From: Occultella kanbiaonis
Lineage (GTDB): Bacteria > Actinomycetota > Actinomycetes > Actinomycetales > Beutenbergiaceae
Direction of reading: 5' to 3'
DNA length: 64,000 bases
NCBI RefSeq assembly: GCF_009708215.1
Contig: NZ_CP046175.1
Coordinates: forward strand, 2,108,001-2,172,000
Position numbers and translations under genes: made by a program. Each line of letters opens with the position of its first letter. Position 1 is the first letter of the stretch. Below are positions 1 to 64,000 of the stretch, piece after piece. The notes below the pieces were generated by a model. It made no database searches. It was not told the origin of the DNA and was given only the letters and a program-made list of their open reading frames with translations.

Positions 1-50
1 CGGCAGGCCGCGCCGTCGGGCTCGGCATGCCCACGGTGCGGCGCGGCTGA
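1..50 (+). CDS. 3' end of an upstream gene, possibly miaB
   Basis: An open frame runs in from the left edge and stops at TGA 48-50. Only 15 residues are visible (ending LGMPTVRRG). A run such as LGMP near the C-terminus is seen in some actinobacterial MiaB proteins (tRNA 2-methylthioadenosine synthase), and miaB often lies just upstream of miaA in this phylum, so miaB is a guess from context. It faces the minus-strand YbjN genes. A weak 7-bp inverted repeat (75-81 with 92-98) lies between them and could be a terminator. Confidence 0.35.
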   Translation, partial: AGRAVGLGMPTVRRG

Positions 51-83
51 CGCAGCCGACGAGCGTCAGGTGCGGCGTTCGAT

Positions 84-530
84 TCAGGAGCCGAACGCGG
101 AGGTCAGTGCTCGCAGGCACTGTCCCGAGGTGGCCAGGCCCAGCGTGACTGCTTCGGCGAACTGGTCGTCGGTGGCGCCGCCGCTGAAGTCCGCGACGAA
201 CAGGGTTCGGACCGCGAGCCGGTCCTGCGCGTCCGAGGACCAGAACACCGTCGGCCAGATGTGCTCCCGGTGCCAGTCGTTGGCGAAGCCGACCAGGTCC
301 GCCTCCCGCGTGGCGGGGATCGGGTCCGCGTAGGAGCCGCGCACCTGGAGCACGCTCACGTCGCCGACCCGGATCGCGATGTCGAACGGGTAGGCGCCCC
401 AGACGCCGCGCAGGCCGTTGGTGCCGGCGGGGGTGACGGCGAACCCTTGAGCCCGGGCGTGGGCACGCAGTCGCTCGATGCTGATCGGGTACGGCCAGTC
501 GGAGGCGGGCAGATCCGCCGGGGAGCTCAT
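84..530 (-). CDS. YbjN domain-containing protein (second of a pair)
   Basis: A 148-residue soluble protein with the YbjN-type layout: a predicted amphipathic start (IERLRAHARAQGF), a central beta-rich part (WGAYPFDIAIRVGD, VLQVRGSY) and a helical end. The YbjN family adopts a type III secretion chaperone-like fold. In actinobacteria its members are small cytoplasmic proteins of unknown function. The ATG overlaps the stop of the upstream YbjN gene by 4 bp (ATGA), so the two are translationally coupled. There is no signal peptide and no obvious catalytic motif. The family call is fairly safe; the role is unknown. Confidence 0.75.
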   Translation of the reverse strand: MSSPADLPASDWPYPISIERLRAHARAQGFAVTPAGTNGLRGVWGAYPFDIAIRVGDVSVLQVRGSYADPIPATREADLVGFANDWHREHIWPTVFWSSDAQDRLAVRTLFVADFSGGATDDQFAEAVTLGLATSGQCLRALTSAFGS

Positions 531-1039
531 GCCAGCCCGCCGGGTGCCTGCAGGGCCGGGTCCGGGTAGCGGTCGTCCAGCTCCGCGAAGACGGCGAGCG
601 CGGTGGTGATGGCGGCCCGGATCGCCCGGCCGAGTTGGTGCTCGGACAGGCCCTCGCGCAGCGGCGTGGCGGACTCCGCGCAGAACCGCATCGTGCCGTC
701 GTCGTGGACGAGCAGGAAGCACTTCGGCCACAGCGTGCGCGCGTGGCGGGCGTTGATGAAGTCCATCAGCTCCGGTCGGCGCTCGATCGTGATCCGCCGG
801 TTCCACTGGGCCCGGATCTGCAGCACCTCGTTCGCGCCCGCCAGCGCGACCGTGAACACGTGCCCGTTCCAGAGGCCGCCGAGATGTGAGTCGTCGGAGA
901 CGAAGAACTTCTGGTCGTGCTCGCGCAGCCACGCCTTCAGCCGGTCGCGGTCGACGGCCACGACCTCATCGGCGAGCGCGGGTTCGGAGCCCGCGGCGTC
1001 ATCGGCGGGATCCGGTGGTGCGTGGTCGGAGGCTGCCAT
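527..1039 (-). CDS. YbjN domain-containing protein (first of a pair)
   Basis: A 170-residue protein with an acidic, low-complexity N-terminus (about residues 1-28) followed by a YbjN-like domain (DRDRLKAWLREHDQKFF, FTVALAG, LQIRAQWNRR, FINARHARTLWPKCFL). Its core resembles the next gene, so the two look like tandem duplicates. The chosen ATG has GGAGG only 2 nt upstream, too close for normal ribosome binding, but a TAGACT -10 hexamer sits 7 nt upstream, so the mRNA is probably leaderless. The gene diverges from miaA. Function unknown. Confidence 0.7.
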   Translation of the reverse strand: MAASDHAPPDPADDAAGSEPALADEVVAVDRDRLKAWLREHDQKFFVSDDSHLGGLWNGHVFTVALAGANEVLQIRAQWNRRITIERRPELMDFINARHARTLWPKCFLLVHDDGTMRFCAESATPLREGLSEHQLGRAIRAAITTALAVFAELDDRYPDPALQAPGGLA

Positions 1040-1046
1040 CACCTCC

Positions 1047-1052
1047 AGTCTA
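1047..1052 (-). promoter_or_regulatory. -10 element of a probable leaderless promoter (YbjN pair)
   Basis: TAGACT on the minus strand ends 7 nt before the ATG at 1039. At that distance the transcript would start at the A of the start codon. No recognisable -35 was seen. Confidence 0.5.
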
Positions 1053-1108
1053 GGTCGCCCGGGAGCGGCGACCGCCTGCCGGTTCGGGGCCATCCAGGGC
1101 TGGGACGG

Positions 1109-1114
1109 TAGGTT
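1109..1114 (+). promoter_or_regulatory. -10 element of a probable leaderless promoter (miaA)
   Basis: TAGGTT ends 6 nt before the GTG start of miaA. There is no Shine-Dalgarno sequence in the gap (gcctcc), which fits a leaderless mRNA. Confidence 0.5.
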
Positions 1115-1120
1115 GCCTCC

Positions 1121-2026
1121 GTGCTGAACCGAGGTGTGCCCGTGGTGGCCGTGGTGGGTCCGACCGCCAGCGGCAAGTCCGACCTCGCCCTGGATCTGGC
1201 CGAAGGGCTCGGCGCCGAGATCATCAACGCGGACGCCATGCAGCTCTACCGCGGCATGGACATCGGCACCGCGAAACTGCGCCCCGAGGAGCGCCGCGGC
1301 ATCGCCCACCACCAGCTCGACGTGCTGGACGTGGACACCGACGCCACCGTCGCCGCCTACCAGAGGCATGCCCGCGCCGACCTGGCCGGCATCGCCGCCC
1401 GGGGACACGCCGTCGTCGTGGTCGGTGGTTCGGGCCTGTACGTGCGTGCCCTGCTGGACGACCTGTCCTTCCCCGGCACCGACGAGGCGGTCCGCGCCGC
1501 GCTCGAGGCGCGCGCCGAGGCCGAGGGGCCCGGGCTCCTGCACGCCGAGCTCGAGGCGGCGGACCCGGTCGCGGCCGCCCGGATCGATCGGCGCAACGCC
1601 CGCCGGATCATCCGGGCGCTCGAGGTCATCGCGATCACGGGTGAGCCGTACTCGGCGAACCTGCCGAGCCACTCCTCACACATCCCGGCGGTGCACGTGG
1701 CGGTGGATCTGCCGCGGCCGGTCCTGCACGAACGCATCGACGCGAGGGCGCGGTCGATGTTCGACGGCGGACTGCTCGCCGAGACCGGCGCGCTCCTCGA
1801 TCGTGGGCTGGAGCGAGGCCGAACCGCCCGCCGGGCGGTCGGCTACGCGCAGGCGCTCGCGGTGCTGCGCGGTGAGACGGACGTGGCGACGGCCGTCGCC
1901 GACACCGCCCAGGCCACCCGCCAGCTGGCCCGCCGGCAGATGACCTGGTTCCGGCGCGATCCCCGGATCGCCTGGCTGGCGCCGGGCCCCGATCTGGCCG
2001 AGCGGGCCCGTAGGCTGCTGCCATGA
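1121..2026 (+). CDS. miaA: tRNA dimethylallyltransferase MiaA
   Basis: Transfers a dimethylallyl group from DMAPP to N6 of A37 in tRNAs that read UNN codons. The 301-residue length is normal. The P-loop GPTASGKS is at residues 13-20, followed by the family signature NADAMQLYRGMDIGTAK, the GGSGLY motif and the C-terminal RQLARRQMTWFRRDP signature. The start is GTG, with a -10-like hexamer just upstream. The stop overlaps the dapF start (ATGA), so miaA and dapF form an operon. The miaA-dapF-hflX order is common in actinobacteria. Confident call. Confidence 0.97.
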   Translation: MLNRGVPVVAVVGPTASGKSDLALDLAEGLGAEIINADAMQLYRGMDIGTAKLRPEERRGIAHHQLDVLDVDTDATVAAYQRHARADLAGIAARGHAVVVVGGSGLYVRALLDDLSFPGTDEAVRAALEARAEAEGPGLLHAELEAADPVAAARIDRRNARRIIRALEVIAITGEPYSANLPSHSSHIPAVHVAVDLPRPVLHERIDARARSMFDGGLLAETGALLDRGLERGRTARRAVGYAQALAVLRGETDVATAVADTAQATRQLARRQMTWFRRDPRIAWLAPGPDLAERARRLLP

Positions 2027-2967
2027 CTTCACCTGTTGCGGCGCCCGTGCACACCTTCGTCAAGGGCCACGGCACCGGCAACGACTTCCTGCTGTACGCC
2101 GACCCCGACGGCGCGGCCCCGCTCAGCACGAGCGAGGTGGCCGCGCTCGCCGACCGGCACACCGGCATCGGCGCGGACGGCGTGATCCGCGCCGTGCGCA
2201 GCGCCGCGATCACCGAGGGCGCCGACCGGGCGGCCGGGCGGGAACCGGCGGCACTGTGGTTCATGGACTACGTGAACGCCGACGGCTCGGTCGCCGAGAT
2301 GTGCGGCAACGGGATCCGGGTGTTCGTCGCGTTCCTGCGCCACGCCGGGCTGCTCGCCCTCGACGACGGCGACACGGTCCAGGTCGCCACCCGGGCCGGC
2401 GTGCTGGGCGTGCGTCGCGAGGGCAGGGACTACGCGGCGGACCTGGGCCGGTGGAGCGCACCCGGCGGCGACGCCGCACTCGCGCAGGGCTTCGACGCCA
2501 GCGTCGGGGTGGCCGGGCTCGCCGAGCCCCGCCCGGGCCTACGCCTGGACCTGCCGAACCCGCACACCGTGATCGCCCTCGAGGACACCGAACAGCTCGA
2601 GGTCCTGGACCTCACCCGGGCGCCGATCGTCGACCCCGCGCCCGCGCGCGGCACGAACGTGGAGTTCGTGGTGCCGCTCGGCGACCGCGAGGTGGACATC
2701 GTCGACAGCACCGGTGCCGTGGTGGGCTCGAAGACGGTCGGTGTGGTTCGGATGCGGGTGTACGAGCGCGGCGTGGGGGAGACGCTCTCCTGCGGTACCG
2801 GTGCCTGCGCGGCCGCGCTCGCGGTGCGCAACTGGTTCGGCGAGGGCGCTCCGCAGGAGTGGATCGTGCAGGTTCCCGGCGGCGAGCTGCGGGTTCGGAT
2901 GCTGCCCGACGACCACGTCGAGCTCGCCGGACCGGCCGAGCTCGTCGGCACCGTCACCGCCCTCTGA
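2023..2967 (+). CDS. dapF: diaminopimelate epimerase DapF
   Basis: Converts LL- to meso-diaminopimelate in the lysine pathway. The protein has 314 residues. The two catalytic cysteines are visible: C94 in MCGNGIRVF and C257 in SCGTGACAAA. The N-terminal GTGNDFLLY motif and the mid-protein NPHTV and GTNVEFV motifs are typical. It is translationally coupled to miaA by a 4-bp overlap. Because MurE in this window looks lysine-type, the meso-DAP made here may serve mainly as the precursor of lysine. Confidence 0.97.
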   Translation: MTSPVAAPVHTFVKGHGTGNDFLLYADPDGAAPLSTSEVAALADRHTGIGADGVIRAVRSAAITEGADRAAGREPAALWFMDYVNADGSVAEMCGNGIRVFVAFLRHAGLLALDDGDTVQVATRAGVLGVRREGRDYAADLGRWSAPGGDAALAQGFDASVGVAGLAEPRPGLRLDLPNPHTVIALEDTEQLEVLDLTRAPIVDPAPARGTNVEFVVPLGDREVDIVDSTGAVVGSKTVGVVRMRVYERGVGETLSCGTGACAAALAVRNWFGEGAPQEWIVQVPGGELRVRMLPDDHVELAGPAELVGTVTAL

Positions 2968-3076
2968 GCTGCGGCGAGCCGCACCCGGGTCGACGGTCGA
3001 TGACTTCCGGTCGTGGCGACGGTCCATCCGAATGGGACCGAACCGCCTCGGCCCGGAAGCGAACGGAGACCTGTCC

Positions 3077-3619
3077 ATGACCGTCCTGATCTACTCGGCG
3101 ACGATGTCGCTCGACGGATTCATCGCGGGGCCGGGAGGAGACATGTCCTGGTTGGCTCCGTACACCGCCCCCGATCCCGCCGCCGACGAGCTCGCGGCCC
3201 GGACCGGGGCGCTCCTGGTCGGCAACACCACCTTTGGCGGGGACGACCCGAACCGCGGCACCGACGCCGAGGGGGCGTTCGGTGGCACCTGGCACGGCCC
3301 ACAGTTCGTGCTCACCCATCGCCGGCCGGACGCCGGGCCGCCGGACGTGACGTTCACCGACGACCTCCGCTGGGCGGTCGCGGCGGCCCGGGCTGCGGCG
3401 GGCGCGAAGGACGTCAACGTGCTCGGCGCCGACGTCGCGCGGCAGTGCCTGGAACTCGGGCTGCTCGACGAGGTGGTCGTGTTCGTGGTCCCGGTGCTGC
3501 TCGGCGACGGCGTCCGGCTCTTCGACCACCCCGGCGGCCACCCGGTCCGTCTCGAACACGTCGCCCGGGGTATCGGCGAGGAGTCGACCCACCTGCGGCT
3601 GCGGGTGGTCCGGGACTGA
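3077..3619 (+). CDS. dihydrofolate reductase family (RibD C-terminal-like) protein
   Basis: A 180-residue single-domain protein. It opens with IYSATMSLDGFIAGPGGDM, the usual start of the RibD_C/DHFR-like superfamily, and has the late NVLGADVARQCLELGLLDE and VPVLLGDGVRLF segments that form the nucleotide pocket and dimer edge. Such proteins are NADPH-dependent reductases of uncertain substrate; true folate reduction is not established for this type. The ATG lies near a GGAGAC ribosome site. It follows dapF by 109 bp, so it may have its own promoter. The next gene is convergent. Confidence 0.8.
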   Translation: MTVLIYSATMSLDGFIAGPGGDMSWLAPYTAPDPAADELAARTGALLVGNTTFGGDDPNRGTDAEGAFGGTWHGPQFVLTHRRPDAGPPDVTFTDDLRWAVAAARAAAGAKDVNVLGADVARQCLELGLLDEVVVFVVPVLLGDGVRLFDHPGGHPVRLEHVARGIGEESTHLRLRVVRD

Positions 3620-3629
3620 GTGGTCCGGG

Positions 3630-4229
3630 TCAGTGCACGGTCAGGACCCGGAACCCGTTCACGCTCGTCAGGCGGGTCACGTCCCGGTCCAGCTCCGCCG
3701 CGATCCACCGCTGCAGCGAGTCCGAGCCGAGGTTGCGCTGCACCACCAGCTGCGCGCGGGCACCCGGGGTCAGCCGCGGCAGCCAGGTCCGCAGGATCTC
3801 GTGCAGCGCCGCCTTGCCGATCCGGATGGGCGGGTTCGACCAGAGCTCGTCGACGCGCAGGTCCGGCTCGGTGGCGAGCAGTTCCTCGGGCAGGTACGTC
3901 TGGACGTTCTCGAGGCCGAGCCGCGCCGCGTTGTCCGCCGTGAGCGCGAGGGCCCGCTCGTTGACGTCCACCGCGAGCACGCGCGCACCGGGGGAGGCGA
4001 GGGCCATCGCGATCGCGATCGGGCCCCACCCGCAGCCCAGGTCGAGGAGGGTGCCGGTGGCGGGCGGATCATCAACGGTGTCCAGCAGCACCGTGGTGCC
4101 CGGGTCCAGGCGATCGCCCGAGAAGACCCCGGCCGCGGTCTCCAGTCGCACCCGCCGTCCCCGGAGTGCGACGTCGATCTCCCGCCGCCGGTCGGGGCCG
4201 CTCGGTGTGGTCGAGAAGTAGTGGGACAC
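3630..4229 (-). CDS. class I SAM-dependent methyltransferase, RsmC/MTS-like
   Basis: A 199-residue methyltransferase with the small MTS domain: SAM-binding motif I DLGCGWGP, motif II VLAVDVNERAL, and the catalytic NPP-type motif WSNPPIRIGK typical of enzymes that methylate exocyclic amines of guanine in rRNA (RsmC, RlmG). It lacks the extra N-terminal half of E. coli RsmC, as usual in actinobacteria. The GTG at 4229 gives the conserved start (SHYFSTTPSGP), and TAGGCT lies 7 nt upstream, so the mRNA is probably leaderless. 16S rRNA as substrate is inferred from family. Confidence 0.85.
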   Translation of the reverse strand: MSHYFSTTPSGPDRRREIDVALRGRRVRLETAAGVFSGDRLDPGTTVLLDTVDDPPATGTLLDLGCGWGPIAIAMALASPGARVLAVDVNERALALTADNAARLGLENVQTYLPEELLATEPDLRVDELWSNPPIRIGKAALHEILRTWLPRLTPGARAQLVVQRNLGSDSLQRWIAAELDRDVTRLTSVNGFRVLTVH

Positions 4230-4236
4230 GGCGACG

Positions 4237-4242
4237 AGCCTA
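4237..4242 (-). promoter_or_regulatory. -10 element of a probable leaderless promoter (methyltransferase)
   Basis: TAGGCT on the minus strand ends 7 nt before the GTG start at 4229. No ribosome-binding site lies between them. Confidence 0.5.
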
Positions 4243-4353
4243 ATGGCGTGCTTGCGCACGAGCCGCTCGGGCCTACGGCCGACAGCGAAATCCCTTGGGT
4301 ACATCTTGTCCGCGTGCCACCATTGAGTCATCGGACCCCCAACAAAGGACACC

Positions 4354-5868
4354 ATGACCGAACGCACCGCCCCGACGACCCCCCGTAGCGACGCATCCCA
4401 CGGCGACGACGCCCAGGACCGCGCGCAGGACGTCGTCGCACGAATCCTGGCCCGGGCGGGCACGGCGATCCAACCGACCGACGACGGACCGAGCGCCTAC
4501 GACGGCGAGCAGTTCGACGTCGAGGACCGTTCTGCCCTGCGCCGGGTCGCCGGCCTGTCCACCGAGCTCGAGGACGTTACCGAGGTCGAGTACCGGCAGT
4601 TGCGCCTCGAACGCGTGGTGCTGGTCGGCCTGTGGAGTTCCGGCACCGCTGAGGCCGCGGAGGTCTCGCTGCGCGAGCTCTCCGCGCTCGCCGAGACGGC
4701 CGGTTCGGAGGTCCTGGACGGGCTCCTGCAGCGGCGCACCGCGCCCGACCCGGGCACCTACCTGGGTTCCGGCAAGGCCCGCGAGCTCGCTGATCTCGTC
4801 GCCTCGACCGGCGCCGACACCGTGATCGTCGACTCCGAGCTCGCCCCGTCCCAGCGCCGCGCGCTGGAGGACGTCGTCAAGGTCAAGGTCATCGACCGCA
4901 CGGCGCTGATCCTGGACATCTTCGCCCAGCACGCACAGTCCAGGGAGGGCAAGGCACAGGTCGAGCTCGCCCAGCTCGAGTACCTGCTCCCACGACTGCG
5001 TGGTTGGGGTGAGTCGATGTCCCGGCAGGCCGGTGGTCGGGTCGCCGGCGGTGCCGGGATCGGCTCCCGCGGTCCCGGTGAGACGAAGATCGAGCTCGAC
5101 AGGCGGCGGATCCGCACCCGCGTGGCGAAGCTGCGCCGCCAGATCAAGGCGATGGCGCCCTCCCGCGCCACCCGTCGGCACTCCCGTCGTGCTGGAGCCG
5201 TGCCGTCGGTCGCGATCGCCGGTTACACGAACGCCGGCAAGTCCTCCCTGCTGAACCGGCTCACCGGCGCCGGGGTCCTCGTCCAGAACGCACTGTTCGC
5301 GACGCTGGACCCGACAGTCCGCCGGACCGAGACGCCGGACGGGCGTACCTACACGCTCGCGGACACGGTCGGTTTCGTGCGGAACCTGCCCACCGAACTC
5401 ATCGAGGCGTTCCGGTCGACGCTCGAGGAGGTCGCCCAGGCTGACCTCATCGTGCACGTCGTGGACGCCTCGCACCCCGACCCCGAGGGTCAGCTCGACG
5501 CGGTGCGCTCCGTCCTGCGCGACATCGAGGGCACGTCCGACATCCCCGAGATCGTCGCGCTGAACAAGGCCGACCTCGCCGAGCCGGAGACCATCGCACG
5601 GCTGCGCACCCGGGTGCCGGACGCCGTCGCCGTGTCCGCCCGGACGGGTGCGGGCATCGAGGAACTACGGGACCGGATCGCCGAGCTGCTGCCGCACCCG
5701 GCGGTCCATGTCGACGTCGTGGTGCCCTACCAGCGGGGCGACCTGGTGCACCGCGCGCACGTCAGCGGTGAGGTCCTCGCCGAGGAACACACCGAGGCCG
5801 GGACCCGGCTCGTGGCGCGGGTCGACTCCGAGCTCGCCGCGGCGCTCGCGGACGCCGTCGCCAGCTGA
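4354..5868 (+). CDS. hflX: ribosome-associated GTPase HflX
   Basis: A GTPase that binds the 50S subunit and splits stalled or hibernating ribosomes. The protein has 504 residues. The N-terminal HflX domain contains the glycine-rich signature (GTYLGSGKA and GGAGIGSRGPGETKIELD). The G domain has G1 GYTNAGKS at 290-297, G3 DTVGF at about 337 and G4 NKAD at about 404. A clear AAGGA ribosome site lies 5 nt before the ATG. It diverges from the methyltransferase gene across 124 bp. Confident family call. Confidence 0.96.
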   Translation: MTERTAPTTPRSDASHGDDAQDRAQDVVARILARAGTAIQPTDDGPSAYDGEQFDVEDRSALRRVAGLSTELEDVTEVEYRQLRLERVVLVGLWSSGTAEAAEVSLRELSALAETAGSEVLDGLLQRRTAPDPGTYLGSGKARELADLVASTGADTVIVDSELAPSQRRALEDVVKVKVIDRTALILDIFAQHAQSREGKAQVELAQLEYLLPRLRGWGESMSRQAGGRVAGGAGIGSRGPGETKIELDRRRIRTRVAKLRRQIKAMAPSRATRRHSRRAGAVPSVAIAGYTNAGKSSLLNRLTGAGVLVQNALFATLDPTVRRTETPDGRTYTLADTVGFVRNLPTELIEAFRSTLEEVAQADLIVHVVDASHPDPEGQLDAVRSVLRDIEGTSDIPEIVALNKADLAEPETIARLRTRVPDAVAVSARTGAGIEELRDRIAELLPHPAVHVDVVVPYQRGDLVHRAHVSGEVLAEEHTEAGTRLVARVDSELAAALADAVAS

Positions 5869-5961
5869 CCCGGCGACGCACCGGGACCGGTCCGGGCGTC
5901 GTCGTGGCACCGTCGTCCACAAGCCGGAGCGCCGCACCGCCGGCTCGACGGCGTGGCGCGA

Positions 5962-5967
5962 TACCGT
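5962..5967 (+). promoter_or_regulatory. -10 element of a probable leaderless promoter (dinG-like gene)
   Basis: TACCGT ends 7 nt before the in-frame GTG at 5975. This is the main reason for choosing that start over the ATG at 6020. Confidence 0.45.
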
Positions 5968-5974
5968 CGAGGAC

Positions 5975-8131
5975 GTGCCTGCCGACCCCACCTCGACCGA
6001 TCCCGACGACGCCCTGACCATGACGAAGGACAGGTCGGCCGACGCTGCCGAGGACGAGGCGGGCACGGGTCGTGCGGGCGCTTCCGCGGAAGCGCCCGAG
6101 GCAGCCGGGAGCACCCCGGCACCGGCCGGACGCATCGGCGCAGGGCGACCGACGCCGTCGGACATCGATGCCGTGCTCGACGCGGTGGTCGCCTCGATGG
6201 GCGGCGCCCGGCGCGAGGGGCAGCACGAGATGGCTCGTGCCGTCACCGAGGCACTCACCGAGTCCAAGCACCTGCTCGTGCAGGCCGGCACGGGTACCGG
6301 GAAGTCGCTCGCCTACCTCGTGCCGACGCTGGTGAACGCGGTCGCCACCGGGGAGCGGGCGATCGTCTCGACGGCCACCCTCGCGTTGCAGCGGCAGGTG
6401 ATCGGCCACGACCTGCCGCTGGTGGCTGACATCCTCTCCGACAAGCTGCCCCGGGAGCCCACCGTCGCCCTGCTGAAGGGCTGGCACAACTACCTGTGCC
6501 TGCACAAGATCGCCGGCGGCTACCCGGCCGAGGACGACTCGGCGCTCTTCTCGGAGGCGCTCGTGGCGCCGTCGGTGGCCGAGGAACACCCCAGGGAGCA
6601 GGACGACTCGCTCGGCGCCCAGGTCGTGCGCGTGCGCGAGTGGGCGGAGCAGACCACCAGCGGCGACCGCGACGAGCTGATCCCCGGGATCAGCGACAAG
6701 GCGTGGCGGCAGGTGTCGATCACGTCGATGGAGTGCCTCGGCCAGCGCTGCCCGTTGCTGGCCGACTGCTTCCCCGAGAAGGCGAAGGCCGCCTCCCGGG
6801 AGGCGGACGTCGTGGTGACGAACCACGCGATGCTCGGGATCGCCGCATCCGGATCGCCCAAGGTGCTGCCCGAGCACGAGGTGCTGGTCGTCGACGAGGC
6901 GCACGAACTGGCCGACCGCGTCACCGCGCAGTCCACCGTGGAGCTGTCCGCGTCCTCGGTGGACCGGGCCGCGCGGCTCGCCCGCCGGCATGCCGGGCTC
7001 GCGCTGCCCGGGCTGGACGACGCCGTGAACACCCTGCGCACCGAGCTCATGGGCGTGCCCGAGGGACGGCTGCAGGCCGGCCTGCCGGAGGCGCTGATCG
7101 GCACGGTCCGGCTGATCGCCGACGGCGCCCGGGAGGCCATGACCGCGATGCGCACCGAGGCCGGCGCGAGCGTCAGCCCGGAACAGGCCGGCGCGAAGAA
7201 CATGGCCAAGAGCGCGATGCTGATCCTGTTCGAGGTGTGTGACCGGCTCCTGTCCGACCGGGTCGCCAACCTCCGGGACGTCGTGTGGTGCGAGCGCGGC
7301 CGGCGGCCGGGGGAGGGCTCCCGCTTGATGGTCGCGCCGCTGAACGTGTCCGGGTCGATCAACTCCGAGCTGTTCACCGACCGTGCGGTGGTGCTCACGT
7401 CGGCCACCCTCACCCTCGGCGGCACCTTCGACTCCACGGCTCGCGCCGTGGGCCTGTCCGACGGCGGCTACCGCGGCGTGGATGTCGCGTCACCGTTCGA
7501 CTACGGCAAGCAGGGCATCCTGTACGTCGCCAAGCATCTGCCTGCGCCCGGGCGGGACGGCACCGACGAGCGGATCCTGACCGAGATCGCCGAACTGGTC
7601 GAGGCCGCCGGGGGCCGGACCCTCGGACTGTTCTCCTCCCGGCGCGGCGCGCAGCTCGCAGCCGAGGCGATGCGTGAACGCCTCGACACCCCGGTGCTGC
7701 TCCAGGGTGAGGACTCGTTGCCGTCCCTGGTCAAGCAGTTCGCAGCCGACCCGGCGACCTCCCTGTTCGGCACGCTCTCGCTGTGGCAGGGCGTGGACGT
7801 GCCGGGGGAGTCCTGCCAGCTCGTGATCATCGACCGGATCCCGTTCCCGCGCCCGGACGACCCGATCAAGGCCGCCCGGACCGAGGTGGTCGCGGCAGGA
7901 GGCGGCAACGGTTTCATGGCCGTCTCGGCCACGCACGCCGCCCTCCTGCTCGCCCAGGGCGCCGGCCGGCTGATCCGGCGTACCACCGACCGGGGCGTCG
8001 TGGCCGTTCTCGACCCGCGGCTGCGGACCGCCCGCTACGGGAGCTTCCTGGCCGGGTCGCTGCCGCCGCTGTGGCCGACCACGGATCCCGGCCTGGTCCG
8101 GGCGGCGCTGCGCCGGCTCGCGGCTTCCTAG
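5975..8131 (+). CDS. dinG: ATP-dependent DNA helicase, DinG/XPD family
   Basis: A superfamily 2 helicase of 718 residues. Walker A GTGTGKS is at 105-111 and the DEAH box at 307-310. Between them are cysteines (YLCLHK, ECLGQRCPLLADC) in the arrangement that holds the 4Fe-4S cluster of XPD/DinG enzymes. The C-terminal half has LTSATL and the QGAGRLIRR motif VI. Such enzymes unwind 5'-3', including R-loops and D-loops. The first 65 residues are acidic and poorly conserved, so the start (GTG 5975 or ATG 6020) is uncertain. It converges with the lipoprotein gene with 13 bp between stops. Confidence 0.9.
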   Translation: MPADPTSTDPDDALTMTKDRSADAAEDEAGTGRAGASAEAPEAAGSTPAPAGRIGAGRPTPSDIDAVLDAVVASMGGARREGQHEMARAVTEALTESKHLLVQAGTGTGKSLAYLVPTLVNAVATGERAIVSTATLALQRQVIGHDLPLVADILSDKLPREPTVALLKGWHNYLCLHKIAGGYPAEDDSALFSEALVAPSVAEEHPREQDDSLGAQVVRVREWAEQTTSGDRDELIPGISDKAWRQVSITSMECLGQRCPLLADCFPEKAKAASREADVVVTNHAMLGIAASGSPKVLPEHEVLVVDEAHELADRVTAQSTVELSASSVDRAARLARRHAGLALPGLDDAVNTLRTELMGVPEGRLQAGLPEALIGTVRLIADGAREAMTAMRTEAGASVSPEQAGAKNMAKSAMLILFEVCDRLLSDRVANLRDVVWCERGRRPGEGSRLMVAPLNVSGSINSELFTDRAVVLTSATLTLGGTFDSTARAVGLSDGGYRGVDVASPFDYGKQGILYVAKHLPAPGRDGTDERILTEIAELVEAAGGRTLGLFSSRRGAQLAAEAMRERLDTPVLLQGEDSLPSLVKQFAADPATSLFGTLSLWQGVDVPGESCQLVIIDRIPFPRPDDPIKAARTEVVAAGGGNGFMAVSATHAALLLAQGAGRLIRRTTDRGVVAVLDPRLRTARYGSFLAGSLPPLWPTTDPGLVRAALRRLAAS

Positions 8132-8144
8132 TACTCCGAACGGA

Positions 8145-8543
8145 TCAGGGAGCGGTCGAGACGTACTCGGCCGTGTCCTCATCGACGAGGATGACGATGA
8201 GGTCCACCTCGCCGCTGCGCTCGCCGGACCGTTCGACGAGGTCGAGGTCCTCCAGAGGCGCGCCGACGATCTCGACGTTCGGGTCTGCGCACTGTGCGGG
8301 ATCGGTGTCTTCGACGGCGTCGCACAGGAGCAGGACACCACCCTCCGTGACGAGCGTGACGGCGAGGCGCACCTGTTCGCCGTAATCGGGCTCCTCGAGC
8401 GCCTCGCGCATCGTCATGGGGTGGAGCTCCGAGATGTCGACGGTCATTGGGCTGGGCGTCGGCGGGCTCTGGTCGGAGGTGCACCCAGCCAGCACCGCTG
8501 CCACGCTCACGCTCGCGAGGACTGCGCTCGTGACCGTTCTCAC
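8145..8543 (-). CDS. small putative lipoprotein
   Basis: A 132-residue protein with a lipoprotein signal peptide: positively charged start, hydrophobic stretch and lipobox LAGC with the modified Cys at about residue 21. The mature part is acidic and Pro/Thr-rich at first, then has two hydrophobic strands (VRLAVTLVTEGGVLLLC, VDLIVILVDED) and two further cysteines that may pair. No known domain recognised. GTG start. It lies 6 bp downstream of the prodomain-like gene, so the two are likely co-transcribed and both exported. Confidence 0.7.
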   Translation of the reverse strand: MRTVTSAVLASVSVAAVLAGCTSDQSPPTPSPMTVDISELHPMTMREALEEPDYGEQVRLAVTLVTEGGVLLLCDAVEDTDPAQCADPNVEIVGAPLEDLDLVERSGERSGEVDLIVILVDEDTAEYVSTAP

Positions 8544-8549
8544 GGGTGG

Positions 8550-9215
8550 TCAGTTCTGATCACTGGCACGCCCTTCGTCGACGGCCTCATCAACGTGGGC
8601 CGCCAGCCGGACGACCGGATCGTGAGAGCCACTGCGCTGCAGTGCAGCCAGTCGCTCGGGCAGAACGTAGACCGTGACGGTGTTCGTTTTGTCATCGATC
8701 TGCGCACTGACGATCTCCTCGGCCGGCACCCCTAGTCCACCGGCAGTTGCCTGGCGTGCGAGCTCCGCCAGATCCGTGTAGGAGAATTCCGCCCCTATGA
8801 CGCCGACTTCAACTCCGTACTGGTCCGCGCGTCGCTCGACGGTGGTGACGTCGCGGTCGGGGTTCGTCGTGAGCACGGCAAGGACACCCGTAGCCGGGTC
8901 GAAGCGGAAGCCGGCGAACGTCTCGCCAAGCTCCGAGACAATGACCTCGCGAAACATCGTCCGGGCAGCCTGCGACTCGACGTTCGCGCGAGCCTGCTCC
9001 TCGGATATCCCGAACTCCGCCACGAGGATCCGTTGCGCCTCGTCCCACTCCGAGGGTCGTGCCGCGGCCGTCTCGCGTTCGACGGGCCGTGTCGCGAGGG
9101 TGGGACCGGCCGATCCCGCCACGCGACCGGTCGTACCAGCTCCAGCACCGGCGATGAGGCTGGGGACCACGAGTGCTACCGCGCACACCACACGCGAGGC
9201 ACGGTTGCCAGCCAT
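8550..9215 (-). CDS. secreted protein resembling a streptogrisin/alpha-lytic protease prodomain
   Basis: A 221-residue protein with a signal peptide (about residues 1-25, ending near AGAGAG). The mature part resembles the pro-region of S1 peptidases such as streptogrisin: LGETFAGFRFDPATGVLAVL matches the usual LG-F-G-W-D-TG-L-V pattern, and a second VSAQIDDKTNTVTVYVL stretch resembles the next pro-subdomain. No protease domain follows; the frame stops after about 15 more residues, with no GDSGGP motif in any downstream frame. A strong AAGGAG ribosome site precedes the ATG. It could be an inhibitor, a protease chaperone or a relic. The similarity is by eye only. Confidence 0.6.
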   Translation of the reverse strand: MAGNRASRVVCAVALVVPSLIAGAGAGTTGRVAGSAGPTLATRPVERETAAARPSEWDEAQRILVAEFGISEEQARANVESQAARTMFREVIVSELGETFAGFRFDPATGVLAVLTTNPDRDVTTVERRADQYGVEVGVIGAEFSYTDLAELARQATAGGLGVPAEEIVSAQIDDKTNTVTVYVLPERLAALQRSGSHDPVVRLAAHVDEAVDEGRASDQN

Positions 9216-9412
9216 CCGACTCTCCTTGCTCGTGGTCGCATGCTCCCCAGCGGTAAGGTCGCGACGTTGCCCCTCTGGTGTGGAAACTACACCGCGATCG
9301 AAGGCTGAGGAACCGATCGGCGGGACTCGTGAGCACGGATCGCGTCGACCTGGTCCGGGCGTCGCCGGGCAGGCTCGCGGGCGCCTGATCGGGCGGCCCG
9401 CCGTGGGCCGGA

Positions 9413-9418
9413 TAGGGT
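9413..9418 (+). promoter_or_regulatory. candidate -10 element (ldh)
   Basis: TAGGGT about 37 nt upstream of the GTG of ldh. A transcript starting near 9425 would carry the GAGAGGA ribosome site. The 240-bp divergent gap upstream shows no other clear element. Confidence 0.4.
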
Positions 9419-9455
9419 TACCGCGAAGGCGATCCACCACGAGAGGAATCCCGTC

Positions 9456-10430
9456 GTGACCCAGGCACCAGACCGCGCCACCACACCTCCCGGGGTCTCC
9501 ACCCTCGCCATCGTCGGCGCCGGCTCGGTCGGCGCCACGCTCGCATACGCGGCGCTGATCCGGGGCGTCGCCCGCCGGGTGGTCCTGTACGACGTGAACC
9601 GGGCCAAGGTGGAGGCCGAGGCCCTCGACCTCTCCCACGGCATGGCCTTCATGCCCATGGGTGCGGTGGAGGGATCGGACGACATCGGGATCTGCGCCGG
9701 CGCGGACATGGTGGTGGTGACCGCCGGTGCAAAACAGCAGCCGGGGCAGACTCGTATCGAGCTCGCGGACCGGACCATCAACCTGATGCGCACGCTCGTG
9801 CCGCAATTGGTGGAGGTCGCGCCCGACGCCATCTACATGATGGTGACGAACCCGGTCGACGTGGTCACCTACGCCTCGCTGAAGATCTCCGGGTTGCCGC
9901 CGCGGCAGATGTTCGGTTCCGGCACGGTGCTGGACACCTCACGGCTCAGGTACCTGCTCAGCGAACACAGCCGGATCGCGGTCCGGAACGTGCACGCTTA
10001 CATCGTCGGCGAGCACGGCGACTCCGAGTTCCCGCTGTGGAGCGCCGCCAACATCGGCGGGGTGCCACTGCGGGAGTTCGTGGCCGCCACCGGCGTGCTC
10101 AGCCCAGGGGACCTGGCCGAGATCGCCGACGAGGTGAAGAACTCCGCGTACCGGATCATCGACGGCAAGGGCGCCACGAACCACGCCATCGGCCTCGCCG
10201 GCGTGCGGATCATCCAGTCGGTGCTGCGTTCCGAGCGTGCGATCCTGCCTGTCTCGAGCCTGCTCGAGGACTACCTAGGCATCTCCGACGTGTGCCTGTC
10301 GGTCCCGTCGATCGTGGACCGCGACGGCGTGGGCGAGCGTCTCGAGTTCAACTTCAATGAGTCCGAGCTTGCCAGCCTGCGCGCCAGCGCGGACGAGATC
10401 CGCGGCGTCGCCCGGCAGTTCGGCTTCTGA
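9456..10430 (+). CDS. ldh: L-lactate dehydrogenase
   Basis: Reduces pyruvate to L-lactate with NADH; cytoplasmic tetramer. The protein has 324 residues. The NAD fold motif GAGSVG is near residue 21, DLSHGMAFM and TNPVDVVTY are typical, and the catalytic histidine lies in GEHGDSEFPLWS. The specificity loop reads AKQQPGQTR, with glutamine at the position that separates lactate dehydrogenase (Gln) from malate dehydrogenase (Arg). GTG start with a GAGAGGA ribosome site. Single gene, convergent with lexA; its stop codon lies inside the shared terminator stem. Confidence 0.95.
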   Translation: MTQAPDRATTPPGVSTLAIVGAGSVGATLAYAALIRGVARRVVLYDVNRAKVEAEALDLSHGMAFMPMGAVEGSDDIGICAGADMVVVTAGAKQQPGQTRIELADRTINLMRTLVPQLVEVAPDAIYMMVTNPVDVVTYASLKISGLPPRQMFGSGTVLDTSRLRYLLSEHSRIAVRNVHAYIVGEHGDSEFPLWSAANIGGVPLREFVAATGVLSPGDLAEIADEVKNSAYRIIDGKGATNHAIGLAGVRIIQSVLRSERAILPVSSLLEDYLGISDVCLSVPSIVDRDGVGERLEFNFNESELASLRASADEIRGVARQFGF

Positions 10431-10453
10431 CCCGGGCGCCCCAGAAGCCGAAC
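10418..10453. terminator. bidirectional terminator between ldh and lexA
   Basis: A perfect 12-bp inverted repeat (GTTCGGCTTCTG at 10418-10429, complement at 10442-10453) with a 12-nt loop. The ldh stop codon starts in the left arm. No T-tract follows, as usual at this GC content. The right arm ends just before the lexA stop, so it can serve both convergent genes. Confidence 0.6.
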
Positions 10454-10460
10454 CCCGACC

Positions 10461-11168
10461 TCAGATCGAGCGGAGCACACTCACCACACGGCCGAGGATC
10501 TGCGCCTCGTTCCCGTCGATCGGTGAGAACGCCGGGTTGGCCGGCATCAGCCAGACCTGCGAAGCGGAGCGCTTGAGCGTCTTCACGGTCGCCTCGCCGT
10601 CGATCATCGCGGCGACGATCTCGCCGTTCTCAGCGACGTTCTGCTGCCGCACGACCACCCAGTCGCCGTCGCAGATCGCGGCGTCGATCATCGACTCGCC
10701 GACCACCTTGAGCAGGAACAGATCGCCTTCGCCGACCAACTGGCGGGGGAGCGGGAACACGTCCTCCACGGCCTGCTCTGCCAGGATCGGGCCACCGGCC
10801 GCGATCCGGCCGACGACCGGCACATACGCGGCACCGGGATCGATGCCCTCCCGGTCCGGCGCCTCGAAGATGTCGATGTCGCCGCGGACGGACTGGGCGT
10901 CATCCGGCGCGATGACCTCGATCGCGCGGGTGGAGATCGGGTCCCGGCGCAGGTACCCCTTCTGTTCGAGCAGGTTGAGCTGGTACTTCACCGAGGATGG
11001 GCTCGCCAGCCCCACGGCCGCACCGATCTCTCGCATGGTGGGCGGGTAGCCCTTGGCCTCGATGCTCGACCGGATGGAGCCCATGATCTGCCGCTGACGC
11101 ACGCTGAGGCCGTCGGGGCCGGGGGTGTCCTTCGGGTCGGGGGACTTGGAGCGGCTGGATCGGGTCAC
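10461..11168 (-). CDS. lexA: SOS repressor LexA
   Basis: Represses DNA-damage genes and cleaves itself when bound to RecA filaments. The protein has 235 residues. The N-terminal winged-helix domain runs over about 20-85 ([29 protein letters not shown]). The cleavage site is A124-G125 in RIAAGG. The serine protease dyad is S159 (GESM) and K196 (TVKTL). The GTG start follows a strong AGGAGGAG site. The divergent region carries two LexA boxes, so it is probably self-regulated together with the LysM gene. Confidence 0.96.
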
Positions 11169-11249
11169 GGTCTCCTCCTGATGGTCGGTTCGGCCTGTGT
11201 TTCCGCCATTGTCAGAGGGCGGTGATGTGCTGTCGAAGTGTTCAGGACC

Positions 11250-11255
11250 ACAGTA
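11250..11255 (-). promoter_or_regulatory. candidate -10 element of lexA
   Basis: TACTGT on the minus strand, about 82 nt upstream of the lexA start. A 16-17 bp spacer places the -35 within or next to the LexA box at 11276-11289. Confidence 0.4.
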
Positions 11256-11275
11256 GGCGTCATCGGCCGATCCGC

Positions 11276-11289
11276 AAAACATGTGTTCG
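11276..11289. promoter_or_regulatory. LexA box A (lexA promoter)
   Basis: AAAACATGTGTTCG matches the Gram-positive LexA operator CGAAC-N4-GTTCG at 8 of 10 fixed positions. It overlaps the -35 region of the likely lexA promoter. Confidence 0.65.
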
Positions 11290-11343
11290 ACTGGCGTGTC
11301 GACATCGGAATCGCCGCGTGCTACCTTCAGTACAGCCGTTCGA

Positions 11344-11357
11344 CGAACAATCGTTCT
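11344..11357. promoter_or_regulatory. LexA box B (LysM gene promoter)
   Basis: CGAACAATCGTTCT matches the LexA operator at 9 of 10 fixed positions. It lies 26 nt upstream of the LysM gene start, between its candidate -10 hexamers (TACCTT, TACAGC at 11322-11336) and its ribosome site. Confidence 0.75.
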
Positions 11358-11383
11358 ACCCGCGACGACCGAGGAGACTCCCG

Positions 11384-12082
11384 ATGAGTGCACTGGCCTT
11401 CCCCCACGCCGAGCTCCGCGCGGGTGCCAACGCCGGGACGCGGCGCGGCCGAGCTGTACGTCGTCGCCACCTGTCGGCGGTGCCGGGGGGCCGCGCCGGG
11501 GCGGCCCGGCCGGTGACCCGGGTCGTGAGTGCGCACCCGACCGTCGGGTCGTCCGCGGTCGCGCTGGTGCCTTCGCCCGCGGCATTGGTCGGCCCGCTCG
11601 CACCGGCGCCGACTCGTCGACTCGCGCCCGCCCTGCCCGACCTCACCTCGGCGCCCGCGCTGGCACCGGTGCCCGTGCCGCTCGCGCGGCCCGAGCGTGA
11701 CGGCGCCCCGGTGCGGCCGGTCCGTCGGCCAGTGCGCCGTTCGGACGCACTGCCCGCCGAGACGGTCGAGCCGGCCCGCACGGCCGTCGATGCGCCGCTG
11801 CGGCTGACGGTCCGCGGTCGCCGGGTGCTCGTGGTGCTCGGACTCGTCGTCGCCGCGGCGCTCGGGTCGGTCCTCGGCCTCGCATTCCCGTCCGAGCCGG
11901 CCGCCCCCACCGAGGTGGCGACGGTGGTCGTCTCGCCCGGGGAGAGCCTCTGGGCGATCGCCGCCGAGCACGCCGCACCCGGCGCGGACGTGCGCGTGGT
12001 GGTCGACCAGATCATGGAGCTGAACTCGCTCGCCACCTCCACGGTGGTGGCAGGTCAGGCGCTCACGGTTCCCGTCGGCTGA
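11384..12082 (+). CDS. LysM-domain membrane protein, probable SOS-induced division inhibitor (Rv2719c/ChiZ-like)
   Basis: A 232-residue protein: long Ala/Pro/Arg-rich cytoplasmic N-terminus, one membrane helix at about 146-168 ([20 protein letters not shown]) and an external C-terminal LysM domain at about 181-231 ([25 protein letters not shown]) that should bind peptidoglycan. In Mycobacterium the same position, divergent from lexA and upstream of nrdR, holds Rv2719c (ChiZ), a LysM protein that delays division after DNA damage; Corynebacterium has DivS. The LexA box upstream supports the same role here. GAGGAG ribosome site. No hydrolase domain is evident. Confidence 0.8.
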
Positions 12083-12166
12083 CCCACTGTTGGCCCGGCA
12101 GCAGGGCGAAGCCGCTCGTGTGCCCGAAGTCGCTTGCATCTGGGCACGCGAACGCCTAACGTTTCC

Positions 12167-12179
12167 CTACATCTAGTAG
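12167..12179. promoter_or_regulatory. NrdR box 1
   Basis: CTACATCTAGTAG, a near-palindrome with the NrdR-box core ACATCTAGT at 12169-12177. The same core recurs exactly 32 bp downstream. Paired boxes about three helical turns apart are the usual NrdR operator arrangement. Confidence 0.6.
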
Positions 12180-12198
12180 TTACACCGTTGTGATCCGC

Positions 12199-12212
12199 GC
12201 ACATGTAGTGCA
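12199..12212. promoter_or_regulatory. NrdR box 2
   Basis: Core ACATGTAGT at 12201-12209, differing from box 1 at one central base and offset by 32 bp. It lies about 40 nt upstream of the nrdR start and suggests self-regulation. Confidence 0.55.
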
Positions 12213-12248
12213 CGGGAACGACGGCCACGATGTGGGAAGGATCCGTCG

Positions 12249-12722
12249 GTGCACTGCCCGTTCTGTCGGCACTCCGATTCCCGCGTCGTGGACTCCCGGA
12301 CCGCCGAGGACGGGTCCGCGATCCGGCGGCGGCGCCAGTGCCCGAACTGCGGGCGGCGATTCACGACGGTCGAGACCACCAGTCTGAACGTGATGAAGCG
12401 TTCCGGTGCCGTCGAGCCGTTCAGCCGGGACAAGATCATCTCTGGCGTCCGCAAGGCTTGCCAGGGGCGGCCTGTTTCCGATGACGACCTTGCCCTGCTC
12501 GCACAGCAGGTCGAGGAGACGATCCGCAGCAACGGTGTCGCGGAGATCGATGCGCATGAGGTCGGACTGACCATCCTCGGCCCCCTGCGCGAGCTGGACG
12601 AGGTGGCCTACCTCCGGTTCGCCAGCGTGTACCAGGCCTTCTCCTCGCTGGAGGACTTCGAGGCCGCGATCGCCGCCCTGCGGGTGGACCGCCCGGACCA
12701 GAGCGAGGAATCGCTCCCATAG
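12249..12722 (+). CDS. nrdR: transcriptional repressor NrdR
   Basis: Represses ribonucleotide reductase genes in response to ATP/dATP. The protein has 157 residues. The N-terminal zinc ribbon has C3, C6, C31 and C34 ([14 protein letters not shown]). An ATP-cone domain spans about 46-136 ([16 protein letters not shown]). GTG start with a GAAGGA site 8 nt upstream. Its position behind the LysM gene matches other actinobacteria, where nrdJ or nrdZ often follows; no reductase gene is present here. Confidence 0.96.
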
Positions 12723-12726
12723 ACCG

Positions 12727-12766
12727 CCGCCGGTGGCGCTGGAGGGGAAGCCAGCACCACCGGCGG
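12727..12766. terminator. bidirectional terminator between nrdR and the aldo/keto reductase gene
   Basis: A 16-bp inverted repeat with one mismatch (left arm 12727-12742, right arm 12751-12766) and an 8-nt loop, between two convergent genes. No T-tract. Confidence 0.6.
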
Positions 12767-12854
12767 CAGCATCGACCGGGTCCCGGCGGGCGTCCGCCGG
12801 CCGGGCCGTCGGCAGACGCGGACGCCGCGCCGCATCGGGCCGGATCGGTACCCC

Positions 12855-13904
12855 TCACAGGTCGCTTGAGCGCGCGCCCCACAGATTCACGCCGCCGTCG
12901 CGGGCGTACCGATCGATCTCGGTCAGTTCTGCGCTGGTGAGGCTCGGTGCGTCGAGCGCGGCGAGGGTGTCGTCCAACTGGGCCACGCTGGACGCGCCCA
13001 CCAGGGCGGTCGTGACACGCGGGTCGCGCAGCACCCACGTCACCGCCAGCTGGGCCAGCGTCTGGCCGCGCCGCTCGGCGATGGCATTGAGCGAACGGAT
13101 CCGGTCGAGGTTGGCGGCCGTGAGGTACTCCCTCTTCAACGAGGCACCCTTCGCGCCACGCGAGTCGGAGGGGACGCCGTCCAGGTAGCGGTCGGTGAGC
13201 ATGCCCTGCGCCAGCGGCGAGAACACCACCAGAGCGAGCCTGGCCGCCCCGGCGACGTCCAGGAGTGACTCGCCGGCGGGACCCGGGTGCTCGATCCAGC
13301 GGTTGATCATCGAGTACGACGGCTGGTGCACGCTCAGGCGCAGCCCGAGCTGGTCCGCGACCGCGAGAGCCTCACGGGTCCGCTGCGCCGAGTAGGAGGA
13401 GATGCCCGCGTACCTGGCGCGGCCGGAGTCCACCGCCGTCCTGAGCGCGCCGAGCGTCTCGGTCAGGGGTGTGCTCGGGTCGTACCGGTGGCTGTAGAAG
13501 ACGTCGACGTGATCCAGGCCGAGCCGCTGCAGCGAGGCGTCCAGCGAGGACAGCAGGTACTTGCGTGAGCCGCCCTCGCCGTAGGGTCCCGGCCCCGCCC
13601 GGTAGCCGGCCTTCGTCGTGATCACCAGCTCGTCCCGCAGGGCCCGAAGGTCCTTGGCCAGCAGGGCGCCGAGGTTCTCCTCGGCGGCGCCGACCGGCGG
13701 TCCGTAGTTGTTCGCCAGGTCCAGGTGGGTGATACCACGGTCGAACGCGTGATGGATGAGCTCGCGCTGGCGGTCGATCGGCGTGGCGACGCCGAAGTTC
13801 TGCCACAGGCCGAGGGAGATGGTCGGCAGGTCCAAGCCGGAGTTCCCCGCTCGGCGCATCGGCATCCGGTCGTAACGGTCCTCGGCCGGGAACGCGGTGG
13901 TCAT
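12855..13904 (-). CDS. aldo/keto reductase, YghZ (L-glyceraldehyde 3-phosphate reductase) type
   Basis: A 349-residue NADPH-dependent reductase of the AKR14 type. Characteristic stretches are SLGLWQNFG, DLANNYGPPVGAAEENLG (catalytic Asp and Tyr), TKAGY (catalytic Lys), FYSHRYDP (active-site His) and ALVGASSVAQLDD (NADPH phosphate site). Members detoxify L-glyceraldehyde 3-phosphate and methylglyoxal in E. coli. The ATG at 13904 has TACGCT 8 nt upstream. It diverges from the P-loop kinase gene with only 48 bp between starts. Confidence 0.9.
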   Translation of the reverse strand: MTTAFPAEDRYDRMPMRRAGNSGLDLPTISLGLWQNFGVATPIDRQRELIHHAFDRGITHLDLANNYGPPVGAAEENLGALLAKDLRALRDELVITTKAGYRAGPGPYGEGGSRKYLLSSLDASLQRLGLDHVDVFYSHRYDPSTPLTETLGALRTAVDSGRARYAGISSYSAQRTREALAVADQLGLRLSVHQPSYSMINRWIEHPGPAGESLLDVAGAARLALVVFSPLAQGMLTDRYLDGVPSDSRGAKGASLKREYLTAANLDRIRSLNAIAERRGQTLAQLAVTWVLRDPRVTTALVGASSVAQLDDTLAALDAPSLTSAELTEIDRYARDGGVNLWGARSSDL

Positions 13905-13912
13905 GGCCACCG

Positions 13913-13918
13913 AGCGTA
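13913..13918 (-). promoter_or_regulatory. -10 element of a probable leaderless promoter (aldo/keto reductase)
   Basis: TACGCT on the minus strand, 8 nt before the ATG at 13904. No ribosome site is present. Confidence 0.4.
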
Positions 13919-13940
13919 GTGCGCCCTTCGTGGCGGCACG

Positions 13941-13946
13941 TAGCGT
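13941..13946 (+). promoter_or_regulatory. -10 element of a probable leaderless promoter (P-loop kinase)
   Basis: TAGCGT ends 6 nt before the ATG at 13953. It lies only 22 bp from the divergent -10 of the aldo/keto reductase gene, so polymerases at the two promoters would clash. Confidence 0.5.
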
Positions 13947-13952
13947 GGGCGC

Positions 13953-14459
13953 ATGCTGATCGTGATGTCCGGGCCGCCAGGCGCCGGCAAGTCCCATCTG
14001 GCCGGCCGGATCGCCCGCGCGCTGACGGTTCCGGTGCTCTCAGTCGACCCCGTCGAGGCCGCCATGTGGCGCGCCGGGGTCGGTGGCCCCGGCGGATCGC
14101 TACCCACCGGCCTGGCTGCCTACGTCGTGGTCGAGGCCCTCGCGGAGGGGGTTCTCGTCCTGGGCCAGTGCGTGCTGGTCGACGCCGTCAACGCGGTGGA
14201 GCCGGCGCGTGAGCAGTGGCGGAGGCTGGCGGCGCGGTCCGGCGTCCCATTGCGGGTCGTGGACGTGATCTGTTCCGACCCGGACCTGCACCGGTCCCGG
14301 CTCGAGGGACGACGGCGGGACCTGGCCGGGTTCCCGGAGCCCACCTGGGCGCAGGTGTCGCAGGCGACGGCCCCGCCGTGGACCGACCCGCACCTGCGCG
14401 TCGACACGGCCGATCCGGCTGACCCTCTGCCCGTCGTGCTGGCGTACCTCGGGCGGTGA
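13953..14459 (+). CDS. P-loop kinase-like ATPase of unknown substrate
   Basis: A 168-residue protein starting with a strand and Walker A motif (MLIVMSGPPGAGKS, residues 8-15). A later DVICSDPDLHRSRLEGRR stretch resembles the lid of small-molecule kinases, as in chloramphenicol phosphotransferase or zeta-toxin-like kinases. VLVDAVN may be the Walker B strand. No antitoxin-like partner is adjacent. The substrate cannot be told from sequence. Probably leaderless. It ends 6 bp before the stop of the convergent GNAT gene. Confidence 0.75.
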   Translation: MLIVMSGPPGAGKSHLAGRIARALTVPVLSVDPVEAAMWRAGVGGPGGSLPTGLAAYVVVEALAEGVLVLGQCVLVDAVNAVEPAREQWRRLAARSGVPLRVVDVICSDPDLHRSRLEGRRRDLAGFPEPTWAQVSQATAPPWTDPHLRVDTADPADPLPVVLAYLGR

Positions 14460-14465
14460 GAAGGC

Positions 14466-15035
14466 TCAGTCGGGCGGCGCGAGGTCCCGTAGGTACTGCC
14501 TGCACACGTGCACGCGCCGGTACCGTCGACGCATCTCGTCCTCGTCGTCGATGCGGGCGTGCGCGAACACGAACAGCGGGGCGCTCAGCGGTTCCGGCGA
14601 CGTGAAGCCCTCCAGTTCGGCGTCCGTCACCCCGCTGTCGGCGTAGACGTGCAGATAACGGTGGTTCTCCCGGAAGCCGCGGGCCAGGTACCAGCCGTTG
14701 GCGGCCTCGTTCCCGCGGGTCCACGCGTCCAGGGTGTGCGCGCCGGCCAGGCGCGGCAGCGCCGCGTCCAGGAGCCGGCTCGCGATGCCGGTCCGGGCGT
14801 GATCGGGGTGCACGGCCACCGACTCGATGGTCGCCTCGACTCCGTCGACGGTGACGTCGAGCAGACCGACGACAGTTCCGCCGTCGTCCGCCACGAGCTG
14901 GACCGACGGTAGTTCGTAGGTCGGGCGCTGCGTGTACACGTCGTCGTAGTACTCGGTCTCGAAGAAGCTCAGCAGCCGGCAACGCAGCCAGCTCGCGGCG
15001 TCGTCCGACCGGTAGTCGCAGATCGTGAGGGGCAT
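14466..15035 (-). CDS. GNAT family N-acetyltransferase
   Basis: A 189-residue protein with the GNAT core: VGLLDVTVDG, the IESVAVHPDHARTGIASRLLDAAL stretch holding the acetyl-CoA pyrophosphate loop (R/Q-x-x-G-x-G/A), and NEAANGWYLARGF near the substrate side. The substrate is unknown. The last 40 residues contain a basic segment (RRRYRRVHVCRQYLRD). The ATG at 15035 is the only good start before the conserved region. Confidence 0.8.
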   Translation of the reverse strand: MPLTICDYRSDDAASWLRCRLLSFFETEYYDDVYTQRPTYELPSVQLVADDGGTVVGLLDVTVDGVEATIESVAVHPDHARTGIASRLLDAALPRLAGAHTLDAWTRGNEAANGWYLARGFRENHRYLHVYADSGVTDAELEGFTSPEPLSAPLFVFAHARIDDEDEMRRRYRRVHVCRQYLRDLAPPD

Positions 15036-15161
15036 GCCACCCACCCTGGCTACCTCGTAGGCCTGCCGCAATCGAATATGGGTGGCGCCGGCCAGCCCGC
15101 CACGGCAGGGTAGGGGGCACGCCGGAGAACCCGGCGGACGAACGAACGAAGAGGTGTGACG

Positions 15162-15356
15162 ATGCCCGATCCCACAGATGCCGGACCCGACGAGGCCGCT
15201 CTGGCCGACTCGAAGGCCAAGATGCGTGAGGCCCTCGAGCGCAAGCGCGAGAAGGAGCACATGACCGCCGAGGGACGCCGCAACACCGGGAGCGTGCACG
15301 GCTCCGAGGTCACCGGCGCCGAGGGTAAGCGGGTGTTCCGGCGCAAGTCCGGCTGA
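15162..15356 (+). CDS. DUF5302 family small protein
   Basis: A 64-residue highly charged protein: acidic start, a helix AKMREALERKREKE and a basic tail ending KRVFRRKSG. This is the DUF5302 pattern found across actinobacteria, usually as a single gene; function unknown. A GAAGAGG site 8 nt upstream favours the ATG at 15162 over the in-frame GTG at 15156. Confidence 0.8.
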   Translation: MPDPTDAGPDEAALADSKAKMREALERKREKEHMTAEGRRNTGSVHGSEVTGAEGKRVFRRKSG

Positions 15357-15367
15357 GCCACGTGACG

Positions 15368-15412
15368 CGGCGGGCCGGGCGAATGGGGAGCACCCCGTCG
15401 CTCGGCCCGCCG
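15368..15412. terminator. bidirectional terminator between the DUF5302 gene and serA
   Basis: An imperfect inverted repeat with arms of about 20 bp (15368-15388 and 15393-15412) and the loop AGCA, between two convergent stop codons. The outer 10 bp pair perfectly (CGGCGGGCCG). Confidence 0.6.
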
Positions 15413-15431
15413 TTCGCGTCCGTGGGGAAGG

Positions 15432-16664
15432 TCAGTCCTCGGAGTCGGGGTGCAGCGCCCGCACCCGGATCGTCGGCTCCATGTCCAGCAGTTCGGTGAG
15501 CTCGGACGGCCGCAGGTCGGCGCTGAGGTCGGTCACCACGTAACCCACGTCGCCGGAGGTGCTGAGCACCTGGCTCTCGATGTTCGCACCACCCGCGGCC
15601 AGCGTCCGGTTCACCGCGGCGAGGACACCCGGCACGTTGCGGTGCAGGTGCGCGATCCGGTGCGAGCCGTCGCGCGGGCGGTCCAGGATGAGCGCGGGGA
15701 CGTTGACGCTCAGCGCGGTCGCACCGGTCTCGAGGTAGTCGCGCAGCTTGCCGGCGACGAACATCCCGATGTCCTTCTGTGCCTCCTCGGTGGAGCCGCC
15801 CACGTGCGGGGTGAGGATCACGTTCGGCAGGTCGCGCAGCTCGGACTCGAACGCGTCGCCCTGGGCCTTGGGCTCCTCGGCGAACACGTCGACCGCGGCG
15901 CCGACGATCCGGCCCGAGACGATCTGGTCACGCAGGTGGGCGTAGTCGACGAGGAAGCCGCGGGAGAGGTTGAGGAAGATCGATCCCTCCTTCATCCGGG
16001 CGAACTGCGCCGGCCCGAACATGCCCGCGTTCCCGGGCCGCCCGTCGACATGCAGGGTCACCACGTCCGCCACGTCCAGCAGCTCGTCGAGGCTGCGCAT
16101 CCGCTGGGCGTTGCCGAGCGCGAGCTTCTCGGCGGTGTCGTAGAACACCACGCGCATCCCGAGGGCCTCGGCGAGCACCGAGAGCTGGGTGCCGATGTTC
16201 CCGTACCCGACGATGCCGAGCGTGCGGCCGCGCACCTCGTGCGCGCCAGTCGCCGACTTGTCCCAGGTGCCGGCGTGCAGCGCCTTGTCCTTCTCGGTGA
16301 GCCGCCGGGTCAACGCGATGATCTCGGCGAGGGCCAGCTCCACGACCGAGCGGGTGTTCGAGAACGGCGCGTTGAACGCAGCGACGCCACGGCCGGCGGC
16401 GGCTCGCAGGTCGATCTGGTTCGTGCCGATGCAGAACGCCCCGACGGCGAGCAGATCGGGTGCGCTCTGCAGCACCCGGGCCGTCACGTTCGTCTTGGAC
16501 CGGATGCCGAGGACGTCGACGCCCTGCAGCGCCTCGATCAGCTCGTCCTCGTCGAGGGCACCCTTGGCGGTGACCACCTCGACGCCGGCGTGCGCCAGCA
16601 GTTCCCTGCCGAGCGGATGGATGTTTTCCAGAAGGAGTGCCTTGACCACGGCCCTATCGTCCAC
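15432..16664 (-). CDS. serA: D-3-phosphoglycerate dehydrogenase SerA
   Basis: First step of serine synthesis, oxidising 3-phosphoglycerate. The protein has up to 410 residues, the length of the E. coli type (two-domain dehydrogenase plus one ACT domain). Visible parts are the NAD fold GIVGYGNIGTQLSVLAEALG, the HVDGRPGN substrate loop, VDVFAEEP and HVGGSTEEAQ (catalytic His), and a C-terminal ACT domain (HRNVPGVLAAVNRTLAAGGANIES), the site of serine feedback in this type. The start is GTG 16664 or GTG 16649; the latter gives the family's usual VKALLLENIHP start. It lies 31 bp downstream of helD. Confidence 0.93.
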   Translation of the reverse strand: MDDRAVVKALLLENIHPLGRELLAHAGVEVVTAKGALDEDELIEALQGVDVLGIRSKTNVTARVLQSAPDLLAVGAFCIGTNQIDLRAAAGRGVAAFNAPFSNTRSVVELALAEIIALTRRLTEKDKALHAGTWDKSATGAHEVRGRTLGIVGYGNIGTQLSVLAEALGMRVVFYDTAEKLALGNAQRMRSLDELLDVADVVTLHVDGRPGNAGMFGPAQFARMKEGSIFLNLSRGFLVDYAHLRDQIVSGRIVGAAVDVFAEEPKAQGDAFESELRDLPNVILTPHVGGSTEEAQKDIGMFVAGKLRDYLETGATALSVNVPALILDRPRDGSHRIAHLHRNVPGVLAAVNRTLAAGGANIESQVLSTSGDVGYVVTDLSADLRPSELTELLDMEPTIRVRALHPDSED

Positions 16665-16695
16665 CTGCGCGGCCCAGTAACAAAAACGCGACCAC

Positions 16696-18909
16696 TCAGT
16701 GGACGTCGGCGAGGCCCTCCGGCAGCGGGCCGTGATGCACCACGTGCAGGCGCCGGGTCGGCCTGGTCATCGCCACGTACAGGTCGCCGGCCCGGTCCGA
16801 CTCGGGCATCAGCTCGGCCGGTTCGCCGAGCACGACGACGTCGAACTCCAGGCCCTTGCTGCCCGCCGGGTCGAGCAGGACCACCTCGTCGGTGAGGTCG
16901 ACCACGGCCGACACCCCGAGCGCCTCGAGCAGCCCCGCATGCCGGTGCCGCGCCGCGACCACGGCGAGCCGGCCGCCGTCGAGCGTCTTCCGCTCGGCCT
17001 CGACGGCCGCCCGCAGACCCGCCGTCAGATCGTCGACCTGCGTGATCGCCAGCGCGTCGTCGATGTCCCGGGCCGAGGTGACCGGCGTCGGCGGGTGCTC
17101 CGGGTCGGCGGCCGTCGCCACCCGCCTGGCGGCGTCCATGATGTCCGACGGCGTCCGGTAGTTCACGGTCAGCGTCGCCAACCGCCAGCGGCCGCGCAGC
17201 GGTCCGTCGAGGGTCGCGCCCCAGTCGGAGGTGCCGGCCCGGGTGGAGGTCTGCGAGACATCACCGACGATGGTCATCGACCGGGTCGGGTTCCGGCGCA
17301 GCAGCGCCCGCCACGCCATCGCGGAGAGCTCCTGGGCCTCGTCGACCACGACGTGCCCGTAGGTCCAGCTGCGGTCCGCGTAGGCGCGTTCGGCCGTCGT
17401 CTGCCGCGGACCGGAGGTCGCGAACCGGTCGGCGAGGACCTCGGCGGAGACCATGCCGCCACCCGCCCCGCTGGCCTCCAGGACCTCGCGGGCGTACTCG
17501 ACCTCCTGGGCCCGGCGGGTCTCGGCCTCGCGGGCGCGCGCGCGATCGGCCTCCTCGTCGGCGCCTATGAGTTCGGCGGCCTCGTCGATGAGCGGGACGT
17601 CCGCGGGGGTCCACTCGGCGTCGGTCCGCTCGAGCAGCCTGCGCTCGGCAGCGGTCAGCATCGGTGCCGCCTCAGTGAGGCGGTGCGGCTTGGCGTACAG
17701 GTCGGCCAGCAGGCCGGTCGCGGACAACGGCATCCAGCACAGGTTCAGCGCCACCCGCACGTCCCGCGCGGACCGGAGCTCCTCGAGCACCTCCACGTGA
17801 TCGTCCTCGCCGAGACCGGGGACCATCTCGGCGTACTGACGGGACAGGGCGGTGAGCATCTGGCGCACGAACGTCACCCGGGCGAGGTTGTGCGGCGCTC
17901 GCCCACGCCGGGCCCGAGCCTGCGCCTCGCGCACCTCGGCCGGACGCAGCGTGAGCCGGACCGAACCCACCTTCAGCTCCCGCTCGGGCAGCACCCGCTG
18001 CCGGGCGCGTACGGCCGAAGCGATGATCCGCGCCCACACGGCCCGGCCCTTGATCTCGGCGACGCGGTCCGACTCGATGCCACGCGCGCTCACGCCCGGC
18101 ACCAGGTCCGCCATCGTCGAGGCGACCACACCCGTCTCGCCGAGGGAGGGCAGCACCTGCTCGATGTAGCGCAGGAACACCCGGCTCGGCCCGATCATCA
18201 GGACTCCGGACCGCTCGAGGCGTTGCCGGTGCGCGTAGAGCAGGTAGGCGGCGCGGTGCAGGGCCACCGCAGTCTTCCCGGTGCCGGGACCACCCTGGAC
18301 CACCAGCACGCCGTCCAGGTCGGAGCGGATCACCGCGTCCTGCTCGGCCTGGATGGTGGCCACGATGTCGCCCATCCGGCCGGTGCGCTGAGCGTTCAGG
18401 GCGGCCAGCAGCGCGCCCTCGCCGGAGAGGTTCACCTCGGCGGCATCGGTGAGCGCATCCAGGTCGAGCACGTCGTCCTCGACCGCGATCACCGTGCGCG
18501 CGCGGGTCTGCAGGTGTCGGCGCAGGATCAGGTCACCAGGAGCCGCAGCGGTCGCCTGGTAGAAGGCGCGTGCGGCCGGTGCCCGCCAGTCGGTGAGCAT
18601 CGGGGCGTGGTCGTCGTCCGAGAGGCCGATCCGGCCGACGTACCGGCGCCCGCCGTCGCGCAGGTCCATCCGTCCGAACACGAGCCGGTCCTCGACGGCG
18701 TCGAGCTGGGCCAGGCGGTCCTCGTACAGCGTCGCGAACGCGTCGCGCTCGGAGCGGTTCTGGGGCGAGCCCGACGGGCCCTCGCGCCGCACCTGCGCGA
18801 GCCGCTGGGTGGTGTGCTCGCGCAACTCGTCCAAGCGGGCATAGACGGCGTCCAGATACGTCTGCTCGGCGAACGGCACGATGTTCTTGGTGGGTTCGGT
18901 CGCGGTCAC
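16696..18909 (-). CDS. helD: HelD-like RNA polymerase-recycling ATPase (UvrD/Rep type)
   Basis: A 737-residue superfamily 1 protein. It begins with a coiled-coil-like arm (EQTYLDAVYARLDELREHTTQRL), then a specific insert, Walker A GGPGTGKTAVALHRAAYLLY, Walker B VVVDEAQELS and a C-terminal GLEFDVVVL...YVAMTRPTRRL region. This is the HelD pattern: proteins that enter RNA polymerase, pry off nucleic acid and recycle stalled enzyme; actinobacterial members can protect against rifampicin. GTG start with a weak GGGAGA site. It may be co-transcribed with serA. Confidence 0.87.
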   Translation of the reverse strand: MTATEPTKNIVPFAEQTYLDAVYARLDELREHTTQRLAQVRREGPSGSPQNRSERDAFATLYEDRLAQLDAVEDRLVFGRMDLRDGGRRYVGRIGLSDDDHAPMLTDWRAPAARAFYQATAAAPGDLILRRHLQTRARTVIAVEDDVLDLDALTDAAEVNLSGEGALLAALNAQRTGRMGDIVATIQAEQDAVIRSDLDGVLVVQGGPGTGKTAVALHRAAYLLYAHRQRLERSGVLMIGPSRVFLRYIEQVLPSLGETGVVASTMADLVPGVSARGIESDRVAEIKGRAVWARIIASAVRARQRVLPERELKVGSVRLTLRPAEVREAQARARRGRAPHNLARVTFVRQMLTALSRQYAEMVPGLGEDDHVEVLEELRSARDVRVALNLCWMPLSATGLLADLYAKPHRLTEAAPMLTAAERRLLERTDAEWTPADVPLIDEAAELIGADEEADRARAREAETRRAQEVEYAREVLEASGAGGGMVSAEVLADRFATSGPRQTTAERAYADRSWTYGHVVVDEAQELSAMAWRALLRRNPTRSMTIVGDVSQTSTRAGTSDWGATLDGPLRGRWRLATLTVNYRTPSDIMDAARRVATAADPEHPPTPVTSARDIDDALAITQVDDLTAGLRAAVEAERKTLDGGRLAVVAARHRHAGLLEALGVSAVVDLTDEVVLLDPAGSKGLEFDVVVLGEPAELMPESDRAGDLYVAMTRPTRRLHVVHHGPLPEGLADVH

Positions 18910-19091
18910 GATGTGATCGGATCTCCCTGCATGCTCGGCGGCAGTTCTCGGTACTGGAGTGGATCGGACGGCCGTCCATTATCCCCCTGATCGGCGCGGT
19001 CCGCGTCGCGATGTCCACTCTCCGGTCGCGAGAGGACGATGGGGAATGACACCGGCGGTCCTCGTGTTGGATCGGTGGAGAGGTGAGTGAC

Positions 19092-20018
19092 ATGACGAAG
19101 GACCCACGAGAGTTGTACAGCCGCAGCGACGGCCCGGTGGACCTGCGCGACGGCGAGGTCCCGGTGCTGGTGCACGCCCTGCAGGGCGCCATGGACGCCG
19201 GCCACGCGGGTCGGCTGATGGCCCGTCACCTGACCCGCAAGCTTCCGAGTGAGCGACTGATCGACTTCGATGTGGACGCGCTCCTGGACTACCGTTCTCG
19301 CCGGCCGTCGATGGTGTTCGACGACGGCGCCTGGACGTCCTACGAGGACCCCGAGCTCGTGGTCGACCTGATCCGCGACGACGAGGGCGCCCCGGTGCTC
19401 TTGCTGCACGGGCTCGAGCCGGACCTGCAGTGGGAACGGTTCGTCGCGGCCGTGCGCACCATCATCGAGGACTTCGGCGTGACCACCACGATCGGAGTGC
19501 ACGGCGTACCGATGGGCGTGCCGCACACCCGCCCGATGACGGTCACGGCGCACGCGACCCGGGCGGACCTGATCGGGGAGCACCCGAACTACTTCTCGAA
19601 CGTCCAGGTGCCGGGCACCGTCTCGGCACTGCTCGAGTTCCGGCTCGGCCAGGAGGGGCGCGACGCGCTCGGCTACGCGGTCAACGTGCCGCACTACCTG
19701 GCCCAGATGGAGTACCCGCAGGCGGCCGCGGAACTGGTCCGGCAGATCTCGCGCACCACGGGGCTGAGCCTGCCCGTGGGTGACCTCGAGGCTGCCGGGG
19801 CGAAGGTTCGCGCTGACATCGACCGGCAGGTGTCCGGTTCGGAGGAGGTCGGCGCCGTGGTGCACGCGCTGGAGACCCAGTTCGACTCGTTCCTCAGTGC
19901 GAACGGTGAACCGGGGCGCGGATCGCTGACCGCGCCGGCGGAGGAACTGCCCAGTGCCGACGAACTCGGCGCGCAGTTCGAGGCCTACCTGGCCGGCAAG
20001 GACGGCGACTCCGACTGA
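19092..20018 (+). CDS. PAC2 family protein
   Basis: A 308-residue cytoplasmic protein of the PAC2 (proteasome assembly chaperone 2-like) family, which is widespread in actinobacteria with unproven function. Signs are the ALQGAMDAGHAG start, LLLHGLEPDLQWERF, GVHGVPMGVPHTRP and VPHYLAQMEYPQAA motifs. An ATG at 19092 has GGAGAG 9 nt upstream and is preferred to the GTG at 19083. It diverges from helD across a 182-bp gap in which I see no clear operator. Confidence 0.85.
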   Translation: MTKDPRELYSRSDGPVDLRDGEVPVLVHALQGAMDAGHAGRLMARHLTRKLPSERLIDFDVDALLDYRSRRPSMVFDDGAWTSYEDPELVVDLIRDDEGAPVLLLHGLEPDLQWERFVAAVRTIIEDFGVTTTIGVHGVPMGVPHTRPMTVTAHATRADLIGEHPNYFSNVQVPGTVSALLEFRLGQEGRDALGYAVNVPHYLAQMEYPQAAAELVRQISRTTGLSLPVGDLEAAGAKVRADIDRQVSGSEEVGAVVHALETQFDSFLSANGEPGRGSLTAPAEELPSADELGAQFEAYLAGKDGDSD

Positions 20019-20105
20019 CGCCCGGTCCACCGATTCCTGCGAATCAGTGGAATTCTTGACGCCGGCCATGCCAGACTTGCCGGTGTTGCAGGCGTTTCAC
20101 TTACG

Positions 20106-20111
20106 TACGAT
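20106..20111 (+). promoter_or_regulatory. candidate -10 element of the cold-shock gene
   Basis: TACGAT, about 160 nt upstream of the cspA start. It would give a long 5' leader, which is usual for cold-shock mRNAs whose leaders act in temperature control. Confidence 0.3.
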
Positions 20112-20269
20112 CCGGGGCAAGCACAACCGGTGCAGGTCTCACGGACGAACGAGTGGGGCCGTTGAGGTGCCACGAGTCCGTCCACACTGACGTGGGGCGA
20201 AGCATTGCGGCATCACCGGGGTGGGCACCGGGCCCGCCCCAGAATTGTCCCCGGAAGGACACGCACAAC

Positions 20270-20473
20270 ATGGCACAGGGAACCGTCAAGTGGTTCAACG
20301 CTGAGAAGGGCTACGGCTTCATCGCCCAGGACGGCGGCGGCGACGACGTCTTCGTCCACTACTCGGCCATTCAGTCCGACGGCTACCGCAGCCTCGAAGA
20401 GGCACAGCGCGTCGAGTTCGAGATCACCCAGGGCCCGAAGGGCCCGCAGGCGGAGAGCGTTCGCGCCGTCTGA
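20270..20473 (+). CDS. cspA: cold-shock protein (CspA family)
   Basis: A 67-residue single cold-shock domain that binds single-stranded RNA and DNA. RNP1 KGYGFI and RNP2 VFVHYSAI are present, and the start [14 protein letters not shown] is canonical. A GGAAGGA ribosome site lies upstream. It is followed at once by a very strong hairpin terminator, so it is a single-gene transcript with a leader of perhaps 150 nt. Confidence 0.97.
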
Positions 20474-20484
20474 TCTCGCTCGGT

Positions 20485-20519
20485 GAGGGGGCCCGCACCC
20501 ACGGGGTGCGGGCCCCCTC
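20485..20519 (+). terminator. strong hairpin terminator of cspA
   Basis: A perfect 16-bp stem (left arm GAGGGGGCCCGCACCC, 20485-20500; right arm 20504-20519) with the 3-nt loop ACG, starting 12 bp after the cspA stop. No T-run follows. It also lies downstream of the convergent spermidine-synthase-like gene and may act both ways. Confidence 0.75.
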
Positions 20520-20550
20520 GCATGCTCGGACCCGCCGGCGTCCGCGCTGC

Positions 20551-21492
20551 TCAGGACGAGTGGTCGACGGCGGCGCTCGCCGGCGTAGGCCCGTCGCCGC
20601 CGGCCGTGGTCGCCACGGCGGCCGGGTCCGATCCGAGCGTCGGCGGCGGGTCCGTGAACGGGCGCGAGGTGCCCATGAACACCTCGAACGCCGGGCCGTG
20701 GACCAGGCTCGCGGGCGCGGGCAGGGTCCGCACCCGCCGGTCCAGGTGGGCCAGGGGCAGCGGTTCGGCGGAGCCGACCAGCACGACGTTGCCGTACCGG
20801 CGGCCCTTCAGGACGCCCGGCTCCGCGATCACGGCGGTGTACTCGAACACCTCGGCCACGGTTGCCGCCTCCCGGCGGGCCAGCGGCAGCGGTGGATGGT
20901 CGGCGGTGTTCGCGAGGTAGAGCCCACCGGGCCCGAGGACCCTGGCCACCTCGCGGGTGAACTCCAGGGTGCGTAGGTGTGCCGGTACCGCCCGGTCCGC
21001 GAACGCGTCCCGGATCACGGCGTCGTAGCTGTCCTCCCGGGCCGCCGTCGTGGTGCGCCGGGCATCGTCGACGCGGATCCGGAGCCGCGGCGCGCGGGGC
21101 AGATCGAACCAGTCGCGCACGTACTGGGCGAGGAGGGCATCGACTTCGACGGCGAGCTGGCGCGAGTCCGGCCAGGTCGCGTCGACGGCCCGGGCAAGGG
21201 CGCAGCCGGCCGCACCGAGGTGCAGGGCCCGGACACCGCCGCCCTCGGGCAGTGACTCCTCCAGGGCGGCGAGCATCTGCTGCATGTACTCGAACATCAG
21301 CCGACGCGGATCGGCGAGATCGAGGTGGGAGCTCTCGACCCCGTCGAGCAGGACCAGCACACCGTCCGGATCGGCACTGTCGGTGGTCAGTTCTACAGTC
21401 GACAGCGAGGTTGGAACGGGGCCGGTCGGCCACGGTGACCGCTGCGATCGTTGCGGAACGGCGCGGGAGCGCGGTGAGCGGCGGCGGGCCAT
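20551..21492 (-). CDS. spermidine synthase-like methyltransferase-fold protein
   Basis: A 313-residue protein with the Rossmann core of the spermidine synthase family: VRALHLGAAGCALARAV (nucleotide site), LAVEVDALLAQYVRDWF, RLRIRVDDAR and YDAVIRDAFAD, where the family usually has an aspartate pair. Actinobacterial members often lack polyamine activity and are of unknown role. The C-terminus is a 40-residue low-complexity tail. TACGGT lies 6 nt before the ATG, suggesting a leaderless mRNA, and the perfect LexA box sits across its -35 region, so DNA damage may control it. Confidence 0.75.
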   Translation of the reverse strand: MARRRSPRSRAVPQRSQRSPWPTGPVPTSLSTVELTTDSADPDGVLVLLDGVESSHLDLADPRRLMFEYMQQMLAALEESLPEGGGVRALHLGAAGCALARAVDATWPDSRQLAVEVDALLAQYVRDWFDLPRAPRLRIRVDDARRTTTAAREDSYDAVIRDAFADRAVPAHLRTLEFTREVARVLGPGGLYLANTADHPPLPLARREAATVAEVFEYTAVIAEPGVLKGRRYGNVVLVGSAEPLPLAHLDRRVRTLPAPASLVHGPAFEVFMGTSRPFTDPPPTLGSDPAAVATTAGGDGPTPASAAVDHSS

Positions 21493-21498
21493 GGACAG

Positions 21499-21504
21499 AC
21501 CGTA
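21499..21504 (-). promoter_or_regulatory. -10 element of a probable leaderless promoter (spermidine-synthase-like gene)
   Basis: TACGGT on the minus strand, 6 nt before the ATG at 21492. The LexA box at 21518-21533 covers the matching -35 position. Confidence 0.45.
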
Positions 21505-21508
21505 CCTC

Positions 21509-21537
21509 TTGACAGGTTCGAACACGTGTTCGATACT
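21509..21537 (+). promoter_or_regulatory. SOS promoter of the HEPN-dinB operon
   Basis: A consensus -35 TTGACA (21509-21514), a 17-bp spacer and -10 GATACT (21532-21537). The LexA box lies inside the spacer, so repressor and polymerase cannot bind together. This is the best vegetative-type promoter in the window. Confidence 0.8.
21518..21533. promoter_or_regulatory. perfect LexA box
   Basis: TCGAACACGTGTTCGA is a perfect 16-bp palindrome matching CGAAC-N4-GTTCG at all fixed positions. It lies between the -35 and -10 of the HEPN-dinB promoter and upstream of the divergent spermidine-synthase-like gene. Confidence 0.9.
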
Positions 21538-21610
21538 GGAGGCAGGTCGAACACCGGCTCCCGAAGGCCCGGCGGTCGATCGAAGGCGGAACAGGACGGA
21601 GGCAGGCGAG

Positions 21611-22036
21611 ATGGCGGCATATACGAGTCCCGATCAGCTCCTGCGTCGCGCCCAGGCCGAGCTCGACGAGGTCGGGGCCGGTACCGGCGCGCGCTCGGTG
21701 TTCCTGCATGCCCACATGGCCGGGCTCCGGGCGGCGGCCGCGGTCGTCGCCGTCGGGTCGGGAGCCGTGCCGGTGCCGGCCAGGCGCCGGCGGGCCGTGC
21801 GCAGCGTCTGGGAGCAACTCGCCGAGGCGGGCGAGCAGTGGCAGCCTTGGGCTGTGTACTTCGCAAGCGGCGCGCCGATCCGGGCGGCCATCGACTCCGA
21901 CCGGGACGTCGCGCTGAGCGTCGAGCGTGCCCAGGAGACGTTCGAGGCGGCCACCGAGTTCCTCGGGCTCGCCGGCGAGCATGTGCTGCGGGCGTCCGCG
22001 GCGCGGGACCAGCGCGTGTCCGCGTTGGCGTCATGA
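21611..22036 (+). CDS. SAV_6107-type HEPN domain protein
   Basis: A 141-residue all-helical protein of the SAV_6107 HEPN family, often found next to dinB in actinobacteria. The N-terminal helix (SPDQLLRRAQAELDE) and VFLHAHMAGLRAAAAVVA are typical, and the C-terminal half is helix-rich (VERAQETFEAATEF). No clear catalytic R-x4-6-H ribonuclease motif is seen. It is the first gene of an operon under a LexA-controlled promoter and ends 7 bp before dinB, so it probably acts in translesion synthesis or damage response. Confidence 0.75.
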   Translation: MAAYTSPDQLLRRAQAELDEVGAGTGARSVFLHAHMAGLRAAAAVVAVGSGAVPVPARRRRAVRSVWEQLAEAGEQWQPWAVYFASGAPIRAAIDSDRDVALSVERAQETFEAATEFLGLAGEHVLRASAARDQRVSALAS

Positions 22037-22043
22037 GTTCGGT

Positions 22044-23291
22044 ATGAGCCGGGGTCCGCGCGGCGTCGGCGCGAATCGCGACTGGGGCAGCGACGACTCG
22101 CGGACCCCGATCCTGCACGTGGACATGGACGCCTTCTTCGCCGCGGTCGAGCTGATCGATCGCCCGGAACTGCGCGGCCGGCCGGTCATCGTCGGCGGCC
22201 AGCACCGCGGCGTGGTGCTCTCGGCAACCTACGAGGCGCGCGCCGCCGGGGTCCACTCGGCGATGCCGATGGCGCAGGCACGCGCGTTGTGCCCGCAGGC
22301 GATCGTGATCCAGCCCGAGCACGGGCGCTACCGCGAGGTGTCCCAGTCGGTGATGCGGATCCTCGGCGAGGTCACGCCCGTGATCGAACCGTTGAGCATC
22401 GACGAGGCGTTCCTCGACGTCTCCGGCGCGCGGCGCCGGATCGGGCCGCCGCGACTGATCGCCGAGCAGATCCGAGAGCGGATCCGCACGGAGCTCAAGG
22501 TGGTCGCGTCGGTCGGTGTCGCCTCGACGAAGTTCGTCGCGAAGCTCGCGTCCAGCCACGCCAAGCCGGACGGTCTGTTGCTCATCCCGGACGAGGCGAG
22601 TGTGCCGTTCCTGCACTCGCTGCCGGTCGGCGCACTCTGGGGGGTCGGGGAGCGCACCCAGGCGAACCTGGCCCGGCTCGCGATCCACACGGTCGCCGAC
22701 CTCGCCAACACCCCGGTGGGGACGCTGAACCGGCTGCTCGGCAACTCCGCCGGCGGGCGGCTGTTCGACCTGTCCTGGGGGCGTGATCCACGGCCGGTGC
22801 AGCCCGTCCGTCAGGAGAAGTCCATCGGTCACGAGCAGACCTTCGCGATCAACCTCACCGGGCGGGCGGCGATGGCCGCTGTCCTGCTCGACCAGGCACA
22901 CCGGTGTGCGGCCCGGCTGCGTGCGGGTGATCTGGTCACTGCCGGGGTCTCCATCAAGGTGCGGTTCGCGGACTTCACCACCCTGACCCGGTCGCGTGCC
23001 CTGGAGGCTCCGACGGACGTCGCGCACGAGCTGTACCAGGCGGCGCGGTCGCTGCTCGCGGGCGTGGACGTGCCGGCCGGAGGGGTGCGGCTCCTGGGCG
23101 TCCGGTGCGACGCGCTCAGCGATTCCGCGACCACGGTGGTGCAGGCTCGACTCGACGATCCGGGGGAGGAACGACGCGAGGCGGAGCGTGCGATGGACGC
23201 CGTCCGGGCCCGATATGGAGTGAATGCGCTCACAGCGGGATCACTGCTGTCCGTTCCGGCTACCGCGAACCGCTCAGGGGACTTAAACTAA
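22044..23291 (+). CDS. dinB: DNA polymerase IV
   Basis: A Y-family translesion polymerase of 415 residues. Catalytic motifs are ILHVDMDAFFAAVE (first Asp), SYEAR-like SATYEARAAGV, and SIDEAFLDV (second Asp-Glu). Then come the HhH thumb (VGALWGVGERTQANLARL) and the little finger domain (QEKSIGHEQTF). It lacks a C-terminal QL-x-LF clamp-binding end; the tail reads VPATANRSGDLN. Second gene of the LexA-controlled operon. Confidence 0.94.
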   Translation: MSRGPRGVGANRDWGSDDSRTPILHVDMDAFFAAVELIDRPELRGRPVIVGGQHRGVVLSATYEARAAGVHSAMPMAQARALCPQAIVIQPEHGRYREVSQSVMRILGEVTPVIEPLSIDEAFLDVSGARRRIGPPRLIAEQIRERIRTELKVVASVGVASTKFVAKLASSHAKPDGLLLIPDEASVPFLHSLPVGALWGVGERTQANLARLAIHTVADLANTPVGTLNRLLGNSAGGRLFDLSWGRDPRPVQPVRQEKSIGHEQTFAINLTGRAAMAAVLLDQAHRCAARLRAGDLVTAGVSIKVRFADFTTLTRSRALEAPTDVAHELYQAARSLLAGVDVPAGGVRLLGVRCDALSDSATTVVQARLDDPGEERREAERAMDAVRARYGVNALTAGSLLSVPATANRSGDLN

Positions 23292-23341
23292 GATTCAACA
23301 GCCCCGCACGGGGGCGGTCCGGAACCCTTTTGGGAGGTGAC

Positions 23342-23725
23342 ATGCCTCTCTCTGAGTACGAGCAACGCGTGCTGGAGCAGATGGAGCAGCAACTGCGCTC
23401 CGACGACCCCAAGCTCGCGGATGCGATCTCCGGCACGCCGACGCGCCGACCCTTGCACGTGGTGCTCGGCACACTCGTGGCGCTGGCCGGGCTGGGCATG
23501 CTCGTTGGTGGCGTGGCCAGCCAGTTCATTCCGCTCGGCATCGCTGGTTTCCTCGCCATGTTCGGTGGCGTCATGTGGGCGATCTCGCGGCCCCGTGTGG
23601 GGAGCCCGGCACCGACAGGTGAAGCTGGCAAGGCCACGAACGTGCGTCGGATGAAGCCACGGAAGTCTTCGTTCATGACGCGCCTTGAGGAGCGTTGGGA
23701 CCGTCGCCGCGGCGACGGTCAGTAG
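23342..23725 (+). CDS. DUF3040 membrane protein
   Basis: A 127-residue protein with the DUF3040 signature: N-terminal PLSEYEQRVLEQMEQQLRSDDP, then two membrane helices at about 38-60 and 64-82 (VVLGTLVALAGLGMLVGGVA, IPLGIAGFLAMFGGVMWAI) and a basic C-terminal tail (MTRLEERWDRRRGD). Common in actinobacteria, often near the dcw cluster; function unknown. GGGAGGTG ribosome site. The last codons lie in a perfect 22-bp palindrome. Confidence 0.88.
   Translation: MPLSEYEQRVLEQMEQQLRSDDPKLADAISGTPTRRPLHVVLGTLVALAGLGMLVGGVASQFIPLGIAGFLAMFGGVMWAISRPRVGSPAPTGEAGKATNVRRMKPRKSSFMTRLEERWDRRRGDGQ
23699..23720. other. perfect 22-bp palindrome at the 3' end of the DUF3040 gene
   Basis: Two 11-bp arms (GACCGTCGCCG and its complement) with no loop, ending 5 bp before the end of the gene. 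It could be a protein-binding site or, with an opened loop, a terminator. Confidence 0.5.
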
Positions 23726-23881
23726 GGCACCGGTCCGGTAGCACCGAACCGGAGTTGTCGTAGTGCCGAGTAGTAGTGCTGAGGGCGTCGTCCGGACGCA
23801 GTCGTTCGGACCGCCCGCATGACAATCCGCTGCACTGGCGCGCCGTCCGCGTCTCGCAGGCGGCTTCGCTCGCACCCTCAG

Positions 23882-23958
23882 GCGTTGAGCGCGCCCAGTG
23901 CCGGAACGCGCCCATACTGAAGGCGCCCGGCGTTCAACGCGCCCGTGGCGGAACGCGC
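23882..23958. repeat. imperfect direct repeat in a 233-bp gap
   Basis: Two copies of about 29 bp (23882-23911 and 23930-23958) share GCGTT, GCGCCC and GGAACGCGC blocks with a period near 48 bp. They lie between the convergent DUF3040 and transglutaminase genes, in the longest gap of this part. Nothing else is recognisable in 23726-23958. Confidence 0.5.
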
Positions 23959-26115
23959 TCAGTGGCGCGTAGCAGCGGCCTGCCGGCCTGCGGCCCTGGC
24001 GCCGGCAACCACCTGCTCCGCCCAGAGGTCGACGTTCACCGGATCGGCCGCGGGGGCATCGGAGCGCCCGTACCGCTCGGTCGCCACCGCGTCCGCGAGC
24101 TGCTGGAGTGCGGCCGCTGCGTCGGGCTCGAGACGTTCGGTTGCCGCCCGCGCCAGCGCCATCGGCGTCAGCGCGGGTGACGTGTCGAACCCGGCCCGCC
24201 CCAGCGCACGGACCGCTCGTTCCCAGTGGTGTTCGAGCGTGCTTCCCGAGGCGCGCCGACGGCGCCAGGCGCCGACGGCGGCGAGGAGCACGATCAACCC
24301 GGAGATCACGGCGAGCACCACGGCCACGTTGGAGCGCTGGGCGCTCGAGGAGTCGGGAGCTGTGGTCGACGGCGTCGTGGCAGCCGGGCCGGTGGTGGGA
24401 GCCTGTGAGGTAGCGGCCGTGGTGGGCGCCTGCGTCGTGGTCGGCTCCTGACTCGGCTCGTCACCCGTGGCCGGGGTGGGTGCCCACGCCGGCGCATCCC
24501 CGGACTGCAGGCTGGGCGTCGGCTCGAACCGCACCCAGCCGACGTCGGGGAACAGCACCTGCGGCCAGGCGTGAGCGCGGTGCGCGGTGATCGCGTTGAC
24601 ACCGTCCGGGCGCGTCTCACCGGGCAGGAACCCGATCGCGACCCGGGTCGGGATGTCGAGCGTGCGCAGCATGATCGCCATCGCCGTCGCGAACTGCACG
24701 CAGTAGCCGTTCCGGTCGGTGAGGAAGTCCCAGACCGCGTCGGTGGTGCGAGCACCCTCGATGGTCTGGGTGTAGACGAACAGGGAGTCGTCGCGAAGGA
24801 AGTTCTGGATCGCGAGTACCTGCTCGTACGGCGTCGTCGCGCCGGCCGCGTCCACGACCTCACGGGTCAGGTCGGCGATCTCCTGGCCGTACCCGGTGTC
24901 GGGTACCTCCAGCAACTCCGGGTCGACCTCCAGGGACCGTGGATCGAGCGTGCTCAGCGCCGTGGCGCTGAGATCCCGTGGCGTGAACGCGACGTCATAG
25001 GTGAACGGTGACGGCGGCGAGCCCTGAGCGATGACCTCGTCGGCCGTCGGGTCGTAGGCCCAGACCCCCTCTACCGAGACCGTGCGTGGCTCCCCGGGTA
25101 CCAGCAACCGGTCCTGCCCGAGGTCGTGGATGGTGATCGTGGCCCGCTGATCGGCACCGGCGCCCGGGTCGTCCTGCGGCCACAACGTCTGGCCCTCGAC
25201 CGGAACCGTGTCGCCGGGCTCGCCACGCTCCCAGGTGCTGCCGTTGAACTCGGTGAGCGTGTAGGCCTGAAGCGGTCCGAGCTGGGCGGGCGTGACGCCC
25301 TGGTAGGTCACCAGGAGTACGTCCTCGTCCCGCTGCAGGTTCTCCCGCAGGTCCAGACCGAGGTCAAGCCGGGTGGAGTTGGACGAGCTCAGGTCATAGA
25401 GCGTGTGCAGGCGCACCGGGCTCGGCAGCCGGAGCAGGCTGGGTGCCCCGACCAGAGCAACCACCAGGGTCACCCCCACCACCGTCGCGCTCGCCACCAG
25501 CGCCCGGCGGCGCAGCGCGTCGGGCGCACGCCGTCTCGACCGGGCCGCCGGCTCGTGGGCCCGCGCCTGGACGGCGAGCAGCATCAGGAAGCTCAGGCCG
25601 GCCACGACGAAGACCCACGTGTGCACCCGGGCACCGATCACTACGGGGACCGTCCAGAGCCCCAGGAGTGGCAGCGCAGCCCAGGCGGGCGCGCCGGCTC
25701 CGACCCCCAGGAGTTCCGCGAACAGGTAGACGACCACCATCCCGGTGACCACGAGCAGCCCGACCCCCACGTTCCCGGAGATCGGCGGCGTGGACTCCCG
25801 GGAAGCCAACAGGCCGGACTCGACGAGGGCGCGCAGTTCGTGGATGGACGCCCTCGTGGGGAGGATCCCCAGCAGCGCCGAGCCCGGGGCGAACATGGCC
25901 GCGAGGGTGAACGCGGCCACCACCAGTCCGATCAGGGTCGGCAGCAGGTCCGAGCGCAGGAACCGGCGCGCGAGCAGGACCGCGCCCGCGACGATGATGA
26001 GGGCGAGGATCCCCTTGCGCAGCCACACGTCCTGGTCGACGAGCCGCGCCAGCGCGAACGTGGATGACAACGTGGCGACCAGGATCGCCCCGGTGGCCGT
26101 CAGGCGGCGGCCCAT
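23959..26115 (-). CDS. transglutaminase-like membrane protein (TgpA type)
   Basis: A 718-residue protein. It has several N-terminal membrane helices (about residues 1-230), a large extracellular region with a transglutaminase-like core, then one helix and a cytoplasmic DUF4129-like tail. The catalytic triad is visible: Cys at about 472 (RNGYCVQFA), His (AHRAHAWPQV) and Asp (LFPDVGW). A Thr/Pro-rich linker of about 55 residues follows. It is the last gene of a moxR-DUF58-transglutaminase operon; its ATG overlaps the DUF58 stop by one base (TGATG). The substrate is unknown; envelope protein processing is the usual proposal. Confidence 0.88.
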   Translation of the reverse strand: MGRRLTATGAILVATLSSTFALARLVDQDVWLRKGILALIIVAGAVLLARRFLRSDLLPTLIGLVVAAFTLAAMFAPGSALLGILPTRASIHELRALVESGLLASRESTPPISGNVGVGLLVVTGMVVVYLFAELLGVGAGAPAWAALPLLGLWTVPVVIGARVHTWVFVVAGLSFLMLLAVQARAHEPAARSRRRAPDALRRRALVASATVVGVTLVVALVGAPSLLRLPSPVRLHTLYDLSSSNSTRLDLGLDLRENLQRDEDVLLVTYQGVTPAQLGPLQAYTLTEFNGSTWERGEPGDTVPVEGQTLWPQDDPGAGADQRATITIHDLGQDRLLVPGEPRTVSVEGVWAYDPTADEVIAQGSPPSPFTYDVAFTPRDLSATALSTLDPRSLEVDPELLEVPDTGYGQEIADLTREVVDAAGATTPYEQVLAIQNFLRDDSLFVYTQTIEGARTTDAVWDFLTDRNGYCVQFATAMAIMLRTLDIPTRVAIGFLPGETRPDGVNAITAHRAHAWPQVLFPDVGWVRFEPTPSLQSGDAPAWAPTPATGDEPSQEPTTTQAPTTAATSQAPTTGPAATTPSTTAPDSSSAQRSNVAVVLAVISGLIVLLAAVGAWRRRRASGSTLEHHWERAVRALGRAGFDTSPALTPMALARAATERLEPDAAAALQQLADAVATERYGRSDAPAADPVNVDLWAEQVVAGARAAGRQAAATRH

Positions 26116-27281
26116 CAGCGCGCCCCGACCGTGAGCAGGTCGGACCAGGCGTCGGCGACTGAGGCGTCCGGACCCACCTGGGACACGCTCCAGCCCTCGG
26201 ACTCCAGCGGCCCCAGGTCTGTGCCGGCGACCGTGGACACCACCAGTGCGAAACACCGGCGGCGTCCGGCCAACGGCGCGATCCGGTCGATCAACGCCTC
26301 CTCGGGCTCCCGGAGCACCACCATGAGGATCGGCGCCCCGCTGCCGCGGGCCCTGCGCATGAGCTCGGCGTGCACGTCGTCCCGGATGTCGGCGGGGATG
26401 GCCTCGGCCCTGGCGAGCAGGTCCAGCGCCTCGGTCTGCGACGGGCCGACCAGCGGTTCGTCGCTCGCGCCACCGCGGGTGGTGTGATGCGTGGCGATCC
26501 GGACCCGGTACCGGTGCCGGATCAGTGAGACCGCCAGGGACGCGGTGGCGCTGACCGCCCACTCGGTCCCGTTCTCGGGGGAGTGGTCCTCCGGTGCACC
26601 GAGATCCAGGAGGACGTCCACGCCGTGCGTCGTCGACGGCTCGTCCTGGCGGACCATCAGGGCGCCCTGACGCGCGGAGCTGCGCCAGTGCACCCGATGC
26701 AGATCGTCACCGCGCTGATACTCGCGCAGCGTCAGGTCCTCGAGATTTCGCTGCGGACTGCCCTGGGGCCGGGACACGGCGGCGTCCAGCGTCACCGCGC
26801 GGATCTCCCGGGTCAGGTCGGCGTACCGGGGCCAGACGATCACCTCGTCCGTCGGACCACTGGTGACCCGCCAGCGCACGAGGTTCAGGGGGTCGGAGCG
26901 ATGCACCGTCGCCGGGCCGAGGGAGAACACACCACGACTCGGCGGGGTGATCGTGTAGCCGCCTCCACTGGTCCCGCTCCGGTGCAGTGCGCTCGGCACG
27001 CGCTCGCGCAGCGTCGTCCACGGCCCGAGCCGTACATCGGTCGTGTGCAGCCGGACCGTTGCGCTGGAGCCCGCCGTCGGGCGCTGCGGGATGACCGTGC
27101 GCACCACCGCCGCCGGCTTCGACATGGCCCGGGTGACCAGCGACCAGAGCAGGCTGACCAGCGGCACCGCGACCACCAGGGCCGCGATCCGGGCCAGCGT
27201 GAGCGACTGCATCGACGCGGCGAGCACGGCCAGCATCGCCCCGCTGATCAGCAGGCCGATCGCCCGGGCGCTCAGTCGCAC
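26115..27281 (-). CDS. DUF58 domain-containing protein
   Basis: A 388-residue protein with two membrane helices near the N-terminus (about 5-45) and the DUF58 core: a beta-rich part (WTTLRERVP, YTITPPSRGVFSLGP), the signature LREYQRGDDLHRVHWRSSARQGALMVRQDE, and a vWA-like C-terminal fold (VDVLLDLG with an acidic metal-site-like stretch). DUF58 proteins act with MoxR ATPases. The GTG start follows GAGGA. The stop is 10 bp from moxR and coupled to the transglutaminase gene. Confidence 0.88.
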   Translation of the reverse strand: MRLSARAIGLLISGAMLAVLAASMQSLTLARIAALVVAVPLVSLLWSLVTRAMSKPAAVVRTVIPQRPTAGSSATVRLHTTDVRLGPWTTLRERVPSALHRSGTSGGGYTITPPSRGVFSLGPATVHRSDPLNLVRWRVTSGPTDEVIVWPRYADLTREIRAVTLDAAVSRPQGSPQRNLEDLTLREYQRGDDLHRVHWRSSARQGALMVRQDEPSTTHGVDVLLDLGAPEDHSPENGTEWAVSATASLAVSLIRHRYRVRIATHHTTRGGASDEPLVGPSQTEALDLLARAEAIPADIRDDVHAELMRRARGSGAPILMVVLREPEEALIDRIAPLAGRRRCFALVVSTVAGTDLGPLESEGWSVSQVGPDASVADAWSDLLTVGAR

Positions 27282-27291
27282 GGCAGGATCC

Positions 27292-28254
27292 TCACGCAGG
27301 CACGGGCACGGTTCGCAGGATCTCGTCCAGGACCTCCGGCGCCTCCGCGCGCCCGCGTCGCGCCGACCGGGTCAGGGCGAGCCGGTGGGCCAGCACCGGC
27401 AGGGTGTTCTGCTGGACGTCGTCGGGCAGTACGAAGTCCCGTCCGGCCATCACGGCACGGGCCTTGGACAGCGCCACCAGTTGCAGACCGGCCCGGGGCG
27501 AGGCGCCCAGTTCGACATGCGCGTGCTCCCGGGTGGCCCGGACCAGACTCAGCACGTACCGCAACACGGCGTCGGAGACGAAGATCTCCCTCACCTCGGC
27601 GATGATCCGCAGCGTCTCGGCCTGCGACAGCACCGGCGTGACCGCCTCGAGCGGATCGCGGAACCCGCCCGAGGCGAGCAGTTCGAGTTCGTCCTGAGCC
27701 GGCGGGTAGCCGATCGAGGACTGGGCCATGAACCGGTCCCGCTGCGCCTCCGGCAGCGGATAGGTGCCCTCCATCTCGACGGGGTTCTGGGTCGCGATCA
27801 CCATGAACGGCTGGGGTAGCGGGTGGGACCGGCCGTCGACCGTCACCTGCCGCTCCTGCATCGACTCCAGCAGTGCCGACTGGGTCTTCGGCGAGGCCCG
27901 GTTGATCTCGTCACCGATGACCACGGTTGCGAACAACGGGCCGGGGTGGAACTCGAACTCCGCGGACTCCTGCTTGTAGATCGTGACCCCGGTCAGGTCG
28001 CTCGGCAGCAGGTCGGGAGTGAACTGGATCCGACCGACCGTGCCCTCCACGGAGGCTGCCAGGGCCTTGGCGAGGGTGGTCTTGCCGACCCCGGGCACGT
28101 CCTCGAGCAGCAGGTGACCCTGGGCGAGGAAGACGGCGATCGCCGTCGCTACCGCCTCGTCGCGGCCATGGACCACCGATCGGAGGCTGCGCTGCAACGC
28201 ATCGATCGATCGCCCCGTCTCGGTCAGGTCGACGGTGTGCTGCTGCTGCGCCAT
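27292..28254 (-). CDS. MoxR family AAA+ ATPase
   Basis: A 320-residue AAA+ ATPase: Walker A EDVPGVGKTTLAKALA, Walker B VIGDEINRASPKTQSALLE, sensor 1 IATQNPVEMEGTYPLPEAQRDRF, and a C-terminal lid (SPRAGLQLVALSKARA). MoxR proteins work as chaperones that insert cofactors or remodel partners with vWA domains, here probably the DUF58 protein. First gene of the operon; TAGGCT lies 6 nt before the ATG, so probably leaderless. It diverges from mraZ. Confidence 0.93.
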   Translation of the reverse strand: MAQQQHTVDLTETGRSIDALQRSLRSVVHGRDEAVATAIAVFLAQGHLLLEDVPGVGKTTLAKALAASVEGTVGRIQFTPDLLPSDLTGVTIYKQESAEFEFHPGPLFATVVIGDEINRASPKTQSALLESMQERQVTVDGRSHPLPQPFMVIATQNPVEMEGTYPLPEAQRDRFMAQSSIGYPPAQDELELLASGGFRDPLEAVTPVLSQAETLRIIAEVREIFVSDAVLRYVLSLVRATREHAHVELGASPRAGLQLVALSKARAVMAGRDFVLPDDVQQNTLPVLAHRLALTRSARRGRAEAPEVLDEILRTVPVPA

Positions 28255-28260
28255 GGGCCG

Positions 28261-28266
28261 AGCCTA
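28261..28266 (-). promoter_or_regulatory. -10 element of a probable leaderless promoter (moxR operon)
   Basis: TAGGCT on the minus strand, 6 nt before the ATG at 28254. The gap has no ribosome site. Confidence 0.5.
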
Positions 28267-28324
28267 TTCGGTCGCGACCGCCCGCGTTCGGTGAAGCGAC
28301 TGCGGGATCGGCACGACCGAAACC

Positions 28325-28341
28325 CTCCACTTCACACCACC
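28325..28341 (-). promoter_or_regulatory. possible MraZ box, reverse orientation
   Basis: CTCCACTTCACACCACC, whose complement carries two GTGG blocks, closely resembles the repeat unit between mraZ and rsmH. It lies in the moxR-mraZ divergent gap. Confidence 0.4.
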
Positions 28342-28401
28342 GGCCCTGACCTGCACGTTTGTACGGGATCTTCACGACTCGATGCGCCTTCTGCCTTGTG
28401 G

Positions 28402-28458
28402 GTGGAGCAAAGTGGAGTAGCGTGGGGGCATCCGGAGTGAAGTGGGAAGGGGGTGGGT
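28402..28458 (+). promoter_or_regulatory. mraZ promoter with MraZ-box repeats
   Basis: GTGG blocks start at 28402, 28412, 28422, 28442 and 28453, i.e. a 10-bp period with one degenerate position at 28432. MraZ is known to bind GTGGG/TGGGN-type direct repeats spaced one helical turn apart. A -10 hexamer TAGCGT (28418-28423) lies between the second and third blocks, so bound MraZ would cover the promoter. Confidence 0.75.
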
Positions 28459-28459
28459 G

Positions 28460-28888
28460 ATGTTTCTCGGTACGTACGAGCCTCGGCTGGACGAGAAGGG
28501 CCGCCTGATCCTGCCCGCCAAGTTCCGTGACGAGATGGCACCGGGGGTCTTCATCACCCGAGGCCAGGACCGCTGCCTGTACGCCTTCCCGCGCGACGAG
28601 TTCGAGCGCGTGCACACCGAGCTCCGTCAGGCCTCGAGTGCGGACAAGCGCACCCGCGACTACATGCGGGTGTTCCTCTCCGGTGCGTCCGAAGAGATCC
28701 CGGACCGGCAGGGCCGCGTCACGATCCCTGCGAACCTGCGGAAATACGCCGGTCTCGACCGGGAGCTGGCCGTGATCGGCACCGGCACCCGGATCGAGAT
28801 CTGGGACGCCGCGGCCTGGGCCACCTACCTCGAGGCCTCCGAGCAGGCCTTCGCCGACATCAGCGAGGAGGTGATCCCGGGTCTCTGA
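28460..28888 (+). CDS. mraZ: transcriptional regulator MraZ
   Basis: First gene of the dcw cluster; a 142-residue protein with two SpoVT/AbrB-like repeats ([20 protein letters not shown] and [21 protein letters not shown]), which assemble into a ring that binds direct repeats upstream and represses the cluster. The start ATG follows a G-rich ribosome site (GGGAAGGGGG) that overlaps the last MraZ boxes. A 178-bp gap, with more repeats, separates it from rsmH. Confidence 0.96.
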
Positions 28889-28990
28889 CGCACCACCGCC
28901 CCGCGAGGTCTCTCACCGCGACTCTGACGCACTTCCCCGGCGCCAGAGCAGGCGGGGGGAGTCCTGGTCGGGCGGCGGAGGGCCTCCCGA

Positions 28991-29037
28991 CCACCCACTC
29001 GCTCCACTTCCCACCACGCACTCCACTTCCCACCACC
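28991..29037 (-). promoter_or_regulatory. MraZ-box-like repeats between mraZ and rsmH, reverse orientation
   Basis: The complement strand reads repeated GTGG blocks. A 16-bp unit CTCCACTTCCCACCAC occurs exactly twice (29002-29017 and 29021-29036) with a 19-bp period. This is the mirror of the repeat family before mraZ and lies 30 bp upstream of the rsmH start. The rest of the 28889-29066 gap shows no gene. Confidence 0.55.
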
Positions 29038-29066
29038 GAACGGACCGAGTCCCGCAGGAAGGCCCC

Positions 29067-30056
29067 ATGAGCTCCGAAGACATCGACGGCAGGCACATCC
29101 CGGTGCTCGCCGACCGATGCGTCGAGCTCCTCGGTCCCGCACTCGCCGAACCCGGCGCCGTCTACGTGGACGGCACGCTCGGCCTCGGCGGTCACAGCGA
29201 ACTGGTGCTGACCCGCTTCCCGCAGGTGCGGGTGATCGGCATCGACAGGGACCCGGCCGCACTCGCCCTGGCCGGAGCCCGGCTGGCCCGGTTCTCCGCT
29301 CGGTTCACACCCGTCCACGCCGTCCACGACTCGATCCGCGAGGTCGTCGCCGCAAACACCGAGTCCGGCCGGGTGCAGGGGATCCTCCTCGATCTCGGCG
29401 TCTCCTCGATGCAGCTCGACGAGCCGGAGCGCGGGTTCGCCTACGCGCAGGACGCGCCGCTGGACATGCGCATGGACCAGACCACCGGGCGCACCGCGGC
29501 CGACCTGCTCGCCACCGAGCCGGAGCACGAGCTGCGCACGATCCTCTACCGCTACGGCGACGAGAAGTTCGCACCACGGATCGCCCGGGCCATCGTCGCC
29601 CGGCGCGAGAGCGACCCGGTGACCCGGTCCGGACAACTGGTCGACCTCGTCCGCGACAACATTCCCCAGGCCGCCCGGCGCACCGGTGGGAACCCCGCGA
29701 AGCGGACCTTCCAGGCGTTGCGGATCGCCGTGAACGCCGAGCTCGAGGTGCTCGAGCGTGCGATCCCCGCCGCGGTTTCCACCCTCGCGGTCGGCGGGCG
29801 GATCGTCGTGATGTCCTTCCAGTCGCTCGAGGACCGGATCGTCAAGCGGGCCCTTGCCCGCGGGGCGACCTCCTCCACCCCGCCGGGTCTCCCGGTGGAA
29901 CTGAGTGAGCACGAGCCCTACCTGCGGCTGCTCACCCGCGGTGCCGAGGAGGCCGACGAGGCCGAACAGGCCCGCAATCCCCGCTCGGCCTCGGTCCGGC
30001 TCCGGGCCGCCGAGCGGTTGCGCCCCACTCCCACCCACCTGGAGGCCCACTCATGA
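29067..30056 (+). CDS. rsmH: 16S rRNA m4C1402 methyltransferase RsmH
   Basis: N4-methylates C1402 of 16S rRNA. The protein has 329 residues. It starts with [13 protein letters not shown], then the SAM site [30 protein letters not shown], and the [14 protein letters not shown] and [11 protein letters not shown] motifs. AGGAAGG ribosome site. The ftsL start overlaps its stop (ATGA). Confidence 0.97.
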
Positions 30057-30460
30057 GCGCCATGCCGGCTCGCGCACCTCGGACGGCGCGACCGCTCTCC
30101 GTCCCGACGTGGAGACCGCGGTTGCGGATCGTCCGCGCGCCTGCACCCGCTCGGACGGTTCTGCCGTTCATCCTGTTGTGCATGGCCATCCTCGGCGGCG
30201 CCCTCCTCGGTGCTCTGGCGCTGAACACGGCGATGGCCTCGACGGCGTACGAGATGCACGACCAGGAGGTCGCGCTCGCCCGGCTCTCGGAGGAGCAGCA
30301 GGTGCTCGCCCGCGAGGTGGACACCCTCGGCTCGCCCGCGGCACTGTCCGCTCGGGCGGCGGCGCTCGGCATGGTGCCGGCCGAGGGCATGAACTACATC
30401 CTGCTCGAGCAGGGCACCGTGCTCGGTGAGGCGGCCGGGCTGATCGGCGAGGACGGGTGA
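30053..30460 (+). CDS. ftsL: cell division protein FtsL
   Basis: A 135-residue single-pass membrane protein: basic cytoplasmic N-terminus (about 1-36), a membrane helix at about 38-60 ([21 protein letters not shown]) and a short external coiled coil ([22 protein letters not shown]). It sits between rsmH and ftsI as usual and overlaps both by 4 bp. FtsL bridges the divisome and activates FtsW-FtsI. Confidence 0.88.
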
Positions 30461-32250
30461 GCGGCATGGCGCAAGGACAGAACCGCTTCACCAAGGTCGG
30501 AGCACCCGAGAAGCGGCAGACGGTCCTGCTGGCCGCCCTCCTCGCGGTGATGATGGTCTTCGCCGGCCGCCTCATCTACGTCCAGGCGATCATCGGGCCG
30601 TCCCTGGCTCAGGCCGCCCTCGCGGAGCGCACCCATACCTACACCCTGACCGGCGCCCGCGGGAACATCGTGGATGCGAACGGGACCGTGCTGGCCACCA
30701 CGGTGGAGACGTACCGCGTGGTCGTCGACCAGAACCAGATCCCGGACTTCCGCCTCTACAACGAGGACGACGAGGTGATCGGCTACGGCGCGGCCGCGGC
30801 CGCGCAGGTGCTGGCGCCCGTGCTCGGACTGGACGTCAACACGCTCGGTGCCCAGTTGGTCGGCGAGGCCGGCTACGTGATCCTTGCACGCGATGTCTCG
30901 CCCGAGGTGTGGCAGCAGGTCGCGGCCCTCGGCATTAACGGGGTCGCCTCCGAGGACACCTTCGAGCGGGTCTATCCGAACGGCGCCACGGCCGGCAGCA
31001 TCCTCGGCTGGGTGAACTCCGAGGGCGTCGGCGCGGCCGGCATCGAGCAGACCCAGAACGAGGACCTGCTCGGCACCGACGGCCGGCTCGAGGTGGAGAT
31101 CGGCGCGTCCGGTCAGGTGATCCCGACCGGGCAGCAGTCCACCACCCCGGCGATGCCGGGCTGTGACGTGCAGCTGACCATCGACTCGGACATCCAGTGG
31201 CACACCCAGCAGGTGATCGACGACGCCGTCGACACCTACGGGGCGGACTGGGGCTCGGTCGTGATCATCGAGCGCAGCACCGGCCGGATCATCGCGCTCG
31301 CCGACTCCGACAGCGTGGACCCGAACAACCCGGGTGCCTCGGCCGTGGAGGACCGCGGTGCCCGTTCGGTGACGAGCCCGTACGAGCCCGGTTCGACCGG
31401 CAAGGTGCTCACCATCCTGAGCGCCCTCGAGGAGGGCGTGATCACGCCGACGAGCCCGGTCGAGGACCCGTACCGGCTCACCACCGACAACGGTCAGACG
31501 TTCCACGACCACACCGAGCACCCCGATCAGATCCTCACTCCCGCGGGTGTGCTCGCCGAGTCCGCGAACACCGGGACCGTCAACATCGGCCGCCTCATGT
31601 CGGACGCCACCCGGTACGAGTACATGCAACGGCTCGGTTGGGGCGAAGCCACCGGGATCGGCCTCCCCGGGGAGTCCGGGGGCATCCTGTCCGCCCCTGA
31701 GGACTGGGACGGTCGCCAGCGCTTCACCACCATGTTCGGTCAGGGCGTGGCGGTGACCCTGCTGCAGAACACCGGGGTCTTCGCCACCGTCGCGAACGAG
31801 GGTGTCCACATCACCCCCCGCCTGGTGGACGGCTACGACTGCGACGGCGAGTTCATCGAGAATGCGCCGGCCGAGCCCGAGCAGGTCGTCTCCCCGGAGA
31901 GCAGCGAGCAGATGATCAGGATGCTGGAGAGCGTGGTCGGCGACGACGGCACCGGTGAGCACGCCGCGATCGAGGGATACCGGATCGCGGGCAAGACCGG
32001 TACGGCCCAGGTGGCCGACGAGACCGGGCAGCTCAACGACGTCGCCGCGTCCTTCGTCGGCATCGCTCCGGCGGACGATCCCGACCTGGCCGTCGGCGTG
32101 GTCATCTACAACCCGTCCAGCGGGATCTACGGCGGCACCATCGCCGCGCCGGTGTTCCACGATGTCACCGCGTTCGCCCTGCAGTCGCGCGGCGTCGCCC
32201 CCAGCACGGAGCCGGCGGACCCCTACCCGCTGACGCCGGATGCCTCCTGA
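30457..32250 (+). CDS. ftsI: septal peptidoglycan transpeptidase FtsI (PBP3)
   Basis: A class B penicillin-binding protein of 597 residues that crosslinks septal peptidoglycan with FtsW. One N-terminal membrane helix (about 24-42), a dimerisation domain (GARGNIVDANGTVLA) and a transpeptidase domain with the catalytic serine in STGK (313-316), SAN (369-371) and KTG (513-515). The GTG start overlaps the ftsL stop (GTGA). No PASTA repeats at the C-terminus. Confidence 0.96.
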   Translation: MSGMAQGQNRFTKVGAPEKRQTVLLAALLAVMMVFAGRLIYVQAIIGPSLAQAALAERTHTYTLTGARGNIVDANGTVLATTVETYRVVVDQNQIPDFRLYNEDDEVIGYGAAAAAQVLAPVLGLDVNTLGAQLVGEAGYVILARDVSPEVWQQVAALGINGVASEDTFERVYPNGATAGSILGWVNSEGVGAAGIEQTQNEDLLGTDGRLEVEIGASGQVIPTGQQSTTPAMPGCDVQLTIDSDIQWHTQQVIDDAVDTYGADWGSVVIIERSTGRIIALADSDSVDPNNPGASAVEDRGARSVTSPYEPGSTGKVLTILSALEEGVITPTSPVEDPYRLTTDNGQTFHDHTEHPDQILTPAGVLAESANTGTVNIGRLMSDATRYEYMQRLGWGEATGIGLPGESGGILSAPEDWDGRQRFTTMFGQGVAVTLLQNTGVFATVANEGVHITPRLVDGYDCDGEFIENAPAEPEQVVSPESSEQMIRMLESVVGDDGTGEHAAIEGYRIAGKTGTAQVADETGQLNDVAASFVGIAPADDPDLAVGVVIYNPSSGIYGGTIAAPVFHDVTAFALQSRGVAPSTEPADPYPLTPDAS

Positions 32251-32255
32251 AACGG

Positions 32256-32261
32256 TAGATT
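32256..32261 (+). promoter_or_regulatory. candidate internal -10 element before murE
   Basis: TAGATT just after the ftsI stop, 8 nt before the murE ATG at 32270. It could give a leaderless murE transcript inside the cluster. Confidence 0.35.
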
Positions 32262-32269
32262 TTCCTCCC

Positions 32270-33844
32270 ATGAGCACCACTGGCGATACGGGGCAGCCGC
32301 GCACCGTGGCCGCCCTCGCAAGCGCGTTCGGACTGGCATTTCCGGACGCGTCCGACGCGGGGGCGACCACGCTCTCGGGCGTGAGTCTCGACAACCGCAC
32401 CGTCTCCGACGGAGACCTGTTCGCCGCCCTACCCGGTGCCAAGGCGCACGGCGCCGCGTTCGCAGCCAACGCCGTCGCGGCGGGTGCGGTGGCTATCCTC
32501 ACCGACGCCGCGGGCGACGAGCTGATCGCCACGCATGGCGGCGCTGCGCCGCGGGTGCCCGTGCTCGTGGCGGACGACCCCCGGCTGATCCTCGGGGACG
32601 TCTCCGCCTGGGTGCACCACAACCCGGCCGGATCGGTCCGGACGTTCGCGGTCACCGGCACGAACGGCAAGACCACCACCACGTACCTGCTCGAGGAGAT
32701 CCTCGCCGCCCTCGGCGGGCAGACCGGGCTGATCGGCACCGTCGAGCTCAAGGTCGGTCCGGACCGGACCCCCGCCCGGCTGACCACGCCGGAGGCACCG
32801 CAACTGCACGGGCTGCTCGCCGAGATGGTCGCAGCGGACGTCGACGCGGTGGTCATGGAAGTGTCCTCGCACGCCCTCGCCCTGCACCGGGTGGACGGGG
32901 TGGTCTTCGACGTCGTCGCGTTCACCAACCTCACCGAGGACCACCTCGACTTCCACGGCGGCATCGAGCACTACTTCGAGGCCAAGGCCTCCCTGTTCAC
33001 CCCCCAGCACGCGCGCCGGGGGGTGGTGCTCGTCGACGACGCCTGGGGCCGACGGCTGGCGGAGCAGGCGAGCATCGACGTCGTCACCGTGGGGACCGGC
33101 AAGGCCGGCCAGGACGCCGACTGGATGATCGTCATCAACCACGCTGCCGCCGACCACACCGACTTCACGATCACGCACACCTCGGGGCGCAGCCTCTCGA
33201 CGTCGGTCCACCTGCCGGGCCGGTTCAACGTCGCCAACGCCGCGGTGGCGCTGGTGATGGCGATCGAGTCCGGCAGCACGCCGGCCGAGCTGAACCACGC
33301 GCTGCCGCACGGCCTGCGCGCACCCGTCCCCGGCCGGATGGAGCTGGTCGCGAACCGGCCGCGGTGCATCGTCGACTTCGCCCACAACGCGGACGCGCTG
33401 CACCTGGCGCTGGCGGCCCTGCGGCCCTCGACGAAGGGCCGGTTGTTCGTGGTGTTCGGCGCGACCGGGGAACGGGACCGGGGCAAGCGAGCGGTGATGG
33501 GGCGGGTCGCCGTCGAGAACGCGGACGTCGTCGTGATCACCGACGACGACCCACATGACGAGGATCCGACCGCGATCCGTGCCGAGGTGATGGCCGGGGC
33601 GCTCCGCGCGCTGCCCACGGCGCAGCGCGCCGGCCGCGGTGTCGACCTGTTCGAGGTCGCGCCGCGGCGCACCGCGATCCACCGTGCGATCAGATTCGCA
33701 GGCCCGGCCGATACCGTGCTGATAGCGGGTCGCGGGCACGAGACCCTGCAGGAGATCGCCGGGGTGGAGTTCCACCTCGACGACCGGGAGGAGGTGCGCA
33801 CCGCGATGTCCGAGCGGTCCCCCCAGCGCACCGAGGAGCCATGA
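32270..33844 (+). CDS. murE: UDP-MurNAc-tripeptide ligase MurE (probably L-lysine or similar diamine)
   Basis: Adds the third amino acid of the stem peptide. The protein has 524 residues from the ATG at 32270 (another ATG at 32240 overlaps ftsI). ATP site GTNGKT at 130-135; HALALHRVDG and NLTEDHLDFHG; the carbamylated lysine in EAKASLF. The diamine-recognition motif reads DDPH at 426-429. Meso-DAP enzymes have DNPR, where the arginine holds the extra carboxylate. Its absence points to lysine or ornithine at position 3, as in many Micrococcales. This specificity is inferred. Confidence 0.95.
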   Translation: MSTTGDTGQPRTVAALASAFGLAFPDASDAGATTLSGVSLDNRTVSDGDLFAALPGAKAHGAAFAANAVAAGAVAILTDAAGDELIATHGGAAPRVPVLVADDPRLILGDVSAWVHHNPAGSVRTFAVTGTNGKTTTTYLLEEILAALGGQTGLIGTVELKVGPDRTPARLTTPEAPQLHGLLAEMVAADVDAVVMEVSSHALALHRVDGVVFDVVAFTNLTEDHLDFHGGIEHYFEAKASLFTPQHARRGVVLVDDAWGRRLAEQASIDVVTVGTGKAGQDADWMIVINHAAADHTDFTITHTSGRSLSTSVHLPGRFNVANAAVALVMAIESGSTPAELNHALPHGLRAPVPGRMELVANRPRCIVDFAHNADALHLALAALRPSTKGRLFVVFGATGERDRGKRAVMGRVAVENADVVVITDDDPHDEDPTAIRAEVMAGALRALPTAQRAGRGVDLFEVAPRRTAIHRAIRFAGPADTVLIAGRGHETLQEIAGVEFHLDDREEVRTAMSERSPQRTEEP

Positions 33845-35286
33845 TCGAACTCACAGTGGCGCAGATCGCCGCCAGCACGGGCGGGCGGGTGATCTGGCCC
33901 GAGGGGACCGGTGCGCCCTCCGGCCGGCAGCCCGAGACGCCCGTCGTCACCACCGTCGTCATCGACTCCCGGGACGCCGCACCAGCGGCGTTGTTCGTCG
34001 CGCTGCCCGGCGAGCACGTCGACGGTCACGACTATGTGGCCGGAGCGCTCGAGCGCGGCGCCGTCACGGCACTGGTCGCCCGCCCGGTCGCCGGGGCGGT
34101 CGCGCCACTGGTGCTCGTTCCCGACGTCCAGCGGGCCCTCGGGGACCTGGCCCGTACGGTCCTGGCCACCCTCCGCGCCGAGCGGGACGTGCTGGTCGTC
34201 GCGATCACCGGCTCCGCAGGCAAGACGAGCACCAAGGACCTGCTCTCCCGGCTCCTCGCGCCGCTCGGACCGCTGATCGCCCCGGTCGGCTCGTTCAACA
34301 ACGAGATCGGGCTGCCGCTGACCGTCCTGCGCGCCGATCGCGACACCGTGGCGCTGGTGCTGGAGATGGGCGCCGACGCCCCCGGCAACCTCACCTACCT
34401 CACCGGCATCGCGCCCCCGGACATCGCCGTCGTCCTCATGGTCGGCTCGGCCCACCTGGCCGGGTTCGGTGACCGGGACGGGATCGCCGCCGCGAAGTCC
34501 GAGCTCGTCCAGGGTCTGCGCAGCCACGGTGTCGCGGTTCTGAACGCCGACGACCGGCGCGTGGCCGCGATGGCCCCGCTGGCGGCGGGGGAGCGGGTGC
34601 TGACGTTCGGCGCCGAGACCCCGGGCGCCGACGTCCGCGCCGCCGACGTCCGCCTCGAGGCCGGCGGGCACGCGAGGTTCACGCTCACGACGGCGCAGGG
34701 TGCCGCCGACGTGACCCTGGCCCTGGTCGGTACCCACCACGTCACCAACGCCCTGGCCGCCGCGACCGTCGCGCTCGAACTCGGCCGCCCGCTCGCGGAG
34801 GTCGCGCAGGTGCTCGCCGACGCGGGCCCGCTCAGCCCGCACCGGATGCAGGTCTCGACCGTCGCCGGTGATGTGAGCCTCATCGACGACGCGTACAACG
34901 CCAACCCGGACTCCATGCGCGCCGGCATCGACGCCCTGGTCGCGATGGCGGGCGCCGAGCGGCGCAGCGTCGCCGTGCTCGGCGAGATGCTCGAACTCGG
35001 AGCCACCGGCCCCGGTGAGCACGAGGCGGTCGGTCGCTACCTCGTCGAGCGTGGCGTCGACCGGCTCGTCGTCATCGGCGACGGAGCCCTCCCGATCGCG
35101 GACGGAGCCCGCGCCGCCGGCGCAACGGCCGCCGTCGTCAGCACGTTCGGCGGTGTCGACGAGGCGATCGAGGCGCTGGGTGCGCTCCTGCGCCACGGCG
35201 ACGTCGTCCTCGTCAAGTCCTCCAAGGGGTCCGGGCTGGCGCGGCTCGCCGACCGCCTCACCGAACTCGCGGAGGTTCAACCGTGA
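33841..35286 (+). CDS. murF: UDP-MurNAc-tripeptide:D-Ala-D-Ala ligase MurF
   Basis: Adds D-Ala-D-Ala to complete the pentapeptide. The protein has 481 residues with the MurE-like N-domain ([26 protein letters not shown]), ATP site [36 protein letters not shown], and the C-terminal AYNANPDSM motif. The ATG overlaps the murE stop by 4 bp. Confidence 0.97.
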
Positions 35287-36365
35287 TCGCCATCCTCGCC
35301 TCCGGGGCGGTGGCCCTGATCGTCTCCCTGTTCGGCACCCCGCTGTTCATCAGGTTCCTGGTCCACCGCAACTACGGCCAGTTCATCCGCCAGGACGGCC
35401 CGACGGCGCACTTCACCAAGCGCGGTACGCCCACCATGGGCGGCGTGGTCATCATCATGGCCACGCTGATCGCGTACGCGTTCGCGAACGTCTTCGCCGG
35501 GAGCAGGCCGAGCGCATCGGGCCTGCTGCTGTTGTTCCTGATGGTCGGCCTCGGTGTGGTCGGCTTCCTCGACGACTTCATCAAGATCAGCCGACAACGA
35601 TCCCTCGGCCTGAGCCCGAAGTGGAAGATCATCGGCCAGGGCGTGGTCGGCATCGTGTTCTCGGTGCTCGTGCTGCAGTTCCCGAACGACCGCTGGCGCA
35701 CCCCGGCGAGCACGCACATCTCGTTCTCGCGTGACCTCGGCATCGACCTCGCGTTCGCCGGGGCCACGGTCGGGCTGATCCTGTTCGTGATCTGGGCGAA
35801 CTTCCTGATCACCGCGTGGTCGAACGCGGTCAACATCACCGACGGCCTGGACGGCCTTGCCACGGGCGCCTCGATGTTCGTGTTCGGCGCGTACGTGCTC
35901 GTGACGATGTGGCAGATGAACCAGAGCTGCCAGATCCTCTCCAGCGTCGGGCAGAGCTGTTACGAGGTGCGCGACCCCCGCGATCTGGCGATCATCGCCG
36001 CCGCGATCGTCGGCTCCTGCTTCGGGTTCCTCTGGTGGAACGCCTCCCCGGCGAAGATCTTCATGGGCGACACTGGCTCGCTGGCCCTCGGCGGCGCGCT
36101 GGCCGGGATCTCGATCCTGACCCGCACCGAGATCCTCGCCGCGATCATCGGCGGCCTGTTCGTGATCATCATCCTCTCCGACATGATCCAGATCGGGTTC
36201 TTCAAGATGACCGGCAGGCGCGTCTTCAAGATGGCCCCCCTGCACCACCATTTCGAGCTGATGGGCTGGGGTGAGGTCACGATCGTGATCCGGTTCTGGA
36301 TCATCGCCGCCCTGTTCGTGTGCGCCGGGCTCGGCATCTTCTACGCCGAATGGGTCGTCGGTTGA
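35283..36365 (+). CDS. mraY: phospho-MurNAc-pentapeptide transferase MraY
   Basis: Makes lipid I by moving phospho-MurNAc-pentapeptide to undecaprenyl phosphate. The protein has 360 residues and about ten membrane helices. Conserved loops are [26 protein letters not shown] (catalytic Asp pair), [26 protein letters not shown] and the HHHFEL histidines. GTG start overlapping the murF stop. Confidence 0.97.
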
Positions 36366-37825
36366 GCGCCGGAGCCGCCATCGACGAACTCCGCGGGACG
36401 CGGGTCCTGGTCGCCGGCCTCGGCGCGTCCGGTCGCTCCGCCGTCGCCGTGCTCACCGAACTGGGTGCCAAGGTCACCGCCGTCGACGCCGACCCGCGCG
36501 TGGGCGACCGGGTGGACCTCCCGCCCGGCGTCGCCCTGATCGCGGACGCCGACCCGGAGGCCCTCGCCGAGCGCGCACTCGGGACCGACCCCGCCATCGT
36601 CGTCACCTCGCCCGGGCTGAACCCGCGCACCCCGGTGCTGGCCCACGCCGTCACGGCTGGGATACCGGTCTGGAGCGAGGTGGAGCTCGCCTGGCAGATC
36701 TGCAGGCCCGACGTCGACTGGCTCACCCTGACCGGCACGAACGGCAAGACCACGACCGTCGGCATGCTCGCCTCGATCCTGGCCGCGGCCGGCCGCAATG
36801 CGCCGGCCGTCGGCAACGTCGGCACCCCGATCGCCGAGACGGTCCTGAACTCCCGCGCCGGCGGGGCCAGGCTCGACGCCCTGGCGGTGGAGCTCTCGAG
36901 CTTCCAGCTGCACTTCACCTACTCGGTGTCACCCGTGGCCGGGGCGTGCCTGAACATCGCCGACGACCACCTCGACTGGCACGGCGGCTACGCCGGCTAC
37001 GCGGCGGACAAGGCCCGGGTCTACTCGGGCGCGCGAGTGGCGTGCGTGTACAACGTGGCCGACCCGGCGACCCGCGCCATGGTCGAGGCGGCCGACGTGA
37101 TCGACGGTGCCCGCGCCGTCGGGTTCACGCTCGGTTCCCCGGGGCTCAGCGAGGTCGGCCTCGTCGAGGACGTCCTCGCTGACCGGGCGTTCGTGCCGAA
37201 CCGGTCCAGCCACGCCGCGGAACTCGGCACGCTCGCCGACCTCGCGCACCTCGCCACCGGACCGCTCCCGCCGCACATCGTCGCGAACGCGCTCGCGGCC
37301 GCCGCGCTCGCCAGGGCTGCCGACGTGCCGGCGCCCGCCGTGGCGCAGGGGCTGCGCTCCTACGCGCCCGGCGGGCACCGGATGGAGCACGTGGCCACGA
37401 TCGACGGCGTCCGTTACGTCGACGACTCCAAGGCCACCAATGCGCACGCGGCCGCTGCCGCACTGGCGGGCGTCGAGCACGGCCGGGCGGTCTGGATCGC
37501 GGGCGGTCTCGCCAAGGGCGCCCGGTTCGACGAGCTCGTCTCCTCGCGCCGGGACCGGCTGCGCGCCGTCGTGGTGATCGGGGTGGATCCCGAGCCCATC
37601 GTGGACGCACTTTCCCGACACGCCCCCGACCTCCCGCGAACCGTGGTGCCTGCTGGTGACACTGAGGTCATGAGGACAGCAGTGGCCCAGGCGCGTGATT
37701 ACGCCCGGACGGGCGACGTGGTCCTGCTCGCGCCCGCCTGTGCCTCGATGGACCAGTTCCGCTCCTACGCCGAGCGCGGCGAGAAGTTCGCCGCCGCCGT
37801 GGCCGCATTGGCGGCGGCCCGATGA
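36350..37825 (+). CDS. murD: UDP-MurNAc-L-Ala:D-Glu ligase MurD
   Basis: Adds D-glutamate to UDP-MurNAc-L-Ala. The protein has about 491 residues: N-domain [20 protein letters not shown] site [25 protein letters not shown], and C-domain [11 protein letters not shown]. The start is uncertain: ATG 36350 overlaps mraY by 16 bp, while a TTG at 36362 would give the same kind of 4-bp stop/start overlap (TTGA) used by its neighbours. Neither has a clear ribosome site. Confidence 0.95.
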
Positions 37826-39198
37826 CCACGACCGAGGCGCCCCGGCGCACCGCGACCCGTCCCGCCCGCAGGCCGACCACCCGGGCCACGAGCAGCCGGG
37901 CGGCGAGCAGCCGGACGGCGACCGGCTCCGGGCGGGCGGGCACGGGCCGCGCCACGACCGCTTCGAACCGGACCAAGGCGGCGCCGGTAGCACGCACCGC
38001 GACCTGGAGCTCCCCGGCGACGAGCTACTACCTGGTCGGGGGAGCCACACTCCTGCTGCTCCTCCTCGGGCTCGTGATGGTGCTGTCCGCCTCCACGGTC
38101 TACTCCTTGCGGGACACGGAGGGTGCGACACCGTTCGCGGACTTCCTCAACCAGGCGAAGTTCGCGATCATCGCGGCGCCGGTCGCCTACGGGATCTCCC
38201 GGCTGCCGGTTGGTTGGATCCGCAAGCTGGCCTGGGTGGGCATCATCGGTGCCCTCGGCCTGCAGCTGTTGGTCTTCAGCCCACTCTCCCTGAGCCAGGG
38301 CGGGAACTCCGGCTGGATCCACATCGGCCCGCAGAACCTGCAGCCGGCCGAGTTCTCCAAGCTGGCGCTAGCGGTCTGGCTCGGCGCGGTGCTCGCAGCG
38401 AAGGGGCCGCTGCTGAAGAAGTGGTCGCACGTGCTGATGCCTGCCGTGCTGGTCGCGGGTCTCTTCCTGGGCATCGTCCTGTACACACACGACCTGGGCA
38501 CGGCCCTGATCCTGATCGCCCTCGTCGCCGGCGCCCTCTGGGTGGCCGGGGTGCCACTGTCGATGTTCTCTCTCGCGGCCGCCGGGGTCACCGCGGCGGT
38601 CGCCTACCTCGCAGTCTCCTCGGCGAACCGCCGCGAACGCCTGCTGAGCTTCCTCTCCCCGGAGACCGCGGACCCGATGGGACTCGGGCTGCAGCCCCGG
38701 CACGCGCTCGGCGGCCTCGGCACCGGCGGCATCTCCGGCGTGGGCCTGGGTGGCTCCCGCGAGAAGTGGCTCTGGCTGCCGGAAGGGCACAACGACTACA
38801 TCTTCGCGATCATCGGCGAGGAGCTCGGCCTGCTCGGCACGCTCCTCGTGCTCGTCCTGTTCGGTGCGCTCGCGGTCGGGCTGACCCGGATCATCAAGCG
38901 GCACCCGGACCCGTTCGTGAAGATCACCACCGCCGCGATCGGCTGCTGGATCATCGGGCAGGCGCTCATCAACATCGGCGTCGTGATCGGGGTGCTCCCG
39001 GTGATCGGGCTGCCACTGCCGCTCGTCTCCGCGGGCGGTTCGGCACTGGTCACCACGCTCGCCGCGCTCGGGATCGTGCTCGCCTTCGCCCGCAGTGAAC
39101 CCGGCGCGAAGGAGGCGCTCGCGGCGCGTAAGGCATCGGTGCGCCGGTCGCTCGCCGTGATCGCGCCACGGCTGGCCTCGGGCAAGGCACGTGGCTGA
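37822..39198 (+). CDS. ftsW: septal peptidoglycan polymerase FtsW
   Basis: SEDS-family glycosyltransferase of 458 residues that polymerises lipid II with FtsI. A cytoplasmic Arg/Thr/Ser/Ala-rich tail covers the first 70 residues, then ten membrane helices. SEDS signatures are GNSGWIHIGPQNLQPAEFSKLAL, FLSPETADP, the GGLGTGGISGVGLGGSREKW loop, LPEGHNDYIFAIIGEELG and LPLPLVSAGGSALV. ATG overlaps the murD stop. Confidence 0.95.
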   Translation: MTTTEAPRRTATRPARRPTTRATSSRAASSRTATGSGRAGTGRATTASNRTKAAPVARTATWSSPATSYYLVGGATLLLLLLGLVMVLSASTVYSLRDTEGATPFADFLNQAKFAIIAAPVAYGISRLPVGWIRKLAWVGIIGALGLQLLVFSPLSLSQGGNSGWIHIGPQNLQPAEFSKLALAVWLGAVLAAKGPLLKKWSHVLMPAVLVAGLFLGIVLYTHDLGTALILIALVAGALWVAGVPLSMFSLAAAGVTAAVAYLAVSSANRRERLLSFLSPETADPMGLGLQPRHALGGLGTGGISGVGLGGSREKWLWLPEGHNDYIFAIIGEELGLLGTLLVLVLFGALAVGLTRIIKRHPDPFVKITTAAIGCWIIGQALINIGVVIGVLPVIGLPLPLVSAGGSALVTTLAALGIVLAFARSEPGAKEALAARKASVRRSLAVIAPRLASGKARG

Positions 39199-40333
39199 CC
39201 TGAGCGTGGTCCTGGCCGGTGGTGGCACGGCCGGACACGTCAATCCGCTGCTCGCCACCGCCGCGGAGCTGCGCCGCCAGGACCGGGACACCCGCATCCT
39301 CGTGCTCGGCACGGCCGAGGGCCTCGAGGCGGACCTGGTGCCCGCGGCGGGGCTGGAGCTCACGGTCATCCCCAAGGTGCCGCTGCCGCGCCGCCCCTCC
39401 ACCGAGTGGCTCGCGTTCCCGGGACGGTGGCGCACCGCCGTCCGGACCGCCGCCGACGCCCTGGCGGCCGTCGACGCCGACGTCGTGGTCGGCTTCGGTG
39501 GCTACGTCGCCACGCCCGCCTACATCGCGGCCCGACGGCGGGGCGTACCGATCGTCGTGCACGAACAGAACGCACGCCCCGGCCTGGCGAACCGCGTCGG
39601 CGCGAGGTTCGCGGCCGCCGTCGGCGTGACGTTCCCGGGCAGCTCGCTGCCGGGTGCGCAGCTCGTGGGGCTGCCGCTGCGACCCGCGATCGCCGACCTC
39701 GTCGCCGCGCGGACCACCGATTCGGCCGGGGCCGCCCGGCACGGGGCGCAGCGCCTCGGGCTGGACCCCGAACGGACCACGGTGGTCGTCACGGGCGGTT
39801 CGCTCGGCGCCCTCCGGCTGAACACCGCCGTGCCGCAGGTGGCGGCCGAGCTCGTCGACGCCGGTGCCCAGGTGCTGCATCTGACCGGCCGGGGCAAGTC
39901 GGAGACCGTCACCCGGGCGCTGGCCGACCTCGACGATCCGGTGCGGGCCCATTACCACGTGCGCGAGTACCTGGCCGAGATGGAGGACGCGCTCGCCTGC
40001 GCCGACCTCGTGATCGCCCGCGCCGGCGCGGGCACGGTCAGCGAGCTCACCGCGCTCGGTATCCCCGCCGTGTATGTGCCGCTGCCCGTCGGCAACGGCG
40101 AGCAGCGCCTGAACGCGGCCGCGACCGTGGCGGCCGGTGGCGGCATTCTCGTTCCGGACGCGGACCTCACCGGTGTCTGGCTGAGCGAACGCGTGCTGCC
40201 GCTCGTCGCCGACGCCGACCGGCTCGCCGACATGGGCCACCGGGCCGCCTCCGTGGGGGTCCGGGACGGCGCCGCGCGCCTGGTCGGCCTGGTGCTGGCC
40301 GCGGCCCACCGCGACGAGTCCGGGCCGACATGA
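39191..40333 (+). CDS. murG: lipid II synthase MurG
   Basis: Adds GlcNAc to lipid I at the inner membrane face. The protein has 380 residues with two Rossmann domains. The N-terminal GGGTAGHVNPLLA loop, GFGGYVATPA, HEQNARPGLANR, TGGSLGALRLN and RAGAGTVSEL with PLPVGNGEQRLNA are all present. The GTG start overlaps ftsW by 8 bp. Confidence 0.97.
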   Translation: MADLSVVLAGGGTAGHVNPLLATAAELRRQDRDTRILVLGTAEGLEADLVPAAGLELTVIPKVPLPRRPSTEWLAFPGRWRTAVRTAADALAAVDADVVVGFGGYVATPAYIAARRRGVPIVVHEQNARPGLANRVGARFAAAVGVTFPGSSLPGAQLVGLPLRPAIADLVAARTTDSAGAARHGAQRLGLDPERTTVVVTGGSLGALRLNTAVPQVAAELVDAGAQVLHLTGRGKSETVTRALADLDDPVRAHYHVREYLAEMEDALACADLVIARAGAGTVSELTALGIPAVYVPLPVGNGEQRLNAAATVAAGGGILVPDADLTGVWLSERVLPLVADADRLADMGHRAASVGVRDGAARLVGLVLAAAHRDESGPT

Positions 40334-41703
40334 GGGTCCACTTCATCGCGATCGGTGGCGCCGGGATGTCCGTGGTGGCCGAGCTCATGCTCGCCCGTGG
40401 GCACGAGGTGAGCGGGTCCGACTCCCAGGCCTCCGACGCGCTGGACCGGCTCGCCCGGCTCGGCGCGCAGGTGCACGTAGGCCACGACCCGGCGCACGTC
40501 GACGGTGCGGACCTCGTGGTGGTCTCCTCCGCGATCCGTCCCGAGAACCCGGAGCTGCGCGCGGCACGGGCCGCCGGCATCGAGGTGATCCACCGGTCCC
40601 AGGGGCTCGCCCTCGCCGCCGCGGACACCGACTTCGTGGCCGTCGCCGGCGCCCACGGCAAGACCTCCACCTCCGCCATGCTCGCGGTGGCGTTGCGCGA
40701 GGCCGGGCTGGACCCGTCGTTCGCGATCGGCGGGCGCGTGCTCGCCCTCGGCACCGGTGCCCACCTGGGCAGCGGGACGGTGTTCGTGGCGGAGGCCGAC
40801 GAGTCCGACGGTTCGTTCCTGAACTACACCCCGCGCGTTGCCATCGTCACGAACATCGAACCCGACCACCTCGACCACTACGGCACCGCCGCGGCGTTCG
40901 AGGCGGCGTTCGACGCGTTCGCCGCCCGGGTCCGGCCCGACGGCGCCGTGATCGCCTGCGCGGACGACGAGGGCGCCCGGAGGTTCACCGACCGCGCGCG
41001 CGCCGCGGGGATCCGCGTGCTCACGTACGGGCTGGCGGCGGGCGCGGACGTCCGGATCGTCGAGACCGAACTCGGTGTGGGTTCCTCCGCCTCCCGGCTG
41101 CGCTCCGCTGCCGGGGAGTTCGAACTGGACCTGGCCGTCCCCGGAGCGCACAACGTCGCGAACGCGACGGGCGCGTGGTGCGCCGGGGTGGAGCTGGGTG
41201 TCGATCCGGCCGCCATGGCGAGCGCCCTCGGCACGTTCAGCGGCACGGCGCGCCGGTTCGAGGACAAGGGCACCGTCGCCGGTGTCCGGGTGGTCGACGA
41301 CTACGCGCACAATCCCACCAAGGTCGGTGCCGCCGTAGCGACCGCGCGCCGCTCGGCCGGGGCCGGGCGGGTCATCGTGCTGTTCCAGCCGCACCTGTTC
41401 TCACGCACCGAGGCGTTCGCCGCCGAGTTCGCCGACGCCCTCACCGGTGCCGACGAGGTGATCCTGACGTCGATCTACCCGGCCCGGGAGGACCCGCGGC
41501 CCGGTGTCACCTCCGCCCTCATCACCGACCGGCTGCCCGGGGCGCGCTACCTGCCGGACCACCTCGAGGCGGCCCACGCCGTCGCCGCTGCCGCGCGCAG
41601 CGGGGACCTCGTGGTGACCATCGGGGCCGGGGACGTGACTCTGCTCGGCCCGGTGATCCTCGCCGACCTCGCCGAGCGCGAGGGACAGGGACGGGCGCGA
41701 TGA
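40330..41703 (+). CDS. murC: UDP-MurNAc:L-alanine ligase MurC
   Basis: Adds the first amino acid of the stem peptide. The protein has 457 residues. HFIAIGGAGMSVVAELML start, ATP site VAGAHGKTSTSAM, EADESDGSFLNY, NIEPDHLDHYG, DDYAHNPTKV and FQPHLFSRT are conserved. ATGA overlap with murG. Confidence 0.97.
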   Translation: MRVHFIAIGGAGMSVVAELMLARGHEVSGSDSQASDALDRLARLGAQVHVGHDPAHVDGADLVVVSSAIRPENPELRAARAAGIEVIHRSQGLALAAADTDFVAVAGAHGKTSTSAMLAVALREAGLDPSFAIGGRVLALGTGAHLGSGTVFVAEADESDGSFLNYTPRVAIVTNIEPDHLDHYGTAAAFEAAFDAFAARVRPDGAVIACADDEGARRFTDRARAAGIRVLTYGLAAGADVRIVETELGVGSSASRLRSAAGEFELDLAVPGAHNVANATGAWCAGVELGVDPAAMASALGTFSGTARRFEDKGTVAGVRVVDDYAHNPTKVGAAVATARRSAGAGRVIVLFQPHLFSRTEAFAAEFADALTGADEVILTSIYPAREDPRPGVTSALITDRLPGARYLPDHLEAAHAVAAAARSGDLVVTIGAGDVTLLGPVILADLAEREGQGRAR

Positions 41704-42644
41704 GGGCACCGGCGAAGCCCCGCCAGACCGCGGCACCCGCGAAGCGCTCGGCACCCGCGAAGCGCACGTCGCCGGCGAAGGCCAAGCCGTCCGCCCGGCG
41801 GACGAACACGGCGACTGAGAGGCCGGCGGCACCGAAGCAGACGGTGACGACGACCGAGAAGCCGGCCGCCGCCGTCGTCGGTAGTTCGCCGGCGAGCCGG
41901 GTCAGCGGGCAGTTCGCCGAGAGGGTGGCCGAGCGGCGGACCGCCCGGCGCCGGTTGCGCTGGCGCACCATGGCCTGGATCGGTGCGGCCGTCCTGGTCG
42001 CGGCGGCGCTCGGCTGGCTGGTGCTGTACTCACCGGTCCTCGCCCTCGCCGAGGACGAGATCACGATCACGGGCACGACCGAGATCGTCACCGATGCCCA
42101 GGTCCGCGAGGTGGTCCAGGCCCAGGCCGGGGTGCCGCTCGCCCGCCTCGACACCGGCGCCATGGCCAACGGGATCGAGTCGCTGACCGGGGTGCTCGAC
42201 GTGCGGATCAGCCGGGTCTGGCCGTCCGGCGTCGAGGTGGCGGTCGAACCCCGGGTCCCGGTCGCCAGCGTGGCCGCCGACGGCGGCGGGTTCGCACTCC
42301 TGGACGCCGAGGGTGTGGAGCTGGCGCACACGGAGGCACCCACCGAGGCACTGCCGGTGATCACGGTGCCGCTCGGCGAGGAGGGCACCGCCGTTTCGCT
42401 GCAGGCGGTCCTGACGGTGCTGTCGCAGCTGCCGCCGGACCTGCTCGCCCAGGTCGCCGACGCCGGAGCACAGACGCCGAACCAGGTCCGGTTCACCCTG
42501 ACCGACGGGGCCGAGGTGATCTGGGGGAGTGCGGACGACGGCGACCTCAAGGTGGCCGTGCTGACCACTCTGCGCAGCGTCCCCGCGGCCGTCCCTCCGG
42601 CCGTCTACGACATCTCCGCTCCGCTCAGCCCGATCACCAGGTAG
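41700..42644 (+). CDS. ftsQ: cell division protein FtsQ/DivIB
   Basis: A 314-residue single-pass divisome protein. The first 95 residues are a cytoplasmic tail with Pro-Ala-Lys repeats (APAKR, SPAKAK), then a membrane helix at about 96-118 (MAWIGAAVLVAAALGWLVLY), a POTRA domain (ITITGTTEIVTDAQVREVVQAQ, VRISRVWPSGVEVAVEPRVPVA) and an FtsQ beta domain. The start overlaps the murC stop. A 231-bp gap with its own promoter signals follows before ftsZ. Confidence 0.92.
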   Translation: MRAPAKPRQTAAPAKRSAPAKRTSPAKAKPSARRTNTATERPAAPKQTVTTTEKPAAAVVGSSPASRVSGQFAERVAERRTARRRLRWRTMAWIGAAVLVAAALGWLVLYSPVLALAEDEITITGTTEIVTDAQVREVVQAQAGVPLARLDTGAMANGIESLTGVLDVRISRVWPSGVEVAVEPRVPVASVAADGGGFALLDAEGVELAHTEAPTEALPVITVPLGEEGTAVSLQAVLTVLSQLPPDLLAQVADAGAQTPNQVRFTLTDGAEVIWGSADDGDLKVAVLTTLRSVPAAVPPAVYDISAPLSPITR

Positions 42645-42708
42645 CCGGTGAATCGAACCCACGGCGCGACACGCCCGCGTGGTGATTGCCGAACGTCCCG
42701 ACGGCACC

Positions 42709-42714
42709 TAGCGT
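42709..42714 (+). promoter_or_regulatory. candidate -10 element upstream of ftsZ
   Basis: TAGCGT, about 162 nt before the ftsZ start. A transcript from here would carry the large dyad at 42738-42768 in its leader. Confidence 0.4.
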
Positions 42715-42737
42715 CATCTGCATCGAGAAAATGACAT

Positions 42738-42768
42738 AACTCTAAACCTCAGGTTGAGGTTGAGAGTT
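42738..42768. promoter_or_regulatory. dyad element in the ftsZ upstream region
   Basis: An inverted repeat of 14-bp arms with one mismatch (AACTCTAAACCTCA and TGAGGTTGAGAGTT) and a 3-nt loop. Its AT content is unusual for this genome. It may be an RNA hairpin in the leader or a regulator site close to a second promoter (TAACTC at 42737-42742). Confidence 0.55.
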
Positions 42769-42875
42769 CAGGGTTCCTCCCGGGGGACCACGCACGAGTG
42801 GGAAGCACGATCGGCCATCGGAAGGCCGGGACTGTCAGCCCAGCACCAAGCGACTGGCGAACGAGAGGGACTGAC

Positions 42876-44117
42876 GTGGCGGCACCGCAGAACTATCTGG
42901 CGGTCATCAAGGTGGTCGGGATCGGCGGTGGCGGCGTGAATGCCGTCAACCGCATGATCGAGGTCGGGTTGAAGGGCGTGGAGTTCATCGCCGTCAACAC
43001 CGACGCCCAGGCCCTGCTGATGAGCGACGCCGACGTGAAGCTCGACGTCGGCAGGGAACTGACCCGAGGGCTCGGCGCGGGCGCCGACCCGGAGGTGGGC
43101 AAGAAGGCGGCCGAGGATCACTCGGAGGAGATCGAGGAGGTCCTGCGCGGCGCCGACATGGTCTTCGTCACCGCGGGTGAGGGTGGTGGCACCGGGACCG
43201 GTGGCGCGCCGGTGGTCGCGAAGATCGCCCGCTCCCTCGGAGCCCTGACCATCGGTGTGGTGACCCGGCCGTTCACGTTCGAGGGTCGCCGACGCGGCGT
43301 CCAGGCGGACACCGGCATCGAGGCGCTGCGCGCCGAGGTGGACACCCTGATCGTGATCCCGAACGACCGGCTGCTGTCCATCAGCGACCGGAACGTCTCG
43401 GTGCTCGACGCGTTCAAGTCCGCCGACCAGGTGCTGCTGTCCGGTGTGCAGGGCATCACCGACCTGATCACCACACCCGGCCTGATCAACCTGGACTTCG
43501 CGGATGTGAAGTCCGTGATGCAGGGCGCGGGCAGTGCCCTGATGGGGATCGGGTCCGCGCGCGGGGAGGACCGCGCCGTGCAGGCCTCCGAGCTGGCGAT
43601 CTCCTCGCCCCTGCTGGAAGCCAGCATCGACGGCGCCCACGGCGTCCTGCTGTCCATCCAGGGCGGCAGCGACCTCGGCCTGTTCGAGATCCACGAGGCG
43701 GCCCGGCTGGTCCAGGAGGCCGCGCACCCCGAGGCGAACATCATCTTCGGTGCGGTCATCGACGACGCCCTCGGCGACGAGGTGCGGGTCACCGTGATCG
43801 CGGCCGGCTTCGACGCCGGCGGCCCGAAGGTGGCCAACCGGGCGGACCAGCAGCAGAGCAGGTCCAAGCCCGCCGCCGCCCCGGTGCCGGCCCAGCGGCC
43901 CACGCCGCCGGCCGTCGTCGAGCCCGCCGCCGAGCGGGTGGAGGAGGCGCCTCGACCGGCGCCCGTGCGCGAGCCGGTGCCGGTCGCCCAGGCAGCGCCG
44001 GAGCGTCCCTCGCAGAACGGCCAGCCGACCCAGGGGCTGGAGGTGCCGCGGGTCTTCGACGAGCAGCCCCGCAGCCGCCGCGAGGACGACCTGGACGTGC
44101 CCGATTTCCTCAAGTGA
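42876..44117 (+). CDS. ftsZ: cell division protein FtsZ
   Basis: The tubulin-like GTPase that forms the division ring. The protein has 413 residues: [16 protein letters not shown], tubulin signature [12 protein letters not shown]7 loop region [11 protein letters not shown], a variable Pro-rich linker (about 320-400) and the conserved C-terminal peptide [10 protein letters not shown] that binds SepF. The GTG at 42876 follows GAGAGGGA and matches the usual start [12 protein letters not shown]. It is expressed from its own leader region. Confidence 0.97.
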
Positions 44118-44118
44118 C

Positions 44119-44832
44119 GTGCTGGCCGCCGACCTCGGCCCGATTGCGGTCGGCGGCTTCACCACGCGTGCGGGCGGCGTCAGCCGCGGGGCGTACGAGT
44201 CGCTGAACCTCGGCGCCGGGGTGTCCGACGACCCCGACGCCGTCGCCACGAACCGACGCCGGGTCGCCGACCGGCTCGGCCGGCCGGTCGCGTTCCTGAC
44301 CCAGGTGCACTCCGACCGGGTGCACGGGGTGAGCGTGCCGCCCGAGCCGGGCGTGGTCGCCGTCGCCGAGGCGGACGCCTCGCTGACCGACCGCACCGAC
44401 GTCGGCCTCGGCGTGCTGGTCGCCGACTGCGTGCCGATCCTGCTCGCCGGGGACCACCTCGTCGCCGCCGTGCACGCCGGGCGTCGCGGCCTGCTGGCCG
44501 GGGTGCTGAGCAACACCCTGTCCCGGATGCGTGCGGCCGGGGCGCCGGCGATCTACGCGTCCATCGGCCCGTCCATCTGTGGGCGCTGCTACGAGGTTCC
44601 GGAACAACTGCGCAGCGAGTCCGCCGCGGTGATCCCCGAACTCGCCGCCACGACGTCCTGGGGGACGCCGTCGCTGGACCTCGTCGCCGGGGTGCGCGTC
44701 CAGCTGGCCGAGGCTGGCGTGGCGACCGTGCAGCACCACGACCGGTGCACGCGCGAGGACCCGGACCTGTTCTCCTACCGGCGGGACGGCCTGACCGGAC
44801 GGTGCGCGGGTGTGGTGGCGCTGGCGGGGTGA
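44119..44832 (+). CDS. pgeF: peptidoglycan editing factor PgeF (YfiH/multicopper oxidase-like)
   Basis: A 237-residue DUF152 protein. PgeF enzymes hydrolyse wrongly incorporated residues from UDP-MurNAc dipeptide precursors and are also called purine nucleoside phosphorylase/laccase-like. Signatures are TRAGGVSRGAYESLNLG, TQVHSDRVH (metal His), VADCVPILLA (metal Cys), AAVHAGRRG (metal His) and GPSICGRCYEVP. The GTG start follows the ftsZ stop by one base. The YggS gene that often follows it is missing here. Confidence 0.9.
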   Translation: MLAADLGPIAVGGFTTRAGGVSRGAYESLNLGAGVSDDPDAVATNRRRVADRLGRPVAFLTQVHSDRVHGVSVPPEPGVVAVAEADASLTDRTDVGLGVLVADCVPILLAGDHLVAAVHAGRRGLLAGVLSNTLSRMRAAGAPAIYASIGPSICGRCYEVPEQLRSESAAVIPELAATTSWGTPSLDLVAGVRVQLAEAGVATVQHHDRCTREDPDLFSYRRDGLTGRCAGVVALAG

Positions 44833-44890
44833 TCGCGGGCCGCGCGACGACACGCCGCGACCGGTGACGGCGGGCTCGGGATCGCTGGTC

Positions 44891-44896
44891 TAGCGT
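44891..44896 (+). promoter_or_regulatory. candidate -10 element before sepF
   Basis: TAGCGT, about 74 nt upstream of the sepF start in the 137-bp gap after pgeF. Confidence 0.35.
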
Positions 44897-44969
44897 CAGA
44901 GGCAACGACACCCACCCCACACCGACGGGCGAGATCACCCGCCGCCCGGCGATCACATGAGGAGCAGGC

Positions 44970-45455
44970 ATGGCCGGAGCGCTGCGCAAGACGATGATGT
45001 ACCTCGGGCTCTCCGAGGCCGACCGCGAGAGTGCCTACGACGACCAGCAGGTCGACGAGCACGACGTCGAGGACTCCTACGACGACTACGAGGCGTACGA
45101 GACCGTCGAGCACGCCCCTGCCCAGGAGGCCCAGGTGACTCCGATCACACGTGCCGCATCGCACACCGGTGCCAACCTGCGCCGGATCACGACCGTGCAC
45201 CCGCGTACTTACAACGACGCGAAGGTGATCGGCGAGGCGTTCCGGTCCGGGACCCCGGTGATCATGAATCTCACGGACATGACCGACGCCGAGGCCAAGC
45301 GCCTCGTCGACTTCTCCGCGGGTCTGGTCTTCGGGCTCCGCGGTGCCATCGAGCGGGTCACCAGCCGGGTGTTCCTCCTCTCGCCCGCCACGGTGGAGGT
45401 GGCGACCGAGTCGCACGAGCCCGACACCAAGGCCCGGTTCTTCAACCAGAGCTGA
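44970..45455 (+). CDS. sepF: FtsZ membrane anchor SepF
   Basis: A 161-residue protein that anchors FtsZ filaments to the membrane in Gram-positive bacteria lacking FtsA. N-terminal amphipathic anchor ([13 protein letters not shown]), a Tyr/Asp/Glu-rich linker (about 20-55), then the SepF core ([53 protein letters not shown]). GAGGAG ribosome site. No ftsA gene is present in the cluster, as expected. Confidence 0.95.
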
Positions 45456-45457
45456 TC

Positions 45458-45751
45458 GTGGCGTGGGTCGTCGGGGTCGTCTATCTGCTCCTCCTGCTGT
45501 TCCTGATCCTCATGTTGGTCCGGGTGGTCCTGGACTGGGTAATCCAGTTCGCCCGGGACTGGAAGCCCACCGGTGTGATGCTGGTGGTCGCCGAGGTGGT
45601 CTACACCATCACCGACCCGCCCCTGAAGGCGCTCCGGCGGCTCATCCCGCCGTTGCGGCTGGGCGGTTTCGCGATCGATCTCGCGTTCCTCGTGCTGATC
45701 ATCGTGGTGTCCGTGCTGATGGCCGTCCTGCGGCCATTGACACCTGCTTGA
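45458..45751 (+). CDS. YggT family membrane protein
   Basis: A 97-residue protein with two membrane helices (about 3-24 and 72-93) around a conserved loop (VYTITDPPLKALRRLIPPLRLGG), the YggT pattern. It follows sepF by 2 bp and precedes divIVA, a conserved order in Gram-positive bacteria. GTG start. The role is unknown; related proteins are linked to envelope shape. Confidence 0.88.
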   Translation: MAWVVGVVYLLLLLFLILMLVRVVLDWVIQFARDWKPTGVMLVVAEVVYTITDPPLKALRRLIPPLRLGGFAIDLAFLVLIIVVSVLMAVLRPLTPA

Positions 45752-45765
45752 GATGCAAGTACCGA
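45737..45765 (+). promoter_or_regulatory. candidate divIVA promoter
   Basis: TTGACA (45737-45742), a 17-bp spacer and TACCGA (45760-45765), about 75 nt before divIVA. The -35 is perfect; the -10 lacks the final T. A second TACCGT (45775-45780) lies just downstream. Confidence 0.4.
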
Positions 45766-45838
45766 GAAGTCCGCTACCGTGAACCTGCGTCAGTGACACA
45801 CTGTCGCTGACCGAACGACCTAGACCGAGGTGACGACT

Positions 45839-46531
45839 ATGGCGCTGCTGACGGCAGACGACGTCCTCAACAAGAAGTTCCAGCCGACCAAATTCCGTGA
45901 GGGCTACGACCAGGACGAGGTCGACGATTTCCTCGACGAGATCGTGAACACCCTTCGGGTGGTCGGCGGCGAGAACGAGGAACTGAAGGCCAAGCTCGAC
46001 GCGGCGGAGCGCCGCATCTCCGAGCTCTCCGGCTTCGCCGGCGGCGAGGCGGCCTCTGCGGAGGACACCACGCAGTTCGCCGCCGTGGGCGAGCAGCCCG
46101 AGGCGCAGGCCGAGCCCGAGCAGGCTCCCGAGGTCGAGGAGACCCCCGCAGCCCCTGCGGCCGCCGCGTTCACGCCGCCGTCCGCTGGGACCGAGCCGGA
46201 GTCCGCCACCGGGATGCTCCAGCTGGCCCAGCGGGTCCACGACGAGTACGTCAGCAACGGCAAGGCCGAGGCGGACCGGATCATCTCCGAGGCCACCGTC
46301 GAGAGCGAGCGCCTCACCCGTGAGGCCGACGAGCAGCGGGCCCGCACCCTGAACCAGCTCGAGGGCGAGCGCTCCCTGCTGGAGCGCAAGATCGACGAGC
46401 TGCGCGTGTTCGAGCGGGACTACCGCACCCGCCTGAAGAGCTACCTGGAGGGCCTGCTCTCCGACGTCGAGGGTCGTGGCAACGTGTCCTCGGCGTACTC
46501 CGGCGAGCCCGGCGAGTCGCGCCGCCCGTAG
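45839..46531 (+). CDS. divIVA: polar growth protein DivIVA (Wag31)
   Basis: A 230-residue coiled-coil scaffold that marks the poles and directs wall synthesis. The DivIVA N-domain (ALLTADDVLNKKFQPTKFREGYDQDEVDDFLDEI) is followed by coiled coil, a Glu/Ala/Pro-rich linker at about 70-120 and a second coiled coil (about 125-215). The ATG at 45839 follows GAGGTG and matches the family start; the GTG at 45830 is less likely. Confidence 0.95.
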   Translation: MALLTADDVLNKKFQPTKFREGYDQDEVDDFLDEIVNTLRVVGGENEELKAKLDAAERRISELSGFAGGEAASAEDTTQFAAVGEQPEAQAEPEQAPEVEETPAAPAAAAFTPPSAGTEPESATGMLQLAQRVHDEYVSNGKAEADRIISEATVESERLTREADEQRARTLNQLEGERSLLERKIDELRVFERDYRTRLKSYLEGLLSDVEGRGNVSSAYSGEPGESRRP

Positions 46532-46560
46532 TTCATAGCGCACCATAGTTCGCACCACAC

Positions 46561-46593
46561 GGCGGCGGGCCTCCGACCAGGGGGCCCGCCGCC
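46561..46593 (+). terminator. hairpin terminator of divIVA
   Basis: A perfect 11-bp stem (GGCGGCGGGCC at 46561-46571; complement 46583-46593) with an 11-nt loop, 29 bp after the divIVA stop. It separates divIVA from lspA. Confidence 0.65.
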
Positions 46594-46618
46594 GTTCCTG
46601 AGCCGAAGGGCAGTACCC

Positions 46619-47395
46619 ATGGACCGTTCGACGGAGCCGACGCCGTCGGACGCCGAGGAGACGCGCGGATCGGACGGCTCCTCGGCCGCCGGCCGGCACC
46701 TGGCCATCGCGCCGGCCCGTCGGCGGCGCCTGCTGGCGCTGCTGGTCGGACTCACCGTGGTGGTGCTGGTCGTGGACCAGGTCGTCAAGTACCTCGCGGT
46801 GACCCGGCTCGAGCCGGGTGAGTACGTCCCGATCATCGGGGACCTGCTCGGGCTGAGCCTCGTCTTCAACTCCGGGGCCGCGTTCTCGTTCGCGGAGGGC
46901 TCCACCTGGTTCTTCACGATCGCGGCCGTCGTGGTCACGGCCGTCATCATCGTCGTCGCCCGGCGGCTCGGGTCGCTCGCCTGGGCCATCGCACTCGGCG
47001 CCCTGCTCGGCGGCAACCTCGGCAACCTCGCGGACCGACTGTTCCGCGAGCCCGGCTTCGGCGTGGGCCACGTGGTCGACATGATCAACTACAACAACTG
47101 GTTCGTCGGCAACGTCGCGGACATCGCGATCGTGCTGTCCGCGATCGCCATCGCCGTGCTCACCTTCCGCGGGCTCAGCGTGGACGGTCGCCGGCTGGCC
47201 CCGGCCGGGCACGGGTACGAGGAGACCAGGGGGGCGGAGGCGGCAGACGTCGCGGACGCGACCGGGGACGTCGACCCCGAGGAGAAGACGGCCGCCGTCG
47301 ACGAGGAGGCGAGCGCCGCCGTCGGGCCGGAGGAGACCGCGCCCGAGCAGAACCGGGACGGCCCCACCACCGCCAACGGCACCGACCGTGGCTGA
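46619..47395 (+). CDS. lspA: lipoprotein signal peptidase LspA
   Basis: An aspartyl protease in the membrane that removes lipoprotein signal peptides. The protein has 258 residues, longer than usual (about 160-200): an N-terminal polar extension of about 38 residues and an acidic tail of about 65 residues after the last helix. Four membrane helices lie between. The active-site regions are visible: [27 protein letters not shown] (first Asp) and NVADIAIV (second Asp). It probably processes the lipoproteins at 8145 and 53454. Confidence 0.95.
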
Positions 47396-48314
47396 CACAC
47401 GCTCCATGCCGGTCCCGGACGGGCTGGCCGGGGAACGGGTGGACACCGCGCTCGCCCGGCTGCTCGGGCTCAGCCGCACCCGCGCCGCCGAGCTGGCCGC
47501 GAACGGTGACGTGCTGTTGGACGGTCGTCCGCTCGGCAAGTCCGACAGGCTCGTCGCGGGCGGCTGGCTCGAGGTCACCCTCGCGGACCTCGCCCCCACT
47601 CCGACCACGCCGCCGGAGCCGGTGCCGGGGATGGCGATCCGCTACGACGACGACGACGTGGTGGTCGTGGACAAGCCGGTCGGCGTCGCCGCGCACCCGA
47701 GCCCGGGCTGGAGCGGGCCGACGGTCGTCGGCGGGCTCGCCGCGGCGGGCTACCGGATCTCCACGTCGGGGGCGCCGGAGCGCCAGGGCGTCGTGCACCG
47801 GCTCGACGTCGGCACGTCCGGGCTGATGGTCGTCGCCAAGAGCGAGCGGGCCTACACCGTGCTCAAGCGGGCGTTCAAGGAGCGCACCGTCGAGAAGGTC
47901 TACCACGCGGTGGTGCAGGGGCACCCGGACCCGTCGACCGGCACGATCGACGCTCCGATCGGACGGCACCCCACGCTCGACTACAAGTGGGCCGTGGTCG
48001 CCGACGGCAAGGACAGCGTCACCCACTACGAGACCCTCGAGGCGATGCGGCGGGCCTCGCTCCTGGAGGTCCACCTGGAGACCGGGCGGACCCACCAGAT
48101 CCGGGTGCACATGAGTGCCGTGCACCACCCGTGCGTGGGGGATCTGACCTACGGCGCCGATCCGACGATCGCCCAGGAGCTCGGGCTGACCCGCCAGTGG
48201 CTGCACGCCATGCGGCTCGGCTTCCACCACCCGGGCACGGGCGACTGGCTCGAGGTCACCAGCTCCTACCCCGAGGACCTCACGGTCGCGCTGGAGAGGC
48301 TGCAGGGGCCATGA
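47388..48314 (+). CDS. rluD: 23S rRNA pseudouridine synthase, RluA/RluD family
   Basis: A 308-residue pseudouridine synthase. N-terminal S4 domain ([31 protein letters not shown]) and a catalytic domain with Asp in [12 protein letters not shown], then [10 protein letters not shown]. The position next to lspA is conserved in actinobacteria. GTG start overlapping lspA by 8 bp. Whether it modifies the RluD positions is inferred. Confidence 0.93.
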
Positions 48315-48808
48315 GGGTGCTCCGCATCGATGCTGCCCGCCCCGGCTACGCGGCCGGCCTGGCCCGCGTGCACGCGATCCGGTTCGAGGTGTTCGTCGGC
48401 GAGCAGGGCGTGCGCGAGGACGAGGAGCTCGACGACCTCGACGCCCGGCCCGGCACGGCGCACGTGCTCGTCACCGACGATCCCGAGGACGTCACCGGTG
48501 CCGCGGACCTCGGCACCGCGCGGCTGCTCGCCGACCCCGCGCACCCGGGCGTGGTGCACGCGACCCGGGTCGCGGTGCGGGGCAGTGCCCGACGGCGGGG
48601 CGTGGGCCGGGTGCTCATGGCCGCCCTCGAGGAGATCGCCCTGGCCGAGTACACGGCCGGGGAGCCCGCGTCGGTCCGGGTCGAGCTGTCCGCGCAGGAG
48701 ACCGCCATGCCGTTCTACCGTTCGCTCGGGTACGAGATCGGCGCCGACCGCTACCTGGACGCCCGGATCTGGCACCGCGACGCCGTCAAGGTGCTCACGA
48801 CGTCGTGA
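48311..48808 (+). CDS. GNAT family N-acetyltransferase (YitI/ElaA-like)
   Basis: A 165-residue acetyltransferase: [20 protein letters not shown] is typical of ElaA/YjcF-like GNATs, followed by [25 protein letters not shown] (acetyl-CoA loop) and [11 protein letters not shown]. Coupled to rluD by a 4-bp overlap. Its end overlaps the convergent soxR end by 14 bp. Substrate unknown. Confidence 0.85.
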
Positions 48809-49262
48809 CGTCGTCCCAGCGGCGCGGTCCGGTGCCGGTCGCGCCGAGGGTGTCCGAGGGGTTCTGCAGGGTGCAGGTGCGCAGGCTCAGGCAGCCGCAG
48901 CCGATGCAGCCGGTCAGGTCGTCACGGAGGTGCTCGAGTGCCGCGATCCGCTCGTCGAGCTCGCTGCGCCACATCCGGGACAGTCGGGCCCAGTCGGCCT
49001 TGGTGGGGGTCCGGCCGGCCGGCAACGAGTCGAGCGCCAGACGGATCCGGGCGAGTGGGACCCCGACCCGTTGGGACACCCGGATGAACGCGACCCTTCG
49101 CAGCGTGTCCCGCCGGTACCGGCGTTGGTTGCCGGCGGTACGCTCGGCGCTGATCAGCCCCTCCCGTTCGTAGAAGTGCAACGCCGACGGCGCAACACCA
49201 CTGCGCGCGGAGAGCTCACCGACCGTCAGCACGTGCGTCTTCCCACCTTCGATCCTGGGCAT
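48795..49262 (-). CDS. soxR: redox-sensitive MerR-type activator SoxR
   Basis: A 155-residue MerR-family regulator: N-terminal winged helix (LTVGELSARSGVAPSALHFYEREGLI), dimer helix, and the [2Fe-2S] cysteine cluster CIGCGCLSLRTC, which is the SoxR hallmark. In actinobacteria SoxR responds to redox-active compounds and often controls pumps and reductases. AAGGAG ribosome site. It diverges from an MFS pump whose promoter has a 19-bp spacer with a dyad, the expected SoxR target. Confidence 0.95.
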   Translation of the reverse strand: MPRIEGGKTHVLTVGELSARSGVAPSALHFYEREGLISAERTAGNQRRYRRDTLRRVAFIRVSQRVGVPLARIRLALDSLPAGRTPTKADWARLSRMWRSELDERIAALEHLRDDLTGCIGCGCLSLRTCTLQNPSDTLGATGTGPRRWDDVTTS

Positions 49263-49273
49263 GTGTCAACTCC

Positions 49274-49304
49274 TTGACCTGAACCTAGGTTGAGACTCTA
49301 GCCT
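49274..49304 (+). promoter_or_regulatory. SoxR-type promoter of the MFS pump
   Basis: -35 TTGACC (49274-49279), a 19-bp spacer and -10 TAGCCT (49299-49304). The spacer holds the dyad CTGAACCTAGGTTGAG with one mismatch. Stretched 19-bp spacers with a central dyad are typical of MerR/SoxR-activated promoters, where the regulator untwists the DNA. Confidence 0.75.
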
Positions 49305-49311
49305 GATGATC

Positions 49312-50763
49312 ATGACCGCTCCCGTGGCCGCTGAGCCACCACTGTCCGTCCTCGGACCCGGGCTGCGCTGGATCAGCATCGGCATGTGCGCCCTGGTGTT
49401 CCTCGCGGCGTTCGAGTCGCTCGCCGTGACCACGGTGATGCCCGGCATCAGCGCGGCCCTTGATGGTGCCTCGCTGTACGCCCTCGCGTTCTCCGGACCG
49501 TTGGCGGTCGGCATCATCGGGATGGTCATCGCGGGGCAGTGGTCGGACCGGACCGGGCCGCGGGGTCCGCTGCTCGCCTCGCTCGCGCTGTTCGTGATCG
49601 GCCTCGGGATCGCCGGGTTCGCCACCTCGATGGAGGTGCTGGTCGCCGGGCGCCTGCTGCACGGACTCGGTGGTGGGGCGATCACGGTGTCCCTGTTCGT
49701 GATGGTCGCCCGCATCTACCCGCCCGAGCTGCACGCCCGGATCTTCGCCGGATTCGCCGCGGCGTGGGTGGTGCCGTCACTGGTCGGGCCGTTCTTCGGC
49801 GGCCTGGTCGCCGAGAACCTCGGCTGGCCCTGGGTGTTCCACGGCGTGATCCTGCTCGTCGTGCCGGCCGTCATCATGCTCCGACCGGCATTGCGCCGGC
49901 TCGCCGCGGACGTACCCGGCGCGGCGCCGTGGCGCCTCGGCACGGTCGCCTGGGCGGCGCTCGTCGCGGCGGGAGTGCTCACCGTCGACCTGACCTCAGG
50001 CACCGGGACCCCGGCGGGCTGGATCGCAGCGGCGGCCGCTCTCGTGGTGGTGCTGATCGCGCTGCGCCCGCTGCTGCCCGCCGGTGCCCTCCGTGCGCGG
50101 CGCGGCCTGCCCGCCGTCATCACCCTGCGGGGATTCCTGTCCGGTGCGTTCGTCGGTGCCCAGGTCTACCTGCCCTACCTGCTCACGGACGTCCACCACG
50201 TGACTCCGGTGCTGGCGGGCTTCGGCCTCACCTTCGGCGGACTGGCGTGGGCGCTCGCATCCCAGATCCACGGCCGGGTTGCCACCCGGGTCAGCGACCG
50301 GGGCGTCCTGCGCCTTGGCACGAGCCTGGTGCTCTTCGCCATCGCCGCCTCGACGCTCACGAGCGTGCTGGCGGCGCCGGCGCTGGCGACCGTGGCCGTG
50401 TGGACGTTCGCGGGTGCCGGCATGGGACTGGCCTACCCGCGGATCTCCACGATGACGCTGGCGCTGTCCTCCGACACCGATCGCGGCTTCAACAGTTCCG
50501 CCCTGACGATCGCCGACTCCATCGGTGGTGCGGTCGCCCTGGCCGGTACGGGCGTGGTGTTCGGTGCCCTCACCGACGGCCCGACGGCGTTCGCTCCGTT
50601 CAGCGGCGTGTTCGCCCTGGCCACGCTGTTCGCCCTGGCCGCGGCCCTTCTCGTCCGCCGCGCCACCCGGTCCCGTCGGGCCGGGCACCCCGCCGCGGAG
50701 CCCGGCGCATCGCGCGCCGACGCGGCCGGTGGCGACTCAGATGGCGTCACCGTGGCCGCCTGA
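49312..50763 (+). CDS. MFS transporter, drug-efflux type
   Basis: A 483-residue membrane protein with 12-14 predicted helices. MFS signs are GQWSDRTGPRGPLLA (loop 2-3 motif A) and VAGRLLHGLGGGAITVSLF in the N-half, and a repeated layout in the C-half. The ATG at 49312 is 7 nt after the -10 hexamer and is preferred to the ATG at 49306, which lies 1 nt from it. Next to soxR, it is the likely effector: an exporter of redox-active compounds or antibiotics. The substrate is inferred from context only. Confidence 0.88.
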   Translation: MTAPVAAEPPLSVLGPGLRWISIGMCALVFLAAFESLAVTTVMPGISAALDGASLYALAFSGPLAVGIIGMVIAGQWSDRTGPRGPLLASLALFVIGLGIAGFATSMEVLVAGRLLHGLGGGAITVSLFVMVARIYPPELHARIFAGFAAAWVVPSLVGPFFGGLVAENLGWPWVFHGVILLVVPAVIMLRPALRRLAADVPGAAPWRLGTVAWAALVAAGVLTVDLTSGTGTPAGWIAAAAALVVVLIALRPLLPAGALRARRGLPAVITLRGFLSGAFVGAQVYLPYLLTDVHHVTPVLAGFGLTFGGLAWALASQIHGRVATRVSDRGVLRLGTSLVLFAIAASTLTSVLAAPALATVAVWTFAGAGMGLAYPRISTMTLALSSDTDRGFNSSALTIADSIGGAVALAGTGVVFGALTDGPTAFAPFSGVFALATLFALAAALLVRRATRSRRAGHPAAEPGASRADAAGGDSDGVTVAA

Positions 50764-50829
50764 TCCGTCGAGCGCGAGGTTGTTGGCCCCTGCAGCGAGC
50801 TCGAGGACAACGATGTCGCGTTCGGCGGC

Positions 50830-51042
50830 CTACAGGTAGCCGGTCTCGGGGTCGATCTGACCGAGGAATCCGCGGATCTCGGTCTCCAGTACCCGCGGCT
50901 CGAGTACTGCGACCGTGTTGCTGCCGATGCTGAAGCCGTAGCCGGGGTTCGGGCCGCTCAGCCAGGTGAGGTGGTAGGTGCCGGCCTGACGCCGCACCTC
51001 GAACCGCTCGCCGTCGACCACGACGATCTCGATCCCGGACAC
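50830..51042 (-). CDS. unrecognised small protein (70 residues)
   Basis: A short, all-beta-looking soluble protein: IEIVVVDGERFEVRRQAGTY, HLTWLSGPNPGYGFSIGS, then a helix (RVLETEIRGFLGQIDPETGYL). No domain recognised. The GTG at 51042 gives the most natural start. Codon use is like the neighbours. It is divergent from the VTT-like gene. Confidence 0.65.
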   Translation of the reverse strand: MSGIEIVVVDGERFEVRRQAGTYHLTWLSGPNPGYGFSIGSNTVAVLEPRVLETEIRGFLGQIDPETGYL

Positions 51043-51112
51043 GGCACACCTACCCTTCGGCCCCGCGAACGGGTGGGCCGGTCGCACCGACCATCATCGC
51101 ACCCCGGCCGGG

Positions 51113-51118
51113 TAGGGT
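51113..51118 (+). promoter_or_regulatory. -10 element of a probable leaderless promoter (VTT-like gene)
   Basis: TAGGGT ends 7 nt before the GTG at 51126. Confidence 0.5.
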
Positions 51119-51125
51119 TCGCGGC

Positions 51126-51599
51126 GTGCTGGAACTCGCCGCGGCCTTCGGCTATTGCCTGCTCTCGGCGATCGTGATCGTGCTGCCCGCCGAGGTGTAC
51201 CTGCTGGCGGTGGCACTGGTCTCGGACGTGCCGGCCGTGTGGCTGGCGCTCGCCGGCGCCGTCGGGCAGGTCGCCGGGAAGATGCTCTACTACCTACTCG
51301 GCCGCGGCGTGCTCGACCTCGCCCACCTGCGCAAGCGGTCGACGGCGAAGGGCCGCTGGGTGGATGGCATGGACCGGGTCGAGGCCTGGTGCCGCCGCCA
51401 CGTCTGGGGTCCCAGCCTGGTCACCGCCGTCAGCGCGTTCGCCGGCGTGCCCCCGTACGCACTGGTCAGCGTCCTGGCCGGCACGGTGCGGATGCGCTGG
51501 TGGCTGTTCGCCCTGATCTCCGTGGCCGGGCGCTGGCTGCGCTTCTGGGCCGTGATGACGGTGCCGCACCTGTTGCCGGACACCCTGTTCGGGATCTGA
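51126..51599 (+). CDS. VTT-domain (DedA/YqaA-like) membrane protein
   Basis: A 157-residue membrane protein with about four helices: LLSAIVIVLPAEVYLLAVAL, a GAVGQVAGKMLYYLLGRG stretch matching the VTT/DedA glycine-rich re-entrant signature, FAGVPPYALVSVLAG and LISVAGRWLRFWAVM. Members are proposed lipid scramblases or proton-coupled transporters of polyprenyl phosphates. It is shorter than DedA (about 200). Leaderless GTG start. Confidence 0.75.
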   Translation: MLELAAAFGYCLLSAIVIVLPAEVYLLAVALVSDVPAVWLALAGAVGQVAGKMLYYLLGRGVLDLAHLRKRSTAKGRWVDGMDRVEAWCRRHVWGPSLVTAVSAFAGVPPYALVSVLAGTVRMRWWLFALISVAGRWLRFWAVMTVPHLLPDTLFGI

Positions 51600-51637
51600 A
51601 GCGGCACGAGGGGCCTCGTCCATGCCGGTCGCCGCGC

Positions 51638-52117
51638 TCACGCCGTCGGCGCGCGCCCCCTGGCCATCTCGGTGTCGCGCATCTCGAGCAGCGAGCAGCC
51701 GACGCCGTACGTCACGAAGTCACCGGCCGGCCGCACCCCGACGCCGATCAGGGCGCCCCGCTCCGCGCCGCCGAGCTCCAGCCCGCGGAGCAGCTTCTCC
51801 CGCGCGCCCGGCGGCATCTGCGTGGCCGGGAGGATCTGCGCGACGCCGGCGAACGTGACGGTCGCGGCGGGGATCTGGACCCAGGGCACGAACGGAATGC
51901 GTTTCGGGATCGGAACCGTCGCCGACACCTCGGGGTTCGCCGCCAGATGCTTGGCCTTCCACTCCTGTGTGTTCGTCGTGAACCACAGCACCCGCTCGAC
52001 GACGCACGGCATGACCCCGGCCGTCCGCGCCATCCCGCGCGCCGAGACCATCCCGATCACCATGAAGTTCTGCTTCTCGAGGACACGCCACACGTCGTCC
52101 GTGCTCAGCTCGACCAT
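51638..52117 (-). CDS. pyridoxamine 5'-phosphate oxidase-like (split-barrel) protein
   Basis: A 159-residue flavin-binding split-barrel protein: MVSARGMARTAGVMPCVVERVLWFTTN matches the FMN-phosphate strand pair, and EWKAKHLAANPEVSATVPI the following helix-strand. The VTFAGVAQILP strand is typical. Substrate unknown; members reduce F420-type or heme-type substrates or serve general stress. Strong GAGGAGG site. Confidence 0.7.
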   Translation of the reverse strand: MVELSTDDVWRVLEKQNFMVIGMVSARGMARTAGVMPCVVERVLWFTTNTQEWKAKHLAANPEVSATVPIPKRIPFVPWVQIPAATVTFAGVAQILPATQMPPGAREKLLRGLELGGAERGALIGVGVRPAGDFVTYGVGCSLLEMRDTEMARGRAPTA

Positions 52118-52151
52118 CGGGTGCCTCCTCAGGCCCGGGCGGTGTCAGGTC

Positions 52152-53435
52152 TCACGCTAGTCCTCTGAGCATCCGCAGGCGTCGGACCGCCTCGGTGAGC
52201 ACCTCGGTCGACTTCACGAACGTGAACCGCACGGTCGTGGCCAGCGCGAGATCGGCGTCGGAGCCGGCCCTGGTGAACGCACTCGTCGGCACTCCGACGA
52301 CGCCGGCCAGGCTGGGCAGCTCACGGCACAGGTCCACGCCGGTCTCGATGCCTGTCGGCGCGAGCGAGCCGGCGAGCAGGTCGGCGGCGTCGGCGATCAC
52401 GAAGTAGGTGCCCTGGGGCCGGACCACGGTGAATCCGGCGTCGGTCAGGCCCTCGGTGAGCAGGTCGCGGCGCCGTTGCAGGGACGTCGCCAGGTCGCGC
52501 ACCCAGGTGGAGTCCGGGCCGCTGCCGGTCTCCAGGTCGAGCGCGGTGGCGATCGCCGGCTGGAACGGCGCCCCACTGACGTAGGTGAGGAACTGCTTGA
52601 CGGCGCGGACGGCGTCGACGAGCCCCGCCGGCCCGCTCACCCAGCCGATCTTCCAGCCGGTCAGGGAGAACGTCTTGCCGGACGAGGAGATCGTCAGGGT
52701 GCGCTCGGCCATGCCGGGCAGGGTCGCGATCGGGACGTGGACGGCGCCGTCGTAGGTGAGGTGCTCGTAGACCTCGTCGGTGACCACGACGGCGTCGTAC
52801 CGGGCGGCGAGGCGGGCGATCTCGGTGAGCTCGGTGCGGTTCAGCACGGCGCCGGTCGGGTTGTGCGGGGAGTTGAGCAGCACCACCCGGGTGGCCGAGG
52901 TGAACGCGGCCCGCAGGGCGGTCAGGTCCAGCCGGAAGCCGTCGGCGGGGTCGGTGCCGGGGCGCAGCGGGGCGCTCGTGTGCGTGGCGCCGGCCAGGGC
53001 GATCACCGCGGCGTAGGAGTCGTAGAACGGCTCGAGGGTGAGGACCTCGTCACCGGGACCGGCGAGCGCGAGCACCGCGGCCGCAATCGCCTCGGTGGCA
53101 CCGGCGGTGACCAGGATCTCGGTGTCCGGGTCAAGGGCGATCCCGTAGTGGCGGTCCTGGTGGGCGGCGATCGCCTCACGCAGGACCCGGATCCCCGGTC
53201 CCGGCGGGTACTGGTTGTGCCCGGCCGCGATGGCTGCCGTGGCGGCTGCCTTGACGGTCTCGGGCCCGTCGGCGTCGGGGAAGCCCTGGCCGAGGTTCAG
53301 CGAGCCGGTGCTCGCGGCGAGGGCGGACATCTCCGCGAAGATGGTGGGCCGCGGTGCGCCGGTGGCGCCGAGCAGTCCCGTGGCTGCGGCCACCTCGCGC
53401 CAGCGCCCACGCGGCAGCGCGCTCAGTTCAGCCAT
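52152..53435 (-). CDS. dapC: pyridoxal phosphate aminotransferase, DapC-like
   Basis: A 427-residue class I aminotransferase. LNLGQGFPDADGP start, PLP-lysine in SSSGKTFSLTGWKIGW, NSPHNPTGAVL, DEVYEHLTYDG and the C-terminal VRFTFVKS arginine region. It most resembles actinobacterial N-succinyldiaminopimelate aminotransferase (DapC, Rv0858c type), which would fit with dapF in the lysine pathway, but methionine or kynurenine aminotransferases share these motifs. Probably leaderless (TATTGT 6 nt before ATG). Confidence 0.8.
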   Translation of the reverse strand: MAELSALPRGRWREVAAATGLLGATGAPRPTIFAEMSALAASTGSLNLGQGFPDADGPETVKAAATAAIAAGHNQYPPGPGIRVLREAIAAHQDRHYGIALDPDTEILVTAGATEAIAAAVLALAGPGDEVLTLEPFYDSYAAVIALAGATHTSAPLRPGTDPADGFRLDLTALRAAFTSATRVVLLNSPHNPTGAVLNRTELTEIARLAARYDAVVVTDEVYEHLTYDGAVHVPIATLPGMAERTLTISSSGKTFSLTGWKIGWVSGPAGLVDAVRAVKQFLTYVSGAPFQPAIATALDLETGSGPDSTWVRDLATSLQRRRDLLTEGLTDAGFTVVRPQGTYFVIADAADLLAGSLAPTGIETGVDLCRELPSLAGVVGVPTSAFTRAGSDADLALATTVRFTFVKSTEVLTEAVRRLRMLRGLA

Positions 53436-53441
53436 TCGGTG

Positions 53442-53447
53442 ACAATA
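53442..53447 (-). promoter_or_regulatory. -10 element of a probable leaderless promoter (dapC)
   Basis: TATTGT on the minus strand, 6 nt before the ATG at 53435. The stop of the next upstream gene is only a few bases away, so the promoter overlaps that gene's 3' end. Confidence 0.45.
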
Positions 53448-53453
53448 GCGGCC

Positions 53454-54281
53454 TCACTCACAGCCCGCCCGCCAATCGTCGAGGTCGCGGTGCTTCAGGA
53501 TCAGCGAGAACCCGGACAGGGCGGGATCGTCGCAGAACTCGGCGAAGTCACCGGAGCCGGTGCGGTCGGTGTACTCGATCGCGAACACCGGCCGTCCCGC
53601 GTCGAGATACCGGCTCAGGTCCGCGCACCACCCGTCCGCCGCGCAGTCCTCGGTGACGGCGAAGTCGAAGGAGTCGACGAGGTCGCCCACGAGGTCGGGT
53701 GCGTTCTTCTGCCCGACGGCGAGTCCCCGCTCGTGCGCGGCGCTCGCCCACCACAGGGCGTAGGTGACGGCGTCCGCCCGGGTCAGGTCGAAGCCGGTCT
53801 CGGTGTCGTAGGAGTCGATGTTGTCCGGGTCGACGGCGTCGAAGCCCGCCGCGGCGCACGCGTCCAGCCGTGCCTCCATCAGCGGCGCGAGCAGATCCAG
53901 GCGGCGGATGTCCAGGAAGCGCTCCCCGTCCCAGCCCGGGTACGCCGCCCCGATCACCTCGGCGGGGAACTCGTCGGCATCGTCGCGCCAGTCCTCCCAG
54001 GCGCCCGCGTTGACGTAGCAGATCGTCCGTGCCCCGGCCCCCGAGAGAGCGGCGACCTGCTCGGGCGAGGTGTCCGCGCCGTCGAGGTCGTAGACGGCCA
54101 CGCCGTCGAGGAGCTCGACGCCGGCCGCCGGCTCGGCGGCCAGCACGATCTGCCAGTTCGCGCCGGCCTCGGGGGACCACCGCTGCGGCGCGCCCCCCGC
54201 GCATCCGACGCACCCCGCGGCGAGGGCGAGCACGAGGGCGACGGGTGCCACCCGCCGTCGGCCCCCGCCCGTCCCCACCAC
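53454..54281 (-). CDS. GH114-like (endo-alpha-1,4-polygalactosaminidase family) lipoprotein
   Basis: A 275-residue exported lipoprotein: signal peptide VAPVALVLALAAGC with lipobox LAAGC, then a TIM-barrel domain of the GH114/TM1410 type. Motifs are VAVYDLDGADTS, TICYVNAGAWEDWR, GFDAVDPDNIDSYD (with the acidic residues seen in this family) and VGQKNAPDLVGDLVD. The family includes enzymes that cut polygalactosamine and related secreted glycans. The GTG at 54281 is 6 nt after TACCCT. The substrate is inferred. Confidence 0.8.
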   Translation of the reverse strand: MVGTGGGRRRVAPVALVLALAAGCVGCAGGAPQRWSPEAGANWQIVLAAEPAAGVELLDGVAVYDLDGADTSPEQVAALSGAGARTICYVNAGAWEDWRDDADEFPAEVIGAAYPGWDGERFLDIRRLDLLAPLMEARLDACAAAGFDAVDPDNIDSYDTETGFDLTRADAVTYALWWASAAHERGLAVGQKNAPDLVGDLVDSFDFAVTEDCAADGWCADLSRYLDAGRPVFAIEYTDRTGSGDFAEFCDDPALSGFSLILKHRDLDDWRAGCE

Positions 54282-54287
54282 GGGATC

Positions 54288-54293
54288 AGGGTA
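54288..54293 (-). promoter_or_regulatory. -10 element of a probable leaderless promoter (GH114-like gene)
   Basis: TACCCT on the minus strand, 6 nt before the GTG at 54281. Confidence 0.45.
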
Positions 54294-54422
54294 CGGCCGG
54301 CGCCGGGGCCGGGGACCCGCCGTCGGGCCCTGACTCGGCCCGGACCGAGACACGCCGGGCGGGACACGCCGGGCCCGGTCGGGCTCGCCGGACACCCTCC
54401 CCACAGTGTCCCCGGCTCGACC

Positions 54423-54428
54423 TAGAAT
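54423..54428 (+). promoter_or_regulatory. -10 element of a probable leaderless promoter (dnaE)
   Basis: TAGAAT ends 7 nt before the ATG of dnaE. No ribosome site lies in the gap. Confidence 0.55.
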
Positions 54429-54435
54429 CGCCTGC

Positions 54436-57400
54436 ATGTCCGACGACTTCGTGCACCTCCACGTCCACACCGAGTACTCGATGTTGGACGGGGCGGCGCG
54501 GGTGGACGACCTGTTCAAGGAGGCGCAGCGCCTCGGCCAGTCGGCGGTCGCGACCACGGACCACGGGTACTTGTTCGGCGCCTACGACTTCTGGTCGAAG
54601 GCCCGCAAGTACGGCATCAAGCCGATCATCGGCGTGGAGGCGTACGTCACCCCGGGCACGTCCCGGTTCGACAAGACCCGCGTCCGCTGGGGCGACGCGA
54701 GCCAGGCGGGCGACGACGTCTCCGCGCGTGGTGCGTACACGCACATGACGCTCCTCTCGCGGACCACGCAGGGCATGCACAACCTGTTCCGGATGAGCTC
54801 GCTGGCCTCGCTCGAGGGGCAGCTCGGCAAGTGGCCCCGGATGGACCGGGACCTGCTGTCAACGTACGCCGAAGGCCTGATCGCGACCAGTGGCTGCGCG
54901 TCCGGGGAGATCCAGACCCGGCTGCGCCTGGGGCAGCGCGAGGAGGCGATCCGGGCAGCGGGGGAGTTGCAGGACATCTTCGGCAAGGAGAACTTCTACA
55001 TCGAGATCATGGATCACGGTCTCGACATCGAACGCCGCACGCTCGCCGACCTGATCGAGATCGCCAAGGAGATCGGTGCGCCGCTGCTGGCCACCAACGA
55101 CCTGCACTACACGAAGGAGGAGGACGCCCACGCCCATGAGGCCCTCCTGTGTGTGCAGTCCGGAGCCACGCTGGACGAGCCCACGTACGAGCAGGGCGGC
55201 AAGCGGTTCGCGTTCGGGGGCCAGGGGTACTACCTGAAGTCCGCAGCGCAGATGCGCGAGCTGTTCCGGGACTACCCGGAGGCGTGCGACAACACGCTGC
55301 TCGTGGCCGAGCAGTGCGACGTGACGTTCACCGAGCAGGTCGGCAAGTACATGCCGCACTTCCCGGTGCCCGAGGGTGAGGACGAGATCTCCACCTTCGT
55401 GAAGTCCGTGGAGGTCGGCCTGCACAAGAGGTTCGGCGAGACCGTCCCGGAGGAGGTCCGCAAGCAGGCCGAGTACGAGATCGACATCATCACCTCCAAG
55501 GGCTACGCCGGCTACTACCTGGTGGTCGCGGACTTCATCAACTGGGCCAAGGACAACGGCATCCGCGTCGGGCCGGGCCGTGGCTCCGGCGCCGGGTCGA
55601 TGGCGGCGTACGCGATGAGCATCACCGAGCTCGACCCGCTGAAGAACGGGCTGATCTTCGAGCGGTTCCTCAACCCCGAGCGGATGTCCCTGCCGGACTT
55701 CGACATCGACTTCGACGAGCGTCGCCGCAGCGAGGTCATCAAGTACGTGTCCGACACCTACGGCGAGGACAAGGTCGCCTACATCGTCACGTACGGCACC
55801 ATCAAGGCCAAGCAGGCCCTCAAAGACTCCTCACGGGTGCTCGGCTACCCGTTCGGGATGGGGGAGAAGCTCACCAAGGCGATGCCGCCGGCCGTGATGG
55901 GCAAGGACGTCACGCTCTCGGGCATCTACAACCCGGACGACAAGCGCTACGCGGAGGCGGACGAGTTCCGCAAGGTCGTCGAGATCGACCCGGACGCCCA
56001 GCGGGTGCTCGAGACGGCCCGCGGCCTGGAGAACCTGAAGCGGCAGTGGGGCGTGCACGCGGCGGGCGTCATCATCGCCAGCGAGCCCCTGATCGACATC
56101 ATCCCGATCATGCGCCGCGAGCAGGACGGCGCCATCATCACCCAGATCGACTTCCCGGCCGGGGAGGACCTCGGCCTGGTGAAGATGGACTTCCTCGGGC
56201 TGCGCAACCTGACCATCCTCGACGACGCACTCGAGAACATCGTCGTCAACGGCAAGGAGCCGGTGGTGGTCGAGGACCTGCCGCTGGACGACCGCCCGAC
56301 GTACACCCTGCTCAGCCGCGGGGACACCCTCGGCGTGTTCCAGCTCGACGGCGGCGGCATGCGGTCGCTGCTGCGGCTGATGCGGCCGGACAACTTCGAG
56401 GACATCTCCGCCGTCGGCGCCCTGTACCGGCCCGGCCCGATGGGCGCGAACTCGCACACGAACTACGCCCTGCGCAAGAACGGCCAGCAGGACATCACCC
56501 CGATCCACCCCGAGCTGGCCGAACCGCTCGAGGAGGTCCTCGGCACCACCCATGGCCTGATCGTCTATCAGGAGCAGGTGATGGCGATCGCCCAGCACCT
56601 GGCCGGGTACACGCTCGGGCAGGCCGACCTGCTCCGGCGGGCCATGGGCAAGAAGAAGCGCGAGGTGCTGGACGCCGAGTTCGACAAGTTCAGTTCCGGG
56701 ATGCGCGAGGGCGGCTACTCCGCGAACGCGATCAAGACCCTGTGGGACGTGCTCGTCCCGTTCTCCGACTACGCGTTCAACAAGGCGCACTCGGCCGCGT
56801 ACGGACTGGTCTCCTACTGGACCGCCTACCTCAAGGCGAACTACCCGACCGAGTACATGGCCGCCCTGCTCACCTCGACGCGGGACGACAAGGACAAGTC
56901 GGCGCTCTACCTGAACGAGTGCCGCCGGATGCGCATCACGGTGCTGCCACCGGACGTGAACGCCTCCGCGGCCACGTTCACCCCGGTCGGTACGGACATC
57001 CGGTTCGGCCTCGCCGCCGTGCGCAACGTCGGTGCGAACGTGGTTGCCGCGATCGCCGCCGCCCGCGAGGAGAAGGGGGACTTCACCTCCTTCACGGACT
57101 TCCTCGAGAAGGTGCCTGCGGTGGTCTGCAACAAGCGGACCATCGAGTCCCTGATCAAGGCCGGGGCGTTCGACTCCCTCGGCCACACCCGCCGCGCGCT
57201 GCTGATGGTGCACGAGCAGGCCGTGGACTCGGTGATCGGGGTCAAGCGCAAGGAGGCAGAGGGGCAGTTCGACCTGTTCGCCTCCCTGGGTGGCGGGGAC
57301 GGCGACGGCGGAGGTTTCGCCGTGGAGGTCCCCGACCTTCCCGAGTGGGACAAGAAGCAGAAGCTCGCCTTCGAGCGGGAGATGCTCGGCCTGTACGTGT

Positions 57401-57981
57401 CCGACCACCCGCTCTCCGGCATCGAGCACGTGCTCACCCAGTCGGCGGACGTCTCGATCGCGACGCTCAATGCGGACGAGGCGCGCCCGGACGGGTCCAC
57501 CGTGACGATCGCCGGGCTGATCACGTCCCTGCAGCGCAAGATGTCCAAGCAGGGCAACGCGTGGGCCGCGGTCACGATCGAGGACATGGAGGGCTCGGTC
57601 GAGGTCATGTTCTTCGGTGAGACGTATCTGGCCTACTCGACGATCCTCGCCGAGGACCAGGTGGTGGTGCTGCGCGGGCGGGTCCGGCGCCGGGACGAGG
57701 CCATGCAGCTGCAGGCCATGGAGGTGTCCATCCCGGACGTGTCCGTGGGTGACGACGCGCCGATGATGCTGTCCATCCCGACGAACCGGTGCACCACGCC
57801 GGTGGTGGAGCAGCTCCGCGACATCCTGTCCACGCACCCCGGGGTCACCGAGGTGCACGTGAAGCTCACCTCACCGGGCCGGGCCACCGTGCTCCGGCTC
57901 GAGGACGGGCTGCGGGTGGAGCGGACCCCGGCGCTGTACGGCGACCTGAAGGCGTTGCTCGGGCCAAGCTGCCTGGTCTAG
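54436..57981 (+). CDS. dnaE: DNA polymerase III alpha subunit DnaE1
   Basis: The main replicative polymerase, 1181 residues. N-terminal PHP domain (DDFVHLHVHTEYSMLDGA with metal histidines), palm domain with catalytic Asp423 and Asp425 in PDFDIDFDE and the third Asp at about 585 (KMDFLGLRNL), then finger/beta-binding region with FNKAHSAAYGLVSYWTAYLK, tandem HhH, and a C-terminal OB fold (VTIAGLITSLQRK). No intein. The ATG at 54436 matches the family start. Confidence 0.97.
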   Translation: MSDDFVHLHVHTEYSMLDGAARVDDLFKEAQRLGQSAVATTDHGYLFGAYDFWSKARKYGIKPIIGVEAYVTPGTSRFDKTRVRWGDASQAGDDVSARGAYTHMTLLSRTTQGMHNLFRMSSLASLEGQLGKWPRMDRDLLSTYAEGLIATSGCASGEIQTRLRLGQREEAIRAAGELQDIFGKENFYIEIMDHGLDIERRTLADLIEIAKEIGAPLLATNDLHYTKEEDAHAHEALLCVQSGATLDEPTYEQGGKRFAFGGQGYYLKSAAQMRELFRDYPEACDNTLLVAEQCDVTFTEQVGKYMPHFPVPEGEDEISTFVKSVEVGLHKRFGETVPEEVRKQAEYEIDIITSKGYAGYYLVVADFINWAKDNGIRVGPGRGSGAGSMAAYAMSITELDPLKNGLIFERFLNPERMSLPDFDIDFDERRRSEVIKYVSDTYGEDKVAYIVTYGTIKAKQALKDSSRVLGYPFGMGEKLTKAMPPAVMGKDVTLSGIYNPDDKRYAEADEFRKVVEIDPDAQRVLETARGLENLKRQWGVHAAGVIIASEPLIDIIPIMRREQDGAIITQIDFPAGEDLGLVKMDFLGLRNLTILDDALENIVVNGKEPVVVEDLPLDDRPTYTLLSRGDTLGVFQLDGGGMRSLLRLMRPDNFEDISAVGALYRPGPMGANSHTNYALRKNGQQDITPIHPELAEPLEEVLGTTHGLIVYQEQVMAIAQHLAGYTLGQADLLRRAMGKKKREVLDAEFDKFSSGMREGGYSANAIKTLWDVLVPFSDYAFNKAHSAAYGLVSYWTAYLKANYPTEYMAALLTSTRDDKDKSALYLNECRRMRITVLPPDVNASAATFTPVGTDIRFGLAAVRNVGANVVAAIAAAREEKGDFTSFTDFLEKVPAVVCNKRTIESLIKAGAFDSLGHTRRALLMVHEQAVDSVIGVKRKEAEGQFDLFASLGGGDGDGGGFAVEVPDLPEWDKKQKLAFEREMLGLYVSDHPLSGIEHVLTQSADVSIATLNADEARPDGSTVTIAGLITSLQRKMSKQGNAWAAVTIEDMEGSVEVMFFGETYLAYSTILAEDQVVVLRGRVRRRDEAMQLQAMEVSIPDVSVGDDAPMMLSIPTNRCTTPVVEQLRDILSTHPGVTEVHVKLTSPGRATVLRLEDGLRVERTPALYGDLKALLGPSCLV

Positions 57982-57999
57982 CGGACCGGGGGCCGCCGC

Positions 58000-58344
58000 T
58001 CACTCGAGCCAGGTCGTCACGAACCGTTCGTTGGCGTGGATGTGGATCGCCTCGTACCCGTGCGGGCCGGTCCGGAACGTGTGCGGGGTGTCCGCAGGGG
58101 CCACCAGGATCTGGCCGGCGTGGCCCTCCACCTCGGCGTCGCCGATCCGGAACGTGGCCGAGCCACGGCGGATCAGGAACGTCTCCGCGTACGGATGCTG
58201 ATGCAGGCGGGGGCCGACGCCGGCGCGGGTGGTGGACTCGAGGATCAGCGAGATCCGGGCACCGCCGGGCAGCTCCTCGTAGTTCTCGGCCCAGTCCTCG
58301 CCGTCGGCGCGGCCATCGGCCCGGTTGATCACGAGCGTGTCCAT
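58000..58344 (-). CDS. cupin domain protein
   Basis: A 114-residue single cupin: motif 1 PRLHQHPYAETFLIRRG (metal His, His, Glu) and motif 2 PADTPHTFRTGP (second His). A small beta-barrel that binds a metal; the substrate is unknown. ATG 58344 is 6 nt after TAGCGT. It converges with dnaE with 18 bp between stops. Confidence 0.85.
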   Translation of the reverse strand: MDTLVINRADGRADGEDWAENYEELPGGARISLILESTTRAGVGPRLHQHPYAETFLIRRGSATFRIGDAEVEGHAGQILVAPADTPHTFRTGPHGYEAIHIHANERFVTTWLE

Positions 58345-58350
58345 CACCTC

Positions 58351-58356
58351 ACGCTA
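58351..58356 (-). promoter_or_regulatory. -10 element of a probable leaderless promoter (cupin gene)
   Basis: TAGCGT on the minus strand, 6 nt before the ATG at 58344 (GAGGTG in the gap is too close to act as a ribosome site). Confidence 0.5.
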
Positions 58357-58414
58357 ACGCCGGGTCGCGGCGACCACCAGGGCCGCGGTCGGCCGGGCCC
58401 GGCGAGCCACGCGC

Positions 58415-58666
58415 TCAGGCGGGCCTGACCACCCGGAGCCGCCGGACGCCGTCGGGCAGGTCCACCTCGACGACGTCACCGGGGTGCAGTTGCCGCCCTC
58501 GGCGGGTCTCCACGTCGCCGTTGACGTCGATCGCCTCGTCGGTGAGCAGGTCCCGGGCTCCCGCGCCGTCGTCGGCGATACCGGTGAGCTTGAGGAACTG
58601 GCCGAGGCGGATCATCTCGTCGCGGATCTCGACGTCGGTCGGCTGATCAGGGGTCGGCGTGGCCAT
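58415..58666 (-). CDS. S4-domain RNA-binding protein (YbcJ/YlmH-like)
   Basis: An 83-residue protein with one S4 domain: IRLGQFLKLTGIADDGAGARDLLTDEAIDVNGDVETRRGRQL. This resembles YbcJ-type proteins that bind structured RNA, with an extra acidic N-terminus. ATG at 58666. Exact RNA target unknown. Confidence 0.82.
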   Translation of the reverse strand: MATPTPDQPTDVEIRDEMIRLGQFLKLTGIADDGAGARDLLTDEAIDVNGDVETRRGRQLHPGDVVEVDLPDGVRRLRVVRPA

Positions 58667-58748
58667 CCGGCCAGTATCGCAGCCGCGCCGGGGTCTGAGT
58701 CCGTGCACCGCGGCACCGGGTCCGCGCGCCGCACCACGCGGGCCGGCG

Positions 58749-59132
58749 TCACGAGCCTTCGACGGTCACCCACGCCGCGCGCCACTGCGGTGCCTCGAAC
58801 GGCTCGGCCCAGTAGGCCGTCTCCCGGGCGATCCGGCCATCGCGCAGCTCGAAGATGAACACGCTTCGGTACACGGGGCCGTCATAGTCCAGCGTTGCCT
58901 CGAGGACCACCAGGTCCCCGGCGGACAGCATCCGTCGCGGGGTGATGGTCGGCAGCCCGGGGAACGCCCCGTAGACCGCTCGGCGGTTGACCGCACCAAT
59001 CACCTGTTCGCCGGACTGGGGCCAGTCCATGACGGCGTCCTCGTGGAACAGCTCGTCCATGACCTCGGTCCGCTTGTCATTGAGGCACTGGACGAGCCGC
59101 TCGATGACGGCCCGGTTCTCGATCTCACCCAT
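58749..59132 (-). CDS. SnoaL/NTF2-like protein
   Basis: A 127-residue single NTF2-fold protein: VIERLVQCLNDKRTEVMDELFHEDAVMDWPQSGE, then YDGPVYRSVFIFELRDGRIARETAYWAEP, the typical SnoaL-like ketosteroid isomerase ending. It may be an enzyme or a binding protein. AGGAGG site 5 nt before the ATG. A TAGAAT -10 (59181-59186) would give a leader of about 42 nt. Confidence 0.8.
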   Translation of the reverse strand: MGEIENRAVIERLVQCLNDKRTEVMDELFHEDAVMDWPQSGEQVIGAVNRRAVYGAFPGLPTITPRRMLSAGDLVVLEATLDYDGPVYRSVFIFELRDGRIARETAYWAEPFEAPQWRAAWVTVEGS

Positions 59133-59180
59133 GACGACCTCCTGGCCGCTCCCGCAGCTCCATCGCGTGCGGACGTGCCA

Positions 59181-59186
59181 ATTCTA
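59181..59186 (-). promoter_or_regulatory. candidate -10 element (SnoaL-like gene)
   Basis: TAGAAT on the minus strand, about 48 nt before the ATG at 59132; here a normal leader with a ribosome site is used. Confidence 0.35.
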
Positions 59187-59237
59187 GGTCATATGGGCCT
59201 GGCTTAGCGTGTCTTCGGGCCGGCCTCGTGAACGCCC

Positions 59238-59243
59238 TAGACT
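59238..59243 (+). promoter_or_regulatory. -10 element of a probable leaderless promoter (hisD)
   Basis: TAGACT ends 6 nt before the GTG at 59250 (9 nt before the ATG at 59253). Confidence 0.5.
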
Positions 59244-59249
59244 CTTCAG

Positions 59250-60569
59250 GTGATGCGAACGATCGATCTGCGTGGCCGGGCACTCGGAGCGGCGGAACTG
59301 CGAGCCGTGCTGCCGCGCGCCGAGGTGGACATCGAGGTGGCGACCCAGCGGGTCGCGCCCATCCTGGCGCGGGTCCGCACCGAGGGCGCACCGGCGCTGG
59401 CCGACTACGCCGAGCAGTTCGACGGCGTCCGGCCGGCCAGCCTGCGGGTGCCGCCCGAGGCACTCACCGCCGCGCTCGAGGGCCTCGCCGCCGACGTGCG
59501 GGTGGCACTGACCGAGTCGATCCGGCGCGCCCGGCTCGGCCACGAGGCGCAGCTGCCGACCCCTCGCACCACGGAGTTCGGGCCCGGCGCCCGGGTGCAC
59601 CAGCGCTGGGTGCCGGTGCAGCGCGTCGGCCTGTACGCGCCCGGCGGCCTCGCGCCGCTACCGTCCTCGGTCGTGATGAACGTGGTGGCCGCGCAGGTTG
59701 CGGGCGTGGCGTCGCTCGCCCTGGCGAGCCCGCCGCAGAAGGACCACGACGGCCTTCCGGACCCGACGATCCTGGCGGCGTGCGCGCTGCTCGGGGTCGA
59801 CGAGGTCTACGCCGTTGGCGGCGCCCAGGCGATCGGGATGTTCGCCTACGGGGTGCGCTCGGACCGGCCCGAGGACTCCTGCGAGGCGGTGGACGTCGTC
59901 ACCGGGCCGGGCAACATCTACGTGGCTGCGGCCAAGCGGGCCGTGCTCGGAGTGGTGGGCATCGACGCGGAGGCCGGCACCACGGAGATCGCGGTGCTCG
60001 CCGACTCCGGCGCGGATCCCCGGTTCGTCGCGGCCGACCTGATCTCCCAGGCCGAGCACGATCCCGCCGCCGCGTCCCTGCTGGTCACGGACTCGCCGGC
60101 GCTGGCCGCCGCCGTCGCGGAGGAGATCGAGACCCGCGCCGCCGCAGCCAAGCACAGCGCCCGGATCCGCACGGCCCTGAGTGGCCCCCAGTCCGGTGTG
60201 GTCCTCGTCGACGACGTCGACCACGGCATCGAGGTGGTCAACGCCTACGCCGCCGAGCACCTGGAGATCCAGACCGCCGACGCCGCCGCGGACGCCGAGC
60301 GGATCCGCAACGCGGGTGCGATCTTCGTCGGCCCGTACTCACCGGTGCCGCTCGGGGACTACATCGCGGGCTCGAACCACGTGCTGCCCACCGGCGGCAC
60401 GGCCCGGTACGCGAGCGGCCTCGGTGTGCAGGTCTACCTGAAGTCGGTCCAGGTGATCGACTACGACGAGGCCGGTCTGAAGGAGGTGACGGACGACCTG
60501 ATCGCCCTCGCCGCCGCCGAGGACCTGCCCGCGCACGGTGAGGCCGCCAGGGTGCGCCGGGGCGACTGA
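59250..60569 (+). CDS. hisD: histidinol dehydrogenase HisD
   Basis: Last step of histidine synthesis, oxidising L-histidinol to L-histidine with zinc and NAD. The protein has 439 residues. [73 protein letters not shown] (zinc-site and catalytic His region), [10 protein letters not shown] and [10 protein letters not shown] are all present. GTG start, probably leaderless. No other his gene in the window. Confidence 0.96.
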
Positions 60570-60611
60570 GCGGATCCGGCCGACGCCAACCGAGGGCCGG
60601 GAGCTGGAGCG

Positions 60612-61334
60612 CTACGCGCCGAGCGTGGTCAGCCATCGCTCGGTCTCGCGGGAACTGCGCAGGTGAACTACGACCGGCGGCGCCGGGTCCGTCGCCAGAT
60701 TGTCCGCATTGCCCGTGACCTCTGCACGCGTGGCACTGGTGGCATCCGCGGCGCGGGCAGTGTCTGTGGCACTCGTGGCACTCGTGGCAGCTGTTGCTGC
60801 TGTTGCACCTGTGGCACTGGAGTGACGACCCCGCACGGTCGACGGGTCGGCCACCCAGCCCCGGATCCGCATCCGCTTGCGGGCCCAGCTCTGGAAGTGC
60901 CAGACGATGATCGAGTCGCGAGCGAAAAGTTTGCGCACCGTCTCGGTGTTGCCGTTGCACATCTCCTCACGTGTGACCAGTCGCGAGAACGTGCGCCGGA
61001 TCAGGCGCTGCAGAGAGAACCAGCGGGGGTAGTCCAAAGCGACGATCAACTCCACCCGCGCCATCGGCACGTCGGCCCACGTGCCGTACGCCGTGTCCAT
61101 GACCCAGCGCTCGCCGGCGCAGATCGCCTCGGCGATCTCGCGCTGCTGCCGCGGAGGCCGCTCGACCCAACCGGGCAGCCAGCCGATCTCGTCGTCCACC
61201 GAGTGCCACGGCAGACCGGTCGCCTCACCGATCCTGCGGGCCAGCGTGGTCTTGCCCGTCCCGGTGACGCCGTAGACCAGGATCCGCTCAGCACGTGCAA
61301 CGTCCACCCGGACATGCTGGCACACCGGTGCCAC
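60612..61334 (-). CDS. P-loop nucleoside-monophosphate-kinase-like ATPase with repetitive C-terminal tail
   Basis: A 240-residue protein. Walker A VTGTGKTTLARRIG near residue 24, GLPWHSVDDEIGWLPGW, then TWADVPMARVELIVALDYP and RRTFSRLVTREEMCNGN, the pattern of adenylate kinase-related (topology modulation/FlaR-like) ATPases. The C-terminal quarter contains a Ser/Ala/Thr tripeptide repeat coded by ten 9-bp units, then a short conserved end (HLRSSRETERWL). GTG start at 61334, or GTG 61307. Substrate unknown. Confidence 0.75.
   Translation of the reverse strand: MAPVCQHVRVDVARAERILVYGVTGTGKTTLARRIGEATGLPWHSVDDEIGWLPGWVERPPRQQREIAEAICAGERWVMDTAYGTWADVPMARVELIVALDYPRWFSLQRLIRRTFSRLVTREEMCNGNTETVRKLFARDSIIVWHFQSWARKRMRIRGWVADPSTVRGRHSSATGATAATAATSATSATDTARAADATSATRAEVTGNADNLATDPAPPVVVHLRSSRETERWLTTLGA
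60730..60819. repeat. tandem 9-bp minisatellite inside the P-loop ATPase gene
   Basis: Ten adjacent units of 9 bp, consensus GTGGCACTC, with two identical units side by side at 60766-60783. Each unit codes for three residues (mostly Ser-Ala-Thr or Ala-Ala-Thr), so changes in copy number keep the frame. Confidence 0.75.
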
Positions 61335-61389
61335 CGGGCTCAGGGGGTGGTCAGGGCGATCCCCGATATCGCGTCGGACCGAGTCCCCG

Positions 61390-61395
61390 TACCGT
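61390..61395 (+). promoter_or_regulatory. -10 element of a probable leaderless promoter (pspC-like gene)
   Basis: TACCGT ends 7 nt before the ATG at 61403. Confidence 0.5.
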
Positions 61396-61402
61396 TGGGG
61401 TC

Positions 61403-61663
61403 ATGGACGCAATCTTCGACACCATCCGCAAGATCGGCTTCCGCCGTGGGCCAAGCAGGATCCTCGGCGGCATCGGTGGCGGGATCGCCGATCAGACCGG
61501 CGTCAGCGTGGGCCTCGTCCGGATCCTCCTGCTACTGCTCGGCCTGCTCCCCGTCCTCGGGTGGGGCGTGTACCTCATCGCCTGGGTGCTGCTGCCGTGG
61601 CAGGACGGGTCGATCCCGCTGGAGCGGTTCATCCGCCAGCTCACGAACAGCCGCAGCCAGTAG
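61403..61663 (+). CDS. PspC domain membrane protein
   Basis: An 86-residue protein with a PspC domain: RGPSRILGGIGGGIADQTGVSVGLVRILLLLL, one membrane helix plus a second hydrophobic stretch (GWGVYLIAWVLLPW). In actinobacteria these single-domain proteins are linked to envelope stress. Basic C-terminus. Convergent with recQ. Confidence 0.85.
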   Translation: MDAIFDTIRKIGFRRGPSRILGGIGGGIADQTGVSVGLVRILLLLLGLLPVLGWGVYLIAWVLLPWQDGSIPLERFIRQLTNSRSQ

Positions 61664-61692
61664 CCAGTCGCCAGCAGCGACCCTGATCCGTC

Positions 61693-63855
<2,163 letters not shown>

Positions 63856-63934
63856 CGGTGGCAGCCTTTCATGAGGGGACCGGTCGTGCGCGCGGCCTGT
63901 GGATCGCCGAACGCCGGTATCCGCCGAGGACGAC

Positions 63935-64000
63935 TCAGGCCGCAGCCGGATCGGTCTCGCGGTCGTCGGGTTCGCCCTCGGCGTCCCGAGCCTCGTCGGC
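63935..64000 (-). CDS. 3' end of a gene with an acidic C-terminus
   Basis: Reading in from the right edge, an open frame gives 21 residues rich in Asp and Glu (ending DRETDPAAA) before TGA at 63935-63937. The frame fits gene-like codon use (G or C at nearly all third positions). Too little is visible to name it. Confidence 0.4.
   Translation of the reverse strand, partial: ADEARDAEGEPDDRETDPAAA

Follow-up and report, generated by a model that had tools for sequence, protein, structure and literature searches.

The core of the SOS response is established: after DNA damage, RecA stimulates the cleavage of LexA and the response is induced. In Actinobacteria, damage-induced mutation has been studied chiefly in mycobacteria, where the mutasome comprises DnaE2, ImuA' and ImuB. 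In the part of PMC3710099 available to us, the table entry for the HEPN_SAV_6107 family (PF18726) gives an actinobacterial distribution and no gene association. In the literature searched, mostly non-subscription, we found no biochemical or genetic results on the family and, among the matches listed, no report linking it to translesion synthesis (TLS) or to LexA.

In the 64,000-nucleotide stretch of the Occultella kanbiaonis genome analyzed here (hereafter, the window), a gene encoding a HEPN_SAV_6107 protein is separated by 7 nt from dinB, the gene for DNA polymerase IV (Pol IV; Table 1). The HEPN protein scores 62.8 bits against PF18726 (curated cut-off, 27.2). The dinB product scores 390.6 bits against PRK03858, above the cut-off of 367, contains both IMS and IMS_C, and has its catalytic acids readable in the motifs HVDMDAFF and SIDEAF (P0001). 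The original prediction that a SAV_6107-type HEPN protein and Pol IV are encoded in one operon is thus borne out by the profile matches and the short gap. The nearest named relatives are Occultella species, whose HEPN proteins are 97, 97 and 86% identical to that of the window. Elsewhere in the window, positions 28890-28985, located 5' of the division gene cluster, match the mraW cis-regulatory RNA (RF01746) barely above the threshold. We consider it reasonably probable that the locus is a single LexA-repressed HEPN-dinB operon, with the HEPN protein acting as a non-catalytic accessory of TLS and the divergent spermidine-synthase-like gene lying outside the conserved unit.

Table 1. Features of the HEPN-dinB locus of Occultella kanbiaonis (window positions)
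Feature	Coordinates	Strand	Evidence or remark
Spermidine-synthase-like protein, 313 aa, divergent neighbor	20551..21492	-	NCBIfam MFS_SpdSyn, E 3.2e-26
-10 element TACGGT of the divergent gene, leaderless type	21499..21504	-	6 nt before ATG 21492
-35 element TTGACA, HEPN-dinB promoter	21509..21514	+	Promoter scan; TTGACN 3-4 nt 5' of the box in 38/38 box-bearing relatives
LexA operator (SOS box) TCGAACACGTGTTCGA, perfect 16-bp palindrome	21518..21533		Inside the promoter spacer
-10 element GATACT	21532..21537	+	Shares the final two bases of the LexA box
HEPN_SAV_6107 family protein, 141 aa	21611..22036	+	PF18726, E 4.5e-17
DNA polymerase IV (dinB), 415 aa	22044..23291	+	IMS, E 4.4e-51; NCBIfam PRK03858
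DUF3040 protein, conserved next gene of the locus	23342..23725	+	PF11239, E 1.8e-26; synteny

The predicted promoter TTGACA-17-GATACT, with its 17-nt spacer, is the sole promoter-like site between positions 20000 and 23800, where 0.1 would be expected by chance. The 16-mer in the spacer has one perfect match in the 64-kb window; the single other match at up to three mismatches has three of them (0.21 expected in all), and the pattern TCGAACN4GTTCGA occurs in 3 places only in the whole 5.65-Mb genome. A box of the same type, TCGAACGGCTGTTCGT, is located upstream of recA in this genome; lexA, in the same window (10923-11111, minus strand), has the box ACGAACAATCGTTCTA, two letters off; and a dnaE2-type gene of the same genome begins directly at the box TCGAACACATGTTCGC (L156 1501-3013; G000:C1:2318759 on). 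Because the same box type recurs at recA, lexA and dnaE2, the box in the HEPN-dinB promoter spacer is, judged by its sequence, of this organism's own LexA operator type. The anticipated perfect 16-bp LexA palindrome in the TTGACA-17-GATACT spacer is confirmed by its coordinates, its rarity genome-wide and the recA, lexA and dnaE2 boxes. Two neighboring genes were observed at these other boxes. The two-mismatch box at 11343-11358 lies between lexA and a divergent plus-strand gene starting near 11383, and genes placed like this next to lexA are frequently SOS division inhibitors; at the box-started dnaE2 locus (L156), a 174-aa gene is located on the opposite strand.

Matches to PF18726 were detected in 26 of the 39 near relatives, 124 of the 297 genomes of the order and 53 of the 398 genomes sampled over the phylum, and are nearly universal in two families, f21 (78 of 81 genomes) and f20 (150 of 161). 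Ten genomes were searched in genus g34, presumably Mycobacterium, and none had a match. We read the surroundings of 158 loci that remained after the removal of seven weak matches below the family cut-off (G026, G078, G100, G127, G209, G213 and G253), along with 48 further f20 loci; this covers 31 of the 78 matches in f21 and 55 of the 150 in f20. Family f20 is referred to as Mycobacteriaceae-like and f19/g33 as Streptomyces-like, the family and genus names being inferred. Twenty-two Streptomyces-like loci and four f12 loci were counted separately. Four loci just above the cut-off (G075, G141, G158 and G356) had none of the neighbors and no box, and were excluded from the box count.

Six gene arrangements were found. 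Arrangement A, that of the window, consists of the divergent spermidine-synthase-like gene, the box, and HEPN-dinB-DUF3040. In arrangement B, the box is followed by DUF6504-HEPN-DnaE2-like, often with a CmoM-like methyltransferase and dinB behind; in C, by HEPN-methyltransferase-dinB-DUF3040; and in D, found in f21, by HEPN-ImuA'-ImuB, with DnaE2 downstream in both loci read far enough. Arrangement E, of f20, comprises a divergent GNAT gene, the box and HEPN-DUF3040-mraZ-mraW, without a polymerase, and arrangement F, of the Streptomyces-like f19/g33, comprises HEPN-methyltransferase-DUF3040, without box or polymerase. Among representatives of the partner families, ImuA' scores 175 bits against NF058630 (cut-off, 65), ImuB matches IMS (E 3.5e-15), DUF6504 matches its profile (E 6.8e-21), and the CmoM-like methyltransferase matches PRK11036 (E 2.4e-30) below the model cut-off. 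The DnaE2-like protein of the DUF6504-HEPN operons (L062 7378-11415) scores 613 bits against PRK05672; because this is far under the DnaE2 model cut-off of 939, these proteins may form a separate DnaE clade.

Several features of these loci were noted in passing. The SOS DnaE2-like operons regularly begin with DUF6504 (L062 6392-6844 and other DUF6504-HEPN-dnaE2 loci). The CmoM-like methyltransferase, possibly a member of the HEPN pathway, separates HEPN from dinB in a number of families (L090 7414-8145; L094 7626-8381) and remains beside HEPN in the f19/g33 loci, from which dinB has disappeared. In the f12 loci L074, L253, L254 and L255, the gene order is kept, HEPN is strongly diverged, and no box is found at up to one mismatch. 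A plasmid search for HEPN returned one record only, an unannotated, chromosome-sized one of Nonomuraea, in which two boxes with one mismatch each precede the match by 480-520 bp; no TLS gene was found in this record by the queries used.

The LexA box is a regular companion of the HEPN gene. Allowing up to one deviation in 12 letters and looking as far as 1.3 kb upstream, we detected a box in 121 of 132 loci; a cut contig accounts for one of the 11 misses. The regions upstream contain 129 such sites in 170,391 bp, compared with 18 in 893,050 bp elsewhere in the same loci, a 37.6-fold enrichment, and 89 perfect boxes against 5 in the control DNA. The further f20 loci keep the box in 33 of 48 cases, nearly all without a polymerase alongside. 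At up to one mismatch, the box is missing from all four f12 loci, although HEPN-dinB is present there, and from all 22 f19/g33 loci. Eleven of these 22 have a two-mismatch site resembling CCGAAC....GATCGA at about -270 to -290, which is perhaps a decayed box. The available portion of the main text of the LexA study in S. venezuelae contains no HEPN or spermidine term, which agrees with the absence of the box from f19/g33; the study describes pvnz_37140, a hypothetical protein preceding a plasmid Pol IV under an SOS box (PMC9380542).

Outside f20 and f19/g33, HEPN is followed within 3 kb by a same-strand TLS gene in 119 of 129 loci; the partner is dinB in 45 of these, a DnaE2-like gene in 45 and ImuA'-ImuB in 29. 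An adjacent polymerase is rare elsewhere (1 of 55 f20 loci and 0 of 22 f19/g33 loci). Where the distance could be read, 35 of 39 dinB and 25 of 35 dnaE2 genes start between -20 and +60 nt from the HEPN stop, often with the 4-nt overlap ATGA. By open-frame length, no HEPN-polymerase fusions occur in the loci read. The presence of HEPN does not correlate with a C-terminal Q..L (clamp-type) stretch of DinB, which is found with and without HEPN. The predicted linkage of HEPN to dinB in relatives thus holds, but the partners are TLS polymerases in general (dinB, DnaE2-like and ImuA'-ImuB), not dinB alone.

In the window's own family, f1, 7 of the 24 genomes (the one studied here included) have no PF18726 match. 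In five of these seven, the box lies directly between the spermidine-synthase-like gene and dinB, which stands directly at it; in another (L135), dinB keeps its box, and in the seventh no box was found. HEPN is dispensable for the box-dinB arrangement. Because these relatives retain the box between the divergent gene and dinB, the box tracks the polymerase operon, with HEPN or without it.

We inferred a tree of 140 HEPN domains from 102 columns, in which many forks are unresolved. Mapped on this tree, the six arrangements require 9 changes, compared with 76.8 when the labels are shuffled. The 29 HEPN domains of the f21 ImuA'-ImuB loci form one clade (support 99/83), which is joined by a clade of three HEPN-methyltransferase-dinB rows (support 100/96). 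The linkage is therefore largely inherited, with a few partner changes, and the topology points to at least one change of partner between TLS cassettes, within the SOS TLS setting. In one f20 genome, G769, HEPN-methyltransferase-dinB is still present, as would be seen if the rest of the f20 loci had lost dinB and kept HEPN with its box.

That the context largely follows the HEPN tree is also what would be seen if the linkage were merely inherited synteny, with HEPN belonging to a cell-division (dcw-adjacent) locus and acting as a checkpoint for division or the wall in the SOS response, and the polymerases being old neighbors only. The f20 loci, where HEPN sits beside DUF3040-mraZ-mraW without a polymerase and the box is mostly kept (33 of 48), and the Streptomyces-like loci, which retain HEPN-methyltransferase-DUF3040, agree with such a role. 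Yet HEPN is joined to two unrelated polymerase types: it heads ImuA'-ImuB operons in 29 of the 31 f21 loci examined, where the two read out to 7 kb showed neither mraZ nor DUF3040, and it is located between DUF6504 and a DnaE2-like gene in several Micrococcales families. We regard a division checkpoint as rather improbable. A further observation speaks for the TLS reading: in the part of PMC5055667 available to us, C. glutamicum cg2381 is a LexA-regulon gene annotated as of unknown function, induced by ciprofloxacin with an M value of 3.86, equal to that of recA, and mraZ is cg2378, three locus tags away. C. glutamicum has a PF18726 profile match, and cg2381 is likely its HEPN gene because small f20 genomes show the order HEPN-DUF3040-mraZ.

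Returning to TLS as the favored setting of the operon, the question of its extent concerns the divergent gene. This gene matches fused MFS/spermidine synthases (MFS_SpdSyn) over their enzymatic part, and its product has no Pfam family match at E 0.001. Its -10 element was correctly placed 6 nt before the start (TACGGT 21499-21504, ATG 21492, minus strand), and the LexA box does cover its -35 position in this genome. The original prediction drew from this overlap that one box may control both directions. Beyond the overlap itself, this would agree with the retention of the divergent placement, the box being present in relatives at 23 of 25 loci that pair the spermidine-synthase-like gene with a neighboring dinB. 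A similar leaderless -10 was found, with a lenient pattern, in 32 of 38 arrangement-A loci, which were picked for having a box (the f12 loci and G510, which has no box, were excluded; one of the 38, G522, is without dinB). In all 38 of these loci, 3-4 nt separate the box from the preceding TTGACN of the HEPN(-dinB) promoter, whereas the box and the divergent -10 lie anywhere from 13 to 102 nt apart, so that the box reaches the divergent -35 in 8 of 32. In G003, another species of this genus, the gap measures 31 nt, versus 13 in the window. When a 172-aa gene intervenes between the divergent gene and dinB (G007, L135), the box adjoins dinB, and where the spermidine-synthase-like gene lacks a dinB neighbor, no box is found within 1.4 kb in any of 8 loci. 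The spacing drift, the separation in L135 and the 0 of 8 speak against shared LexA control as a selected feature, and we reject it as such. The box is fixed to the HEPN-dinB promoter and drifts relative to the divergent one, which leaves the two-way control unsupported as a conserved function, and it is highly improbable that one LexA box purposely serves HEPN-dinB and the spermidine-synthase-like gene alike. The divergent gene probably shares only the space and lies outside the regulated unit; incidental overlap and repression by the box in this particular genome is possible.

The AlphaFold model of the window HEPN protein, based on a 58-row alignment (pLDDT 92.5, pTM 0.84), has the all-helical HEPN fold. 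In the structure comparison, the best match is 2hsb (Z 13.4, rmsd 3.0, 117 aligned), followed by 4nqf, 1wol and the HEPN domain of sacsin; HEPN entries make up most of the top rows, and the first clearly unrelated one, the actin-binding alpha-catenin, has a Z of 8.5. The Foldseek E-values are weak (best, 0.086), and searching the solved structures by sequence yielded nothing significant (top entry 2hsb, E 0.032). Among 158 rows, W67 is invariant, and R40, F117, W80, F84 and R91 are nearly so. An R-x4-H pair in helix 2 is conserved as well (R30 in 82% and H35 in 87% of the 158, judged within the family only).

This pair bears on whether the HEPN protein could be an RNA-cutting or growth-arrest effector, induced in the SOS response together with the polymerases and holding the cell while damage is bypassed. 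SOS regulons often include arrest genes. In the part of PMC3710099 available to us, the majority of HEPN families are RNases or toxins, but the SAV_6107 family is listed as lacking the RNase motif. Moreover, H35 is the sole histidine conserved above 60% of the 158 rows, the window protein has V at position 30 with the R of the pair shifted (R28), and no nucleotidyltransferase is an immediate neighbor in the window. We find an effector of this kind unlikely. A non-catalytic accessory role is preferred because the family is listed without the RNase motif, and because of the pattern of conserved residues.

The predicted control of the HEPN-dinB operon by LexA is supported, and the operon could work as follows. 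LexA bound to the palindrome would cover the spacer between -35 and -10 and block RNA polymerase; upon DNA damage, RecA-stimulated cleavage of LexA would free the promoter, and the HEPN protein and Pol IV would be produced together. The divergent spermidine-synthase-like gene would run from its own promoter. Because the same HEPN gene is found in three kinds of SOS translesion cassettes across Actinomycetes, we infer that its product is most likely an SOS-induced accessory factor of TLS. Biochemically, it might serve the translesion polymerase as an adaptor or regulator, or control how this polymerase gains access to the damaged template. The co-location with TLS polymerases under LexA suggests that the protein assists damage-induced DNA copying and has been overlooked in this role, and a HEPN protein traveling with SOS translesion polymerases appears to be a broad pattern for which we found no earlier description.

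A wider proposal, which we hold as plausible but short of probable, would make HEPN_SAV_6107 a subunit common to the SOS translesion complexes of actinobacteria and interchangeable among them. It would then be the fourth component of the mutasome, next to ImuA', ImuB and DnaE2, and a partner of Pol IV elsewhere, while being absent from the presumed Mycobacterium. If this is true, a LexA-controlled HEPN protein would be a missing component of the translesion cassettes outside the presumed Mycobacterium, and the HEPN fold would gain a role at stalled replication. In C. glutamicum, the likely HEPN ortholog would be one already known as damage-induced.

Compared with the known systems, the locus resembles SOS-regulated dinB operons, in which Pol IV is likewise located behind a LexA operator with the box in the -35/-10 spacer, and differs from them in having HEPN_SAV_6107 as the first gene. 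With the HEPN-MNT (HepT-MntA) toxin-antitoxin systems, it has the HEPN fold in common (7ae8, Z 10.4), but the window gene has a LexA promoter and a polymerase partner, and its neighbors encode the spermidine-synthase-like protein, the IMS polymerase and DUF3040, with no nucleotidyltransferase among them. The mycobacterial ImuA'-ImuB-DnaE2 mutasome is likewise a LexA-controlled TLS cassette, and the f21 relatives also carry ImuA', ImuB and DnaE2, with the difference that HEPN precedes ImuA' in 29 of the 31 loci examined; the window operon itself has dinB and no ImuA' or ImuB. Finally, the window protein is, by profile and fold, a member of HEPN_SAV_6107 (PF18726; the HEPN-M SAV_6107 family of PMC3710099), and to the description of the family in the available part of that source, the present analysis adds predicted LexA control and linkage to TLS.
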